Source of the DNA: an uncultured Colwellia sp.
Lineage (GTDB): Bacteria > Pseudomonadota > Gammaproteobacteria > Enterobacterales > Alteromonadaceae
Reading direction: 5' to 3'
Length of the DNA stretch: 64,000 nt
Assembly (NCBI GenBank): GCA_913057925.1
Contig: CAJXPG010000003.1
Location: 1 to 64,000 of the forward strand
Below are positions 1 to 64,000 of this stretch, piece after piece; the stretch's first letter is position 1, and the number at the start of each line of letters is the position of its first letter. The notes beneath the pieces were generated by a model. It did not search any database and was not told the origin of the DNA. It saw nothing but the letters and a program-made list of their open reading frames with translations. A program made the translations under genes and the position numbers.

Positions 1-13
1 GTATAAGAGACAG
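1..13 (+). other. Residual Nextera/Tn5 mosaic-end adapter (non-genomic)
   Basis: GTATAAGAGACAG is the last 13 nt of the Nextera transposase adapter AGATGTGTATAAGAGACAG. Confidence 0.9.
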
Positions 14-235
14 ACCATCGACCCAATAAGAAACAATCATCGATACTTCTGGAATAATTAACACTCTTCCACGAAATATGTCTCTTTTAACCCCCATTAG
101 CGGGTGATCTAGTAAGCTCTCAACTTTAGTCTCAATAATTTGATCAGTTTTTTCTGCGGCACTAGGGTTAAAATCAAAAAGAAACTCAAAGATTTTCTCA
201 CGATCATTTAGTGACTCTTCTTCCCAAAAAATCAT
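14..235 (-). CDS. RelE/ParE-family toxin, 3' end truncated by contig end
   Basis: Reverse strand reads MIFWEEESLNDREKIFEFLFDFNPSAAEKTDQIIETKVESLLDHPLMGVKRDIFRGRVLIIPEVSMIVSYWVDG; RelE/ParE-like; ATGA overlap with upstream antitoxin. Confidence 0.75.
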
Positions 236-525
236 GATTTATCTCTATTGCGAATTTTCTGTTTTCTTGCTTCCATCAAAGCTTTCGCATCATCATGTAC
301 AATAAAATTAGCTTTACCGTCATCAAACTTATCAAATGCGGCATTTATTTGTTCTGTTAGCCATACATTATGGCTCATAGTTTTACGTTGTTCTTCAGCT
401 AAGCTTTCAGCAAGTTCTCTACATGCGTCACTTAAAGTTCTACCTTGGCTTTCAGCCATTAGCTGCGCTAAACGCTTAGTTTCTTCATCAATTCTAAATT
501 GAATTCGAGTATCCATGTAAATCAC
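232..525 (-). CDS. RHH/DinJ-like antitoxin
   Basis: 97 aa, N-term MDTRIQFRIDEETKRLAQLMAESQGRTLSDACRELAE typical of ribbon-helix-helix antitoxins; overlaps toxin start. Confidence 0.75.
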   Translation of the reverse strand: MIYMDTRIQFRIDEETKRLAQLMAESQGRTLSDACRELAESLAEEQRKTMSHNVWLTEQINAAFDKFDDGKANFIVHDDAKALMEARKQKIRNRDKS

Positions 526-580
526 CTAAAAATTAATGTTGTACGCACAAATGTTAGCACCAGGGTTGTGTCAAGGCAAC

Positions 581-675
581 TAACAAGTTGCTTAAACGGA
601 CAAAAAACAGTTGGCTTGCCTCACTTCGTTCGTTATTGTAGCCAAACTATTTTTTTGCCTCGTATTGAGGCGTTA
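581..675 (+). repeat. attC-like integron recombination site 1
   Basis: TAACAAGTTGCTTAAACGGACAAAAAACAGTTGGCT...AGCCAAACT...GAGGCGTTA; TAACAA/GCGTTA ends, imperfect inner stem AGTTGGCT/AGCCAAACT. Confidence 0.8.
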
Positions 676-685
676 GTGAGTCAAT

Positions 686-985
686 ATGGAAGTTGCTGAA
701 AGTTCAAGAATTCCCCGAAGAGCATTTGTTATCCTAACATTACAATTAGTCGCTTGGGTTTTAATCTCAATTTCATTCTTCGAGGATTACAGCACAGGAA
801 ATGATGCGGCTGGAGCTGGAATGGCTCGTGGATTTGCTGTTTTTTTTGTTGTTGTTCCATGTATGACTTTTATATTTTTTACTACTTTTTACTTTTTAAA
901 ACAGAAGTTACCAACATGGTTTAGGTTTGTCTCTACATTTAACTACATATGCTTATTTATAACCTTTGCTGCGATAAACTGGTAA
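686..985 (+). CDS. Hypothetical membrane protein (cassette ORF)
   Basis: 99 aa with several hydrophobic segments, flanked by attC-like sites. Confidence 0.65.
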   Translation: MEVAESSRIPRRAFVILTLQLVAWVLISISFFEDYSTGNDAAGAGMARGFAVFFVVVPCMTFIFFTTFYFLKQKLPTWFRFVSTFNYICLFITFAAINW

Positions 986-994
986 TAAACTCAC

Positions 995-1090
995 TAACAA
1001 GGCAATTAAACGGACAAAAAACAGTTGGCTTTTTTCTCATTCGTCGCTTATTTTAACCAACGATTTTATTGCCTTTTAATGTGGGCGTTA
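995..1090 (+). repeat. attC-like integron recombination site 2
   Basis: TAACAAGGCAATTAAACGGACAAAAAACAGTTGG...CCAACG...GGGCGTTA; same layout and shared 'TTAAACGGACAAAAAACAGTTGGCTT' with site 1. Confidence 0.8.
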
Positions 1091-1113
1091 TACACGCTAA
1101 GGATTGTTACCTC

Positions 1114-1572
1114 ATGAATTGTATTTTTTGCGATATAGTTTCAGGGAAATCACCTTGCCATAGAGTTTGGGAAGACGCTGAGCATTTAGCCTTTTTATCA
1201 ATATTCCCTAACACCAAAGGCTTTACTGTTGTGATTCCAAAACAGCATTATTCTAGTTATGCGTTTGAACAAGAAGACGAAGTATTGTCAAAATTAACGT
1301 TAGCTACAAAGAAGGTTGCACTTCTTCTAGATAAAGCACTCGATGGCGTAGCACGCACAGGGATGTTTTATGAAGGCTATGGAGTGGATCATTTGCATAG
1401 TAAATTGTTTCCGATGCATGGAACTGGTGAACAAGCTGACTTTCAGCTAATTGAGTCTAAAGTTGATAAGTTTTACGAAAACTATGAAGGGCATTTGTCA
1501 TCTCACGATTATAAACGCGCTGATGATGATCAATTAGCACGACTTGCTGCTTATGTGCAGTCGTGCGAATAA
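1114..1572 (+). CDS. HIT family protein (cassette ORF)
   Basis: MNCIFCDIVSGKSPCHRVWED... and DHLHSKLFPMHG; ORF-track start at 1069 lies inside attC, so ATG at 1114 is preferred. Confidence 0.8.
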   Translation: MNCIFCDIVSGKSPCHRVWEDAEHLAFLSIFPNTKGFTVVIPKQHYSSYAFEQEDEVLSKLTLATKKVALLLDKALDGVARTGMFYEGYGVDHLHSKLFPMHGTGEQADFQLIESKVDKFYENYEGHLSSHDYKRADDDQLARLAAYVQSCE

Positions 1573-1660
1573 CAAGCTGCTTAGAGGGACACTTACAGTT
1601 TACTCGCGCGCCGCGTAGTTTAGCAAATTGTACTTAGCCGCTTTGCAAAACGTTCGCTTT
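1570..1660 (+). repeat. Degenerate attC-like site 3
   Basis: TAACAAGCTGCTTAGAGGGACA 5' half present; no clear GTTA 3' end. Confidence 0.5.
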
Positions 1661-1677
1661 CTTTCAAGGACAGGTGT

Positions 1678-2496
1678 ATGTTTCAAAAGTTTTTAGTTTC
1701 TATTTGCCTTTGTATTTTTTGCTTTTCTGTTTCAGCTGAATCAATAATAGTGAATCAAGCCGAATTGGCATACGAAATTAAAGGTGATGGAGAAAACATC
1801 ATATTTTTTGAAGCTGGTGCTATTTCAGGGATGTCAGGTTGGGATTCAATCTGGGGTAACCTTCCCCCAAATACCACTGCGGTAAGATATTCGAGAAGAG
1901 GCGAAGGGAAGTCCTCTTCTTGTGTTGGTGACTTAACATCAAGTGATTATGTTAGGGACGCTGAAGAGTTAATTACCTTACTCAAAATTAACAAACCCAT
2001 CATTTATGTTTCTCATTCATATGGAGGGAAAATTGCGAGGGAGTTCGCAGCTAAAAATCCAGATAAGATTTCAGCTTTGTTGTTTGTCGATCCTAGTAAC
2101 CCAAGAGATGTTGAAATTATCGAAAAACTAGATCCTATAAATGGAAAGGAATCTAATGAGAAGATGAAACAAACTGATATAAAAATGGGAGAGGAAAATA
2201 ACTGGTGCTTAATAAATGACATTTGGGATAAAAAGCCTTCCTTAGGTTACGGTGATATTAAAAACATTCCTGTAACACTGATTGCTGGAGTGAAAAAATT
2301 TAAAAATCCAGAGCGCCTTTTTGACACAGATAAAGCACGTGAACTATGGGGTGAATTTCAATCAGAGTGGGTGCTTAAATTTCCAAAAGGAAAAGCGGTT
2401 ATGGCTAATAAAAGTGGTCACTTTGTTCAAAATGATGAACCAGAATTGGTTATTACTGAATTAGAGAAGTTAATAATAAGAGTAAACGAAAACTAG
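1678..2496 (+). CDS. Secreted alpha/beta hydrolase (cassette ORF)
   Basis: N-terminal signal peptide; VSHSYGGKIARE nucleophile elbow; C-term SGHFVQNDEPE catalytic His context. Confidence 0.8.
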   Translation: MFQKFLVSICLCIFCFSVSAESIIVNQAELAYEIKGDGENIIFFEAGAISGMSGWDSIWGNLPPNTTAVRYSRRGEGKSSSCVGDLTSSDYVRDAEELITLLKINKPIIYVSHSYGGKIAREFAAKNPDKISALLFVDPSNPRDVEIIEKLDPINGKESNEKMKQTDIKMGEENNWCLINDIWDKKPSLGYGDIKNIPVTLIAGVKKFKNPERLFDTDKARELWGEFQSEWVLKFPKGKAVMANKSGHFVQNDEPELVITELEKLIIRVNEN

Positions 2497-2519
2497 TAAG
2501 CGCATTAAGACGGGACTGC
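2497..2519 (+). repeat. Truncated attC 5' half
   Basis: TAAGCGCATTAAGACGGGACTG resembles the 5' half of Vibrio-type attC sites; no 3' half. Confidence 0.45.
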
Positions 2520-2771
2520 TAATTTTACATAACCAATATTAAGAAATCTGGTTGTCTCATTTTCAATGATTGCAGCAACAACAACCCCAACGCCGAGTTT
2601 CTCAATATTAATTTTATGATTGATAATGTGCTTAAGGGCTACAACATCACTTGATGCTTGGCTAGCAGCAGAGCAAAAGATAATAAATAGTGTGATTAGT
2701 ACAGTGGCCAGTGCGGACGTTGATTTCTTTTTAGTTGGAGTATTCATGTTGCAATTTCCTTTAGGTAGCAC
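2505..2771 (-). pseudogene. N-terminal fragment of a serine hydrolase (beta-lactamase class C-like), truncated at integron junction
   Basis: Signal peptide then VVALKHIINHKINIEKLGVGVVVAAIIENETTRFLNIGYVK, like the N-term of class C-type serine hydrolases; no SxxK domain; last codons lie in the attC remnant. Confidence 0.5.
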
Positions 2772-2864
2772 TTAGCTACAGCAAACTTTTTTAAGCTTGC
2801 TGGCTCTAAGTTCAAATTTCAATAATAGTGTGTTTCTAGGGTAGGGGGTTAGCTGTTTATCAAT

Positions 2865-3464
2865 CTAGCTCAGTTCGGCTAAGCGCTGTTCAATTTTTTT
2901 AAGTAGTGGGCCAAACTTCTTTCTTGCCGCACGTTTATTGAGTAAGTATATGCCCACGATAAGTAGTACTAAACAACCATAATAAATGGTTAAGTGTTGA
3001 TTGAGTTGTGGCAATCCAGTTTCGGTTACTGTACTACCCAAGGTTATCAGTACGATTGCCGTTGTTAACGGCGCTATGTACCACCAGACAATGGTTTCTA
3101 ATAATTGCTTTTGTTGTGCTATTTTTTGTTTTTCACTCAGTAAGAAATCTTTTAAGCCGGTATTTTTTTGTGGCTTGATTTTTTTAGCACTGATTAATTT
3201 ATAAGGAATAAAGCAACACGAGACTATCGCGATAACTAAACCTATGGTTTGCATAGCACTGACACTGGTAAACAAGCCATAAATCCATACTGGAATTAAC
3301 AATACTGCGATGGCAATTTCTAATAGATCGCGGCGCTTTATTTCTTTATCTATCTTGGTTGTTTCTTTCTCTAACATAGCTATAACCTCACTAAGGTTTT
3401 CAGGTGTGGTAGAAGAGCTTATATTTTGTTGCCAGTCTTGTTTTAAATCATCGAGCTTCATCAT
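2865..3464 (-). CDS. Membrane protein, putative anti-sigma-like partner of the sigma factor
   Basis: 199 aa, several TM segments, start overlaps stop of upstream sigma factor gene. Confidence 0.5.
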   Translation of the reverse strand: MMKLDDLKQDWQQNISSSTTPENLSEVIAMLEKETTKIDKEIKRRDLLEIAIAVLLIPVWIYGLFTSVSAMQTIGLVIAIVSCCFIPYKLISAKKIKPQKNTGLKDFLLSEKQKIAQQKQLLETIVWWYIAPLTTAIVLITLGSTVTETGLPQLNQHLTIYYGCLVLLIVGIYLLNKRAARKKFGPLLKKIEQRLAELS

Positions 3465-3940
3465 TACTCTCCTATAAATTGGGTTTCAAATTCATTTTTT
3501 ATGCGTTTTATTCTTGATCTAACGGCATTAGCGCTAATACCTGCGACCTCGGCACTGTCCTCTGAAGAGAGACCGTCAAGGTACATCATTAAAATACTAG
3601 CGTCGGTATCGTTTAAGCTGTTCATAAAAGAATTCAAGATATCTGCCTGACAGTTCTCCTGTGCTGGTTGGCTTTGTGTTAATACTTTATGCAAAGCAGA
3701 CTGTTTTATTTCTTTGTGCTTAATTGAGCTACGTACAAAAGTGCATGCAGTATTAAGCGCCACTTTATAAACCCAAGTCTCGCGTTGAGCTTGCCCGTCA
3801 AAAGAGTCAAAACTGCGCCAAAGTTGCAACAATATCTCCTGATACATGTCATCAAATTCACCTGAGTGACAATAACGAGACGCAATGTAGCGAATGCGTC
3901 CTTGGTTATTTATAATCACTTGTTCAAATTCTTTATGCAT
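3464..3940 (-). CDS. ECF RNA polymerase sigma factor
   Basis: YIASRYCHSGEFDDMYQEILLQLWRSFDSFDG...TWVYKVALNTA...EVAGISANAVRSRIKRIK sigma-70 regions 2 and 4. Confidence 0.88.
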   Translation of the reverse strand: MHKEFEQVIINNQGRIRYIASRYCHSGEFDDMYQEILLQLWRSFDSFDGQAQRETWVYKVALNTACTFVRSSIKHKEIKQSALHKVLTQSQPAQENCQADILNSFMNSLNDTDASILMMYLDGLSSEDSAEVAGISANAVRSRIKRIKNEFETQFIGE

Positions 3941-4151
3941 ATCGCTTTTATGTACCGCTGATGTGTTAGATATTTAGTTAGTCGATGAGAAAAGCACATT
4001 GTGTCACGGCTTTGTAAATAAAAGTTGTTTTTTGTTCGCGCAACCCACAGTTTACTGTGATCTTTCGATCGTTACTTATTGATATTTAAGTTGTTAACTT
4101 TATTTTATGTTATTTGAAAATAACCACCAATTGTATTGCATGCTTGCAACA

Positions 4152-4167
4152 AACCACTCGGTCGGTT
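4152..4167. promoter_or_regulatory. TetR-type operator-like palindrome upstream of tetR
   Basis: AACCACTCGGTCGGTT. Confidence 0.55.
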
Positions 4168-4203
4168 ATTATTTTAAGGGAAGTAATTAATTGAGAAGTA
4201 ACC

Positions 4204-4806
4204 ATGAGTGATGCAGAGCAAACCCGCCATAATATACTGACTGTGGCAGCGGATGAAATTCATCAGCACGGCTTTAAGGCGACTAGCTTGTCGGTTATTC
4301 TCAATCGCTGCGAAATCTCAAAAGGCGCACTTTACCACCACTTCACCAGTAAGCTCGAGTTGGGTTATGCGGTATTTGAAGAAATCTATACACCGATGTT
4401 TCTTGATGTATGGCAATCAGCTTTATCAGGCGATGATCCTATAGAGGGGCTTTGCAGTTTCTTTACTAGCATGACTGAACAAATGGCATGTAGTGAAGTG
4501 GTTTGTGGTTGTCCTTTGAATAATCTGTGTGAAGAAATGGCCAATGCCGATGAAGGTTTTCGATTACGTATTTTATCCATGCAAGAGCAGTTAAATCAGC
4601 TGATTGTTGACTCGCTCTCTAGAGTTGAAAGCGATTTACGCAGTGATTTGTCATACAGCCAAGTTGGTTATTTTATTGTGGCGACATTAAATGGCGCGAC
4701 CAGTTTAAGTAAAAGCTCACGTAATAAAGTGCTGTTTGAGCAAGTTATTAATGAGTTATGTTGTTATATTCGAGCATTAAAGAATAACTCAACAGCAGTT
4801 AAATAA
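4204..4806 (+). CDS. TetR/AcrR family transcriptional regulator
   Basis: TRHNILTVAADEIHQHGFKATSLSVILNRCEISKGALYHHFTSKLELGYAVFEE HTH. Confidence 0.92.
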   Translation: MSDAEQTRHNILTVAADEIHQHGFKATSLSVILNRCEISKGALYHHFTSKLELGYAVFEEIYTPMFLDVWQSALSGDDPIEGLCSFFTSMTEQMACSEVVCGCPLNNLCEEMANADEGFRLRILSMQEQLNQLIVDSLSRVESDLRSDLSYSQVGYFIVATLNGATSLSKSSRNKVLFEQVINELCCYIRALKNNSTAVK

Positions 4807-4917
4807 CTTCCGTTTACCTTTTCTCACTCTTGCTAGCTCAAGATAACCCTTTATATTTCTGTCTTATTCCGGTTTACACTTTGGTAAACATTTTTATTAT
4901 GTAGAATTTATTTCACA

Positions 4918-4972
4918 AACCGACCGGTCGGTGGTATCCTTTCGTCATAATAAGCAAACCGCTTGGTCGGTT
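4918..4972. promoter_or_regulatory. Two TetR-type operator-like palindromes
   Basis: AACCGACCGGTCGGTG (4918-4933) and AACCGCTTGGTCGGTT (4957-4972), same motif as upstream of tetR. Confidence 0.65.
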
Positions 4973-5032
4973 TGTTGGTTGACTAAACTATTACACTTAA
5001 CTATTCGCCAAATTTCTTTAAGGATCTTAACC

Positions 5033-5659
5033 ATGCGCTCAATATTAGCAACAAGCCTGTTTGCTTTTGTTTTAATGACTGCCTTATCTAGCAGTGCCGT
5101 TGCTGCAATAACACCAACAGAAAATGCTTCGCCTTATGTGGTACTAAAAACGACAGGGACTAACCTCTTTTCTCGTATATCTGCTAATCAACAAGCCATT
5201 GAAAAATTCCCCCATATTATGCGCGATATTGTTGAAGAAGAATTAATGCCTTCAGTTGATTATCGCTACGCAGCGTATCGCATTTTGGGTAAACATTTGA
5301 AAAAAGTATCTAAAGAGCAGCGAGCTGAGTTTGTTGAGGCGATGCGTCATTATTTAGTGAGAACTTATTCAGTTGCTTTGGCAAAGTATCAGAATCAACA
5401 AGTGCTTTTTGAAGCAGATAAACCAACGAAAAATAAAAGAATTGTTGCGGTTAAAACTCAGATTGTTGAGCAAAATGCGCCAACCATTAATGTTGTTTTT
5501 CAGATGCGTAAAAACAAAAAGACGGGTCAATGGAAAGCATATGACATTGTTGTTGAAGGGATTTCGTTATTAACCACTAAACAAGCAGAGTTAAATAAAA
5601 AAATTGCTAAGCAGGGTATAGATCACGTCACCCTAGAATTAGTGGCACTAGCCAAGTAA
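5033..5659 (+). CDS. MlaC/Ttg2D-family phospholipid-binding protein
   Basis: Signal peptide from ATG 5033; FPHIMRDIVEEELMPSVDYRYAAYRILGKHLKKVSKEQRAEFVEAMRHYLVRTYSVAL typical of MlaC family. Confidence 0.82.
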   Translation: MRSILATSLFAFVLMTALSSSAVAAITPTENASPYVVLKTTGTNLFSRISANQQAIEKFPHIMRDIVEEELMPSVDYRYAAYRILGKHLKKVSKEQRAEFVEAMRHYLVRTYSVALAKYQNQQVLFEADKPTKNKRIVAVKTQIVEQNAPTINVVFQMRKNKKTGQWKAYDIVVEGISLLTTKQAELNKKIAKQGIDHVTLELVALAK

Positions 5660-5677
5660 CCAAGCAATTTGTCACTT

Positions 5678-5721
<44 letters not shown>

Positions 5722-5907
5722 GTAGCCCTTGTTATTTCCCTTTAGATGATTACTTAAGTACATGCTTTACCATTAAGTAATCATCTTTTTTTAATTTATG
5801 CCTGTTACTTTAATAAATTACTATCCCTTCTTGTTGTAAATAAAATGTAAACTCCTTAAGCTTAATATTCTCTTAAATAAACTGACCTAAAAAGTTCGTA
5901 GTAACAG

Positions 5908-6456
5908 ATGAAATTAACCATAGCATTACTGTCCTTTGCCATACTTTTCGGCTGCTCAGGTGAGGGTAGCTCAGGTGAAGATAAATCTAATCAGTTCGTA
6001 AACGAAAGCACAAACAAGGAGTCTAGGGGGGAGGGGATTTTTGGTAAGAAGGAAGAAAAAAACTATGTGATTTCTTCGCCACTTGAAGGTGTGTTAGTAA
6101 GTGACGGAAAACCACTCGCTAATACTAAAATTATTCGTCGCTTACGCTGGAATGGTAATGAAGAAGGTATTTTTGATGAGTTTGTCACTGATGATAACGG
6201 CTATTTTGATATACCTATTCACGAAGAGTTCTTAGCATTAGGGAAGTTAACTGAGTTTGTTGGCACCATAACCCTATATGTTGACTCAATTAATGACGAT
6301 AATTTTTTTTACCATACCTCAAAGCGAAGTGCAGAAATTTATTCTGATATCAAAGAGCCCTTATTAGAACTTGTCTGTGATATGGCCCAAGAAGAAGCCT
6401 TGGTCGATATCTCCCGAGTTGGGATTTATTCTCGCTGTAAATGGAAAGGGTTGTAG
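5908..6456 (+). CDS. Lipoprotein, paralog 1
   Basis: MKLTIALLSFAILFGCSG lipobox; high similarity to next ORF. Confidence 0.8.
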   Translation: MKLTIALLSFAILFGCSGEGSSGEDKSNQFVNESTNKESRGEGIFGKKEEKNYVISSPLEGVLVSDGKPLANTKIIRRLRWNGNEEGIFDEFVTDDNGYFDIPIHEEFLALGKLTEFVGTITLYVDSINDDNFFYHTSKRSAEIYSDIKEPLLELVCDMAQEEALVDISRVGIYSRCKWKGL

Positions 6457-6621
6457 CGTGATTAAATTCGGTGAGAGTTGTGATTACTCTTTTTATTAGC
6501 TTGAAACTGAATTTATTAACTTTGTAAAATCAATTAACTAATAATTGTAAATAACATGTAAAATGTTTAAGCTTGCTGTTCGCTTATGTAAACTTACCTA
6601 AAAAGTGCGTGGCAGAAAAAC

Positions 6622-7170
6622 ATGAAGTTAACCATAGGATTATTGTCCTTTATCATACTTTTGGGGTGCTCAGGTGAGAGTAACTCAAGTTTTGATAAGT
6701 CAACTCAGGCAATGAATGAACCGGAAAACAAGGAATCAAAAATGTTAGGGATCTTTGGCAAAACGGAGCATGAAAATTATACCGTTTCATCCCCCCTTGA
6801 AGGTAGGCTAATTAAGGGTGGTAAGCCTATGGCTAATACTAAAATTATTAGACGACTTCGTTGGAATGGAAATGACGAAGGAGTGGTTGATGAATTCCTC
6901 ACTGATGATAAAGGTTATTTTTCAATCCCTGCCCGAGAAGAATTGTTATCGTTAGGGAAGTTGACTCAGTTTGTTAGTAATGTAGAGCTATTTTCTGAGT
7001 CAGAGTCCGATGAGAATTTTTTCTGGTACAGTAACAAATTTAGTGGTGAAGTCTATTCTGACTTTGAAACCCCAATCAAAGAACTCGTCTGTGATATCAG
7101 TGATAAAGAGAGCCGCGTGGAGTTAAAACACGGAGCTATTTTTTCTAAGTGTAAGTGGCAAAAAAGTTAA
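6622..7170 (+). CDS. Lipoprotein, paralog 2
   Basis: MKLTIGLLSFIILLGCSG lipobox; shared ENY-SSPLEG-GKP-ANTKIIRRLRWNGN-EG core. Confidence 0.8.
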   Translation: MKLTIGLLSFIILLGCSGESNSSFDKSTQAMNEPENKESKMLGIFGKTEHENYTVSSPLEGRLIKGGKPMANTKIIRRLRWNGNDEGVVDEFLTDDKGYFSIPAREELLSLGKLTQFVSNVELFSESESDENFFWYSNKFSGEVYSDFETPIKELVCDISDKESRVELKHGAIFSKCKWQKS

Positions 7171-7192
7171 ATAAAAATCTAAGGAATAGAAA

Positions 7193-8356
7193 ATGGCAAA
7201 TGAATTGCAACCCCATCAAGTAGCAAAAATAGCGGAAGAAGTTTATGATGTTAATTCCGGTAATCTAAGGGCTTTTAAGGCATTCCTCTCCAATGGCTTA
7301 TTCTCGCAGAAAGATAATTCAACCTTAAAACTCAATGCAACAGTGGGCGGAAAGCTTCTTCTTTCTGCACAAGATGGTTTTGGTGTTTGCGCTATGGGCG
7401 GAAAAGGTTATGAAAAGGATGTATTCCTTATTTTTCGAGGAACGACTACCGCTAATAATAAAGCTGACTTTGTTACAGATGGCAATATTGGCCTAACTAG
7501 ATCTAGTTCAGGCCATATGGTGCATGTTGGATTTAACGATACTTTTACTAGCATGTTACCGCAAATCAGATCCTTTTTAGCCAAGAATAAAGTCACTGGT
7601 ACAGTGCACTGCATCGGACACAGTTTGGGCGGCGCAGTCGCATCGCTTGCGGCAGATTGGTTAAAGAAAAAAGCAGGTAAAAGTGTCAAGTTATACACCT
7701 TTGGTGCCCCGCGAGTGGGTACTTACTTTTTCGCAAAAAGTACTACTGATACGCTAAAGGTAGAGAATATTCACCGAGTTTATCATCAGACTGATCCTGT
7801 ACCTATGGTTGCATTATTTCCATTTATGCAGGCCCCATATAATTCAAGCGGGCATTTCATATCCTCATCAGAACTGGTTTTTAGTGGTGCGGCTCATAAA
7901 ATGGGGAAGTACATTGACTCAGTGAGAAGTAAAAACTGGACGGCACTTAATAGTGTTCCAGATGAGCCTTATGACGTTGAGTGGGCAATTGAACAATGGT
8001 TAAACTCTAAAAGGTATACTAATGCAGACTCTCCAACCTTTTTACGCTGGGCTGAGTCGGCACTTATTTATGTACTTAAGAAGATTGGCATAAACGTTGT
8101 TGCAGCATTACAAGGTGCAGTGATGGGTATTTCTACCTTGGCAGATAAACTTGCGTATATACTCTCTAAAGGTATAGATTTAGCTGATAATATTAGCTAT
8201 TGGGTAATTCGTTTTATGCGCCGAATTATGCAAGCTTTAGGCATGAAAGTCGCCGAGAAAAAAGAAGAGTTAACTCGAAGTCTTATTCGTACTGCATTGT
8301 TACGCTTAACTAGAAAAAACTACGATAACGCACAACGCGCTATTCGCAAGATTTAG
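7193..8356 (+). CDS. Class 3 lipase family protein
   Basis: VHCIGHSLGGAVASLAADWL nucleophile elbow, TFGAPRVG, HQTDPVPMV; no N-terminal signal peptide. Confidence 0.88.
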   Translation: MANELQPHQVAKIAEEVYDVNSGNLRAFKAFLSNGLFSQKDNSTLKLNATVGGKLLLSAQDGFGVCAMGGKGYEKDVFLIFRGTTTANNKADFVTDGNIGLTRSSSGHMVHVGFNDTFTSMLPQIRSFLAKNKVTGTVHCIGHSLGGAVASLAADWLKKKAGKSVKLYTFGAPRVGTYFFAKSTTDTLKVENIHRVYHQTDPVPMVALFPFMQAPYNSSGHFISSSELVFSGAAHKMGKYIDSVRSKNWTALNSVPDEPYDVEWAIEQWLNSKRYTNADSPTFLRWAESALIYVLKKIGINVVAALQGAVMGISTLADKLAYILSKGIDLADNISYWVIRFMRRIMQALGMKVAEKKEELTRSLIRTALLRLTRKNYDNAQRAIRKI

Positions 8357-8398
8357 CTTGAAGCCTGTGAATAGAGTTCGTTGTACTAGGAGAAGCAA

Positions 8399-8572
8399 GT
8401 GATAATACTTAAGTTATTTGCTTCTTTATTACTGCTTGCTTGTATTTTTGTCGGCACAAAAAAAGCCGATGCTAAAACCCATAACCCTAATCATCGCCCG
8501 TTAGCCGAATATATGACGGGTTTTATTTTCACCTTTGGTGGTGTGTGGGGACTGTATGCATTGTGGTGGTAA
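8399..8572 (+). CDS. Small membrane protein (57 aa, GTG start)
   Basis: Reads VIILKLFASLLLLACIFVGTKKADAKTHNPNHRPLAEYMTGFIFTFGGVWGLYALWW*; AGGAGAA RBS-like sequence upstream. Confidence 0.55.
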   Translation: MIILKLFASLLLLACIFVGTKKADAKTHNPNHRPLAEYMTGFIFTFGGVWGLYALWW

Positions 8573-8722
8573 TGTTATGTGTAAACTTTATTGTGTGGTT
8601 TATTTAATTTTAACGCCATTAATATAAGTTCTGCTCAGCGGATAAAATTCTAAATCCGCTGTTAAAGCTATTATTAAGCAGCTAAAATCTCTGCACTGAT
8701 TATTTCTAATGCTATAAACTCA

Positions 8723-9871
8723 ATGAAAAAGAAGACTTTATTAGTCACCGAAGCTGTTAACAATTTACTTAGTAACAGTGCGGTTCCTGCAACACTAACC
8801 ATTGAACAGTGCGCCAAAGCTTTAGCTATGAGCATGACATCTTTTCGTCGTAAACTCAGTCAAGAAGAAACAAGCTTTAAACTTATCCAAAATAAGTTTT
8901 TAAATGAACTTTGTGTTGATGCCTTATTAACTAAACAAGTAAGTATTGATGACTTAGTGGTGAAGCTAGGTTATTCAGAACGTGCTACTTTTGAACGCGC
9001 TTTTCGTCATAAATTTGGTATTTACCCTGTTCAGTTTCGCGAGCTTGCACAAGTAGGGAGTGACAAGCATTATCAACAGAGTTTGATTGCAATTGCTCAA
9101 GAAATGCCACCATTACCAAAAAGCTGTCAACAATTGCTAAAAGAGGTTGAGCAAGACAGTTTTGATATGCAAAGAGCCATTGATATTGTTAATGCTGATC
9201 CCATTTTTACTGGCAGAGTGCTAGGGCTTGCCAGTAAAGCTATTTATGGTAAAACGCCAAAAGATATTCAAGAAGCGGTAAGTCGGAATCTCGGGGTAAA
9301 TACCGTGGTTAATTTAGCCGTGATCTTTGGTGTTAAAGATGCACTAGCCGCGCATGTAGATCAGCAAGTTATCACCCAATGTACTGATGCTTTTTTAATA
9401 GCACCTAGTTTTTTTCAATTGATGCGTAAAGAACTAAAAAATAAAGTAAAATTTGATGTTGTTACGTGTGAGCAAGTACTGGTGTTTGCTTTGTTGGGTA
9501 TGTTATTGCTTTGTCATAAAAAAGCCCTAAAACATCAGCTGGTATTGCACTCTATACAAGGGGTTACTCACTTAGATTCTCTCAACCATCATATCATCGA
9601 AACAATGGGGATTAGTATCTATGGTGCTTCAAGTGTGATGTTATCTTTGTGGCATATTGATGCCAGTATTATTAAGCAGTTGAGTCGCTTAGATAAAATT
9701 AGTCAGAATAACGTTGCCACTAACAAGGAAGATGATTACTTATTATTTATGCTTTCATGTCTCTATTTTGTCGCAACAAAGCAGCAAGACTATAGCGAGC
9801 TAGAGCAAAAAGCTGAATTATTGGGGCTTGATAATTTTGCCGCAATAAAAACACTGTTAATGAATTACTAA
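8723..9871 (+). CDS. AraC-type HTH + HDOD domain protein
   Basis: N-term LGYSERATFERAFRHKFGIYPVQFREL (AraC HTH); then MPPLPKSCQQLLKEVEQDSFDMQRAIDIVNADPIFTGRVLGLAS (HDOD). Confidence 0.8.
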   Translation: MKKKTLLVTEAVNNLLSNSAVPATLTIEQCAKALAMSMTSFRRKLSQEETSFKLIQNKFLNELCVDALLTKQVSIDDLVVKLGYSERATFERAFRHKFGIYPVQFRELAQVGSDKHYQQSLIAIAQEMPPLPKSCQQLLKEVEQDSFDMQRAIDIVNADPIFTGRVLGLASKAIYGKTPKDIQEAVSRNLGVNTVVNLAVIFGVKDALAAHVDQQVITQCTDAFLIAPSFFQLMRKELKNKVKFDVVTCEQVLVFALLGMLLLCHKKALKHQLVLHSIQGVTHLDSLNHHIIETMGISIYGASSVMLSLWHIDASIIKQLSRLDKISQNNVATNKEDDYLLFMLSCLYFVATKQQDYSELEQKAELLGLDNFAAIKTLLMNY

Positions 9872-9926
9872 TAGTGATTGGCATAACGGTTATGCGTGGC
9901 TATATATTTAGAGGTAGATAAAAAGT

Positions 9927-9976
9927 AACTTTCTCAGCCACTCTTTTATAAGAGTAGGGGGCTGGCTGAGAAAGTT
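9927..9976. terminator. Long inverted repeat / terminator-like hairpin
   Basis: AACTTTCTCAGCCA ... TGGCTGAGAAAGTT with inner CTCTT-TTAT-AAGAG. Confidence 0.7.
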
Positions 9977-10030
9977 TTTAATGGGCGAGCATTAATTTGG
10001 GGATTTACTTGTCGTTATCGCTTTAACGCT

Positions 10031-10065
10031 AAGTTAAGTTAAGTTAAGTTAAGTTAAGTTAAGTT
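10031..10065. repeat. Pentanucleotide tandem repeat (AAGTT)x7
   Basis: Direct reading; overlaps stop codon of reverse-strand CDS. Confidence 0.95.
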
Positions 10066-10785
10066 TTTTAAGTGACGGCGCGAAATTAGCACTAAAGCAA
10101 ATAGAGATAATGCGAAAGTTGACGGCTCAGGGATATCGGTTACTGAAGTATCGTTTAGTTTAAATAGAGAAACATTATCTATTAAGCCACCAACAGAGTT
10201 TTGTTTACCAAAAGCGGCAAAACTTAAATTCATCGACTCAGCTTCAGCAGTCAACACAATTGATTGCACAGTCCAATCAGGTTTGTTTTTTCTTTCACCG
10301 TCAACACTTAGGGCGGTATCCATGGTGAAATCAAATGCTAAATCTTGATCGTACCAAAAGACATTGATGCCATTATCGTTTCTTTTATTCGTTCTGGGCT
10401 TATATGAGAACTCTAATAAATATTGTGCGCCCAAGGTTAATTGTTCAAGGGATTGTGTCATTGCAGCATTAGATGAACCACGAGGGTGGGAGTCTAGTTC
10501 AATATGCTGGTTACCATCAGCCGATGTTGTTACGATATTTTTTTGCAGCTCTATGCCATTACCTGCGCTTGTTACCCACCCAGGCAATGCGTAGAATACA
10601 TCCCAGCCGCGCTTTTTGTGAGAAAAGTCTTGTAAGTCTGTATTGTGTACCAGACCTTGAGACGAAGAGTTATCAGCGAAAACTACTTGTTCAAAGCTGC
10701 CATTGGTGATCAATGAAGCATGAGTCGATATGCTGGAAAACAGCAAAGCGCTTGCAAGCAGTGATTTAGAGGTTCCTTTAAACAT
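10054..10785 (-). CDS. PEP-CTERM sorting domain-containing protein
   Basis: Signal peptide; C-term DIPEPSTFALSLFALVLISRRHLKNLT. Confidence 0.85.
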   Translation of the reverse strand: MFKGTSKSLLASALLFSSISTHASLITNGSFEQVVFADNSSSQGLVHNTDLQDFSHKKRGWDVFYALPGWVTSAGNGIELQKNIVTTSADGNQHIELDSHPRGSSNAAMTQSLEQLTLGAQYLLEFSYKPRTNKRNDNGINVFWYDQDLAFDFTMDTALSVDGERKNKPDWTVQSIVLTAEAESMNLSFAAFGKQNSVGGLIDNVSLFKLNDTSVTDIPEPSTFALSLFALVLISRRHLKNLT

Positions 10786-10969
10786 TATAGTTCTCCTAAT
10801 AATAAATTTAATGATAAGAATTATAATGATACGAACACATTGAATATATGGCTAAACTGTCCAGTTTGATCATTTCACTTTATTTTATCTAAACGTTAAC
10901 TGTTATACGCTGTTAATCCAGTTGAGTTAAAATGCGTCTGTTTTATAAACCAAATTGAAAATTTATTTT

Positions 10970-11602
10970 ATGATTACACTTTATTATATACATGATCCTA
11001 TGTGCAGCTGGTGTTGGGGCTATCGTCCAATCTGGGATGCATTACAGCGAGCCTTACCAAATGTTGTTGATGTTGTGTATGTTGCTGGCGGCTTAGCAAG
11101 TGACTCAAATGAAGCAATGCCCAAGGCGCAGCAACAAATGATTCAACAACACTGGCGAACTATTGAGAGTAAGTTAGGCACACGGTTTAACTTTAATTTT
11201 TGGCAAGAAAACACGCCAAGACGCTCAACGTTTAATGCGTGCCGAGCGGCAATTGCAGCAGATAAGCAGGGCTATCAAGCTCAGATGGTAGATGCTATTC
11301 AGCAAGCGTATTATTTGCGTGCGTTAAACCCTTCAGATGTTGAGGTCTTGATAACTTTAGCGAAAGAATTAAACGATAATTCAGCTGATTTTAATCTGGC
11401 AGCATTTATTAATAGCATTAACTCTGAAGATGTCGAGCAAGAGCTGCAAAAGCAAATTTCGCTTGCTCGGGCATTATCTCAACAAGGCTTTCCATCATTA
11501 GTGCTTGAGGTCAATGGTAAGCGTCAAGAAATACCGGTGAACTATACTGATCACCACATTACTCTGGATTTAATACAAGAGATCATTAACGGTAACTCAT
11601 AA
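10970..11602 (+). CDS. DsbA family protein
   Basis: YYIHDPMCSWCWGYRPIW CxxC motif; ...QGFPSLVLE. Confidence 0.85.
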   Translation: MITLYYIHDPMCSWCWGYRPIWDALQRALPNVVDVVYVAGGLASDSNEAMPKAQQQMIQQHWRTIESKLGTRFNFNFWQENTPRRSTFNACRAAIAADKQGYQAQMVDAIQQAYYLRALNPSDVEVLITLAKELNDNSADFNLAAFINSINSEDVEQELQKQISLARALSQQGFPSLVLEVNGKRQEIPVNYTDHHITLDLIQEIINGNS

Positions 11603-11645
11603 TATCAAGTCCCTATCTTATTTAGGGCAGGTGAAACTGTTAAAC

Positions 11646-11674
11646 AAAAAAGCGATGCTAGGCATCGCTTTTTT
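11646..11674. terminator. Bidirectional rho-independent terminator
   Basis: AAAAAAGCGATGCTAGGCATCGCTTTTTT. Confidence 0.85.
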
Positions 11675-11697
11675 GTGGTTATGATTAAGGACAAGAT

Positions 11698-13959
11698 TTA
11701 CATTTGCCACGCATAGCTGAACTTGGTAAATACTGCCCGTTCATCTCGCGTCAACTCAGCTAAGCTATCATCTTGAAAGCCGCCGTCTGAGTAGCCGACA
11801 AAAAACAGTGTTTGCGGGTTAATTTTATAGGAGTAAATTAGTTGGCTTGAGAAGAATTTATCGTTTTCATCAGGGCGATCTTCTATGTCGTCATAATCAT
11901 ACAAGTCTGCATCTCGGGCAATATCAGTATATTGCAGTACGAGCTTTAAGCGGCTGCGCATGCTGAATTGGTAACTTAAACGAATGTCAGCTTGGTGTGC
12001 GGTAAATAAGCGCCCGTCATCAACATCAAGGTGAGAATAATTGTAATTGATGCTGGCGTTGATATGACGATTAACATCCCATTCGGTAAATGCTTCAACC
12101 AATACGCCATCACCTAGTTGCGTGTTGGCATAATCTATTTGCTTACCTATGCGAAAGAAGCTACCTATTTGTGTATTGGCAACGGGTTTCATTTCCGCAT
12201 ACATCATAAACTGAGTTTCATCGAAGTATTGCTCGTCGTAAAGTTTCTCTCTATGGACAACACCAAAGTTAGTGAAAAACTGCTTTTGGCCTTCTAATGT
12301 GCCGTGAATCTCATATTCTTGTTCTAGCATCTTGCCGTCTTGGTCGTGGGTTTTATCCCAATCACCAAAATAGCCCCACTGAGTTAAGGTATCGTCACTA
12401 TCACCGTAGTATGTTCTACGGCCACCTAACACAACTCGCTCAATATTAGCGCGAGACTGAAAACCTAAGTCAGCGCGGAAATCCTCACCAATATTGGTGT
12501 AACCGGCTCTTAAATTGTAATCTCGGGTGCTGTGTTCATAATTGACACTAAAAGCGGTATCTCGTTGTTTTTCAGTGACATCGTAATCATCGATGATCAT
12601 TTGTGGGTTTTTACTATCGGATTGCGCCACTTGGTACTCAATAGTATCTGCCTGACTAAGCCAGTAGGTACCATCTAACGAGACTAACGTGTTGTGATAC
12701 TCGTCATTTTGACGATGAGTCATTAAAACACCGACGTTACTGCGTTCGCCCACATCCATTTTGTAGCGGCCAATGGCAACATTAGATGATTCATCTAGGG
12801 TCGCAACGTCTGAGCCTTGATTACCCGGCATTAAAAATGAAGTGTTATTATCGTTCGCTATCATTAAGCCATAACTGTGACCATCATTTTTACCGGTTAA
12901 CTTAACACCACCATCTGGATCGGCAATGTTACGGGTATGCACAAAATTAAAGTTTGTGGTGTCAAAATAAGAAGCACCATCTAAGAAGAAGGGTCTTTTT
13001 TCAGGATAAAATAAAGAATAAGTATTGTTAACGTCTAATTGACCAGCATCGGCTTCTACTTGAGAAAAGTCTGGGTTTAACGTGGCATTTAATACGATAT
13101 CTTGCGTTAAGCCCCAGCGAACATCGAGTCCTGGCTCTACCTCAATATCACCATTGTCCCACTCACCAGGCACATCAGGCTTTTCATCAGCTCTTGAAAC
13201 GGTAAGGGTTGGCGTTAACTGGAAATTTTTACCGGGTTTTATGTTTTCAAACCCCTCAACTTGATGAAATTGGCAAAGATTGCATTTAATGTTTCTATCA
13301 AAGATGTTTGTTGCCATTTGAAAGTTAACATCACGTGGGTAGTTTCGCCAACCAGCAATATTCCATACCAGTTTATCATCTGAATCAGGAAAGCGTAGCG
13401 CACTAAAAGGGATGCTGATTTCAACAACATAACCAAAATCAGTGATTTGTCCGGCACTATCCCAAATAGCATCCCAAGAGCTGTCTTCATCCCAACCATC
13501 GGTGTCATCCATTCGAACGTCTGCTTGAGCACCTAACGGATTGACAAAAAATTCATAACCACTGCGTTCATCATTGAAAGTATCAACTATGATGGCAACA
13601 TTATCATCTGACCAAAGGCTGTCTCTATCTCTTAACGAGGCTCTGATTTCTTCAGGGTTTGGATCATAAGCGATAAAAGCGACGTTAAAAGACTTGCCAT
13701 TTTCATAGAAAAACACTTCTGTTTTTACCGGAGGTGCCGTGCCTTCTCCCGGGTTGTTTTCATACTTTAGTTCCATTTTTGTCGCCGTTTTCCATACGGC
13801 TTCATCCATTTTGCCATCAACCTTGATGACCGCTTTGTCATGCGTTAATTGAAAGTGTTCACGCTCGCCTTCTTTAGCGGATAAACTAAGAGGCAGGCTG
13901 CAAGCGATGAGTAATAGAAAAGAGTGGCTAAGTTTTTGGCTGTGTTTCTTCAAAGACAT
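11698..13959 (-). CDS. CBM9-like / DUF5916 outer-membrane protein
   Basis: N-term KVDGKMDEAVWKTATKMEL; beta-barrel-like C-half ending FSYAWQM. Confidence 0.75.
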   Translation of the reverse strand: MSLKKHSQKLSHSFLLLIACSLPLSLSAKEGEREHFQLTHDKAVIKVDGKMDEAVWKTATKMELKYENNPGEGTAPPVKTEVFFYENGKSFNVAFIAYDPNPEEIRASLRDRDSLWSDDNVAIIVDTFNDERSGYEFFVNPLGAQADVRMDDTDGWDEDSSWDAIWDSAGQITDFGYVVEISIPFSALRFPDSDDKLVWNIAGWRNYPRDVNFQMATNIFDRNIKCNLCQFHQVEGFENIKPGKNFQLTPTLTVSRADEKPDVPGEWDNGDIEVEPGLDVRWGLTQDIVLNATLNPDFSQVEADAGQLDVNNTYSLFYPEKRPFFLDGASYFDTTNFNFVHTRNIADPDGGVKLTGKNDGHSYGLMIANDNNTSFLMPGNQGSDVATLDESSNVAIGRYKMDVGERSNVGVLMTHRQNDEYHNTLVSLDGTYWLSQADTIEYQVAQSDSKNPQMIIDDYDVTEKQRDTAFSVNYEHSTRDYNLRAGYTNIGEDFRADLGFQSRANIERVVLGGRRTYYGDSDDTLTQWGYFGDWDKTHDQDGKMLEQEYEIHGTLEGQKQFFTNFGVVHREKLYDEQYFDETQFMMYAEMKPVANTQIGSFFRIGKQIDYANTQLGDGVLVEAFTEWDVNRHINASINYNYSHLDVDDGRLFTAHQADIRLSYQFSMRSRLKLVLQYTDIARDADLYDYDDIEDRPDENDKFFSSQLIYSYKINPQTLFFVGYSDGGFQDDSLAELTRDERAVFTKFSYAWQM

Positions 13960-14330
13960 AGAGAGGTTTTCGTTTTATTTATTTTTATTACTGTTATTGT
14001 TGCTTTTTGGCGACAAATGGTTTGTTTCTAGATGTAACAAAAAGTAACAATATGACATGTTTGCTCTCATCACTGTTGCTTCTTCTCAATATAACTACGA
14101 CTTGTATCGTAGTTAAGGGCGATTAATTTTTTTTGCTAACTTACTGCTTTTTGCGAAGAAAAACCCCAAACTGGTATTAAATATTTCCTTAAAAACACTT
14201 TTTAAACCCTTGCTTTTGAGCTCAATAACTTATTGCACATTAGATGTTAGTTTATTGATTAGCACTGTTGTAATAAACTAGTCAACCCTAGGTAAGCCTA
14301 TATTTAACAGTAAGTTGGTCTGCTGGTGTT

Positions 14331-15521
14331 TTATTGTCTTTGACTTGGCTGATCGACTAACGCCACTGTTTGTGACCAAAATTGACTCGATATTTTACTG
14401 ATTGCATTTGATTCAGCATTGATAACGATAGCAAAACCAATATCTAGATCAGGAGAGTAACCTATGTCTGCTCGAAAACCAGCTACCCAGCCTGAATGAT
14501 AAATAATCGGTAAGTCGTTAAATTGGTAAATACGCCAACCATACCCGTAGTGAGCATCTGTTAAATGATCACGCCAAAACCGGCGGCGTAAGTCTTTCTT
14601 GGTTTTTATTCTTGGTATGGTGATTTCTGCTAAGAGCTCAGGGGAGAGAATATTAGGTTTATGACCTAAGTTGGCAATAAGCCATTTTGCTAAATCGCTA
14701 ATACTTGCATTGACACCGGCGGCAGGGGCTACTTTGTAAAAATCAGGCGTTACTTTCACGGTACGCCAAATGTACTTTTTAATATCACGCCCGTGTTTAT
14801 CTTTTTTGCCTGTTTTCACGCGTTTTCTTAGAATATGAGGTTTTGCAGTGTTTTCTTGTTTTTTAAAAGCATCAATACCCACTGAGGCATGGGTCATATT
14901 TAACGGTGAAAATACCCGCTCTTGTAATAAATTGGAATAACTTTTTTGCTGACTTGCTTCTATAGCCGGTTGTAATAAACCGTAAGCAATGTTTTGATAA
15001 CCATAACATTTTTCTGGCTGACAAATTGGAGTGATTCGATCAAAACGACTGATAATTTTTTCCATACTCCAGTTTTCATGTAGCAGGTTATCGTAAGCAT
15101 TTGGCATCAAGCCCGATGAGTGACTGAGTAAGTGTTTAAGTTGTATTTTATCTGCTGCCCCTTGCGTTGCTAACGCAAAGTTAGGTACATACTTGGTAAT
15201 TGGATCAGAAAGGTTTAATTGCTGCTCTTGGGCAAGCATTGTGGTAATAGTTGCTGCAAAGGTTTTAGAGACGGATGCGAGCCTAAAGACAGTGTGGTTA
15301 TTCACTCGAGCAGATTGTGCTATGTCGGTATAACCAAAGTTTTCTAGCGCGACTATTTTTCCGTCTTTTACTATGGTGTACGCACCACCCGGGATACTGT
15401 AATGGTTCAGTTGTTCATCAACTTGAGCTGAAAATTTTTCATTAAACTGTTTGATATTACTTGATAAAGCAGGGAGGGATAAGAGTGCTGCAAGTAAAAT
15501 ACAGGTATATCGAGAAAGCAT
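14331..15521 (-). CDS. Serine hydrolase (beta-lactamase class C family)
   Basis: RLASVSKTFAATITTML SxxK; HLLSHSSGL; HYGYGWRIY. Confidence 0.88.
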   Translation of the reverse strand: MLSRYTCILLAALLSLPALSSNIKQFNEKFSAQVDEQLNHYSIPGGAYTIVKDGKIVALENFGYTDIAQSARVNNHTVFRLASVSKTFAATITTMLAQEQQLNLSDPITKYVPNFALATQGAADKIQLKHLLSHSSGLMPNAYDNLLHENWSMEKIISRFDRITPICQPEKCYGYQNIAYGLLQPAIEASQQKSYSNLLQERVFSPLNMTHASVGIDAFKKQENTAKPHILRKRVKTGKKDKHGRDIKKYIWRTVKVTPDFYKVAPAAGVNASISDLAKWLIANLGHKPNILSPELLAEITIPRIKTKKDLRRRFWRDHLTDAHYGYGWRIYQFNDLPIIYHSGWVAGFRADIGYSPDLDIGFAIVINAESNAISKISSQFWSQTVALVDQPSQRQ

Positions 15522-15677
15522 AAAGGGCTCTTTAGGATGAGAAAAGGCGGCAATTCTAGCGATAAAGACAATAAATAAACAGTCACGCTAGCAAAATAGC
15601 GACTCCAAACAGTACAAAATTCTGAACATAATAAGGAACTTGGTTATAATCATCGCACTTTAGTGACGTAAAAAATA

Positions 15678-16067
15678 TTGATGGACAAAGACCCTATGAA
15701 CAATACTCAGGAAAGCAACAAGGTATTAACTGACTTTTTATCTGAAACGAAAACCACTCAAATCATTTGGGCACTGCAGGATAAAGCCAGTGAAGATTGG
15801 GTAGTGCTTGATTCTCCAAGCTTTGAAGAAACCGAGGTGATGCCGCTTTGGTCTAGTGCTGAATTAGCACAACAGCATTGTATTGATGAGTGGAGTAACT
15901 ATACCCCAGCACAAATAGCTGTCGCTGACTGGTTTGAATTTTGGCTAGAAGATCTTAATGATGATGGTGTTATCGTTGGGGTAAACTGGCAAGGTGATGA
16001 TGAATGCTTAGAAATGGAATTAAGTGAGTTTACCCAAGCACTGGCAGAAATTGAATCGTTGAAATAA
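15678..16067 (+). CDS. DUF2750-like protein
   Basis: WVVLDSPSFEETEVMPLWSSAELAQQHCIDEWSNYTPAQI...WLEDLNDDGVIVGVNW. Confidence 0.7.
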   Translation: MMDKDPMNNTQESNKVLTDFLSETKTTQIIWALQDKASEDWVVLDSPSFEETEVMPLWSSAELAQQHCIDEWSNYTPAQIAVADWFEFWLEDLNDDGVIVGVNWQGDDECLEMELSEFTQALAEIESLK

Positions 16068-16077
16068 CGGTTTAACT

Positions 16078-16108
16078 AAAGCATCGACAACGAGTTGCCG
16101 ATGCTTTA
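16078..16108. terminator. Hairpin terminator
   Basis: AAAGCATCG(acaacgagttgc)CGATGCTTTA. Confidence 0.6.
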
Positions 16109-16136
16109 CTAATTTTTAAGTTAACTAACTTAAAAA

Positions 16137-17213
16137 TTAGTGACTGTGTAAGCGGTTATCTAATGCGTTACCGGTTTTAATCAAGGTGGTATTTGGCGTC
16201 CCTTTAAAGCATGCCATTACCCAAGGAAAAGCGTTAGTGACATAATAACCGTACTGGCCATCAACGGTTTTGCCATTACATTCATCTAAATCGCCAAGGC
16301 CTTCAACGTACTCATAATCACCACGGAACTGGCCGTCATAATTATCGCTATTAATTAAGCCAATACCTGCTTCTGGTGTTTGGTAATTAGTTATATCAGC
16401 TCTTTTTCCCGATTTTAAACGATAGCTTGAGCGCGCTTTTTGTGCGATACCATTTTCTTCAAAACAACTGCCGTAAACCGGGAAACCGTCCGCAGCAAAG
16501 CCAATAACAGGAGAGGCTAGAGTTAAAATTCCGCAATCTTGTTCAAACATTGCCATAGGGTTTGCGTGGTAGTGATAAGTACCGTCGGGTTGAGCGTGAG
16601 CGTTATGTTCATCAGTGCCAAATCGGTTATAAGTAGACATCGCATCATAACGCCAAGGATGATCAATTTCATCGCCGCCACAACCAATACGCTCTTCTCC
16701 TAAAGGCTCATTACCAGCACCAAAACAGGCGGCAGGTAACATATCTAATAAAACGCCATTGAGCATAATAGCGTTGGTCGTCTGTAAAGATAGTGCAGTA
16801 CTAGTATCTGCCATTATTGGTAGCGCTGATACTCGATAAGCTCCTGTTTGTTCTGCAACATTTGTGGCAAAAGCTGCGCTGGCATCATTAAAATTATGAT
16901 TAGGGATTTCATTTACAGTAAATAAACACTCATCGCCACTGCGACTAATAATGACAGAGCCATTAAAATCTGCTGCGTTTTGAAGGTCAGTGACGCTTGA
17001 TTGATATTGACCAACATACTGTGAACAAGAGCCATTTCTGTTGGTAAATAGCGTGTCGGTGATATCTGTTGCATCGCTGTTACTTGAAGCGAGCAAATCA
17101 GCTTCAGGGTCAACTAAAATGACTTCATCGTCAGAGCCGCCACAAGCAGAAAGAGTTGTGATTAAGGCACTGGCAGTGATTATCGCTAAAGTATTATTTG
17201 AAAGAGTCAGCAT
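16137..17213 (-). CDS. YHYH-protein domain lipoprotein
   Basis: SACGGSDDE lipobox; HAQPDGTYHYHANPMAMF; FAADGFPVYGSCF. Confidence 0.82.
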   Translation of the reverse strand: MLTLSNNTLAIITASALITTLSACGGSDDEVILVDPEADLLASSNSDATDITDTLFTNRNGSCSQYVGQYQSSVTDLQNAADFNGSVIISRSGDECLFTVNEIPNHNFNDASAAFATNVAEQTGAYRVSALPIMADTSTALSLQTTNAIMLNGVLLDMLPAACFGAGNEPLGEERIGCGGDEIDHPWRYDAMSTYNRFGTDEHNAHAQPDGTYHYHANPMAMFEQDCGILTLASPVIGFAADGFPVYGSCFEENGIAQKARSSYRLKSGKRADITNYQTPEAGIGLINSDNYDGQFRGDYEYVEGLGDLDECNGKTVDGQYGYYVTNAFPWVMACFKGTPNTTLIKTGNALDNRLHSH

Positions 17214-17413
17214 TTAAAGTTCCTTCTATTAAATTAACTACACCTTAGTCTAGTTCTAACGTTTAAGAAATAATTTTATAGCCGTTTGTTTTAATTGCTA
17301 ACGAATTAGACAATTCAATCAATAATCAGGTGAAATTTCAGATGGTAGCTCTAAAGGATTAATCTAGTAGTGTGGGGGAGCGTTAAACGCTATAAGGTTC
17401 GATGAAAAATAAT

Positions 17414-17761
17414 CTAAATACTCAGTAAACCAGGTATTTTTAATACTTCTCTTTTTAATAGCTTTGCCGCTAATTCTGAAGAAACTTGATAAAACTCCTT
17501 GGTATATTCTTCAGCATTCAAATATTCTTTTATCTTCTTTTTGATCTTGCATGGGTTACTGCACTCTAAGGAGAATGCTACTCGGTATTCGCCAATGGTT
17601 TTTTCAGACAATGCTTTAGCATATTCAACAGGGTTTTCTACGGTGCAACCAATCTTTACCACGTCAGAGAATAAAGAGTGTGTCATTACATAGACATTAC
17701 CTAGAGAAATATTCGTTGTTTGGGTCGCTAGCTTTTCAGAGTTTTGCATGAGCTTGGGCAT
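17414..17761 (-). CDS. T5orf172/GIY-YIG-like domain protein
   Basis: GNVYVMTHSLFSDVVKIGCTVENPVEYAKAL...FYQVSSELAAKLL. Confidence 0.65.
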   Translation of the reverse strand: MPKLMQNSEKLATQTTNISLGNVYVMTHSLFSDVVKIGCTVENPVEYAKALSEKTIGEYRVAFSLECSNPCKIKKKIKEYLNAEEYTKEFYQVSSELAAKLLKREVLKIPGLLSI

Positions 17762-17907
17762 CCAGTTGCGTTGAGCTTAAATCGTGATTTACGGGGTGCA
17801 GTATACCTTTAATCGCTTGGGTAAGTCATTCATTAGTAATTTTACTAACTTCTATTTGCTGTGTATATCGTATACAATGCTGTCGTTGTAGTAGTGAGGA
17901 TTACAGA

Positions 17908-18468
17908 ATGAAAGCAAAAGGTTTTACGTTAATTGAGTTGGTAACTGTTATTGTTATTTTGGGGATAGTTGCCGTGACTGCGCTACCTCGTTTTATGAAT
18001 TTGACTCAAGATGCCCATGATAGTGTCGCCCACGCTAGCTTTGCTTCATTTGAAAGTGCTGTTGATTTATACCACAACTGTTGGTTAGCTAACGCTTCCA
18101 AGGGGCATGTAAAAGATCTTGCTTGTTTTGGTGAGGGGAATATAGACTCATCCATAACGGGCTTCCCTTTAGGGGAAGATACCGCAGCCCATGGTAATGA
18201 GGGGCAGCAGCTAACAGGCGGTTACTGTAAGCAATTATGGCAAGGTTTAATGGATGAAGATTTTAGCATTGATATTCACGCAGATGCTTCGTTCAATAAA
18301 GATAATGATATTATTTATTGGTATTATGGTGGCGCGGTGACAGATCCTGATACCCATTGTTATTTCAATTATATTGCTGATAATCCAGCTAAAGGCCAAG
18401 AGAATTGGCAGATGCGTTACTACCCAGGTACTGGTGTTGTCGCTATAGGCAAGGCTACTCTCGGCTAG
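17908..18468 (+). CDS. Type IV prepilin-like protein (MSHA-type)
   Basis: MKAKGFTLIELVTVIVILGIVAVTALPRFMNLTQDAHDS class III signal. Confidence 0.87.
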   Translation: MKAKGFTLIELVTVIVILGIVAVTALPRFMNLTQDAHDSVAHASFASFESAVDLYHNCWLANASKGHVKDLACFGEGNIDSSITGFPLGEDTAAHGNEGQQLTGGYCKQLWQGLMDEDFSIDIHADASFNKDNDIIYWYYGGAVTDPDTHCYFNYIADNPAKGQENWQMRYYPGTGVVAIGKATLG

Positions 18469-18545
18469 TGCTGTTCAAATAATTCAACTCAAAGCTCAGA
18501 GCCCCCGCTATACTTATAAAAGACTTTAACTTTTAGGGTAATTTA

Positions 18546-19487
18546 GTGCGCGCTTTGCAATTTATTTTACTATTTTTTCTTAGCTTTAGTTCCCATGCTT
18601 TTAGTGACGATACTATTGTGCTGCCACTTAATGATTGGCCTAGCCAAAGGCTACTTTCTACAATAGTGGGTGATAAAATTGAGCAACTTGGTTTCTCAGT
18701 TGACTACCTACCCATAAGCTCGAGTAATCAGCTAGGGGCATTAAGAAAAGGCTTTATTCATATTCAAGTAGAAACTTGGCAAACTTATGGTGATGGCGAA
18801 TACAGTAAGGCGTTACAAAAAGGTTATATCGAAGATTTAGGTTTGCACTCTGCATTTGGTCGAGAAGATTGGTGGTATCCAGAGTATGTTGAACAGCTTT
18901 GTCCAGGTCTACCTTCATGGCAAGCATTAAAAGCCTGTGCAAGCATTTTTAGTGACGGTAGCCGAGGAAGTAAAGGTATTTATTATACTGGCCCATGGAA
19001 CTATCGAGATGCCGCACTCATTCGTGCATTAGAATTAAACTTTGCCATAGATCGACTAGCCAATGCAGAGCAACTTTTACAAAAGCTACTTCAAGCGAAG
19101 AAACATCAAAAACCTATCGTAATGCTGCACTGGAGCCCTGACTGGGTTGATTTGAAAATTAAAGGAAAATTTGTTGAGTTCCCTGAATTTGAACCTGGTT
19201 GTGAAAATGATCCTGCTTGGGGAATAAACACTCGGATGTTATATGATTGTGGTAATCCGAAAGAAACCTTGATAAAAAAGACTGCTTGGCCAGGGGTTAA
19301 AGATAAGTGGCCTTGTGTATACGCGTTGATGAAGCAGGTTAACTTTACTGCAGATATGATCTCAATGGCCTCCTCTTTATTTGGTGTAGAACAAAAAACA
19401 GAGCAGCAAGCGAAGCAAATTTGGCTAGATAAATATGCTAAGCAAAGCAAAGCTTGGTTGGAATTTTCTTGTCCAGAAACTCAATAA
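18546..19487 (+). CDS. ABC transporter substrate-binding protein (glycine betaine-type)
   Basis: Signal peptide; VLPLNDWPSQRLLSTIVGDKIEQLGFSVDYLPISSSNQLGALRKGFIHIQVETW. Confidence 0.72.
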   Translation: MRALQFILLFFLSFSSHAFSDDTIVLPLNDWPSQRLLSTIVGDKIEQLGFSVDYLPISSSNQLGALRKGFIHIQVETWQTYGDGEYSKALQKGYIEDLGLHSAFGREDWWYPEYVEQLCPGLPSWQALKACASIFSDGSRGSKGIYYTGPWNYRDAALIRALELNFAIDRLANAEQLLQKLLQAKKHQKPIVMLHWSPDWVDLKIKGKFVEFPEFEPGCENDPAWGINTRMLYDCGNPKETLIKKTAWPGVKDKWPCVYALMKQVNFTADMISMASSLFGVEQKTEQQAKQIWLDKYAKQSKAWLEFSCPETQ

Positions 19488-19584
19488 GCTCCTCGCTAGA
19501 TAATCTTTATACTCAGCGCTGTTCTTTGGTGCAAAGTTTACTGCTATAATTAGCGCCACTATTTCCCGCGTCAGCCGTACCTTA

Positions 19585-20784
19585 ATGTCCTTTTCAACGC
19601 TTAAATTATCTCGTCAAATTTTAACTACCCTCAATGAACTGGGCTATGAAAAGCCGACAGCGATACAAAGCAAAGCAATTCCTGTTGTTTTATCAGAACG
19701 TAACTTGATTGCAGCTGCGCAAACAGGAACCGGAAAAACAGCAAGTTTTGTCTTGCCATTGCTAGAGCAAATTAACAATCGCTATAAAAAACAGCATAAA
19801 AAACTCCGAGGTAAACGCATTAGGGCACTTATTCTCGTGCCTACGCGAGAGTTAGCTGTGCAAGTTAATGAGAGTATTGAGCAATATGCAAAGCAGTTAG
19901 AGATAACGTCAATGGCAATGTATGGCGGTGTTGATTCGCAACCGCAAAAGCAACGCTTAATTTGGGGCGTTGATATTGTTGTTGCAACGCCAGGTCGCTT
20001 ACTTGATATGGCCCATAAACGTGCACTACATTTTGATGAATTAGATATGTTAGTGCTTGATGAAGCCGATCGTATGCTCGATATGGGCTTTATTGATGAT
20101 ATCAATAAAATCATTGAACGCTTGCCTGACGAAAGACAAAGCTTGTTATTTTCGGCAACGATGTCTCAAGATGTTCGCGCATTAGCCAAGAGAGCTATTT
20201 ACAAGCCAGTTGAAATAACTGTTGCTGCTGATAAAACCTCAAAGGCTAAAATTGAGCAGTGGTTAGTAACCGTTGATAAAAGTAATAAGTCTGCTTTATT
20301 AAGTCATTTGATACAAACACAAAACTGGCAGCAGGCCCTCATTTTTATTGAGACTAAACATGGTGCGGCAAAGTTAGTAAGTCAGTTAGATAAGCGCGGT
20401 ATTAGCGCGGAAAGTATTCATAGTGGCAGAACACAAGAGATTCGAGAAAAAATTCTTGGTGATTTCAAATCAGGGAAAATCCGATTTCTTGTCGCTACAG
20501 GGATTGCCGCTCGAGGAATCGATATTGGTGAGTTATCGCATGTGATAAATTACGACTTACCAGCGCAAGTCGATGATTATATTCATAGAATTGGTCGTAC
20601 TGGCAGGGCTGGAGCATCTGGTGAAGCGGTGTCTCTGGTGTCAAAAGATAATTTTAGAGAGTTGTGTGCGATAGAAAGCCGTTTAGGGCATATTATTGAA
20701 CGAAAAGAGTTTGCTGAGTTCCCAGTGAAAAAGACCGTACCGGTATCTATTTTAAACTATGTACCAAAAAACAAGCGTTCATAA
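19585..20784 (+). CDS. DEAD/DEAH box RNA helicase (RhlE-like)
   Basis: AAQTGTGKTASF, VLDEADRMLDMGF, SATMS, HRIGRTGRAG. Confidence 0.95.
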   Translation: MSFSTLKLSRQILTTLNELGYEKPTAIQSKAIPVVLSERNLIAAAQTGTGKTASFVLPLLEQINNRYKKQHKKLRGKRIRALILVPTRELAVQVNESIEQYAKQLEITSMAMYGGVDSQPQKQRLIWGVDIVVATPGRLLDMAHKRALHFDELDMLVLDEADRMLDMGFIDDINKIIERLPDERQSLLFSATMSQDVRALAKRAIYKPVEITVAADKTSKAKIEQWLVTVDKSNKSALLSHLIQTQNWQQALIFIETKHGAAKLVSQLDKRGISAESIHSGRTQEIREKILGDFKSGKIRFLVATGIAARGIDIGELSHVINYDLPAQVDDYIHRIGRTGRAGASGEAVSLVSKDNFRELCAIESRLGHIIERKEFAEFPVKKTVPVSILNYVPKNKRS

Positions 20785-20902
20785 ACCAACGCCCAATTTA
20801 CTTGCACCCAATTAACCAGTACAAAATAAAGTAATCGTTAGAGGCTGTTTAACAGCCGCTAATCAAACAAGCATACAACTACATCAAATTTTAGGTTTCT
20901 AC

Positions 20903-21358
20903 ATGATAAATAATGATATTTTACGTCGAATTCGTAATACCTTTGCTTTAACTGATGAGCAAATCGTGGCAGTCTCTGCTTTAAGTGGCAGTGACATTAC
21001 TGAAGAGAAATTATCTTGCTTTTTTAAAGAAAAAGATGATGCAGCTTATATTCAATTAACGGATGAAGCATTAGCTAGTTTTTTAAATGGCTTCATTACT
21101 GAGAAAAGAGGCCCAAGTGACGGTCCCGTGCGCGCAAATGAGCAGCAGCTAAGCAACAATATGATTTTTAATAAGTTAAAGATAGCGTTAGCGTTAAAAG
21201 CTGATGAAGTTATTACTATCCTTGAGCTAGCAGAAGTAGGCTTAGGTAAATATGAGTTAAGTGCATTTTTTAGAAATGTAAACCATAAACACTACCGTGA
21301 GTGTTCTGACGATGTATTATCAGCTTTCTTAAAAGGGTTACAACTGCAAGCGAGTTAA
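20903..21358 (+). CDS. DUF1456 family protein (YehS-like)
   Basis: NNDILRRIRNTFALTDEQIVAVSALSGSDITEEKLSCFFKEKDD; two internal repeats. Confidence 0.85.
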   Translation: MINNDILRRIRNTFALTDEQIVAVSALSGSDITEEKLSCFFKEKDDAAYIQLTDEALASFLNGFITEKRGPSDGPVRANEQQLSNNMIFNKLKIALALKADEVITILELAEVGLGKYELSAFFRNVNHKHYRECSDDVLSAFLKGLQLQAS

Positions 21359-21486
21359 ACAAGAGAAAAAGGAATTTAGTGGCATTATTAACTACAGCCT
21401 TAATTGTCATGATAGTGTCACTTTGTCGTCATCTAATTTTCATATAGCTTTTTTACATTGCTTATCTACTTTAGCAATGAGGAGCT

Positions 21487-21678
21487 ATGATGAGTAAGCA
21501 CAACGATGACTGGCAAGACTTGGATTTATTAGATGATATTGACGAATTGCAAGGCGGAGATACAAGGACGAGATCTAAAAGTAAAATGCGTAAACGCAAG
21601 TGGCGTGAAATAGAAACTATCAAAGAGCAGCGCCGCTTAAGAAGAGATTTAGCTGACTTTGAACAATATTCATACTAA
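21487..21678 (+). CDS. PA3496-family small protein
   Basis: SKSKMRKRKWREIETIKEQRRLRRDLADFE. Confidence 0.75.
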   Translation: MMSKHNDDWQDLDLLDDIDELQGGDTRTRSKSKMRKRKWREIETIKEQRRLRRDLADFEQYSY

Positions 21679-21818
21679 CGCTAAAAAACGATTTCAATAA
21701 AAGCCGAGAGATGTTTCTACTCGGTTTTTTTATGGAAAATTTTCACATTCTTTTTGAGTAACTTGTTTAAGCTGATAGAATTGCGCCATCTTAATATCCA
21801 ACAAAAGTTAACATAATT

Positions 21819-22151
21819 ATGTCTAAGTTTTTCTTTAAAGGCAGGCAAGATGTCATGGGCAACTATGGTAAAACTGGCTTTAGTCCGAAGCGAAATGAGA
21901 AAGTAGGAAGTGCTGCGCATCCGTTATCCTTAGTAGTAACGTCAACTGCTCGTCAGTTAGAGGTTGAAGAGCTGCTAAAAGCTAACCAGCTTTTTGCTAA
22001 TATTGACCTTGATGAAACGGGCACTGAAGATATCAGTCAACTTGATGTTGCACTTAATATCCCCAAAACTCAGGTGTTTGAAAAAGTACCTGAGCGAAAT
22101 GCACCTTGCTCTTGTGGTAGCGGTAAAAAGTACAAAAAGTGTTGTGGCTAA
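21819..22151 (+). CDS. SEC-C metal-binding motif protein (PBPRA1643-like)
   Basis: C-term ERNAPCSCGSGKKYKKCCG; MSKFFFKGRQDVMGNYGKTGF. Confidence 0.85.
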   Translation: MSKFFFKGRQDVMGNYGKTGFSPKRNEKVGSAAHPLSLVVTSTARQLEVEELLKANQLFANIDLDETGTEDISQLDVALNIPKTQVFEKVPERNAPCSCGSGKKYKKCCG

Positions 22152-22190
22152 CATAACAATAAACTCCCCCTTGAAATAAAGGGGAAATGA

Positions 22191-22225
22191 AAATGGCAGG
22201 TAAGAAATTTACCTGCCATTTTTTT
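22191..22225. terminator. Rho-independent terminator
   Basis: AAATGGCAGGTAAGAAATTTACCTGCCATTTTTTT. Confidence 0.85.
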
Positions 22226-22396
22226 GTTTATGATTTTGCTTTATCACTATCTGGCATTCCTACCTTTGTAAAGCAATGTTATTATTGTGTTTAAACATGA
22301 TACAAATTGATACATTCGCTTAATTTGTGTTACGTCTATTTTTTCAATGCTTAGTTAGTATTACGGTTATCAAATAAAGACGTTCACAGGGATATT

Positions 22397-23491
22397 ATGA
22401 AAATTTTAACAAAAACAACCGTAGCAAGCTTAGTCGCCGCCAGTGTACTTTTAACCTCTTTTTCAGCAACTGCTGATGTTGAAAGCCAAGAAACAAAAAA
22501 CAGCCAAGCAGAGCAAGCTGTTAAAAGTAACTCTGACAATAAGTCACCAGCAAAAAGCAGTGCTGAACAACAAGCCACTGAAAATGTTAAAACGCCAGTT
22601 AAAGCGACAGAAGAAGGTGAAGTAAGCACCGACAAAACTGAGCAACAATCGTCAAATAAAACAGTTGATGAAAACGGTGATGTCAGTATTTGTATTGGTG
22701 ATTGTGATGGTGAAAGTCATCAATCACATAGCTGTGATGATGAAGATGAGTCTTGTGAGGAAGTTTATCGCTTCTTTAAAAATCGCCGCGACGGGTTTTA
22801 TGTTGACGTAAGCGCCGTGAGTAGTGTCGGTGATGATTATGCTTTCTCAAATCAAGACGATACTGAATCAGAATTTGATGTTGCCATTAGTTACCGAGTA
22901 CAACTTCTGGGTTTATTTATGGAATCTCCCGGCATTAGCACTAGACGCATTCAAGGTATGTACTCTATGCCAGCTTGGGGATTAAATTTTTATAATAGTG
23001 AAGACTATTCATTTGACTTGTTTTATCAATATTCAACACGTGGCATTGAAGGCTTAGAAGGTATTCAAACCCGTAATGAAGATGAAAGAGCGGGCTTAAG
23101 AATGACAGGCTTTTACGACAATAGTCAGTTACAGCTTATATATTCACCTGTAAGTCGAAATGGTGAAGGTAGCGATGGCATTGAGGCGTCGATATCTTAT
23201 AGTTACAACTTGCAGTTTAGAAACACAAACTTCTACACCAATCTAGGTATGCAATATCGCTCTAAAGAAGTTACCCCTTATGGGCAAACCACTATTATTG
23301 ATGACAACTTATCAACCTCTGCTGGTATTAGTTATTCTGCTGAGGTAGGTGTTGAGTATCCATTAACAACGGATTGGGTTATTGGTAGTTATGTTGGTTA
23401 TAACGCCTTGTCAGATAGAAGCATCGCTGCACGCCAAGACACGGTTGAAGATGGTTACCGTGCTGGCCTTTTATTAACGTTTGTTTTTTAG
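22397..23491 (+). CDS. MipA/OmpV family outer-membrane protein
   Basis: Signal peptide; beta-barrel C-half ending in DGYRAGLLLTFVF; unusual acidic/Cys-His linker. Confidence 0.75.
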   Translation: MKILTKTTVASLVAASVLLTSFSATADVESQETKNSQAEQAVKSNSDNKSPAKSSAEQQATENVKTPVKATEEGEVSTDKTEQQSSNKTVDENGDVSICIGDCDGESHQSHSCDDEDESCEEVYRFFKNRRDGFYVDVSAVSSVGDDYAFSNQDDTESEFDVAISYRVQLLGLFMESPGISTRRIQGMYSMPAWGLNFYNSEDYSFDLFYQYSTRGIEGLEGIQTRNEDERAGLRMTGFYDNSQLQLIYSPVSRNGEGSDGIEASISYSYNLQFRNTNFYTNLGMQYRSKEVTPYGQTTIIDDNLSTSAGISYSAEVGVEYPLTTDWVIGSYVGYNALSDRSIAARQDTVEDGYRAGLLLTFVF

Positions 23492-23494
23492 AGG

Positions 23495-23935
23495 ATGACT
23501 AAGATGCATTCTAAACAAAGAACATTTCAGTTTCATCGACTGTTAAAACAAATAAAAAACTCGAGTTTATTATTGATGTTATTCGCAATAAACTCAGTTG
23601 CTAATGCCACCGATATCCAAGCAAGTATGAATGTTAGCCCTGAGCAATGTGTCGCTATGCGTCAAGGGCAATCTTGTTATGTCTCAGTACAATTATCTTG
23701 GCAAGTTGATACACCGGGAAATTATTGTTTATATACCGAAGGTGAATCAAGAGCACTGAATTGCTGGGAAAATACCGCTAAAGGTGAAATCAAAAAATCA
23801 TTTGATAGCAAGGTCAATTTAGAGTTTTCATTAAGAAGACAAAATGAAAGCTCGTCACTAGCAAGTGCTGTGGTGAAAATGGCTTGGGTACATAAAAAGA
23901 AAGGCCAAGCAAGAAAGTCATGGCGTATTTTTTAG
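23495..23935 (+). CDS. DUF3019 domain-containing protein
   Basis: SPEQCVAMRQGQSCYVSVQLSWQVDTPGNYCLYTEGESRALNCW. Confidence 0.78.
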   Translation: MTKMHSKQRTFQFHRLLKQIKNSSLLLMLFAINSVANATDIQASMNVSPEQCVAMRQGQSCYVSVQLSWQVDTPGNYCLYTEGESRALNCWENTAKGEIKKSFDSKVNLEFSLRRQNESSSLASAVVKMAWVHKKKGQARKSWRIF

Positions 23936-23967
23936 AGCAGTGATTTATAAATAGGAAAGTTTAAAAC

Positions 23968-24714
23968 ATGGTAACCCAAACAGGCGCGCATATTTTATTA
24001 GTGGAAGATGATATTGATCTTGCCGAGTGGATTGCAGACTACCTAACTGCGCGCGAGTTTAAAGTGACAACCTGTCATCGTGGCGATGAAGCGGTTGAAT
24101 TAATTTCCTCACTTAACCCTGATATTGTGCTACTCGATGGCATGTTGCCAGGCATGGACGGATTGGATGTCTGTAAAACGGTGAGAGCGACTTTTGATAA
24201 CCCTATTATTATGATCACCGCACGAGATGAAGAGATTGATGAAGTGTTAGGCCTAGAAATGGGCGCAGATGATTATATAACCAAGCCGGTAAGGGCAAGA
24301 GTGTTATTAGCGCGTATTCGCGGTTTATTAAGACGTGAAGATAAATCTCGCGCACAAGACAGCTCTGGATTAAATCAGCTAAGTGCCGATGAACTTGAAT
24401 CAAACGGTGTATTACAATTTAGTGGTCTTGTTATTAGCGAGCAAGCGAGAAGTGTCACCCTAGATGGGGAATTAATTAAAGTCTCTTCTAATGAGTTTGA
24501 TGTTTTATGGTTTCTCGCTAATAAAGCGGGACAAGTTGTCTCAAGAAAAGAGTTGGTGAGTCATTTTCGCGGTTTCGATTACGATGGTTTTGATCGCTCC
24601 ATTGACCTTCGAATTTCTAGATTGCGTAAAAAGCTTAAAGATGACTCATCTGAGCCTTTTAGAATAAAAACCATTTGGGGCAAAGGCTATTTATTTGCCA
24701 ATGATGTTTGGTAG
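23968..24714 (+). CDS. OmpR-family response regulator
   Basis: Receiver (LVEDDIDLAEW, DIVLLDGMLPGMDG) + winged helix (SRKELVSHFRGFDYDGFDRSIDLRISRLRKKL). Confidence 0.95.
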   Translation: MVTQTGAHILLVEDDIDLAEWIADYLTAREFKVTTCHRGDEAVELISSLNPDIVLLDGMLPGMDGLDVCKTVRATFDNPIIMITARDEEIDEVLGLEMGADDYITKPVRARVLLARIRGLLRREDKSRAQDSSGLNQLSADELESNGVLQFSGLVISEQARSVTLDGELIKVSSNEFDVLWFLANKAGQVVSRKELVSHFRGFDYDGFDRSIDLRISRLRKKLKDDSSEPFRIKTIWGKGYLFANDVW

Positions 24715-24756
24715 CAACTGCTCTTTCAATAAACTCTTGTTATAGGTTCATTTCAT

Positions 24757-26067
24757 ATGCGTAATTTAGCGCTGTCATTATTAGCCGTGGTGCTTATTGC
24801 TACCATTGGTTTAGGCTGGATGTTTGATGGTATTTATAGCCAATACCTCAATCAAAAATCAGATAGTAGTACTCAAGAGCTTAATAGCCATCAACAAGAT
24901 TTAATTAGTACATTAGAGAAAGTAGGTACTCACTTGTCTGTTGCTTTAGCTGCAATAGATAACCGACAACAGTTTATTGAGCAATGGCCCAAAGAGGAGC
25001 AATTAACATTGCAATTACAACCTTTGGCTAACTTGCCATTGCCCAAAGCATTGTTGACAGACTTAATAGCAGGGCAGCCATTACTCTTAGAAACTGATGA
25101 TAGTGTTGCGCTTCACTTTTATTTACCACAGTCAAAAGAGTTGCTAATACTGACAACGCCGCCATTGCACTCCAGCTCAAATCAGTCGTTTTTACCTATC
25201 GTACTCACCAGTTTATTTTATCTTGCCGTATTGCTGTTAATGTTACTTTGGCTTTATCCGTTAGCGAAACGTTTAATGACCTTACGTCAAACGGCCAAAT
25301 CATTTGGTGAAGGCAATCTAAACCAACGCATTGATGTTGGCTCTATCTCTTATATTAGGGATCTCGAGTTAGAGTTTAATCGCATGGCACAGCGAATTGA
25401 TGATCTTGTCAGTGATATCAAGCTGCTCAGTAGTGCCGTTTCTCATGATTTACGTACACCGTTAGCGCGAATTCGATTTGGTATTGATACTATTCAAGAA
25501 GAAGATGACCCAGTATTGCGGAAAAAGTTTGAGCAACGCATCAGTGATAATGTCGATGAAATGGTTGATCTGGTTGAGAGCTTATTAAGCTATGCTAGGT
25601 TAGATCAAACCTTGATCACTTTAAATAAAGCACCGGTCGACTTTTTAGCACTAGTAAATACCTGTATAAAAAACAAAAGCCAAGATGACGTTGATTTAAT
25701 CTTACAAGTACCAAAGCATAAAGTGATGATTGACGGAGATCTTTCTTATTTAATGGTGTTAATGAGTAACTTACTACAAAATGCCTACCAATATTGTCAA
25801 AAGCAAATCCATGTCACTATTGAAGAGCAAATGAGCCAAGTTATTGTCACCATTGCTGACGATGGCAAAGGTATTGCTGTTGATCAAAGAGAACAAATTC
25901 TAAAGCCTTTTATTCGCGGTAAAACTAACGAACAACAAGTGAAAGGCTATGGCATGGGCTTAGCTATTGTAAAACGCATTGTTGAATGGCATCACGGTGA
26001 GATCATGATTGATAACTCAGCAGCCCTGTCCGGTGCACAATTTACCATTAGTTTGCCAAAAGCTTAG
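24757..26067 (+). CDS. HAMP sensor histidine kinase
   Basis: VSHDLRTPLARIRF H-box, NLLQNAYQY N-box, DDGKGI, GYGMGLAIVKRI. Confidence 0.95.
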   Translation: MRNLALSLLAVVLIATIGLGWMFDGIYSQYLNQKSDSSTQELNSHQQDLISTLEKVGTHLSVALAAIDNRQQFIEQWPKEEQLTLQLQPLANLPLPKALLTDLIAGQPLLLETDDSVALHFYLPQSKELLILTTPPLHSSSNQSFLPIVLTSLFYLAVLLLMLLWLYPLAKRLMTLRQTAKSFGEGNLNQRIDVGSISYIRDLELEFNRMAQRIDDLVSDIKLLSSAVSHDLRTPLARIRFGIDTIQEEDDPVLRKKFEQRISDNVDEMVDLVESLLSYARLDQTLITLNKAPVDFLALVNTCIKNKSQDDVDLILQVPKHKVMIDGDLSYLMVLMSNLLQNAYQYCQKQIHVTIEEQMSQVIVTIADDGKGIAVDQREQILKPFIRGKTNEQQVKGYGMGLAIVKRIVEWHHGEIMIDNSAALSGAQFTISLPKA

Positions 26068-26110
26068 CAAGGGTTAATTATAAGAAAATGCAGGAAAAAA
26101 ACTAAAAAAA

Positions 26111-26132
26111 AACCGCATCAAGTGATGCGGTT
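26111..26132. terminator. Terminator hairpin
   Basis: AACCGCATCAAGTGATGCGGTT with flanking A/T tracts. Confidence 0.75.
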
Positions 26133-26684
26133 AAAAATAATCAGTGTAAGGGGATACAAATGATTAGGAATTTGTTTATCTTTAACTGGTAAATAATTGC
26201 TAGAAGTTTCTAGTTAATTATCGCTCTGCTGAAGAAGTGGAGTAATTATACTAATTTTGACACTGGTGTAAAGTTATTTTGTAATTTAATTACGAAATGG
26301 TTGTTTATTTTTTTGTTTTCTGTGAATTTTTACAACTTATTGCTGTTATCAAATAGAAATGATCCTAATTTTTTAATTTATTATGAAAGTATTACAATGA
26401 GAGTTATTCTTATTTATTGCTTTTTCTCGGCTTCTGTCGGCTTTTGGCGGGAGAGGTAAATTGTCATCACTAAGGTAAGTGTTTTACTGCGGTATGAGAA
26501 TTGCTGCGATGCGACAACGCTGTAAAAGCCGCTGTCGTCTATTCATTGGAGTTTCTTGGGAATTAGCTTTCGGATTAGCTTAGAAACTAGCTTTTACTGT
26601 TAAGCTTAGTACTAAGTTTTCTATTAGTTTCCTTTTTTATCTTGGCTTTATCTTAGTTCTATCTTACTGCTACTTAGTACTGCA

Positions 26685-27182
26685 TCAGTTTTTAATAATA
26701 ACTTGCTGCGTTGTATAAGCTTTAGTTCCCCAAAGCGGTACTGTCGAAAGACTATGCTTGAAGCTCCCTGACGTTTCTTTGGTTGCATAAGATAAGTACA
26801 TTAATGTTTGGCTTTGCGCATCATAAATACGTCTTACTTTCATGCTTTTAAAAAAGATACTCTTTGATTTCTTAAAAACTATTTCCCCAGACTTACTTTT
26901 ATCAATTTGAGCAAGCATCTGCGCGGTAATTTCACCTGTTTGGCGACAAGATATTGAACTGTCACTAGGATCTGACAAGCTTAGGTCTGCTTCAACACTC
27001 GCGACATGACAGGTAACCCCTGTAACAACTGGATCGACCATGGTATTAAGCTTGATATCTTTTAAGGTAAACATCCCTAATGAAACATCGCCGACTTCAT
27101 CACTGGTTAGTTTTTTAATAATCACTAAGGCGATGATTAATATTATTAAGATTGAACCGTAAATTTTAATCTTTTTTAACAT
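26685..27182 (-). CDS. creA: CreA family protein
   Basis: VGDVSLGMFTLKDIKLNTMVDPVVTGVTCHVASVEADLSLSDPSDSSISCRQTGEI. Confidence 0.88.
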   Translation of the reverse strand: MLKKIKIYGSILIILIIALVIIKKLTSDEVGDVSLGMFTLKDIKLNTMVDPVVTGVTCHVASVEADLSLSDPSDSSISCRQTGEITAQMLAQIDKSKSGEIVFKKSKSIFFKSMKVRRIYDAQSQTLMYLSYATKETSGSFKHSLSTVPLWGTKAYTTQQVIIKN

Positions 27183-27524
27183 GTTTTATTCCGTGAAATA
27201 ATGATTTTGACAAGTCTACCATATTGAAAAGCATACTATTGTTAGCTTTAGTAATGTAGACCAGATTTTATTTGGTTTCACCTCTTTATTTAGCTGTCAA
27301 ACAGACAATAGAAATTCAATAATTTTTATTGAGTTAAGGTGGGTTAGTTACACTCGAGTATTTTGTAATCAACTACCCATTGCAACTTGCGACCAATCGC
27401 CAAAGATTCAAGATAAAAACACCGCTAGGAACATGTGAAATAGCACTACTTTGTATACAATGAGTGATGTTGAAATTTAGTCCGATGAGTAAACTTTATA
27501 CTCATCATTACTTAGGAGCCCCCA

Positions 27525-29564
27525 ATGCGTTTTTTTTCTAATTTTTCTATTCCGTTAGTCTTGCTGGTGAGTGTCGTTTCGACCTCTTTTAGCGCGATAG
27601 CAACTAGCACCTTTGAAGCAGAGGATATCTTTTCGCTTGAATATGCCAGTGATCCTCAAATATCACCTGATGGTAGCAAAATTGTTTATATCAGAAACTC
27701 TAATGACATCATGACTGATGGCAAAAATAAAAACCTATGGCTCGTTGATGTTAAAAGTAAAAAGCAATTACCACTTTTCTCAGATGACAAACAATATTCT
27801 CAACCTCGTTGGTCAGCGGATGGGGAAAAAATTGCCTTTATAAGTAATCTTACCGGAAGCTATCAAGTCCACGTTCATTATCTTAAAGAGAACAGGACAG
27901 CACTGATCAGCCAACTACAAAGTGGTATCGGTAGTTTAACTTGGTCTCCCAATGGTAAATGGTTAGCGTTTACTCAACTCGTCGCAGATAAAGCGACAGT
28001 TATTGCCAAAATGCCGAAAAAACCTAAAGGGGCAAAGTGGTCAGATCCCGTGGTTGTGATTGATCAAGCTTATTATCAAGCTGATGGCCGTGGTTTGGTT
28101 AAGCCGGGCTATAAGCATATCTTTGTTTTACCCAGTGAAGGCGGAACGCCACGTCAAATTACCCAAGGTGATTTTCACCACAGAGGTAAGCTAAGTTGGA
28201 CTAATAACAGTGAGGCAATTGTCTTTTCTGCCAATAGGATAAAAGACTGGGAGTATAAATCCCTAGAAGGTAACTTATACCAAGTAACACTAGCAGACAG
28301 TAAACTGACGCAATTAACCGATGAACCCGGTAAAGAGTTCAACCCAGTATTTTCAGAAGATGGCAAAAAACTCGCCTTTTTATCGAGATCGAATGCGCTA
28401 AATCCTTACCGTAATAGTAAATTAAATGTTATGGACTGGAAAACTAAAAAAGTAACGCCAGTGGCAACAGACTTTGATCGTTCAGTAAGCGCACCACAAT
28501 GGTTATCAAGCTCTACGCTGGCGATATCCTTTGATGATTTTGGCAAGCGCAAGTTGGCGACCATCACCACAAAAGGTAAAATTAAAACACTCACCGATAC
28601 GCTATCAGGCACGACACTGGGTCGCCCTTATATTAGTGGTAATTTTTCTGCCTCTTATGATGGCGTCATAGCATTTACTCATGGTACCAGTTCAAGACCA
28701 GCCAATGTTGCGATGGTTAATACGCGTAAAAAGCTCGTACAGTTAACGCAGTTAAATGAAGATTTACTTGCGCATAAAACCTTAGGTAAAGTGCATGAAA
28801 TCAACTATAAATCTTCATTTGATCAAGAGCCAATTCAAGGCTGGTATATTACCCCGCCAAATTTTGATCCTAAGAAAAAGTATCCGTTAATTCTAGAAAT
28901 TCATGGCGGACCTCATCTAGCTTATGGGCCTCATTTTTCAGCTGAATTACAGCGTTTTGCCGCTCAAGGTTATGTCGTTTTCTATGACAACCACCGAGGT
29001 AGTAGCTCCTATGGTGAGCGCTTTGCTATGTTGTTGAAGTATAAATACAGCTCTAAAGAGGATTTTGCTGATCATAATTCAGGTGTTGATGCCATGATTG
29101 ATTTAGGTTTTGTTGATAAAGAAAACCTATTTATCGCCGGGGGCTCAGCCGGCGGTATTGCTACTGCGTATGCTATTGGCTTAACTGACCGTTTCTCTGC
29201 TGCTGTAGTGGTAAAGCCGGTAATTAACTGGTTAAGTAAAGTATTAACTGCTGACAGTGGCTTAGGGCAAATACCAACGCAGTTTCCTGGTATGCCATGG
29301 GAGCATGTTGAGCATTACTGGAAACGATCTCCAATGTCTTTAGTTGGTAATGTAACCACGCCAACGATGTTAATGACAGGTGAGAAAGATTTACGTACAC
29401 CAATGGCGCAAACAGAGCAGTTTTATCAAGCGCTAAAATTAAGAAAAATAGATACTGTATTGGTTAAAGTACCTGGTGCTCCACACGGTATTGCAGGCAA
29501 GCCTTCTAGAATGATCACTAAAATTGAACATTCACTCGCTTGGTTTGAAAAGTATAAAAAGTAA
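27525..29564 (+). CDS. S9 family peptidase (prolyl oligopeptidase family)
   Basis: WD40-like N-half; LEIHGGPH, GGSAGGIATAYAIG catalytic Ser, C-term GAPHGIAGKPS. Confidence 0.93.
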   Translation: MRFFSNFSIPLVLLVSVVSTSFSAIATSTFEAEDIFSLEYASDPQISPDGSKIVYIRNSNDIMTDGKNKNLWLVDVKSKKQLPLFSDDKQYSQPRWSADGEKIAFISNLTGSYQVHVHYLKENRTALISQLQSGIGSLTWSPNGKWLAFTQLVADKATVIAKMPKKPKGAKWSDPVVVIDQAYYQADGRGLVKPGYKHIFVLPSEGGTPRQITQGDFHHRGKLSWTNNSEAIVFSANRIKDWEYKSLEGNLYQVTLADSKLTQLTDEPGKEFNPVFSEDGKKLAFLSRSNALNPYRNSKLNVMDWKTKKVTPVATDFDRSVSAPQWLSSSTLAISFDDFGKRKLATITTKGKIKTLTDTLSGTTLGRPYISGNFSASYDGVIAFTHGTSSRPANVAMVNTRKKLVQLTQLNEDLLAHKTLGKVHEINYKSSFDQEPIQGWYITPPNFDPKKKYPLILEIHGGPHLAYGPHFSAELQRFAAQGYVVFYDNHRGSSSYGERFAMLLKYKYSSKEDFADHNSGVDAMIDLGFVDKENLFIAGGSAGGIATAYAIGLTDRFSAAVVVKPVINWLSKVLTADSGLGQIPTQFPGMPWEHVEHYWKRSPMSLVGNVTTPTMLMTGEKDLRTPMAQTEQFYQALKLRKIDTVLVKVPGAPHGIAGKPSRMITKIEHSLAWFEKYKK

Positions 29565-29633
29565 TAAAAAACTCAATAACTTGCAGAAATAAATAATTTA
29601 ATTTTTTATTAAACTTTTGTTAACGTTGCCGAT

Positions 29634-29669
29634 AAAAAGACTAAGCTTATAAAGCTTGGTCTTTTTTTT
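29634..29669. terminator. Rho-independent terminator
   Basis: AAAAAGACTAAGCTTATAAAGCTTGGTCTTTTTTTT. Confidence 0.75.
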
Positions 29670-29936
29670 GGCCATAAAAATCGGTTAATAAATTCAGAGT
29701 GTGAATTGATTTTTCACTATATGAAATCACCCGTTGCTATTTAGTCAAGTTTTTCAAGCAAAGGATAGATATAGTCTATAGTTAGGTTAGTTATAATTTG
29801 AAGATGACAAATATAAAATACTTATAAAACATTATGCTATTAATCATTAGTAGTCGTTTTTACAAAATCGTCATTTCCATTTGAGTTTACGTTTACCACC
29901 GTGCTTGTTTTTACTTACAAAGGAAGAGATTTATCT

Positions 29937-31862
29937 ATGTTGAATTTAAATATTCGCCGTAAAGTTGTACTTACTACTTTGGTCGCTGTGGTGCTATCTA
30001 TTTTGATCGTTAGTGCCTTCGCACTTAACTCTAGTCGCGCAATTATACTAGAGGCTGCTATTGAAAGAGAGCTGCCAGCAGCATTAGGTGAAGTTGCGAA
30101 TGATCTCGATGCACACTTACTGCTACCTATTACCGTTTCACAAACTATGTCGAGCAATTTGTATGCTCAACAATTTATCAGTAATGGTGAAGCGCAAAGT
30201 GACCATGGTCAAGTCGTTGCTTACCTGAAAAATATACAGCAAGAATTCAATACCATTAGCGCTTTTTTAGTCTCTGCAAATTCTGGTCACTATTTTACTC
30301 CAAGTGGTTTATTTAAAACCTTATCTCCTCAAAACAGTAAAGATCAGTGGTTTTATGGTTTTATCAACAGTGGTAAAGAGTACGAGCTAAGCTTAGATAT
30401 TGACGAAGAAACCAATATTCCAACACTGTTTATTAATTACCTAATGACAATTAATGGACAACCAAGTGCCGTAGTAGGCGTTGGTTTATCCCTTGAAAAC
30501 ATGGCAAAGAGTATCAGCCAATACCGCATTGCAGAAACAGGAAAAGTATTTTTAGTGGATGAACTAGGCACTGTAAAGCTTCACCCTGATACGCAAGTCA
30601 TCGGTAAAAAGTTAGCCGATATGGGCGTTAATGCTAGCCAACAGTTATTGTCAAAATCACAGTTTAGCTCGACTGAGTTTACTCGTGAAGGAGAAACAAC
30701 ACTGATTGCCAGTCGATATTTAGATAGCATAGGTTGGTATGTGGTAGCAGAAGTGCCAAAACATGAAGTGCTTGGCGGTTTAACAAAACTCACTTGGGCT
30801 TTGGTGATGATGGGGCTAATTATTGCTGTGATTTCAGTCATCGTCAGTGCTTGGTTAATTTCTCGATTAATTGCACCGTTTGGACAATTAGCAGATATGT
30901 TAGCTGAAATTGGTAAAGGAGGCGGTGATTTAACCGTGCGTTTAGATGATAGCCGACAAGATGAAGCAGGCACCATGGCGAGAGGTTATAACCAATTTGT
31001 TTCGCATTTAAGTGAGTTGTTGGAAAAAGTCTCAAATACCGGAAGCGAATTGTCAGTGGCGATTGAAGAAATTGACTCGCAAGCGAAAGCGATGGAGGCT
31101 GAAATTACCGAGCAGGTAAGTCGCGTTGAGCAAATTGCCACGGCGATGCATGAAATGGGCATGACTGCAGAAGAAATTGCTGGTAGTGCCAATAATGCAG
31201 CCGAAAGCGCCCAAGCTGCAGATTCAACGGTACAACAAGGTAATGACTCTGTGGTCCAAACAATCTCCAGTGTTTCAGATATGAGCGAACAGTTAGACTC
31301 AACAAGGTCTATGATCACCCAATTAGCTGAAGATGCTCGCTCAATTGATACCGTAGTTGAAGTTATTCGTAGTGTTTCTGAGCAAACGAACTTGTTAGCA
31401 CTAAATGCTGCGATTGAAGCGGCACGTGCAGGGGAGCAAGGTAGAGGTTTTGCCGTTGTTGCGGATGAAGTAAGAACCCTTGCTTCACGAAGTCATGATT
31501 CAACAGAAGAGATTAAAAACATTATTGAGAAGCTACAATCAAAAACTGAAGAAGTGGTGACAGCTATCTCGCAAAGTACCGAGTTAAGCACTAGCAGCCA
31601 AACAGAAGCAACTCACTCAGGGAAGCATTTAGAAAGTATTTCTGAAAGTATTGGTATTATGAATGATATGAACTTGCAAATAGCGACAGCGACAGGCGAG
31701 CAATCGAATGTAGTGGGAGAAATTAATCCTCACGTTACGGCGGTAGCTGATATATCTCGTGCTAATAGTGAGATTGTTCAACAAACCTCTATCGCTTGTA
31801 GCGAGCTCAGAGATAAAGCTATTCGCTTAAATGAGCTAGTATCACGTTTCAAGTTTAACTAA
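29937..31862 (+). CDS. Methyl-accepting chemotaxis protein
   Basis: N-term TM, Cache-like periplasmic domain, [39 protein letters not shown]. Confidence 0.95.
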
Positions 31863-32002
31863 TTAATAGCCTAATGAAATGATGGTCTTCAATGGTCTAA
31901 ACATCCAATAACATCGTTGCTGCAATCACAATAGCCGGCTATTGCTCAATTAAGCGCCTTGTTTTTGAACATTTATTCTCATTGAATTTAATCACAGAAA
32001 AT

Positions 32003-32038
32003 AAAAATGCCAGTCAGATAGCTGACTGGCATTTTTTT
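32003..32038. terminator. Rho-independent terminator
   Basis: AAAAATGCCAGTCAGATAGCTGACTGGCATTTTTTT. Confidence 0.85.
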
Positions 32039-32103
32039 GGCTGTTATATACCTATAAGGTAGTTAACAGCCGTTAGTGTTAAGGCTAAGCTTAATAAATA
32101 GCC

Positions 32104-34167
32104 TTACCAAATACGTACACGTTGGTCTTCAGGTAAATACAACTTATCACCTGGTTTCACGTCAAACGCTTTATACCACGCATCATGGTTACGAGGTGCT
32201 TGGGCACGGAAACGACCCGGAGCATGAGTACCACCGCGAAGCTGGTTTAACATGCTTTTTTCTGTGCGTTTCTCTTTCCAAACTTGAGCCCAAGCTAAGA
32301 AGAAACGTTGATCGCCAGTTACACCATCAATGACTGGTGCTTCTTTGCCATTCAAACTTAGTTTGTATGCATGATAAGCCATAGCTAAACCACCCACATC
32401 ACCAATGTTTTCACCTAAACTATTGCGACCGTTTACGAAGTTATCAGGAATGGGCTCATACTTATTGTACTGGGCAACAAGTTCATCGGCTTTAGCATCA
32501 AAGGCATCTCTGTCTTTGTCAGTCCACCAGTTGCGTTGAATACCATTAGCATCAGATTTAGAGCCTTGGTCATCAAAACCGTGACCCATTTCATGACCAA
32601 TTACCGCACCAATTGCACCATAGTTAACAGCAGGATCGGCATTTGGATCGAAAAATGGCGGTTGTAAGATAGCTGCAGGGAAAACAATTTCGTTAAATGA
32701 ACTGTTGTAGTATGCATTTACACGTTGAGGTGTCATGCCCCAGCGATTGCGGTCAGTTTTTTCTAACTCTTTAGCAATACTATCATCGTTAAAGAATTTG
32801 CGAAGGTTTTGAATGTTGCCCACTAAATCAGTTTTAGAAATAGTAACACCATCAAACTCTTGCCATACATCTGGGTAACCGATTTTAGGGTTAAAAGCGG
32901 CAAGTTTAGCGTGAGCATTCACTTTAGTCTCTTCACCCATCCACTCAAGGCCGTCAATGCGCTGACCTAAAGCAGTACGCAAGTTTTCAACTAACTGCGC
33001 CATTTGCTGCTTAGAGGTTTCAGGGAAGTAACGAGATACATAAACTTTACCGATGGCAAAACCTAAAGACTCAGTACTAGACATTTCACCAATCGCGCGT
33101 TTCCAGCGAGGACGAGGCTCTTGCTGACCGCTTAATTCTTTACCATAAAATGCAAAGTTTTCTGCATATATGTCTTCAGACAATAAACCTGCGTTGCCGC
33201 TAATTGTGTGGAAAGTTAAGTAATCTTGCCATACATTCACTGGCTCAGCGTTGATCAAGGCAATCATTGCTTTTACAGGCTCAGGCTGAGAGATGTTCAG
33301 TTGAGGAACTTTATGACCTGATTGCGCGAAATAAGTGTCCCAGTTAAAGTCTGGGTACTGCTTATTCAATTCACTACGCTTAACTTGGTTTAAGGTTAAA
33401 TCACGGTTACGACGCTTTTCACGTGGCCAGTGACCTTGCGCAATTTTAGTTTCTAAAGCAAGAATTGCTTCGGCGCGTGCTTGTCCATCTTCAATACCGG
33501 CAAAGGCTAACATTTTGGCAATATGGGCAACGTAGGCATTACGCGTTTTTTCGAAACGTTCGCTTTCTTCTAGGTAATAAGAGCGATCTGGTAAGCCTAA
33601 ACCTCCAGCACCAACAGAGATTTCATATTGGTTTGGATCTAAGCGGTTAAACCACATGTAGCCGCCAATAGGTGATTTAGCACCTGTTAACCATGCTTCA
33701 CCAAAAACTTTAGTTAAATCATCAGTATTTTTTACTGCATTAATTTGATCTAACGTTGGTTGAATTGGCTTAATACCTAAACTATTGATGGTTTCGGTAT
33801 CCATGTAGGCATGGTAGAAATCAGCAACAAGTTGCTCTTCAGCGTTTAAGTCACTGCGGCTAGCAATATCATCAATAATTTCTTTTACTTGTTTTTCACT
33901 GCGCTCAGCTAAACCGGTAAATGCACCGTAGCGTGTTTTATCAGCTGGCATCACATAGTTGTCATACCAAGTACCGCTGGCATACATAAAGAAGTCATCA
34001 CCAGGCTTAACCGCTTCATTTCGCGCAGTTAAATCAACACCGAAACTTCCTAACTCAGCTTTAGCAGCAACAACACTTTTATCTGTACTGTCATTACTTC
34101 CCTCAAATATGCCACAGCCACTTAAAAAAGTGGTGGCTAGCGCAATGGCTATTAATGATTTTTTCAT
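32104..34167 (-). CDS. M13 family metallopeptidase lipoprotein
   Basis: FLSGCGIFEG lipobox; VIGHEMGHGFDDQGSKSDANG; ENIGDVGGL. Confidence 0.95.
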   Translation of the reverse strand: MKKSLIAIALATTFLSGCGIFEGSNDSTDKSVVAAKAELGSFGVDLTARNEAVKPGDDFFMYASGTWYDNYVMPADKTRYGAFTGLAERSEKQVKEIIDDIASRSDLNAEEQLVADFYHAYMDTETINSLGIKPIQPTLDQINAVKNTDDLTKVFGEAWLTGAKSPIGGYMWFNRLDPNQYEISVGAGGLGLPDRSYYLEESERFEKTRNAYVAHIAKMLAFAGIEDGQARAEAILALETKIAQGHWPREKRRNRDLTLNQVKRSELNKQYPDFNWDTYFAQSGHKVPQLNISQPEPVKAMIALINAEPVNVWQDYLTFHTISGNAGLLSEDIYAENFAFYGKELSGQQEPRPRWKRAIGEMSSTESLGFAIGKVYVSRYFPETSKQQMAQLVENLRTALGQRIDGLEWMGEETKVNAHAKLAAFNPKIGYPDVWQEFDGVTISKTDLVGNIQNLRKFFNDDSIAKELEKTDRNRWGMTPQRVNAYYNSSFNEIVFPAAILQPPFFDPNADPAVNYGAIGAVIGHEMGHGFDDQGSKSDANGIQRNWWTDKDRDAFDAKADELVAQYNKYEPIPDNFVNGRNSLGENIGDVGGLAMAYHAYKLSLNGKEAPVIDGVTGDQRFFLAWAQVWKEKRTEKSMLNQLRGGTHAPGRFRAQAPRNHDAWYKAFDVKPGDKLYLPEDQRVRIW

Positions 34168-34529
34168 GAAATAATTCTCTTATATTAAATAAATTATAGT
34201 AAGTCAGACTCTTAAACCGTGAGTTGTGGTGAAATCCAATATTGGTTTTTCACAATTATTATGAATTATTCAACTGACGTTTTTGTTTGGCAAAATACCT
34301 GATTGCTTAAAACTGGTCTAACTTCAAACTCTATCATTCTCTAACATGTTAAAAAAATGTCAACCATGATACGACTAATAGACGTGTTTATTCGATGAGT
34401 TCAAGTAATTTATGCTCTTATTGTCGTTTGAAGCATCATGGTTAATGATGACTTAATACAAAACTACTTTTGCAATTCGCTACTTTGCTAGGTATAAAGA
34501 CGCCTATATTTATCATTTGGGGTTATTTA

Positions 34530-35054
34530 ATGAAGGCTGCTGTATTTCTTTTTTTATTAATTATCGCTTTACCAGCCTGGTCAAAATCAAGCCTAGAAAA
34601 GTCGGGTGATATTATTCACTTGCTGTTACCCGCCACTGCATTTGGTGCGACATTGGTGATTGAAGATGATTACCAAGGTAGCTGGCAATTAATAAAATCA
34701 GGCGTAGTATCGCGGCTAACCGTTGAAGGGCTGAAGTTTGCCGTTGATAAAGACAGACCTGATAACTCTGGTGACGACTCTTTCCCCTCTGGGCATACCG
34801 CGGATAGTTTTGCTGCGGCAACTTTTATTCAGCAACGATATGGTTGGCAGTGGGCAATACCTGCTTACTTAGGTGCAACTTTTGTTGGTTATAGCCGTGT
34901 TGAAAGTGATAAACACTATATTGAAGATGTTTTAGCTGGCGCGGCTATCGGAATAATCTCAGGGTTATATTTTACCGAGCCCTATTCTGGGGTTACCATT
35001 ACGCCAATTGCAAAGTCGGGTCATTATGGCCTAAGCTTTAGCGGTACATTTTAA
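34530..35054 (+). CDS. PAP2-family phosphatase
   Basis: KFAVDKDRPDNSGDDSFPSGHTADSFAAATF...SRVESDKHYIEDVLAGAAIG. Confidence 0.9.
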   Translation: MKAAVFLFLLIIALPAWSKSSLEKSGDIIHLLLPATAFGATLVIEDDYQGSWQLIKSGVVSRLTVEGLKFAVDKDRPDNSGDDSFPSGHTADSFAAATFIQQRYGWQWAIPAYLGATFVGYSRVESDKHYIEDVLAGAAIGIISGLYFTEPYSGVTITPIAKSGHYGLSFSGTF

Positions 35055-35082
35055 TTACCGAGATATTTAATTACCGAGATAT
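35051..35082. repeat. Perfect 16-bp tandem duplication
   Basis: TTAATTACCGAGATAT x2. Confidence 0.9.
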
Positions 35083-35155
35083 TTAATTGCGCAAGCCAAA
35101 CAGCCCCTAACTTTACATACTCAAATTTTAATATATCTTATAGAATCAGTAACTC

Positions 35156-35476
35156 ATGAATAATAAAACCTCACAAGAAACTCAAGAACAAGCGATGAAG
35201 GTTGCTAAAGGCACGCAAAAAAAAGGCCAAACCAAAGAGCAAACTAAGCTCATTGCTCAAGGGATAGAAAAAGGTATTAGCGAGTATAAAAAACAGCAGA
35301 GTAAAAAAGCTCGCGAGCGTGATAAAGAACGAAAACAAAAGCTCAAACAGCAACAAAAATCGGTGGCGATGAAAGAAGAAAAGCCAACCTTGACTCAAGT
35401 AAAACCAGCTAAACTTCCTTGGATTTTATTAGTAGTAAGCTGGCTAGGATTTATTAGTTATTTTGCTGTTAACTAA
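35156..35476 (+). CDS. DUF2956-like protein with C-terminal TM
   Basis: KTSQETQEQAMKVAKGTQKKGQTKEQTKLIAQGIEKGISEYKKQQSKKARERDKE. Confidence 0.75.
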   Translation: MNNKTSQETQEQAMKVAKGTQKKGQTKEQTKLIAQGIEKGISEYKKQQSKKARERDKERKQKLKQQQKSVAMKEEKPTLTQVKPAKLPWILLVVSWLGFISYFAVN

Positions 35477-35688
35477 TAAGGCTGGATCTTAACGGTAAGT
35501 TAACTTATTTTGCTTTGAATGTTTTGACAGCAAATAGCTTAAAAAATAGAATTCTATGAACGGGTAATAAAATTAAAAATTGTTCAATATGTTGTTTTAA
35601 ATGGCATTTGTAGCTGAAATTATCAGCTTTCTTTGCTTGGCGTATAAAAATACCGCGAATTAAATAAATTAACTTAGCTTATTAAAAC

Positions 35689-37005
35689 TTAATTAAAGCG
35701 ACTAATACAAAATGGTCTAACATCAATTTCTGTTGCTTGATTACTGACTAACTGACCAATTAATTTACCGGTAATTGCCCCTTGTGTTAAACCTAAATGC
35801 TGATGTCCTAAGGCAAAGAAAACTTTGTCGTGATTTGGTGCTTGGCAAATAACCGGCAAAGAGTCTGGCAGAGAAGGGCGACAGCCCATCCAACTTTCAG
35901 CAGCTTCTTGCTCACCATTAACGGTATCTTTTGAAGGAAGTGATTTTAAGATAAATTTAGCATTATCTTCTAACATCTCAGCACGTTTATAATTTGGTGG
36001 AGTATGTAAGCCGGCATATTCAACTGTACCTGCAAGTCTTAAGGTGCTCTCCATTGGCGTAATAATAAATCGACGCTCCGCTGAAGCTACAGGTCGAGAT
36101 AATGATGCAGAAGCATTTTCTGCAACAGGGAGACTGTAACTATATCCTCGCTCAGCTTCTATTGGTAGATGATAGTTTAGGCCTTTAAGTAATTCTTTTG
36201 ACCAAGCGCCACAAGCAACCACACAGTGATCGGTTTCAAACGCTTCCTTATCTGTCTTGATAGTTACGCCATTTGATGATTGTGCTATTTTGGAAACGCT
36301 TGCTTGCTTAAAGATCATGCCTTTACTTTTAGCAACATCAGCCAGTGTTTGGCTAATGGCTAGTGGATTGATGGTATGAGCGACATCAGTAAAGAATAGG
36401 GAATAGTTAATATTGTCATGTAAGTTAGGTTCAAGTGCTATCGTTTGCATTCTATCTAACAACTTCACCGCAATACCTGCATCTTTGTAGTGTTTATGCA
36501 TTGCTTCTACTGTGCGTAGGTTATCGGTTTCAAAAACTAATAATGAGCCATTTTGTGTTAAAAGGTGCTCAGCATTGGCGGCTTTTAACACGCTTTTAAA
36601 ATGAGTTATGGCATTTTTATTAAGTGCTTGTAGTGCTAGGGTGTTCTTATCACGTAATTTAGCGCGCATATTATTAAAAAACTGCATAAACCAAGGGATT
36701 GCTTTGACGAAATGTTTAGCAGATAACGATACCGGACCAAGGGGGTCAAGCAATAACTTTGGCATTTGCCAAATAAGAGAAGACTCAGCCAGAGGAAAAA
36801 CTTGTTCTGTGGCAAAGTGGCCAGCATTGCCTTTAGAACAACCGAGGCCAATACCATCTTTATCAATTAAAGTGACTTGGTAGCCTAAATTTTGCAATTC
36901 AAGCGCGCAGTTAACGCCAATAACGCCGGCACCAATTACAGCAACCGTTTGTTGCTTGTTATTAGTATTATCTATTGTTGCGGTATTCATTAATAACTTA
37001 CTCAT
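35689..37005 (-). CDS. D-amino-acid dehydrogenase (candidate D-hydroxyproline dehydrogenase)
   Basis: VAVIGAGVIGVNCALELQNLGYQVTLIDKD FAD site; HFATEQ; GCRPSLPDSLPVI; DadA-like; adjacent to Hyp epimerase. Confidence 0.85.
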   Translation of the reverse strand: MSKLLMNTATIDNTNNKQQTVAVIGAGVIGVNCALELQNLGYQVTLIDKDGIGLGCSKGNAGHFATEQVFPLAESSLIWQMPKLLLDPLGPVSLSAKHFVKAIPWFMQFFNNMRAKLRDKNTLALQALNKNAITHFKSVLKAANAEHLLTQNGSLLVFETDNLRTVEAMHKHYKDAGIAVKLLDRMQTIALEPNLHDNINYSLFFTDVAHTINPLAISQTLADVAKSKGMIFKQASVSKIAQSSNGVTIKTDKEAFETDHCVVACGAWSKELLKGLNYHLPIEAERGYSYSLPVAENASASLSRPVASAERRFIITPMESTLRLAGTVEYAGLHTPPNYKRAEMLEDNAKFILKSLPSKDTVNGEQEAAESWMGCRPSLPDSLPVICQAPNHDKVFFALGHQHLGLTQGAITGKLIGQLVSNQATEIDVRPFCISRFN

Positions 37006-37246
37006 TAGTTAATAGTCGATTAAAACTCTAGAGTTATAGAGGGAACTATCGGCGTTTGGGGATTTACTGTAAATTTCAGCACTCAATAGTAATATTGTTC
37101 ATACTTAGTAGCTTGAAAAAAATCACTCATTAACCATTAGTTTTGCTCACTTAACTGCCTAGATTTTACTACAAAAATCACCTCGAAAAATTATAAGCCC
37201 TCACGTACTTTTACTACCTATAATTTTTTCTTGCCATCTCCAAATA

Positions 37247-37258
37247 ATTGTATACAAT
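37247..37258. promoter_or_regulatory. 12-bp palindrome, putative operator
   Basis: ATTGTATACAAT; identical copy at 48432-48443. Confidence 0.55.
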
Positions 37259-37300
37259 ATACGTAGATTTGACTAGTAATAGTTTTAACTAGATCAATTA

Positions 37301-37456
37301 ATGTAACAAAAAGCAGTTAAAGAAGCTGTTGTTGGTCGTGGTAGTGAATTAACACTAGCAACTCGTATGCCTTTAACTGGTATAGGATGCGGAAATAATG
37401 AACGCATATACAATGAAGCCGTTGTTAACCGCATCAATCTAAGTATGTTTACTTAA
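37301..37456 (+). pseudogene. Possible gene relic (ATG-TAA then open frame)
   Basis: After ATG TAA: QKAVKEAVVGRGSELTLATRMPLTGIGCGNNERIYNEAVVNRINLSMFT*; followed by hairpins. Confidence 0.3.
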
Positions 37457-37483
37457 CTTAGATTGATTGGTTTAAATGTTGTT

Positions 37484-37520
37484 AAGTAAGCACTGAAGCT
37501 AACTTCAGTGCTTACTTTTT
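37484..37520 (+). terminator. Strong rho-independent terminator
   Basis: AAGTAAGCACTGAAG-CTAA-CTTCAGTGCTTACTT-TTT, perfect 15-bp stem. Confidence 0.85.
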
Positions 37521-37576
37521 CGCGGTTAAAATAAACATAGTTTTATTATGTTTCTTACAGAAAGAAAAGAAACTTA

Positions 37577-38617
37577 ATGGAATTGGAAAATATTGGAGAC
37601 AATATGCTTAAAGGCACATTTTTTTGTATTGATGCGCATACCTGTGGCAACCCGGTAAGGTTGGTGACCAGCGGTCATCCTCATTTAAACGGTAACACCA
37701 TGAGTGAAAAGCGTACAGATTTTATCGAACGTTATGATTGGATTCGTCAAGGTTTGATGTTTGAACCTCGTGGCCACGATATGATGTCAGGTGCATTTTT
37801 ATACCCACCTTGCAGCGACAATGCTGATGCGTCAATTTTATTTATTGAAACATCAGGCTGTTTGCCAATGTGTGGTCATGGCACCATAGGTACGATTACC
37901 GCAGGCTTAGAGAGTGGTCTTATTACTCCTAAGACTCCAGGTAAATTAACTATTGATGTTCCAGCAGGACAAATCAATATTGAGTATAAAGAAGAAAACG
38001 GCAAGGTCTCTTCAGTTAAAATATTTAATGTCGCGGCCTATTTAGCGCATCGCGACGTGATACTTGATATTCCTGGCTTAGGCTGTTTAAAAGTCGACGT
38101 TTCATACGGCGGTAACTATTACGTTATCGTTGAACCACAAGAGAATTTTCCAGGCATAGATCAATGGAGTGCAGGGGATATCCTTAAATGGAGCCCAATT
38201 GTACGTGAAATAGCAAGTGAAGTACTTGATTGCGTTCACCCAGAAGATCCAAGTGTCAATGGTGTCAGTCACGTTTTGTGGACAGGGAAGTCACAAACCA
38301 ACGGCTCTGATGCCGCTAATGCCGTATTTTATGGTGATAAGGCTATTGACCGTTCACCTTGTGGTACCGGCACTAGTGCAAGAATGGCACAACTTTTTGC
38401 CAAAGGTCAGCTTTCATTAGGCGATACCTTTATACATGAAAGTTATATTGGCAGTCAGTTTACCGGCAAGATAGAACAAGTGGTTGAGCTTGATGCTCAC
38501 GGTGAAACAATTTCTGCCATTATGCCAAGTATTCAAGGTTGGGCAAAAGTCTTTGGTAAAAACTGTATCACCATAGATGATGATGATCCCTACGCCTTTG
38601 GTTTTATTGTTAAATAG
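37577..38617 (+). CDS. Proline racemase family, 4-hydroxyproline 2-epimerase type
   Basis: DAHTCGNPVRLV; LPMCGHGTIG (Cys 1); DRSPCGTGTSARMA (Cys 2). Confidence 0.88.
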   Translation: MELENIGDNMLKGTFFCIDAHTCGNPVRLVTSGHPHLNGNTMSEKRTDFIERYDWIRQGLMFEPRGHDMMSGAFLYPPCSDNADASILFIETSGCLPMCGHGTIGTITAGLESGLITPKTPGKLTIDVPAGQINIEYKEENGKVSSVKIFNVAAYLAHRDVILDIPGLGCLKVDVSYGGNYYVIVEPQENFPGIDQWSAGDILKWSPIVREIASEVLDCVHPEDPSVNGVSHVLWTGKSQTNGSDAANAVFYGDKAIDRSPCGTGTSARMAQLFAKGQLSLGDTFIHESYIGSQFTGKIEQVVELDAHGETISAIMPSIQGWAKVFGKNCITIDDDDPYAFGFIVK

Positions 38618-38706
38618 CCAAAACGATTGAACAAAATGAGTAAGTAAAATGCTTACTCAATAACTAATTTATTCCCGTGCATTTCACAATGCACTCTGAA
38701 CTATAG

Positions 38707-40251
38707 GTGAGTAAGAACATGACAATTACAGGACAAAACCTAATTGCTGGCGAATGGTCTGGCAAAACAGAAGGTGGTTTCAAGGCATTTAATGCACAAA
38801 CACATAAAGCTATTGATATTGAGTTTAGCGACGCAACAGAATTAGAAGTAAATACTGCTATTGTTCGCGCGAACGAAGCTTTTGCTACTTACGGACAGTT
38901 AAGTGCCCAAAAGCGCGCTACTTTTTTACGTACTATTGGTGAAGAAATTTTAGCCCTTGGTGATGAGTTAGTTGAAGCTGCTTGTGGTGAAACTGGTTTG
39001 CCGGCAATGCGTATTCAAGGTGAGCGTGGCCGAACGGTTGGTCAACTTAATCTTTTTGCAGACTTATTAGACTCAGGCGAATACCAAGGTGTTATTGACC
39101 GTGCCGATGGTGAGCGTCAACCATTACCAAAACCTGATACCCGTTTAGGCTACTTGCCACTAGGTGTTGTTGGTGTGTTTGCAGCGAGTAACTTCCCATT
39201 AGCTTTCTCTACTGCCGGCGGCGATACTGCATCCGCCCTAGCTGCAGGTTGCCCTGTTGTAATGAAAGCTCATGCTGCACACCCCGCAACTGCTGAACTA
39301 GTGGCAAGTGCCATTTTAAAAGCCATTAAAGCTTGTGATTTAGACCTTGGTGTATTTTCACTGATTCAAGGTAAAAATTACGGCATTGCTACACAAATCG
39401 TTACGCATCCATTAGTGAAAGCAGTAGGTTTTACTGGCTCTGAGCGAGTTGGCATGATTTTACAGCAGCAAATTCATCAACGTCCTGAGCCTATCCCTTT
39501 TTACGGTGAATTAGGCAGCATTAATCCACAGTTCATTATGCCTAAAAAGCTAGAATCTGACAGTGCTGAAATCGCGCAAGGTTTAGTTGCCTCATTAATG
39601 ATGGGTCAAGGTCAATTCTGTACTAGCCCAGGCGTTTGGGTTGCTGTTGGTGAAAAAGATAGTGCTGATTATCAAAGCTTTGTTAACGCGGCAAGTGAAT
39701 CATTGATTGAGCAAGCTGCAGGCGTAATGTTAACACCTGCAATGTGTGCCGGTTATAATGCTGCGGTTGCTGAGCGTGAAGCACTAGATAAGGTTACTTT
39801 ACTTGCAACAGGTCAAGCGGGTAATGAGCAAGAGTGTTCTGCTACATTATTTGAAACTGACTTTGCTACCTTTGCAAGCACTCCACTTTTACAAGAAGAA
39901 GTTTTTGGTTTTAGTGCCTTGATTGTTCGTTGTGCAGATGCCAATGAAATGCAGCAATTAGTTAGCTTATTAAAAGGTAACTTAACCGCGAGTATTCATG
40001 CCCTGGATAGCGACTTAGCTGAATCACAAAAACTAAGCCAAACGCTGGTTCACAAAGTAGGTCGTTTAATTTACAACCAAATGCCTACCGGTGTTGAAGT
40101 TTGTGCTTCAATGAATCACGGTGGTCCATTCCCTGCTTCTACTAATATCAGAACAACTTCAGTAGGCAGTGAAGCGATTATTCGCTTCAGACGTCCAATC
40201 TGTTACCAAAACATGCCAGTAGAATTGCTGCCTGCTTTGTTAAGAGACTAG
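38707..40251 (+). CDS. Aldehyde dehydrogenase (2,5-dioxovalerate / KGSA dehydrogenase type)
   Basis: GVFAASNFPLAFSTAGGDTASALAAGCPVVMKAH; FTGSERVG; GQGQFCTSPGV; GTG start. Confidence 0.88.
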   Translation: MSKNMTITGQNLIAGEWSGKTEGGFKAFNAQTHKAIDIEFSDATELEVNTAIVRANEAFATYGQLSAQKRATFLRTIGEEILALGDELVEAACGETGLPAMRIQGERGRTVGQLNLFADLLDSGEYQGVIDRADGERQPLPKPDTRLGYLPLGVVGVFAASNFPLAFSTAGGDTASALAAGCPVVMKAHAAHPATAELVASAILKAIKACDLDLGVFSLIQGKNYGIATQIVTHPLVKAVGFTGSERVGMILQQQIHQRPEPIPFYGELGSINPQFIMPKKLESDSAEIAQGLVASLMMGQGQFCTSPGVWVAVGEKDSADYQSFVNAASESLIEQAAGVMLTPAMCAGYNAAVAEREALDKVTLLATGQAGNEQECSATLFETDFATFASTPLLQEEVFGFSALIVRCADANEMQQLVSLLKGNLTASIHALDSDLAESQKLSQTLVHKVGRLIYNQMPTGVEVCASMNHGGPFPASTNIRTTSVGSEAIIRFRRPICYQNMPVELLPALLRD

Positions 40252-40261
40252 TAAAAACTTG

Positions 40262-40291
40262 AGGCGCACTTATGAAGAGTGCGCCTTTTTT
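40262..40291 (+). terminator. Rho-independent terminator
   Basis: AGGCGCACTTATGAAGAGTGCGCCTTTTTT. Confidence 0.85.
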
Positions 40292-40415
40292 GTATGCGTT
40301 AATTAATTCATTGAAATTTGTTTGTTGTGACATAGATGGTTACCCAAACAACCTCATACCGTTTCAATACTATGGAGCTATGCAAGTGTTAACTGGCAAT
40401 GGCTCTAATACATAG

Positions 40416-42248
40416 GTGGATAAAACCGTGAGTCAAACTAACAGAAGTCCTTTTCAACCTGCTTTTTATGTAGCCAATACCATGGAAATTTTCGAGCGAC
40501 TTGCTTGGTATGGTATGTATACATTACTTGCTAGTTATATTATGACACCAACGACGCAAGGAGGCTTAGGCTTAGGTAATACTGAGCGTGGTTTGATCAT
40601 GGGGGTCGTGCCCTTTTTTCTTTATTTATTTCCTGTGGTATCAGGTGCTTTAGCTGACCGGTTCGGCTATCGAAAAATGTTCCTGTTGTCATTCGCTTTA
40701 ATGGCACCTAGTTATTACTTTTTAGGTTACGCTAAAGACTTAGCCAGCTTTATGGGCATCTTTATGTTGATTGCACTCGGGGCTGGGATTTTCAAACCGG
40801 TAGTGACTGCAACCATAAGCCGCACAACAGATGAAACTAACCGTGGTCTAGGCTTTGGTATTTTCTATATGATGGTAAATATTGGTGGCTTCTTAGGACC
40901 AGTATTAGCACCTATTATACAAAAACATTACGGTTGGGAGTGGGTGTTCACTTTTGCCTGTATTTGGATTTCGGTTAACTTTATTCCAGCGTTATTCTTC
41001 TACAAAGAGCCTGAAATTCACGCGAAAAATAAACCGCTAAAACAAGTTTTCCAAGAAATGCAGCAAGTACTTGGTAACTTTAGATTGGCGCTATTAGTGG
41101 TACCTCTTTTAATTTTATTAGTGGCCTTTTATGCAGGCTTTATTGGCAGTGAATTTACCAGTGTCGCTGCTGCAGTGCTTGTAGTAAGTGCTGTTGTTTG
41201 GGATCTTCTTGTTGCTAACAAGAACGCTAAGCAAAATGCAAATCAAGGCGTAGAAACTAACTCACCCGTGAATACTTTACCTTGGTATTTCCAAAAAATG
41301 CAGTTGGGTAATAAAGCTTTTATGGCTTACTTATTGATTATGACTGGCTTTTGGACGGTTTATTTACAGATTTTTGTCACATTGCCCGTGTATATTCGTG
41401 ATTTTGTTGATAGCTCTGACTTGGTGTCACTACTGCATTCTGTCAGCCCATGGCTGCATGAGGTACTTACTTCAGTAAACATCGAAACCTTAACCAGTGA
41501 GATCATGCGCTTAGCTACTCAATACCGTGATATTGATATTGGTCAAAGCCAAGCAGCTATTCAAGATATTACCCGTACCCTTGCTGCCCTTGATATTCGT
41601 TTACCTGCAGAAGAAATAAAGCAAACCTTTGGTATATTAGGTCAAGCGGTACAAAGTAGTGGTGATAGCGCTAAACAAGTGCTTAGTGCGGATGGTGCAG
41701 GACAATGGGCGCAGCAATGGTCACAACAATATCGACAAATGAACCCGGCGACTATTTTAAGTATTGATTTCTTAATGATTATTATTTTTCAAATCATGAT
41801 CTCTAACTTTATCGGTCGATTCAAAGCGTTACCAGCATTAATCTTGGGAACTGCAATTCTGTCTTTTTCAATGTTAATGCAAGGCTTTGCTCACGGCATT
41901 ATCTTTGGTGGTTTATTAGTGAGCTGCGCTGTGGTTGTTTTTGCGGTAGGTGAAATGATTTCATCACCTAAGAGCCAAGAATATGTCGCAAGTTTTGCGC
42001 CGAAAGATAAAGCCGCTATGTTTATGGGCTATTACTTTGTTTCTATGGCCTTAGGTAACTTATTTGCCGGTTTATTATCGGGTTGGTTATATGATTACTT
42101 TGCCACCACGTTAGGTCAGCCAACGTTGATGTGGGGCATTATCAGCTTTTTAGGTTTTAGTACTTGTGTTGCTTTCTACTTCTTTAATAAACACTTTATT
42201 ACGGATATTCAGCAGCAACAACTTGCTCAACAAGAGCAAGTGGCATAA
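40416..42248 (+). CDS. POT/PTR family peptide:H+ symporter
   Basis: EIFERLAWYGMYTLLASYI; SGALADRFGYRKM; FYMMVNIGGFLGP. Confidence 0.88.
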   Translation: MDKTVSQTNRSPFQPAFYVANTMEIFERLAWYGMYTLLASYIMTPTTQGGLGLGNTERGLIMGVVPFFLYLFPVVSGALADRFGYRKMFLLSFALMAPSYYFLGYAKDLASFMGIFMLIALGAGIFKPVVTATISRTTDETNRGLGFGIFYMMVNIGGFLGPVLAPIIQKHYGWEWVFTFACIWISVNFIPALFFYKEPEIHAKNKPLKQVFQEMQQVLGNFRLALLVVPLLILLVAFYAGFIGSEFTSVAAAVLVVSAVVWDLLVANKNAKQNANQGVETNSPVNTLPWYFQKMQLGNKAFMAYLLIMTGFWTVYLQIFVTLPVYIRDFVDSSDLVSLLHSVSPWLHEVLTSVNIETLTSEIMRLATQYRDIDIGQSQAAIQDITRTLAALDIRLPAEEIKQTFGILGQAVQSSGDSAKQVLSADGAGQWAQQWSQQYRQMNPATILSIDFLMIIIFQIMISNFIGRFKALPALILGTAILSFSMLMQGFAHGIIFGGLLVSCAVVVFAVGEMISSPKSQEYVASFAPKDKAAMFMGYYFVSMALGNLFAGLLSGWLYDYFATTLGQPTLMWGIISFLGFSTCVAFYFFNKHFITDIQQQQLAQQEQVA

Positions 42249-42299
42249 CACCCATTTAAGATAAATAGGAAAGGAGTCCTTAACGGTAGAGTAAAGTAA

Positions 42300-43379
42300 A
42301 TGACAGTAAATATTACAGCAGCGGCACAAAAATTTGAGCAGTGGCAAGTTAATACCGCGCAAGAGCACTTCTTAACGATTAACACCTTAGAGTGTCATAC
42401 CGGAGGTGAGCCACTAAGAATAATTACCAGTGGCTTTCCTGAGCTTAAAGGGCAGACAATCCTTGAGAAAAGAGAAGACTGTAAGGCCAATCATGATGAG
42501 CTTCGTCAAGCATTAATCTTTGAGCCACGTGGTCATGCAGATATGTACGGCGCAATCATTACTGATGCTGAGCGAGAAGATAGTCACTTTGGTGCTATCT
42601 TCATTCATAACGAAGGCTATAGCACCATGTGTGGTCACGCGGTTATCGCCCTGACTAAAACTGCCGTTGAATCAGGTGTGGTTTTCCAAACTGGTGATAT
42701 TACTAAAGTTGTCATTGACGTACCTTGTGGCCAAATTCGAGCAAAGGCTTACAGTGAAAATAATATTGTCACTAAGGTTAGCTTTGAATGTGTGCCATCA
42801 TTTGCTCTAGCAATAAACCAAACCATAGCTGTGCCAGGTATTGGCAATGTTAGCTTTGATATTGGCTACGGCGGAGCTTTTTACGCCTATGTTCAAGCCT
42901 CTTCTGTTGGTTTATCGCTCTTGCCAAGCCAACATGAGAAGTTGATTGATTATGGGCGAAAAATCAAACAAGCCATCATGGCATCTAGCAACCCAGATCA
43001 TCTCGTTAAACACCCAACAACGCCTGAGTTAAGCTTTTTATATGGGGTGATCTTTATTGACGACTCTCCTCATGAGCAAGTGCATTCACGTAATGTGTGT
43101 ATTTTTGCCGACGGCGAGCTTGATAGAAGCCCTACCGGCAGTGGTGTAAGTGGTCGTATTGCCCTACATCATGCAAAGGGCGAAGTAGCCCTTAATCAAG
43201 CGATTACTATTGAAAGCATTCTTGCCAGCCCATTTAATGTGCGCGCTGTTGAGCAACTTAACTTTGCCGGACTTGATGCGGTTATCCCAGAAGTCACTGG
43301 CGATGCACAGGTTTGTGGCAAGGCTCAATGGCTAATTAATGCCAAAGACCCTTTGAAAAATGGTTTCTTACTAAGGTAA
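42300..43379 (+). CDS. Proline racemase family, trans-3-hydroxy-L-proline dehydratase type
   Basis: LECHTGGEPLRII; STMCGHAVIAL (Cys); DRSPTGSGVSGRIAL (Thr replaces second Cys). Confidence 0.87.
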   Translation: MTVNITAAAQKFEQWQVNTAQEHFLTINTLECHTGGEPLRIITSGFPELKGQTILEKREDCKANHDELRQALIFEPRGHADMYGAIITDAEREDSHFGAIFIHNEGYSTMCGHAVIALTKTAVESGVVFQTGDITKVVIDVPCGQIRAKAYSENNIVTKVSFECVPSFALAINQTIAVPGIGNVSFDIGYGGAFYAYVQASSVGLSLLPSQHEKLIDYGRKIKQAIMASSNPDHLVKHPTTPELSFLYGVIFIDDSPHEQVHSRNVCIFADGELDRSPTGSGVSGRIALHHAKGEVALNQAITIESILASPFNVRAVEQLNFAGLDAVIPEVTGDAQVCGKAQWLINAKDPLKNGFLLR

Positions 43380-43433
43380 GTAGCCCTGATTAATACAGTA
43401 ATTTTACACACGACTCGCAATTAAGGAATATTT

Positions 43434-44516
43434 ATGAACTTAGCTACATTACGAGAAAAGGTACTCAATAAACCTCACAGTGCAATGTTGATTTTTAGTG
43501 ACATCAATATCAGCTATCTTTCTAGTTTTACTGGCCATGCGGCAACCATTTTATTGACCAGTAAAGCGAATTATTTATTAACGGATTATCGCTACTTTGA
43601 GCAAGCGAAAGAGCAAGCTTCACACTTTAAAGTCATTTGTCGAGATAGAGCAAATCAAACACTTGCTTCGTTGATTGAAGATTTATTATTTCAAGATGAT
43701 TGCCAACAATTATCGTACGAAAGTGAGCACATTAGTGTTAATCAATGGCAAGAAATTAATCAACAAGTGTCGAGTTTAACTAAGCTTGCCAAAATTGAGC
43801 CAGAAGTCGGCGCGGTTGAGCGGTTAAGGTATGTAAAATCAGATACAGAAATAGCCGCCATTGAAAAAGCGGCCAAAATTGCCGACAGCGCTTTAGCTAT
43901 TATGCTCAATTCAGTTCAAGCAGGTGTGACTGAAAAAGAACTTGCCACTGAATTAGATTACCAAATGGCTAAGTTGGGCTCTGATGAAGTCTCTTTTGCT
44001 ACTATATTACTCTTTGGTGAGCGTAGTGCCTTGCCTCACGGTATTCCAGGTGAGAGGCAGCTTAAACACGGTGACTTTATTCTCATCGACTTTGGCGCAG
44101 TGGTTGATGGTTATCGCTCTGATATGACCAGAACCTTCGTTTTTGGTCAAGCAAGTGCTGAGCAAAAGCATGTTTATCAATTAGTACAACAAGCACAACA
44201 AGCTGCTATTGATGAAATTACTGAGGGCGTAATTGGCAGTCACTTATATCAACAATCAGCTAATGTACTGTTAAACAGTGAGTATAAGCAGTATGCCGGA
44301 GAGGGATTAGGTCACGGTGTCGGTCTAGTCTTGCATGAACAGCCGTTTATTGGTCCAGCGTGTAACGCAGTGATTGAAAAGGGCTGCGTAATCACCATAG
44401 AGCCTGGTATCTATATTCCAGGTTGGGGCGGGGTAAGAATTGAAGATGATGTTGTGCTTACCGACGATGGTTTGAAGATTTTAACTAATTCACCTAAAGG
44501 CCTAATTGAGCTTTAA
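43434..44516 (+). CDS. M24 family Xaa-Pro peptidase
   Basis: LIDFGAVVDGYRSDMTRTFVFG; GHGVGLVLHEQP; ITIEPGIYIPGWGGVRIEDDV. Confidence 0.92.
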   Translation: MNLATLREKVLNKPHSAMLIFSDINISYLSSFTGHAATILLTSKANYLLTDYRYFEQAKEQASHFKVICRDRANQTLASLIEDLLFQDDCQQLSYESEHISVNQWQEINQQVSSLTKLAKIEPEVGAVERLRYVKSDTEIAAIEKAAKIADSALAIMLNSVQAGVTEKELATELDYQMAKLGSDEVSFATILLFGERSALPHGIPGERQLKHGDFILIDFGAVVDGYRSDMTRTFVFGQASAEQKHVYQLVQQAQQAAIDEITEGVIGSHLYQQSANVLLNSEYKQYAGEGLGHGVGLVLHEQPFIGPACNAVIEKGCVITIEPGIYIPGWGGVRIEDDVVLTDDGLKILTNSPKGLIEL

Positions 44517-44614
44517 GCTGAATAGATATAGCGTTGATGGCTTTACTAAGCCATCAAGCTAATTAATTGCATCGTTTCATGTAAAGCAGCTTCATGAAAC
44601 GATAAAAAGAGATT

Positions 44615-45565
44615 GTGATGAATATTATTAGTGCCCAACAAGTTCATGAAAACTTAAGCTTTGAAGAGTTAGTACCGTTATTAAAAACGAGCTTTAGCAA
44701 ACCCTTTCATATGCCGCAACGTCAAGTTTTTGGCTTAGCGCCAGAAGACAATGACAATCATGATGGCTTTGCTTTACTGCCTTCATGGAATGAAGAAGTG
44801 ATTGGCAATAAAGCCTTTACTTACTTTCCTGACAATGCCACTAACCATGATTTACCGGGATTGTTTTCAAAAATTATGTTGTTTAAACGTAAAACCGGCG
44901 AGCCATTAGCGCTTGTTGACGGAACCAGTGTTACCTATTGGCGAACTGCCGCTATTTCAGCATTGGCAAGTCAGCTGTTATCTAAAGAAGATAGTAAGCA
45001 CCTGATGTTATTTGGTACCGGAAATTTAGCCAATTATTTAGTGAAAGCTCACTTAAGTGTGCGAGCCCTTAACAAGGTGACGCTATGGGGGCGTAATAGC
45101 GATAAAGTTAACGCGTTAATTACTGAGTTTAGTGCTTTATACCCAGACGTAAGTTTTAAGGCCAGTGTCGATGTTGACAGTGAAGTTGCAACAGCTGATA
45201 TTGTTTGTTGTGCTACAGGTTCAAAAACACCACTTTTTGATGGAAACAAGCTTAGTGCAGGTACGCATGTTGATTGTTTAGGTAATCACATTGCCGATGC
45301 CCGTGAATGTGATACCACAACACTAGTTCGCGCACGTGTGTTTGTTGATAGCTTAACAAATACCTTAAATGAAGCAGGGGAGTTATTAATACCCATTGCT
45401 GAAGGTAGTTTTAACAAAGATGAAATTGTTGGCGAGTTAACTGACATGTGTAAAAAGCCAGAGATTTTAAGGCAATCTGCAGACGAAATTACCTTGTTTA
45501 AGTCTGTTGGTACCGCAATCAGTGATCTAGTTGCTGCTTACCAAGTAGTGCAGAAAGTTAGCTAA
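44615..45565 (+). CDS. Ornithine cyclodeaminase/mu-crystallin family (candidate pyrroline-2-carboxylate reductase)
   Basis: LPGLFSKIMLFKRKTGEPLALVDGTSVTYWRTAAISALASQLLS; FGTGNLANYLVKAH. Confidence 0.88.
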   Translation: MMNIISAQQVHENLSFEELVPLLKTSFSKPFHMPQRQVFGLAPEDNDNHDGFALLPSWNEEVIGNKAFTYFPDNATNHDLPGLFSKIMLFKRKTGEPLALVDGTSVTYWRTAAISALASQLLSKEDSKHLMLFGTGNLANYLVKAHLSVRALNKVTLWGRNSDKVNALITEFSALYPDVSFKASVDVDSEVATADIVCCATGSKTPLFDGNKLSAGTHVDCLGNHIADARECDTTTLVRARVFVDSLTNTLNEAGELLIPIAEGSFNKDEIVGELTDMCKKPEILRQSADEITLFKSVGTAISDLVAAYQVVQKVS

Positions 45566-45595
45566 TACTCAGCTCAAGTCATCGCTGAACAAACT

Positions 45596-45634
45596 AAAGG
45601 CGCTAACGAGTAACAACTCGTTAGCGCCTTTTTG
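45596..45634 (+). terminator. Rho-independent terminator
   Basis: AAAGGCGCTAACGAGTAACAACTCGTTAGCGCCTTTTTG. Confidence 0.9.
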
Positions 45635-45804
45635 TTAGCTTACTTATTTTATGGCTGCTGGTTTATTATTAACTTCAGTCGGGCACTTTAATGCTTTTTG
45701 TGATGTGCTAGGTAATTTAATAGAGCCACTGTATAAAAGCGTTCTTCTTAATAAAAAATTATCAGTTATAATGTTATTGATAATTTTTTGTTATGAGGTG
45801 GGCA

Positions 45805-46716
45805 GTGCTAAATCTAAATTGGCTTCAAACGTTTGTGACTTTGGTTGATACCGGGCATTTTACCCATACGGCTGAAAAATTGTTTATGACCCAACCTGGG
45901 GTCAGTCAGCATATCAATAAGCTTGAAAGTGCTTGTGGTCATGCGCTTATACTTAGAGAGAAAAAGAGCTTCGATTTAACTGAGCAAGGTCGTTTAGTTT
46001 ACCAATATGCTCAACAACTATTAATGAGTGAGCAGCATTTATTTGAGCAATTAATTTTTGATAACCCTGATGAAGGTGAATGCAAGCTTGCTTGCTCAGG
46101 GGCGCTTGCCTTAATGCTTTACCCGAAGCTGTTGTCTGTGCAAGCTGAACACCGAAAGCTTGTTATGCAGCTTAAAGCTGCGCCAAATCATGAGATCTTA
46201 AATGCTATAAATACAGGAGATATAGATCTGGGCATTGTCACTAATATGTCTAGCGATGCGCAAAAGAGTAGTGATTTTACGGTAGAGCAAGTCGGTCATG
46301 AAGCATTGTGTTTGATCCTACCGGTAAAATACGAAGCACAGCCAATAACGGAACAGCTATTAATTGACTTAGGGCTGATCAGTCATCCAGATGCAAAGCA
46401 CTATTTGTCGTTGTATTTTTCTCAAAGTCAGTTGCCATTTTTTACTAATACCCGCCTTGAGGAAATTCCTAAAACAGGGTTTGTAAATCAAATTAATCAA
46501 ATTTTGCTGCCAGTTGCTAAAGGCTTAGGCTTTACTGTGTTACCGCAGAGCATTGTTGATAGCTTTAATGATCAGGAATCTTTAACTATTTTTAAGCCAG
46601 ATAAACCAGTGATAGAAATGTTATACCTAGTGAAAAAACGAAATAGGGTATTACCTGCACGGTTTGAGCAAGTAAGCTCATTGATCAAGTCGAGCTTGCT
46701 TGCTCAAATCGAGTAA
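45805..46716 (+). CDS. LysR family transcriptional regulator
   Basis: NLNWLQTFVTLVDTGHFTHTAEKLFMTQPGVSQHINKLESACG HTH; GTG 45805 (ORF track starts 45793). Confidence 0.92.
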   Translation: MLNLNWLQTFVTLVDTGHFTHTAEKLFMTQPGVSQHINKLESACGHALILREKKSFDLTEQGRLVYQYAQQLLMSEQHLFEQLIFDNPDEGECKLACSGALALMLYPKLLSVQAEHRKLVMQLKAAPNHEILNAINTGDIDLGIVTNMSSDAQKSSDFTVEQVGHEALCLILPVKYEAQPITEQLLIDLGLISHPDAKHYLSLYFSQSQLPFFTNTRLEEIPKTGFVNQINQILLPVAKGLGFTVLPQSIVDSFNDQESLTIFKPDKPVIEMLYLVKKRNRVLPARFEQVSSLIKSSLLAQIE

Positions 46717-46789
46717 TCATGACCGCTAAAATTTCAAGTGATTGGCATCAACAGCGCTAGTTAGCTTTAGCATTTGAGAAAAAGCATAA

Positions 46790-46822
46790 AAAAATCCGAT
46801 GAAAACTATTCATCGGATTTTT
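46790..46822. terminator. Rho-independent terminator
   Basis: AAAATCCGATGAAAACTATTCATCGGATTTTT. Confidence 0.85.
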
Positions 46823-46889
46823 ACATTATTTCGTCACTTTTCAAGCTTTCTAGTAATGATCGTTGGCTTTATAGCAAACAGAGGTAGCC

Positions 46890-47075
46890 CTATATTAATG
46901 CAGGGCTTGTGTTAGTATTTTCCAAACTAGCGAGAGGTGTTTTGTTTTTAATTTGCTCAATGTTAACGGTTGAAGCTTCTGCTGCCATGGCAGAGTCAGC
47001 AATCAAATAAGCCGCTACGACAAAAGTACAACTTAACACGGTTGCTAAGGTTTTGGATTTTTTATTATTTTTCAT
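46890..47075 (-). CDS. Small exported hypothetical protein
   Basis: 61 aa with hydrophobic N-term ending ADSAMAAE. Confidence 0.4.
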   Translation of the reverse strand: MKNNKKSKTLATVLSCTFVVAAYLIADSAMAAEASTVNIEQIKNKTPLASLENTNTSPALI

Positions 47076-47109
47076 AATTACCTCTACTGCTGTTACTACT
47101 GTTTACAAC

Positions 47110-48375
47110 TTACGCTTCATAACCAAATGGGTCATCAATTGAGTGTGCTGGCTCACTAAACCATTTAGGTCCAGATTCTGTCATATAAAAATGATCTTCT
47201 AAACGCACACCAAATTCCCCATATAAACAAAGCATTGGCTCGTTAGAAAAACACATACCGGCAGCAAGTGGCGTTTTATCACCGCGCACCAAGTAAGGCC
47301 ATTCATGAATATCTAAACCGACGCCATGGCCAGTACGATGTGGTAAACCCGGTACTTGGTAGTCAGGACCATAGCCTTGCGTTTCTAAATAGTTTCGAGC
47401 GCCAATATCGACCGACTCACATGGTAAGCCAATTTTTGCCGCGTCAAAGCCTTGTGCTTGTGCTGTTTTTTCATGTAGCCATACTGCACGTTGTTTTTCA
47501 CTCGCTTCACCAAAAACGTAGCTGCGAGTAATGTCTGAGTTATAACCTTGAACCAGACAGCCAGTATCAATTAATACCATGTCATTTTCTTCAAGTGTTT
47601 TCGGGGTTTTTACGCCGTGTGGGTAAGCAGTATCTTGACCGAATAATACGATACAAAATGATGAGCCTTTCGGCGCGCCAAGTTTGATATGAGCTTGGTT
47701 AATAAAGCTTGTAACTTCAGCTGTGGTAATACCAACATGTAATATTTTAGCAACCGCACGATGTACGACCATGGTCATATCTTTGGCGCGTTGTAATAGC
47801 GCTATTTCACTGGCTGATTTAACCATGCGACAACCTGCAGTGATTGCTTTACTGCTTGTGAAACTTACTGCCATGTTTTGTGCTTTAGCTGCGTTGATCA
47901 TACCATCTACGGCAAAAAAGGCAGTAGACTCATCAACAGCAATAGTGCCTTGGCCAATGTTCATTGCTTGTAGCGTGCTAATGACTAATTCATAAGGAGA
48001 TTCATGTTCGTGCCAGCTAGCAACCTCGGCCTTCACTACCATAAAACCAGACAGGGTACTCACTTCAAACCAAGGAGCAACATAGGTTAATTCTCCTTCA
48101 GCCGGTAAGATTGCGCCAACTAAGCGCTCAGATGCATACCAAGTGGTGCCGGTGAAATAAGACAAGTTAGTGCCGGCATTTAAATATAAAGCGCTAATAT
48201 TTTGCTCGCGCATTAACTGTTGGGCTTTAACAATACGTTGTTGATATTCAGCCAGTGAAATCGGCTCAATATCTGTAGTCATATCGGTTAATTTACTTAA
48301 TTCAATGTCGGCTGTAGAGCCACCAATACCAATGGACATGCAATTTTCCTCAATAAAGCTAAGCTTGCTCAGCAA
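47110..48375 (-). CDS. M24 family Xaa-Pro dipeptidase/aminopeptidase
   Basis: LIDTGCLVQGYNSDITRSYVFG; HRTGHGVGLDIHEWPYLV; FSNEPMLCLYGEFGVRLEDHFYMTE. Confidence 0.92.
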   Translation of the reverse strand: MLSKLSFIEENCMSIGIGGSTADIELSKLTDMTTDIEPISLAEYQQRIVKAQQLMREQNISALYLNAGTNLSYFTGTTWYASERLVGAILPAEGELTYVAPWFEVSTLSGFMVVKAEVASWHEHESPYELVISTLQAMNIGQGTIAVDESTAFFAVDGMINAAKAQNMAVSFTSSKAITAGCRMVKSASEIALLQRAKDMTMVVHRAVAKILHVGITTAEVTSFINQAHIKLGAPKGSSFCIVLFGQDTAYPHGVKTPKTLEENDMVLIDTGCLVQGYNSDITRSYVFGEASEKQRAVWLHEKTAQAQGFDAAKIGLPCESVDIGARNYLETQGYGPDYQVPGLPHRTGHGVGLDIHEWPYLVRGDKTPLAAGMCFSNEPMLCLYGEFGVRLEDHFYMTESGPKWFSEPAHSIDDPFGYEA

Positions 48376-48431
48376 GTGTATTAATAAAATAAGTTAGGCA
48401 GTAAAAGCTACTGCTATCTGCTTTTAGATAT

Positions 48432-48443
48432 ATTGTATACAAT
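48432..48443. promoter_or_regulatory. 12-bp palindrome, putative operator
   Basis: ATTGTATACAAT upstream of the reverse-strand M24 peptidase gene. Confidence 0.55.
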
Positions 48444-48548
48444 TAAAGTCGTTAGACAAGCATAAATACTAGCTTGTCTTTTTCTGAGTTATAACAAATC
48501 AATTAACTCTATGCACGAAACTCTATACACGAAATGACTATTGATTGA

Positions 48549-49913
48549 TTAAAACCACTGATCTTTGATTTTTCCGTATTGAAAGTAACCCCATTGACCA
48601 ACCCGCCTGAGCGGAGCCAGTGGAAATTTCGGTAAGGCTTTTTGATATAAGGGCAGGTTAGGCAAGGTTTCACCGGCAACTTTTTGCGCGAGTCGTTTTC
48701 CTGCCTGTACTGAAAAAGAAACACCGCTACCGCAATATCCCATGGAGTAGAAGATATTATTTTCCTCGTTACTGTAAATATGCGGCATATCATCAAGTGA
48801 CATACAAAGCCAACCAGACCAAGCATAATCATATGCAATCGAGTTAAGCGCAGGAAAGTTGCTTTTTAACACCTTCAGTAATCGGTTAGCATAATAGGGA
48901 TCTTCGGCGCCTTTACCGGTAATTGCACCGCGACCACCAAATAAAATGCGGTTATCAGGTAACTTGCGGTAATAGTATTTAAGCGCTCTGGTGTCCATGA
49001 TGACATTACTGGTTAAGAAGTTACATGCGGCAATTTGTTCATCAGACAGTGGTTGAGTAACAATAATTTGTGACAGTACTGGTAAACTTCGGCTTTTGAC
49101 TATTGGGTGTAAGTTCTTGGTGGTGTAGCCATTTGTCGCGATAACTACTTTTTTGGCGGTTACTTTGCCTTGCGGTGTCTGCAGCACCTGATTGACTTGA
49201 CTAGCTTGACCGCTATTAGAGGTAACTTGCTGGTGCCACTCTTGAACAGGGCTATCGCAGTGAATGGTAACCCCATTTTCTCTGGCAAGCCTTTGATAGC
49301 CCCAAGCCAGTTTAAGTGGATTAATGCCAAAGCCATCTTGGTAGCGAATAGCGCCATAGGCGTTATTATCAGCCATATAGTTTCGATGTAGCTCACTTCG
49401 GCTTAGTATTTGTACATCATAACCAAACATTTTTTGTTGTAACTCTGCAGCTGCAATTAAACCTTTTAACATGTCAGGTTTATGCGCAACTCTGATATAA
49501 CCACTTTCTTGCGGATCACAGTCAATGCCTTCATCAATTAAGCTTTTTACTGTGTCGACTCCAGCGCACATTTCTTGGTAAATGCCGCGCATCACTTCTT
49601 CGCCCCATTGAGCTTGCATAGTTGCGTAGGGCTTTCTACCTGAGGACTTTAAAATAAAGCCGCCATTGCGACCACTTGCTCCCCATGCCGTTCGATTCGC
49701 TTCAAGTACTGTTGCTTTGATGCCGTGCTCTCTGGCGAGGTGTAAGGCGGTTGATAAGCCGGTGTAACCTGCGCCAATAATGGCAACATCAACCGAAATA
49801 TCTTTGTTAAGTTGGCCATCATCTTCCGGTGCTGTGCCGGCAACATCTGCCCAGTAACTGTCAGGGTAGGGGTTATTATTGGATAATGAGCTATCAACGA
49901 GAGGGTCGTACAT
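48549..49913 (-). CDS. FAD-dependent amine/amino-acid oxidase (DAO family)
   Basis: VDVAIIGAGYTGLSTALHLAREHGIKATVLEANRTAWGASGRNGGFI. Confidence 0.9.
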   Translation of the reverse strand: MYDPLVDSSLSNNNPYPDSYWADVAGTAPEDDGQLNKDISVDVAIIGAGYTGLSTALHLAREHGIKATVLEANRTAWGASGRNGGFILKSSGRKPYATMQAQWGEEVMRGIYQEMCAGVDTVKSLIDEGIDCDPQESGYIRVAHKPDMLKGLIAAAELQQKMFGYDVQILSRSELHRNYMADNNAYGAIRYQDGFGINPLKLAWGYQRLARENGVTIHCDSPVQEWHQQVTSNSGQASQVNQVLQTPQGKVTAKKVVIATNGYTTKNLHPIVKSRSLPVLSQIIVTQPLSDEQIAACNFLTSNVIMDTRALKYYYRKLPDNRILFGGRGAITGKGAEDPYYANRLLKVLKSNFPALNSIAYDYAWSGWLCMSLDDMPHIYSNEENNIFYSMGYCGSGVSFSVQAGKRLAQKVAGETLPNLPLYQKALPKFPLAPLRRVGQWGYFQYGKIKDQWF

Positions 49914-50100
49914 CTTGGCTACCTAATTTTTGTTATACCACCTGCAAACTTATCATAACGAGATTATTTTGCTGTGATTTTATTGTTTTTTTTGTAACTA
50001 TAGCCATGGAATAACTTGGTAAAAATTGATTGTCATTCTCATGCAATGAATCACTTATCATTAACTTCAGCGAGAATACTTTAAGGAAGGTAGCTATAAC

Positions 50101-50664
50101 ATGGGTAAACAATTTTCAGAGCTAAATACTAAACATATCGACTTCATCGCCGATCAAAAGATATTTTTTGTTAGCACGGCTGCAGACACTGGTACTGTTA
50201 ACTTATCGCCAAAAGGTGGTGATAGCTTAAGAGTGATCAACCCAACGACTATTGCCTGGTTAAACCTAACGGGGAGCGGTAATGAATCAGCCGCTCATGT
50301 GTTAATCAACCCGCGTATGACCATTATGTTTTGTGCCTTTGAAGGTGCGCCTTTAATTTTACGGACATACGGCACAGCCAGAGTGCTGCATCAAGGCGAT
50401 GAACAGTGGGATGAATATATAAAGCTCTTTCCAGAGAATATTGATTCACGACAGGTATTTTTACTTGATATTGCTATGGTGCAATCATCTTGTGGCATGG
50501 CTGTACCTTACTTTAACTTTGAAGCTGATCGTGATGACCTTGCTAAATCATCAGAAAAGCAAGGTAAAGAGGGCATTGAAAAGTATTGGGTAAAGAAAAA
50601 TCAACAAAGTATTGATGGCTTTGAAACTGAAATTGTTAAACGCTCTGCTATAAAAATTAGTTAG
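50101..50664 (+). CDS. Pyridoxamine 5'-phosphate oxidase family protein
   Basis: FIADQKIFFVSTAADTGTVNLSPKGGDSLRVINPTTIAWLNLTGSGNESAAH. Confidence 0.85.
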   Translation: MGKQFSELNTKHIDFIADQKIFFVSTAADTGTVNLSPKGGDSLRVINPTTIAWLNLTGSGNESAAHVLINPRMTIMFCAFEGAPLILRTYGTARVLHQGDEQWDEYIKLFPENIDSRQVFLLDIAMVQSSCGMAVPYFNFEADRDDLAKSSEKQGKEGIEKYWVKKNQQSIDGFETEIVKRSAIKIS

Positions 50665-51057
50665 TTTTGATATTGCGCTGACAACTCTTTAGTTTGAAAA
50701 GATCTAGTAGATTAAATGACTATTTCTCCTCAAAAGAGCTGCAAAAGTCTAATGCTATCTTTTTAAGTTGCGATTTTCTTTCGAAGTGAAATTTAATTGG
50801 TTTTGATTTGTTGTTCATTTAATTACAGTGAAACCGGGTGGGTTTTAATGTTTTTAGTGTGCAGTTTTTATTTAAGTGATTGTTTTATAGCTTTTTTTAT
50901 TGGTATTGTTTAATCTAGAGTTAACTCGTTAAGTTACGGTGTACAAATTTTATTACTGAAAGTTATCTTAAATATTAATAAAATTTATACAATAATACTT
51001 ACAAATGTAACTTCTTGTGTAATAATACAGGTGTAGTAACAATTTTGGGAGGCTATT

Positions 51058-51219
51058 ATGGCCCATGAGGATAGACGCAATATGTCAAAAAACACCGATG
51101 CTAGTTTAGATAATTGTAATAATGAGCAAAAATCAACATTAGAGCAATTAGCTGATGCCAACCATGAAATTGAAGAGTTAAAACTACAAATTGCTTGGTT
51201 AGAGCGCTCTTACGAGTAA
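51058..51219 (+). CDS. Small coiled-coil protein, 53 aa
   Basis: MAHEDRRNMSKNTDASLDNCNNEQKSTLEQLADANHEIEELKLQIAWLERSYE*; GGGAGG RBS upstream; terminator downstream. Confidence 0.6.
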   Translation: MAHEDRRNMSKNTDASLDNCNNEQKSTLEQLADANHEIEELKLQIAWLERSYE

Positions 51220-51302
51220 TTTAAGCGCAGAGCTATACATACTCGTTATCATTAACTGCATTGCGTTATTTGTTTAAGCAAATAATTGGAATAAGTTAAG
51301 TT

Positions 51303-51338
51303 AAAAGGCAAATATAATTTATATATTTGCCTTTTTTG
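51303..51338 (+). terminator. Rho-independent terminator
   Basis: AAAAGGCAAATATAATTTATATATTTGCCTTTTTT. Confidence 0.8.
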
Positions 51339-51521
51339 TTTCCTTTTGAATGTGCCGGTAAAATACAACAGCTGACTTTCTTTGTCATCAATCACCCTAT
51401 AAAAGTTTCATTTGCTTTGATAAATTAGTTGCATATCTAATAGTTCATGGTATTTTCCCTGCATTAACGCAAAACAAAAATGTAAAACAATTTTTAGAAT
51501 ATAGCCAAAGGAAGCAATCTT

Positions 51522-52097
51522 ATGCCAAAGGCAAGTGAGATAAAGAAAAATGCTGCGATAGAGCACAACGGTCAAGTGTTGATCGTTCGAGATATAACAA
51601 GGTCTGTTCCTCAAGGCAGAGCAGGTGGTAGTTTATACAGAATGCGTCTTTACGATGTAGTGACCGGTGGTAAGGTTGATGAAACCTTTAAAGCAGAAGA
51701 TATGCTAAATTTTGCTGATTTAAGTCGCAGGCCGTCAATGTTTTCATATATCGATGGAGACGAGTATGTCTTTATGGATAATGAAGATTACACTCCATAC
51801 AATTTAAATAAAGAAGCTATCGCTGATGAAGTACTTTTCATCAATGAAGAGACTCAAGGTATTTCAGTGATTATTGTCGATGAGTCACCTGTTGCAATAG
51901 ATTTACCGCCAAGTGTTGAGTTAGTTATTACTGAAACAGACCCTTCAATTAAAGGGGCTTCAGCCAGTGCTCGTACTAAGCCAGCAATACTTTCTACAGG
52001 GTTAACCGTGCAAGTACCTGAGCATATCTCTACAGGTGATAAAATTAAAGTTAATACTGAAGAGCGAAAGTTTATGGGTCGTGCAGACTCAAAGTAA
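51522..52097 (+). CDS. efpL: Elongation factor P-like protein YeiP/EfpL
   Basis: [25 protein letters not shown]...[20 protein letters not shown]...[18 protein letters not shown]. Confidence 0.93.
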
Positions 52098-52140
52098 CCA
52101 CGCTAATTACCGTTAACTAACGTTAATTGATCATCCATTG

Positions 52141-52170
52141 AAAAATGCCCGCAGTTTCGGGCATTTTTTA
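52141..52170 (+). terminator. Rho-independent terminator
   Basis: AAAAATGCCCGCAGTTTCGGGCATTTTTTA. Confidence 0.85.
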
Positions 52171-52235
52171 TTTTAGTTACGCCAACGAATAACAATAGCA
52201 GTTAAGTTAGTTTGAATTAATAGAAAGGTTTAATA

Positions 52236-53141
52236 ATGAGTGAAGCAATATATTCAATTGGCCAACAAGGACAGCCTTGGGGGGAAAGTGAAAAAGCATT
52301 ATGGTTTGAACAGCAGAGTATTAAACGTTCTTATCAAGAGCAAGTACTAACTAAACTTGAAGCGCTTGCGCCTTCATTTGATATGATTCAGTACGGTAGC
52401 CTTACAATTGATGAAAGTCGCTATCCTTTGTACGTAATGCAAAGTAAAAACTGGCAAACAGCTAACCCGACCATTCTGGTTACTGGTGGCGTTCACGGTT
52501 ATGAAACAAGTGGCGTACAAGGTGCCATTCGCTTCCTAGAAACAAAAGCACAAAGTTACAGCGAACAGTTTAATATTATCGTTGCGCCTTGTGTTAGTCC
52601 GTGGGGCTATGAAACCATCAATCGTTGGAACAATAAGGCGATAGATCCAAACCGTTCATTCTACCCAGACAGCCCTGCACAAGAGTCGGCAGCATTAATG
52701 TCATACATTAATGAGCTAGACGTTGACATAGCGATGCACATTGACTTGCATGAAACCACAGATACCGATAACAGTGATTTTAGGCCTGCACTCGCGGCGC
52801 GTGATGCCATAGTACAGAAAAACTGGAATATTCCAGACGGTTTTTATCTGGTTGGTGATACTACTAAGCCTGCTAAAGAGTTTCAGTATGCGATTAATCA
52901 AGCGGTCGCAAAGGTCACTCATATTGCACCTGCGGATAACGATGGTAAGTTAATCGGTGTCGATATAGAGCAGTTTGGCGTGATTAATTACGCTGGCAGA
53001 GCGCTAGGTTTATGTATGGGCTTAACAGACGCGCCGTTAGTGACCACAACCGAAGTTTACCCTGACAGCCCGTTAGTTGATGATGAAAACTGTATTCTGG
53101 CGCAAGTTGCAGCGATTACTGCAGCGATTGATTTTATTTAA
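52236..53141 (+). CDS. M14 family metallopeptidase
   Basis: TILVTGGVHGYETSGVQGAIRFLE; DPNRSF; MHIDLHETTD. Confidence 0.87.
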   Translation: MSEAIYSIGQQGQPWGESEKALWFEQQSIKRSYQEQVLTKLEALAPSFDMIQYGSLTIDESRYPLYVMQSKNWQTANPTILVTGGVHGYETSGVQGAIRFLETKAQSYSEQFNIIVAPCVSPWGYETINRWNNKAIDPNRSFYPDSPAQESAALMSYINELDVDIAMHIDLHETTDTDNSDFRPALAARDAIVQKNWNIPDGFYLVGDTTKPAKEFQYAINQAVAKVTHIAPADNDGKLIGVDIEQFGVINYAGRALGLCMGLTDAPLVTTTEVYPDSPLVDDENCILAQVAAITAAIDFI

Positions 53142-53195
53142 TCAATGTCATTTTCAGGGTTTTATTTAATCATTTTAGCTGATTAATTCCATAAA

Positions 53196-53225
53196 AAAAA
53201 CGCCTACTTGAGAGTAGGCGTTTTT
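53196..53225. terminator. Rho-independent terminator
   Basis: AAAACGCCTACTTGAGAGTAGGCGTTTTT. Confidence 0.88.
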
Positions 53226-53300
53226 CTTTTACTATGAGTTAAAATATCTGCTATTAAGTCATCTGTTATGTAAGTTATCCGTTATTAAGTTATCAGCTAG

Positions 53301-54479
53301 CTAATTTTGGTAGCGTACCGCTAAATCTTCTATTTGAATATTACCGAATAACTGTCCATCAGGTGTTGCTGCAATAGCTGTTTGACGAGTTAACTTAGTT
53401 ACTTTTACTTTATAAGGGCTTAAGTTATAACCCGCGTAAGATTTGCCTAACTTATTAGTAAAATGAGTAAGGTGTAATAAACTAAATTCATCGCCAATTT
53501 TTAAACCATGATCTCTGCCTAAATTAATGGTGACTTGGTTACCATTTACTCGGATTATCTTACCTCTGCTCGGTTCACACATGATGTTTTCATCAATATC
53601 TTTAACCGCTTTATCGATTATGTCTTCTATCATAGTGCCATATTCACTTTGCCAAAAAGCATTACCGTCTACATCTACTTTAATTCGCTTAGTAAATGGC
53701 CAAGTTGCGGTATTTTGATAGCTGTCTTGCCATACTAATTCACCATTTAAGCCATTATATAAATAGAAGCTGATGGCAAAATTCCTCGGATACATACCTT
53801 GTTGCCAAAATAACCAACCATTGGTTGATTGTTTATTAAAGGAAATATTAGTGATTTCACTAAAAAGGATGTATTGACTATCAGTCGTTTCGCTTAGCGA
53901 TTGAGTTAATTGAGCAATACCGTCACGAGCCAGGCTGTTATTTAATCGTGAAAACTCTGTTTTATTATTTAAAATACTACTGGTTCGGGTGTAGGTACTA
54001 TGTTGGTTTAATTTGCTTGCCAACTTAGTCATCGCAGATTTATCAATTAAATATATTTCCCCAATATTTGCTTGCTCTCTGTGTAGTAAGTGACTGCGAG
54101 TGATTAGAATTGATTTTTTGAAATTTATCGCGAAGCACTTTTTCTCTTGAGGGAAGATATCAGCGCGTATAGTCACGGTAATTAAATTATCAACATGTAT
54201 CTCATCGACTAACTCAATGGAGTTAACACTGCCACTAGCACGTATGCTGATTTGATCTTGAGTGAGTAAGCCATTTACCACTTGCTGAACACTTGAAACG
54301 CTAGCGCCAGAAACAAGCAATGCTTTTTTTAGTGCATTTTCCATCGCCTTAGTACGTGCAATTTCAATACTAGTTTCATCAGTTCGTGCGTAGCCTTGCG
54401 TTTCATACCATTGACTAAGCGCGGGGAAGGCAGCTAATAAGCTACCGATCAAAATGACGTTAATGATAAATTTATACAT
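53301..54479 (-). CDS. flgT: Flagellar assembly protein FlgT
   Basis: Signal peptide; WYETQGYARTDETSIEIARTKAMENALKKALLVSGASVSSVQQVVNG; next to flgO/flgP. Confidence 0.85.
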   Translation of the reverse strand: MYKFIINVILIGSLLAAFPALSQWYETQGYARTDETSIEIARTKAMENALKKALLVSGASVSSVQQVVNGLLTQDQISIRASGSVNSIELVDEIHVDNLITVTIRADIFPQEKKCFAINFKKSILITRSHLLHREQANIGEIYLIDKSAMTKLASKLNQHSTYTRTSSILNNKTEFSRLNNSLARDGIAQLTQSLSETTDSQYILFSEITNISFNKQSTNGWLFWQQGMYPRNFAISFYLYNGLNGELVWQDSYQNTATWPFTKRIKVDVDGNAFWQSEYGTMIEDIIDKAVKDIDENIMCEPSRGKIIRVNGNQVTINLGRDHGLKIGDEFSLLHLTHFTNKLGKSYAGYNLSPYKVKVTKLTRQTAIAATPDGQLFGNIQIEDLAVRYQN

Positions 54480-54778
54480 AAGCGTTTATACTTTCCTAAT
54501 GGTTTACTACCTGCTTGCACTAAGCGGCTAAATACACTGCGGCAACACTAATTCAATTCTAATTTAATTCTAGTTCATTACTGATTCATTATTAATGCAT
54601 TTTTCATGCCCTTAATATATTTGAAACCTGTGGGGTGTTCACACGGTGTGAGATCGAATACGGAATATTTTAATTATTGGCTTAGAATGTGCATCGATGT
54701 AAAACAGATATGAATTTGTAAATTAAAACGCTATTAATAGTATCGCTATTATAGTGGTTAGTTTTAAAGGGGAACACC

Positions 54779-55423
54779 ATGAAAAAATGGCTTATACCAC
54801 TGATCTTGCCTGCATTGATATCATGCGAGTCGACAAATGATGATGGATTTTATCAATCAACACAAATTGAGAAAGGTGAAATAGATAGTCATGATTTACC
54901 GCGCCACGCTATTAATGATGTGGTGAAAGGCTTAGCGTTTCAAATGCTTGCAAGCAGTAGCTTTGTTAATGCAAAAACGCCTGTGGCTGTTGCCTCGTTT
55001 GTTGATTTAAAAGATCTCGAAACGACAAACTGGCTTGGTAATCAGCTTGCAGAAAGCTTTGTTCATGAGCTACAGCGTCATGGTTTAGTGGTGATTGATT
55101 ATAAAACAACGGGTCATATACGCGTTACAAAAACAGGGGACTACGTTTTCAGTCGAGACTGGCAAGAGCTGCCTGAACGTCAGATTATTGACTACGTTGT
55201 TTCTGGCACTATGGTAGAGCAAGAAAATGGCATTTTAGTTAATGCGCGTATGATTGGTATTCAATCTAAAGTGATTGTTGCTACCGCACAATCTTTTATT
55301 CCATCTTGGGTACTTGGCGATGAAATGAGTCATAGTGAAAAGGTGAAGATGAAAGACGGTATGATTATTCGAGATAATGCGATGTTACTTGATGACGAAC
55401 GTGCAGTTTCGATACAAAACTAG
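54779..55423 (+). CDS. flgO: FlgO family outer membrane protein
   Basis: VASFVDLKDLETTNWLGNQLAESFVHELQRHGLVVIDYKTTGHIRVT. Confidence 0.85.
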   Translation: MKKWLIPLILPALISCESTNDDGFYQSTQIEKGEIDSHDLPRHAINDVVKGLAFQMLASSSFVNAKTPVAVASFVDLKDLETTNWLGNQLAESFVHELQRHGLVVIDYKTTGHIRVTKTGDYVFSRDWQELPERQIIDYVVSGTMVEQENGILVNARMIGIQSKVIVATAQSFIPSWVLGDEMSHSEKVKMKDGMIIRDNAMLLDDERAVSIQN

Positions 55424-55488
55424 TTTTATGTTACTTCAATTTATAACTATAAAATGCCATATAACCAAATATTTAAGGAGAGCGCGCT

Positions 55489-55956
55489 ATGAGATTTTCA
55501 TTGGCTAGATGCTTCTTTATTACCTTATTACTGTCAATGACAAGTGCTTGTTCATTATTTTACGACAAGCATGTGCAGTGGCAAACAGTTAAGCCTGAAT
55601 CCTTTCCTGTGCTTTCAGCCACGGGGTTTGCTCCAATTAGTTTACAAAAGTCATCTCATGAAACTCAGCGGATGTTAATGGCCATTAAGGCGTCAAAAAT
55701 TGCCGCTTATGCAGAGTTAGCAGAACAAGTGTATGGACAGCAAATTAAGGGCAACGTTACTATGGCTGATTTATTAATAGAAGATCAGCAAATGATGGCA
55801 TCAGTTCAAGGAATCATTCGTGGTGCTAAAGTAATTAAAAGTTACCCTGTTGGCGATGTGTATACAACTGAATTACAGCTAAACTTCGAGGATGTCTACA
55901 ATATTTATCAAGCTAACCAAAATAGAAAAGAAGTTAGTGATGTTACTCATTTTTAA
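55489..55956 (+). CDS. flgP: Flagellar LPP20-family lipoprotein FlgP
   Basis: TSACSLFYDK lipobox; AIKASKIAAYAELAEQVYGQQIKGN. Confidence 0.83.
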   Translation: MRFSLARCFFITLLLSMTSACSLFYDKHVQWQTVKPESFPVLSATGFAPISLQKSSHETQRMLMAIKASKIAAYAELAEQVYGQQIKGNVTMADLLIEDQQMMASVQGIIRGAKVIKSYPVGDVYTTELQLNFEDVYNIYQANQNRKEVSDVTHF

Positions 55957-56012
55957 AGCACTGACAATAATAGTGACTTGTCAATACTAATTACTCTCAT
56001 GTATCAAACATT

Positions 56013-56052
56013 AAAAAAGGCAGTGAATTTACCATTCACTGCCTTTTCTTTA
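56013..56052. terminator. Rho-independent terminator
   Basis: AAAAAAGGCAGTGAATTTACCATTCACTGCCTTTTCTTT. Confidence 0.85.
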
Positions 56053-56091
56053 TGTTGTTATTACTGTGCTTTTAATACTATGCCTTTAATA

Positions 56092-56547
56092 TTAGGCTTT
56101 TAAGCCAAGACTCGATAAGCCTGCACTTTTTTTACCCTTGCTGTCATAGGTAATGGCACTTTTATTGTGATTTTCTAATAAACTGGTTTTCATACGTTCA
56201 ACAGCCAGTTGTGATTGTTGAATTATTTGACCATTAACCAGGTTTTGTTGCTGACAGTGTGCTAGTAAGTCAGTTATTTCTGTCAGTTGCTGGGTAAGTT
56301 TTCCTGCTGCTTTATCCTGAGCGAAGGCTTGGTTTTGACTTATTGTCTGATCAAGTTTTTGAATCTCTAAGAGTAAAGTGTTTTTATTTTGGCTAATTGC
56401 GAGCAATGCTTCAGGGTCGTGCTGTTGTAGCACTTGCTTTTCATCGGCGATTATTTGAGCCAGAGCGCTTAGCTGCTCATGTTGCTTTGCTAGCAGCTGT
56501 AAAGAGGTCGTTTCGTGAGAGCCTGACTCAGATGACATAAGTCGCAC
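56092..56547 (-). CDS. flgN: Flagellar chaperone FlgN
   Basis: Helical FlgN-like protein; adjacent to flgM and flgA. Confidence 0.82.
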   Translation of the reverse strand: MRLMSSESGSHETTSLQLLAKQHEQLSALAQIIADEKQVLQQHDPEALLAISQNKNTLLLEIQKLDQTISQNQAFAQDKAAGKLTQQLTEITDLLAHCQQQNLVNGQIIQQSQLAVERMKTSLLENHNKSAITYDSKGKKSAGLSSLGLKA

Positions 56548-56586
56548 CTTGAATTAACTGAAATATGATAGGCTTACAGTCTATCG

Positions 56587-56895
56587 TTAAACTAGCTTAA
56601 ATTCAAAGTTAGCGATACTTGCAGCTAATTTTTCTGGATTAACTTTATAGTCACCATCACTAATCGCTTTTTTCAACTCATCAATTTTCTTTTGATTAAC
56701 CACTGGTGCGTCTGTCGCTTTTTTTTGCAGCTCGTTAAGCTGCTTTGCTTGCGGAGTGATAGAAACAGAGTCTTGCCCTGATGTTTTTACTTGGGCATTG
56801 CTTGCTGCTGATTGAGCAGATTGCTGCTTAACTTGCTGTTGTTGTGCTTGTTGAACTTGATTGGCGTTATTCAAGTTATTGATATTAATAGCCAT
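56587..56895 (-). CDS. flgM: Anti-sigma-28 factor FlgM
   Basis: DSVSITPQAKQLNELQKK...KIDELKKAISDGDYKVNPEKLAASIANFE. Confidence 0.93.
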   Translation of the reverse strand: MAININNLNNANQVQQAQQQQVKQQSAQSAASNAQVKTSGQDSVSITPQAKQLNELQKKATDAPVVNQKKIDELKKAISDGDYKVNPEKLAASIANFEFKLV

Positions 56896-57039
56896 AATTT
56901 CATCCTTTAACGATGGAATGATATTTTAAATAGATTCTTGTATCTCGTTATCGACCAAGACGTAAATTACTTTAATAATTAATCGCTAAAAAATAAATAA
57001 TTTCATCGGGTATTTAACTTACATTTGCAGTGGTGTTTA

Positions 57040-57732
57040 TTATAGATGAATTACTACTTGGTTAATAGCTTTGACGCGAGGGGTGATGATTTTGTTTGAA
57101 CGAGTGTTCTTTACCCTGACTTGCTCATTAATATTGCCAGATGAAAGAGCTACGCCTTGGGTTTTAATGTTAAAGCTTTTAGATGAAGCAATAATAGTTA
57201 CCACATCACCTTTACAAACCAAACAAATACTCCGTTTAGTAATTGCTTTACCTTTACCTATACGCTTTTTGGCTTTGGCACCAAAAACAATGTTGCTATT
57301 GGTTAATTTATCACCGCGAATACGATTAATGGCAATATAAGCTAGCTCAACATTACTATCATCTAGTTTATCTCCCTGACTAATTGTGGTTTTTGCAATT
57401 AAAATTGCTTTAGTTATTTCAACTTTTGCCGATAAATATATTTTCCATGGTGTTGATTCATCACAACTAATTTTTACATTTACATTTCTGCCGTTGTTTT
57501 TTTCAGGTATATTTGCAGTTAAGGGAACATTACAAGATTTTAAGACAATTCTAGGATCAAGTTTAGCGATGCTAATACGTACTTTTTCTTGTTCCGTTGA
57601 TGGGAATTTATCGGTTAAATATTCTTTTGCAATGCGTTCAATATATGCGCTATCTAACTGATTTGCGGCAGAAGTAGGCTGATTAATAAGCACTAGTAAT
57701 AAAAAAAATAAAAAAAGTTTGGTATGTCGCAT
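57040..57732 (-). CDS. flgA: Flagellar P-ring assembly chaperone FlgA
   Basis: C-term SAF domain: AKTTISQGDKLDDSNVEL...GKGKAITKRSICLVCKGDVVTIIA...RVKNTRSNKII. Confidence 0.9.
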   Translation of the reverse strand: MRHTKLFLFFLLLVLINQPTSAANQLDSAYIERIAKEYLTDKFPSTEQEKVRISIAKLDPRIVLKSCNVPLTANIPEKNNGRNVNVKISCDESTPWKIYLSAKVEITKAILIAKTTISQGDKLDDSNVELAYIAINRIRGDKLTNSNIVFGAKAKKRIGKGKAITKRSICLVCKGDVVTIIASSKSFNIKTQGVALSSGNINEQVRVKNTRSNKIITPRVKAINQVVIHL

Positions 57733-57943
57733 ATATTTTGTTATCTATCTTTAAGTAAATACAAATTTTCGTCTATGCTTAACCTTAGTTAGCAATGTGA
57801 AATGTAAGTAAATCATGCGTCAACTATCAGACGCTTAGTGTAATTTGGTAATTAATACTTTAATGTAATTCAAGAATTGTGCCTTGTATCGTGTCAATTG
57901 CAGAATGGGCGCAATATAAAGAGTAATTCAATATGAGGTTTTT

Positions 57944-58873
57944 ATGGCAGGCATACTTGATTCAGTAAATCAGCGTACACAACTTGTTGGTGAAAATAGA
58001 CTAGAATTGTTGCTCTTTAAACTTATTGGCAGACAACGATTTGGCATTAATGTTTTCAAAGTGCGCGAGGTCATGCCGTGTCCTAATCTAACCTTATTAC
58101 CTAAACAAGATGCTTTTATAAAAGGTGTCGCTCATATTCGTGGACAGACAATTTCAGTGATTGATTTGAGTAAATCAACCGGTGGTCCGGCAATAGAACA
58201 AACAGCTGATAGCTTCATTATTATTGCTGAATATAACCGTAGCGTTCAAGGGTTTTTGGTTGCTGGCGTAGAAAGAATTGTCACCTTAAGTTGGGCAGAT
58301 GTGATGCCGCCGCCAGAGGGCGCAGGTAAATCGAGTTATTTAACTGCTGTAACTGAAATTGATAACGAAATGGTATCTATTTTAGATGTAGAGAAAATTC
58401 TCAATGAAATTAGCCCCGTGTCAACAGATGTCAGCGAAGATATTGTCGATAGCAGTGTTGGTGAAAGCTTAGGTGATAAGTTAGTAATGATTGCAGATGA
58501 TTCAACCGTGGCTCGTAATCAAGTGAAAAGAGCATTGGAGCCATTAGGTCTAAATATGGTTTTAGCTAAAAATGGTCGTGATGCTCTTGACCAATTACTT
58601 GAAATAGAAGCAACCTGTGAAAATAGCATTACAGAGAAAGTTGCTTTGATGATTTCTGATATTGAAATGCCTGAAATGGATGGTTATACCTTAACTGCAG
58701 AAGTTAAAGGAAATGATCGTATGAATAAGATGCCAATTATATTACATACTTCGTTAAGTGGTGTTTTTAATAATGCCATGGTTGAAAAGGTTGGCGCTGA
58801 AGATTTTATTCCTAAATTTCACCCTGATGAATTAGCAACCGCTGTGAAGAAGTGGCTAAAAATCGAAGATTAA
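57944..58873 (+). CDS. cheV: Chemotaxis protein CheV
   Basis: CheW-like N-term (FGINVFKVREVMPCPNLTLLP) + receiver (MIADDSTVARNQVKRALE, MISDIEMPEMDG). Confidence 0.93.
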   Translation: MAGILDSVNQRTQLVGENRLELLLFKLIGRQRFGINVFKVREVMPCPNLTLLPKQDAFIKGVAHIRGQTISVIDLSKSTGGPAIEQTADSFIIIAEYNRSVQGFLVAGVERIVTLSWADVMPPPEGAGKSSYLTAVTEIDNEMVSILDVEKILNEISPVSTDVSEDIVDSSVGESLGDKLVMIADDSTVARNQVKRALEPLGLNMVLAKNGRDALDQLLEIEATCENSITEKVALMISDIEMPEMDGYTLTAEVKGNDRMNKMPIILHTSLSGVFNNAMVEKVGAEDFIPKFHPDELATAVKKWLKIED

Positions 58874-58968
58874 TTCTTTATCAAATACAGCATCACTGCC
58901 ATATTTTAGCGTTATTAATTTTTTGTCAGTGAACGAGACGAGTTATTTGTATTAAACAGGAAGCCATT

Positions 58969-59799
58969 GTGTCAGCAAGACAACTTGATGAAAGAAGCTA
59001 CAATCAATTTAGAACTTTTTTGGAGCAACAATGCGGCATTGTGCTAGGTGAAAATAAGCAATACCTAGTAAAAAGTCGATTAGCCCCATTAATGGCCAAG
59101 TTTGAACTCGCTTCCTTAGGTGAGCTTGTAACTCGCACCCTTGCCCCGGTAGAGCGGCAACTACGTGCCGCCGTTATTGATGCCATGACCACTAACGAAA
59201 CACTATGGTTTCGAGATGATTACCCGTTTAAGTTATTGCAAAGTAAATTATTACCAGATTTTGCCGATAGAAAAACGCCCGTAAAGATTTGGTCAGCAGC
59301 AAGTTCTTCTGGGCAGGAACCCTATTCAATAGCGATGTCAGTACTTGAATATCAGCAGAAAAACCCAGGGGCTTTCCCTCGTGGCGTGCAAGTTATCGGC
59401 ACTGATATTTCGACTACTATGCTAGAGCATTGTAAATATGGTCATTATGATAGTTTAGCCCTTGCTAGAGGATTATCAGCCGAGCGAAAACAGCGCTTTT
59501 TTGAAACCGGTGATAATGGCATGTTAAAGGTTAAAGATCAGGTAAAAAAAATGGTCAACTTCAGACCGTTAAATTTACTCAATAGTTATAGCTTAATGGG
59601 CCGATTTGATATTGTCTTTTGTCGAAACGTACTGATATATTTCTCTCCGGAAATCAAAGCACAAATCATTAGTCAAATTCATGGCGTGTTAAATAATGAT
59701 GGTTATTTGTTTCTTGGTGCGTCAGAATCATTATCAGGAATCAATCAAGATTTTACTATGCTGCGTTGCAACCCCGGTATTGTCTATCAAAAAAAGTAA
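58969..59799 (+). CDS. cheR: Chemotaxis protein methyltransferase CheR
   Basis: DAMTTNETLWFRDDYPF; WSAASSSGQEPYSIAM; FDIVFCRNVLIYFS. Confidence 0.95.
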   Translation: MSARQLDERSYNQFRTFLEQQCGIVLGENKQYLVKSRLAPLMAKFELASLGELVTRTLAPVERQLRAAVIDAMTTNETLWFRDDYPFKLLQSKLLPDFADRKTPVKIWSAASSSGQEPYSIAMSVLEYQQKNPGAFPRGVQVIGTDISTTMLEHCKYGHYDSLALARGLSAERKQRFFETGDNGMLKVKDQVKKMVNFRPLNLLNSYSLMGRFDIVFCRNVLIYFSPEIKAQIISQIHGVLNNDGYLFLGASESLSGINQDFTMLRCNPGIVYQKK

Positions 59800-59897
59800 A
59801 CTTATAAATTTCTCTTAGCTAACAGTTAGATAGGTATGCTGTTAGCCATATATTGTAATCCCCCGTGTTTAGCTTCATCTCATTGTTACAACCTCCT

Positions 59898-59912
59898 TGG
59901 CATAATTATTGA
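59898..59912 (+). promoter_or_regulatory. Putative sigma-54 promoter of flgB operon
   Basis: TGGCATAATTATTGA; GG to G spacing of 12 nt fits -24/-12; 39 bp upstream of flgB. Confidence 0.5.
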
Positions 59913-59951
59913 ATACTTCTTAGCTATAACGTAAATGATCGTGAGGCTATT

Positions 59952-60350
59952 ATGGCTATAGGTTTTGATAAAGGCTTTCAATTGCATTCTCAAGGTATGC
60001 AAATTCGCTCTCAGCGTGCTGAAGTGATTGCCAGTAATATCGCCAATGCAGATACTCCGGGCTATAAAGCTAAAGGGTTAGATTTCAAGCAAGCACTAGC
60101 TCAAGCTTCGAGCAAGCAGCAAACGGGTATGACCCGTACCAACGATAAACACTTTGATGTGAGGACAGAGTTGAATAACTCTGTCGATTTTCGTATTCCA
60201 AATCAACCTGATACCGGTGATGGTAATACTGTAGATGTACAAGTGGAACGAAACTTGTATCTAAAAAACTCATTAGAGTATCAAGCCAGTGTGCAATTTC
60301 TTAATGGCAAAATAAAAGCGATGAAGAAAGTCATTAGCGGAGGTCAATAA
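59952..60350 (+). CDS. flgB: Flagellar basal body rod protein FlgB
   Basis: QRAEVIASNIANADTPGYKAKGLDFKQAL. Confidence 0.95.
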   Translation: MAIGFDKGFQLHSQGMQIRSQRAEVIASNIANADTPGYKAKGLDFKQALAQASSKQQTGMTRTNDKHFDVRTELNNSVDFRIPNQPDTGDGNTVDVQVERNLYLKNSLEYQASVQFLNGKIKAMKKVISGGQ

Positions 60351-60352
60351 TT

Positions 60353-60784
60353 ATGAGTCTTTTCAATGTGTTTAACATAACTGGTAGTGGTATGAGCGCA
60401 CAGTCTGTACGCTTAAATACTACTGCGAGTAATATTGCTAATGCCGATAGTGTTAGTAGTAGCGCCGATCAAACTTACCGCGCCAGACATCCGGTTTTTG
60501 CCGCTGCCATGCAAGAAGCTGCCGCAGGTCAAAATGGCAATGAGGCAAGTGGTGTTGGGGTAAACGTATTAGGGGTTGTAGAAAGTGATAAACCATTAAA
60601 TGTGGAATACGCACCTAATCACCCGATGGCTGACAAAGAAGGTTATATCTATAAACCTAACGTTAATGTTATTGAAGAAATGACCAATATGATTTCAGCT
60701 TCACGTTCATATCAAACTAACGTGCAACTGGCTGAATCAGCAAAAAATATGCTTAACAAAACATTAATGTTAGGACAGAGATAA
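60353..60784 (+). CDS. flgC: Flagellar basal body rod protein FlgC
   Basis: SLFNVFNITGSGMSAQSVRLNTTASNIANADSVS; NVIEEMTNMISASRSYQTNVQ. Confidence 0.95.
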   Translation: MSLFNVFNITGSGMSAQSVRLNTTASNIANADSVSSSADQTYRARHPVFAAAMQEAAAGQNGNEASGVGVNVLGVVESDKPLNVEYAPNHPMADKEGYIYKPNVNVIEEMTNMISASRSYQTNVQLAESAKNMLNKTLMLGQR

Positions 60785-60835
60785 TGAAAGCATTTAATTC
60801 ATCATTGTTCTTTTTGCACAATGTAGGAGTAGATA

Positions 60836-61528
60836 ATGGAAACAGTTAAAGGTAATAACCCCTTAGAAGCTATTCGTTGGCAAAAAGAAGAGTATAAAGT
60901 TGCCGAACAAGATAAAGGTATGCTCACTCAGGCTGACTTTTTTGCGCTACTGACTAAAGAGTTGTCTAATCAAGACCCAACTAAGCCGGTTGATAATAAT
61001 GAAATGATTTCTCAGATGACTGCGTTTTCAACTACAGATGGCGTTCAGCAGTTGAACGCATCATTTGAAGGTTTTGCCAGTTCAATGACTTCTAGTCAGG
61101 CTCTTCAGGCATCTTCACTTGTTGGACGAAGCGTTTTAGTTGAAGACAATATCTTTGGCATGAGTGAAGGTGAAGCGGTAAAAGGCAAGTTGGTCTCTGA
61201 TGAACCGGCAAGCAATGTAAATATTTACGTTGAAAACATTGCTGGTGAAATTATCCAAACTGTTCCGGTTGGCAATGTGGCTGCCGGTGGCATGACATTT
61301 ACTTGGGATGGTCAAACATCTGAAGGAAAGCCCGCAGATACAGGAGCTTACCGTTTTCGAATTGTAGGTTTAGTTGACGGGCAAGCATCAGAAATAGAAG
61401 CTCAGACCTATCGGAAGGTTGACAGTGTTACCTTAGCGGGCGCTGGCGGCAACATTATGTTGAACCTAAACGGTGGTAGTGCGATGGCATTAGCTGATGT
61501 GGTTGAAGTTTCTGAAGGTGATACTTAA
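60836..61528 (+). CDS. flgD: Flagellar hook capping protein FlgD
   Basis: LTQADFFALLTKELSNQDPTKPVDNNEMISQMTAFST. Confidence 0.95.
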   Translation: METVKGNNPLEAIRWQKEEYKVAEQDKGMLTQADFFALLTKELSNQDPTKPVDNNEMISQMTAFSTTDGVQQLNASFEGFASSMTSSQALQASSLVGRSVLVEDNIFGMSEGEAVKGKLVSDEPASNVNIYVENIAGEIIQTVPVGNVAAGGMTFTWDGQTSEGKPADTGAYRFRIVGLVDGQASEIEAQTYRKVDSVTLAGAGGNIMLNLNGGSAMALADVVEVSEGDT

Positions 61529-61657
61529 GTTTCTCGAAATGACCAGCCAATCATCAAGCTTGGTCGCATGAAAGGTTTATGCTTGAACTGCCAAATTGAA
61601 AGCAAATTTTCTTAGCAAGTATTGAGCAAAGTAAAGAATTTTAAAGAGGGTAAAATT

Positions 61658-63043
61658 ATGTCATTCAATATTGCATTAAGCGGGTTAAACGCTGCACAAA
61701 AAGATTTAGATGTGTCATCTAATAACATTGCCAATGTTAATACTGTAGGTTTTAAAGAGTCGCGTGCTGAGTTTGTCGATGTTTATGCGGCATCGCTTCT
61801 CGCTTCAGGTAAAACAAAAGTGGGTGATGGTGTCTTAACGGCTGATGTTGCACAACAGTTTTCTCAAGGTAGTATTCAGTTTACTAATAATGCCCTTGAT
61901 TTAGCTATTACCGGTAATGGTTTTTTTGCCACAGTACCAGAGCTTGGTTCCTTAGAGACTTCTTATACTAGGGCTGGACAGTTTAAGTTAAATTCAGATA
62001 ATTTTGTGGTTAATTCAGGTGGCGGTCACCTGTTAGGGTTTCCTGTAAATACCGATGGTTCATCAGCTTCTGTTAGTTTAAGTACCGCAGAGCCTATTCG
62101 TATTCCTACAGCCTCTGGTGCACCGACAAAAACCAGTGAAGTTGATGTGCGTATGAATTTGCCCGCAGGTGATTCATATATTGCCAATGCACCGGGGAAT
62201 TTTGATCCGGACGATCCACTAACGTTTAATAATTCAACATCGGTGACAATTTTTGACTCACTAGGTGATAGTCATGTAATGACGTACTTTTTTGTCAAAG
62301 ATGACCCAACAGTTAACCCAAATGAGTGGATGTTATTTGCGGCCATTGACGGTAAACCAATTAACTTAGTTGACAGCAGTATTCCACCACCAGGTGCTAC
62401 AGGTATTGTTGGTGGTAATGTTTCAGGACCTTTACAGCCAACGGGTGGGATACAGGGGGCTAGACTAGTATTTGATGCCTCAGGTGATTTTATTTCACAA
62501 ATACCAACGTTAGCTAATGGTGGTATTATTACTGAAGATTTTACCAATCATTTACCTAATGGTGCTGATACCTCACAAACGGTGCAAATAGACTTCAATC
62601 TAGATCCAACGGGACCTAACCCGAATGAACCAACGCAGTTTGCCTCAAACTTTGAAGTTACAGCATTAAATCAAGATGGTTTGGCCGTAGGTCGTTTGAC
62701 TGGGATTGATATTGGTACGGATGGCTTAGTTAGAGCAACTTATAGTAATGGTACTTCACAGCCTTTATCTCGAATTGCGATGGTTAACTTTGCCAATGAG
62801 CAAGGTTTAACACAAATTGGCAATACCGGGTGGAAAGAAAGTATTGTTTCAGGTGAGGCACTTGCTGGTGAAGCCGGATCTGGCACTTTTGGTACAATAA
62901 ACTCGTCAGCATTAGAGCAATCAAATGTTAACTTAACTACAGAGTTGATTGATTTAATTTCAGCGCAACGAAATTTCCAAGCAAACTCACGAGCGCTAGA
63001 GGTTGATAACCAGCTTAACCAAACCATATTACAAATTAGATAG
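61658..63043 (+). CDS. flgE: Flagellar hook protein FlgE
   Basis: MSFNIALSGLNAAQKDLDVSSNNIANVNTVGFKESRAEF; C-term SAQRNFQANSRALEVDNQLNQTILQIR. Confidence 0.95.
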   Translation: MSFNIALSGLNAAQKDLDVSSNNIANVNTVGFKESRAEFVDVYAASLLASGKTKVGDGVLTADVAQQFSQGSIQFTNNALDLAITGNGFFATVPELGSLETSYTRAGQFKLNSDNFVVNSGGGHLLGFPVNTDGSSASVSLSTAEPIRIPTASGAPTKTSEVDVRMNLPAGDSYIANAPGNFDPDDPLTFNNSTSVTIFDSLGDSHVMTYFFVKDDPTVNPNEWMLFAAIDGKPINLVDSSIPPPGATGIVGGNVSGPLQPTGGIQGARLVFDASGDFISQIPTLANGGIITEDFTNHLPNGADTSQTVQIDFNLDPTGPNPNEPTQFASNFEVTALNQDGLAVGRLTGIDIGTDGLVRATYSNGTSQPLSRIAMVNFANEQGLTQIGNTGWKESIVSGEALAGEAGSGTFGTINSSALEQSNVNLTTELIDLISAQRNFQANSRALEVDNQLNQTILQIR

Positions 63044-63279
63044 TTAAAATGTAAGTTTCTAAACCGCTCTCTCAAAGCTGTTAGTTTAAGTCCCAGATAC
63101 TTAGCTAGCAGTTTTTTTATTTTTAACACCTCATACTCACTTTTGTGAATACTACCTTTTACTACTCTAACTAGACTTAACTTCCCATCCTTAAAAATTG
63201 AACACGTCAATATAAATATAGACAAGTGGCACCCTACTTGCATTTACCAATATATACTTTTTAATTTTGGAAAATCATT

Positions 63280-64000
63280 ATGGATAAGATGCTTTACATA
63301 GCCATGAGTGGCGCTAAGCAAAACATGCAAGCCTTATCAATAAATGCCAATAACTTAGCGAATGCTAAAACCACAGGCTTTAAGGCTGATCTAGCACAAG
63401 CACGTAGTATGCAAGCCTATGGCGAAGGACAACCTTCACGTGTTTTTTCAATGACCGAGCGTGCTAGCCAAAATTTTGACTCAGGCGCTGTTTTACATAC
63501 GGGTCGCTCCTTAGATATTGCCGTAGAAGGTGATGGTTTTTTTGCTGTGCAAGGTGAAGATGGTCAAGAAGCGTATACCCGCGGTGGTCACCTTAGGTTA
63601 ACTGAAACCGGTGCTTTAGAAACCAACGATGGTGAATTAGTTATTGGTGAAGATGGCCCAATAACATTACCCCTGCCGGTTAATAACATTCAAATTAGTC
63701 GTGACGGCACTATCATGGTTCAGCCAGAAGGCGCACCAAGTAGTGTTCAAGAAGAGGTTGCTCGGATAAAACTAGTTAACCCTGATGTACGTTTAATTGA
63801 AAAAGGTACAGACGGGCTATTTCGAGCCAAAGCAGGCGGGCAATTAGTTGCCGATGTTAATGTCAAGGTACTTGGTGGCTCGCTAGAATCGAGCAACGTT
63901 AATCCAATTAATGAAATGACAGAGATGATTGCCTTACAACGTCAGTTTGAAATGCAATTAAAAATGATGAAGACAGCAGAAGAAATTGATTCGAGTGCTT
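63280..64000 (+). CDS. flgF: Flagellar basal body rod protein FlgF (3' end beyond window)
   Basis: MDKMLYIAMSGAKQNMQALSINANNLANAKTTGFKADLAQARSMQAYG...; ESSNVNPINEMTEMIALQRQFEMQLKMMKTAEEID. Confidence 0.93.
   Translation, partial: MDKMLYIAMSGAKQNMQALSINANNLANAKTTGFKADLAQARSMQAYGEGQPSRVFSMTERASQNFDSGAVLHTGRSLDIAVEGDGFFAVQGEDGQEAYTRGGHLRLTETGALETNDGELVIGEDGPITLPLPVNNIQISRDGTIMVQPEGAPSSVQEEVARIKLVNPDVRLIEKGTDGLFRAKAGGQLVADVNVKVLGGSLESSNVNPINEMTEMIALQRQFEMQLKMMKTAEEIDSSA

Follow-up and report, generated by a model that had tools for sequence, protein, structure and literature searches.

Predicted integron cassettes beside a truncated chromosomal gene at a contig end of an uncultured Colwellia sp.

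The left end of contig CAJXPG010000003.1 from an uncultured Colwellia sp. (assembly GCA_913057925.1) can, judging from its sequence, be read with great confidence as a genuine piece of an integron: three attC sites and four captured genes or gene pairs, predicted to be cassettes (Table 1). The window analysed was the first 64,000 nucleotides of this contig. The stretch would almost certainly represent the distal part of the strain's integron cassette array; this confidence covers only the integron-array reading, and not the choice between a CALIN (an integrase-less cassette cluster) and the tail of an integrase-bearing integron. The reading rests on three attC sites in the same orientation, on the cassette boundaries, on the recurrence of single cassettes elsewhere, and on two integron integrase (IntI) genes of the genome that are preceded by SOS boxes. 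The array is an ordinary representative of an already known type, with a truncated chromosomal gene directly adjoining it. Circular free cassettes would have been put in by IntI, recombining the folded attC bottom strand at G^TT, and we infer that the two IntI enzymes of this genome act on the attC sites of this array. The distal end would have decayed, with a damaged attC3 and half of an attC4, and would continue into the truncated chromosomal gene.

Table 1. Features at the left end of the window, in order of position.
Feature	Position	Strand	Evidence
Probable sequencing adapter residue	1-13	.	GTATAAGAGACAG matches end of Nextera/Tn5 mosaic end
ParE/RelE-type toxin gene, 3' end cut by contig end	14-235	-	ParE_toxin PF05016, 33.6 bits; TIGR02385 RelE/StbE, 43 bits, over cut-off
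RelB/DinJ-type antitoxin gene	232-525	-	RelB PF04221, 21.6 bits, just under 22.4 cut-off; NF008412 weak match
attC1, attC of toxin-antitoxin cassette	578-678	+	70.9 bits, E = 2.6e-13 (covariance model); nhmmer E 4.9e-17
Cassette 2 (ORF99)	673-1087	+	TT of G^TTAGTG to G of attC2
ORF99, hydrophobic 99-aa protein	686-985	+	Homologs 70-72% identical, adjoining attC sites
attC2	992-1093	+	78.4 bits, E = 5.5e-15 (covariance model)
HIT-domain protein, 152 aa, cassette 3 gene	1114-1572	+	HIT PF01230, 33.2 bits
attC3, other attC subtype of the genus	1567-1658	+	42.8 bits, E = 5.8e-7 (covariance model)
Secreted alpha/beta hydrolase, last (distal) cassette gene	1678-2496	+	Abhydrolase_1, 39.5 bits
Probable truncated 5' half of fourth attC, ~25 nt	2494-2522	+	ATTAAGACGGGACTGCTAA compared with known attCs
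Truncated 5' remnant (~75 codons) of serine (beta-lactamase-fold) hydrolase gene	2523-2747	-	Sequence match to gene of relative G033
Anti-sigma-like membrane protein and ECF sigma factor, chromosomal flank	2865-3940	-	Sigma70_r2/r4

No attC family fired on the window in an Rfam search, and we therefore built our own attC model from integrase-adjacent arrays. Integron integrases (TIGR02249, E <= 1e-60) were present in 59 of the 80 genomes searched, and ten integrase-adjacent regions were fetched as the source of attC sites; these regions held 106 attC-type profile matches, in one orientation per array. The covariance model was trained on 42 attC sites beside integrases in relatives, none of them from the window. 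Two repeats of the window had served to seed the profile by which the training sites were located, so that the training set leans to this attC type; the integrase neighbourhood of the training sites is independent of that seeding. The consensus fold of the 42-site alignment has 19 pairs, 10 of which show two-sided compensatory changes. Run on both strands of the 64-kb window, the model found three sites, all inside 1.1 kb, where a CALIN is defined by at least two clustered attC sites. The next match (22 bits, E = 0.029), at 21683-21771 on the minus strand, is weak and probably due to chance.

A preliminary description of this DNA had pointed to two ~95-bp repeats (581-675 and 995-1090) as attC sites, with one ORF in each interval. 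Both repeats are present, 72% identical over 92 nt, the ORF count is correct, and the covariance model proposed there as a check matched all three sites. Complete R''/R' cores (TAAC...GTTA) with G^TT are found in attC1 and attC2. In attC1 the R'' reads ...CAACTAAC, R' is GTTAGTG and G^TT lies at 672, with a bottom-strand fold at z = -2.1; in attC2 the corresponding elements are CACTAAC, GTTATAC and 1087, and the fold reaches z = -4.1. Copies 85-90% identical to attC2 occur in most genomes of the genus, several of them beside intI. The R'' core is kept in attC3, while its 3' core (R') is degenerate (GTTCGCT, non-consensus) and its single-strand fold (z = 0.35) does not surpass those of shuffled sequences; its subtype is also found beside integrases, with 93% identity over 57 nt (L043:2347-2403) and 86% over 86 nt (L046:5516-5601). 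The preliminary description had further reported two degenerate copies, of which the one after the HIT ORF is this real attC, whereas the one after the hydrolase shrinks to a stretch resembling a 5' half. There, ATTAAGACGGGACTGCTAA matches known attCs with a quality reached by none of 600 random 50-mers of the window. The covariance model and the HMM gave no match to this site at E up to 10, and a full fourth attC was rejected for want of a full-site match by either.

Cassette starts were compared with the cassette's own attC in 70 cassettes of relatives and 2 of the window. In these 72, the first bases that follow the cleaved G are reverse-complementary to those preceding that attC, the perfect run averaging 8.0 nt against 4.7 nt for shuffled partners (maximum 5.25 in 1000 shuffles); comparison with the neighbour's R' in the same cassettes gave a mean of 4.9 nt. 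The ORF99 cassette starts with GTTAGTGAGT, the exact reverse complement (10 of 10 bases) of ACTCACTAAC at its own attC, and in the HIT cassette the complementarity covers 5 bases only.

The cassettes recur singly in other Colwellia, with homology ending at or near the predicted recombination points. The toxin-antitoxin (TA) pair with attC1 (about 14-683) is found in G028, G010, G017, G018 and G022. Colwellia sp. E2M01 carries ORF99 together with both flanking attCs (572-1091), and C. echini has ORF99 as well. The HIT unit recurs in G018 (1089-1576), where the homology begins no more than two bases from the attC2 cleavage point and stops within the R'' of attC3. A fixed chromosomal gene order, named in the preliminary description as the finding that would count against it, was not encountered: in about 50 relatives each of the longest DNA matches is confined to a single cassette, and none of the matches to 1-2500 spans TA-ORF99-HIT-hydrolase or joins the genes of two of these cassettes, so that cassette order is not conserved.

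The preliminary description had the array at 581-2519, and it reaches further left than this. The antisense RelB/ParE pair (2-525), overlooked there, reads from its sequence as the first cassette in view, truncated where the contig stops. Its type II TA identity is indicated by family matches (the antitoxin just under the Pfam cut-off), by the overlap of the two genes, and by their forming one unit with attC. Stabilisation by post-segregational killing has been reported for the TA cassettes of Vibrio cholerae, and the RelB/ParE pair probably stabilises the present array in the same way. An account of TA cassettes with their own promoters describes them as typical of sedentary integrons (a passage of PMC11023631). 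A second TA cassette body lies elsewhere in the same genome (contig C13, L090:7156-7796; 84% DNA identity); it begins close to the predicted cassette start, reaches as far as the attC's AACAAG and has no recognisable attC. ORF99 had no match in Pfam, NCBIfam or PADLOC.

To the left, the contig probably stops for a technical reason, as suggested by the adapter-like sequence at its end, which the preliminary description had also overlooked; Nextera adapters, full-length or partial, stand at other contig ends of the same assembly. No contig of the assembly was found to carry the start of the TA cassette or the sequence left of the contig end. The other side of the insertion was also sought through the genes preceding TetR in relatives; this neighbourhood varies across the genus, and the commonest gene upstream of TetR was not found in this genome.

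The contig itself holds no integrase, attI or Pc promoter, which counts against the integron-array reading, as do the altered R' and the poor fold of attC3 and the short complementarity of the HIT cassette. The earlier statement that no integrase is visible therefore stands (there is no TIGR02249 match on the contig, which ends inside the array), and its wording, a CALIN or the edge of a chromosomal integron, was the right caution, as the integrases sit on other contigs and the contig break blocks a decision. The genome has two intact IntI genes, scoring 466.6 and 418.3 bits (TIGR02249, cut-off 265), each preceded by a CTG-N10-CAG LexA-type box; both (on C100 and C239) are near contig ends and are cut on the array side. 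In the presumed attI region upstream of the C239 intI, a ~30-bp palindrome (TTACTGAGA..TCTCAGTAATATCCAAT) occurs twice (L006:3250-3562, minus strand). The attC sites of the genome are distributed over at least nine contigs. Six array pieces extend beyond their contig at the integrase-proximal end: C3, which is the present contig, C122, C14, C75, C39 and C86. C6 and C76 do include the integrase side of their attC sites and have no intI there, an argument for real CALINs.

The likeliest status of the array is that of a CALIN; failing that, it would be the tail of one of the two arrays with an IntI gene. We favour the CALIN because there are only two intI ends for the six pieces missing their proximal end, so that at least four of the six are not integrase-linked, unless intI genes are missing from the 93%-complete assembly. 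It is less probable, but deserves weight, that the array belongs as the tail to a sedentary chromosomal integron that is intact, bears an integrase and was broken up by the assembly alone: both intact intI genes stand at contig ends with their arrays missing, the degenerate distal sites suit an old tail, and a passage by the authors of IntegronFinder 2.0 warns that integrons split in draft assemblies come to look like CALINs (PMC9024848). Besides the shortage of intI ends, the tail reading has against it that no linking sequence was found in the assembly and that in complete Colwelliaceae genomes numerous attC loci stand well away from intI. Single-contig genomes of the genus and family have their attC matches scattered over many loci. 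The complete Colwellia genome G032 has 83 attC model matches, a number that may include some palindromic sites twice, once per strand; the matches listed fall in at least 11 loci, and its integrase is only a C-terminal remnant (131 profile positions, with one stop codon).

A bolder and rather improbable reading is that the array is a CALIN that arose by IntI-driven insertion outside attI, and that Colwellia chromosomes are seeded with many such arrays. If this were true, Colwellia would be a natural test case for the origin and persistence of integrase-less cassette clusters. The by-products of the analysis may be more useful than the array itself, namely a tested attC model for the genus, the scattered attC clusters in complete genomes, and the case of a broken integrase in G032, and they bear on CALIN formation.

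On the right, the array meets the remnant of a serine hydrolase gene. The remnant is 45-48% identical to the N-terminus of a 469-aa protein whose complete gene, in one relative (G033:C7), comes directly after the same sigma/anti-sigma pair. Behind this pair G024 likewise has a weak match to the start of the hydrolase gene, and the pair itself is conserved in some relatives only. The rest of the truncated gene was not found in this genome, and this, together with the complete gene in G033, leads us to suggest that the array reaches into a formerly intact gene, with deletion. It is rather unlikely, though it would account for the gene remnant and for the intact, syntenic gene of G033, that IntI inserted the cassettes straight into a non-attI (attG-type) site inside the hydrolase gene and so made the CALIN in situ. 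Passages of two articles (PMC11023631 and PMC12901181) cite Loot et al. (2024) for integration at attG sites, a way in which cassettes become scattered. The right junction is half an attC, where a clean insertion would give a full one, and a later deletion must be assumed for the gene half that was not found. The present right junction is thus compatible with attG insertion and no demonstration of one. It is most improbable that the sites are REP or MITE-like structured repeats, dispersed among ordinary chromosomal genes. The palindromic form of the repeats and their many locations across the genus would fit this, but they form one-orientation arrays beside integron integrases in all ten integrase-adjacent regions read, carry R''/R' cores with G^TT, and delimit independently moving units.

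The array shares with sedentary chromosomal integrons, such as the Vibrio cholerae superintegron, the attC layout TAACAA...GCGTTA, one cassette per interval in one orientation, an antisense TA cassette, and other ORFs mostly of unknown function; it differs in its contig without integrase or attI, its short visible array (three attC) and its Colwellia attC sequence type. Like the CALINs of IntegronFinder, it has at least two attC sites and no intI visible in the 64-kb window, though a neighbouring intI may lie beyond the end of the contig, which falls inside the array. With attG-inserted cassettes (Loot et al., 2024) it has in common that a disrupted chromosomal gene adjoins it and that no attI is visible nearby, and it differs in that its junction is a truncated attC and that this assembly does not allow its insertion site to be reconstructed. 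The array enlarges the known integron cargo by Colwellia cassettes, among them those of the RelB/ParE pair and of an uncharacterised membrane protein.

Two tandem lipoprotein paralogs and a class-3-type lipase lie 3.4 kb from the array (5908-8356), without attC sites; in G010 weak homologs of one lipoprotein (25% identity) and of the lipase (33%) share a cassette flanked by two attC sites (L085:5603-7633). Several observations concern IS110-family elements. In G018 the HIT cassette body, without attC, is directly preceded by an end remnant of such an element (L082:7440-7928). A 60-nt conserved element beside this HIT homolog was considered as a group II intron end and rejected, as Rfam returned nothing and the copies read are ends of IS110-family elements. 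Three attC sites of the G010 array (L039:5404-6862, 10485-11939 and 14212-15669) are split by insertions of ~1.3-1.4 kb, and the one that was read encodes an IS110/IS1111-type transposase (341 aa). IS1111-attC elements are known, and the L039 insertion is alike.
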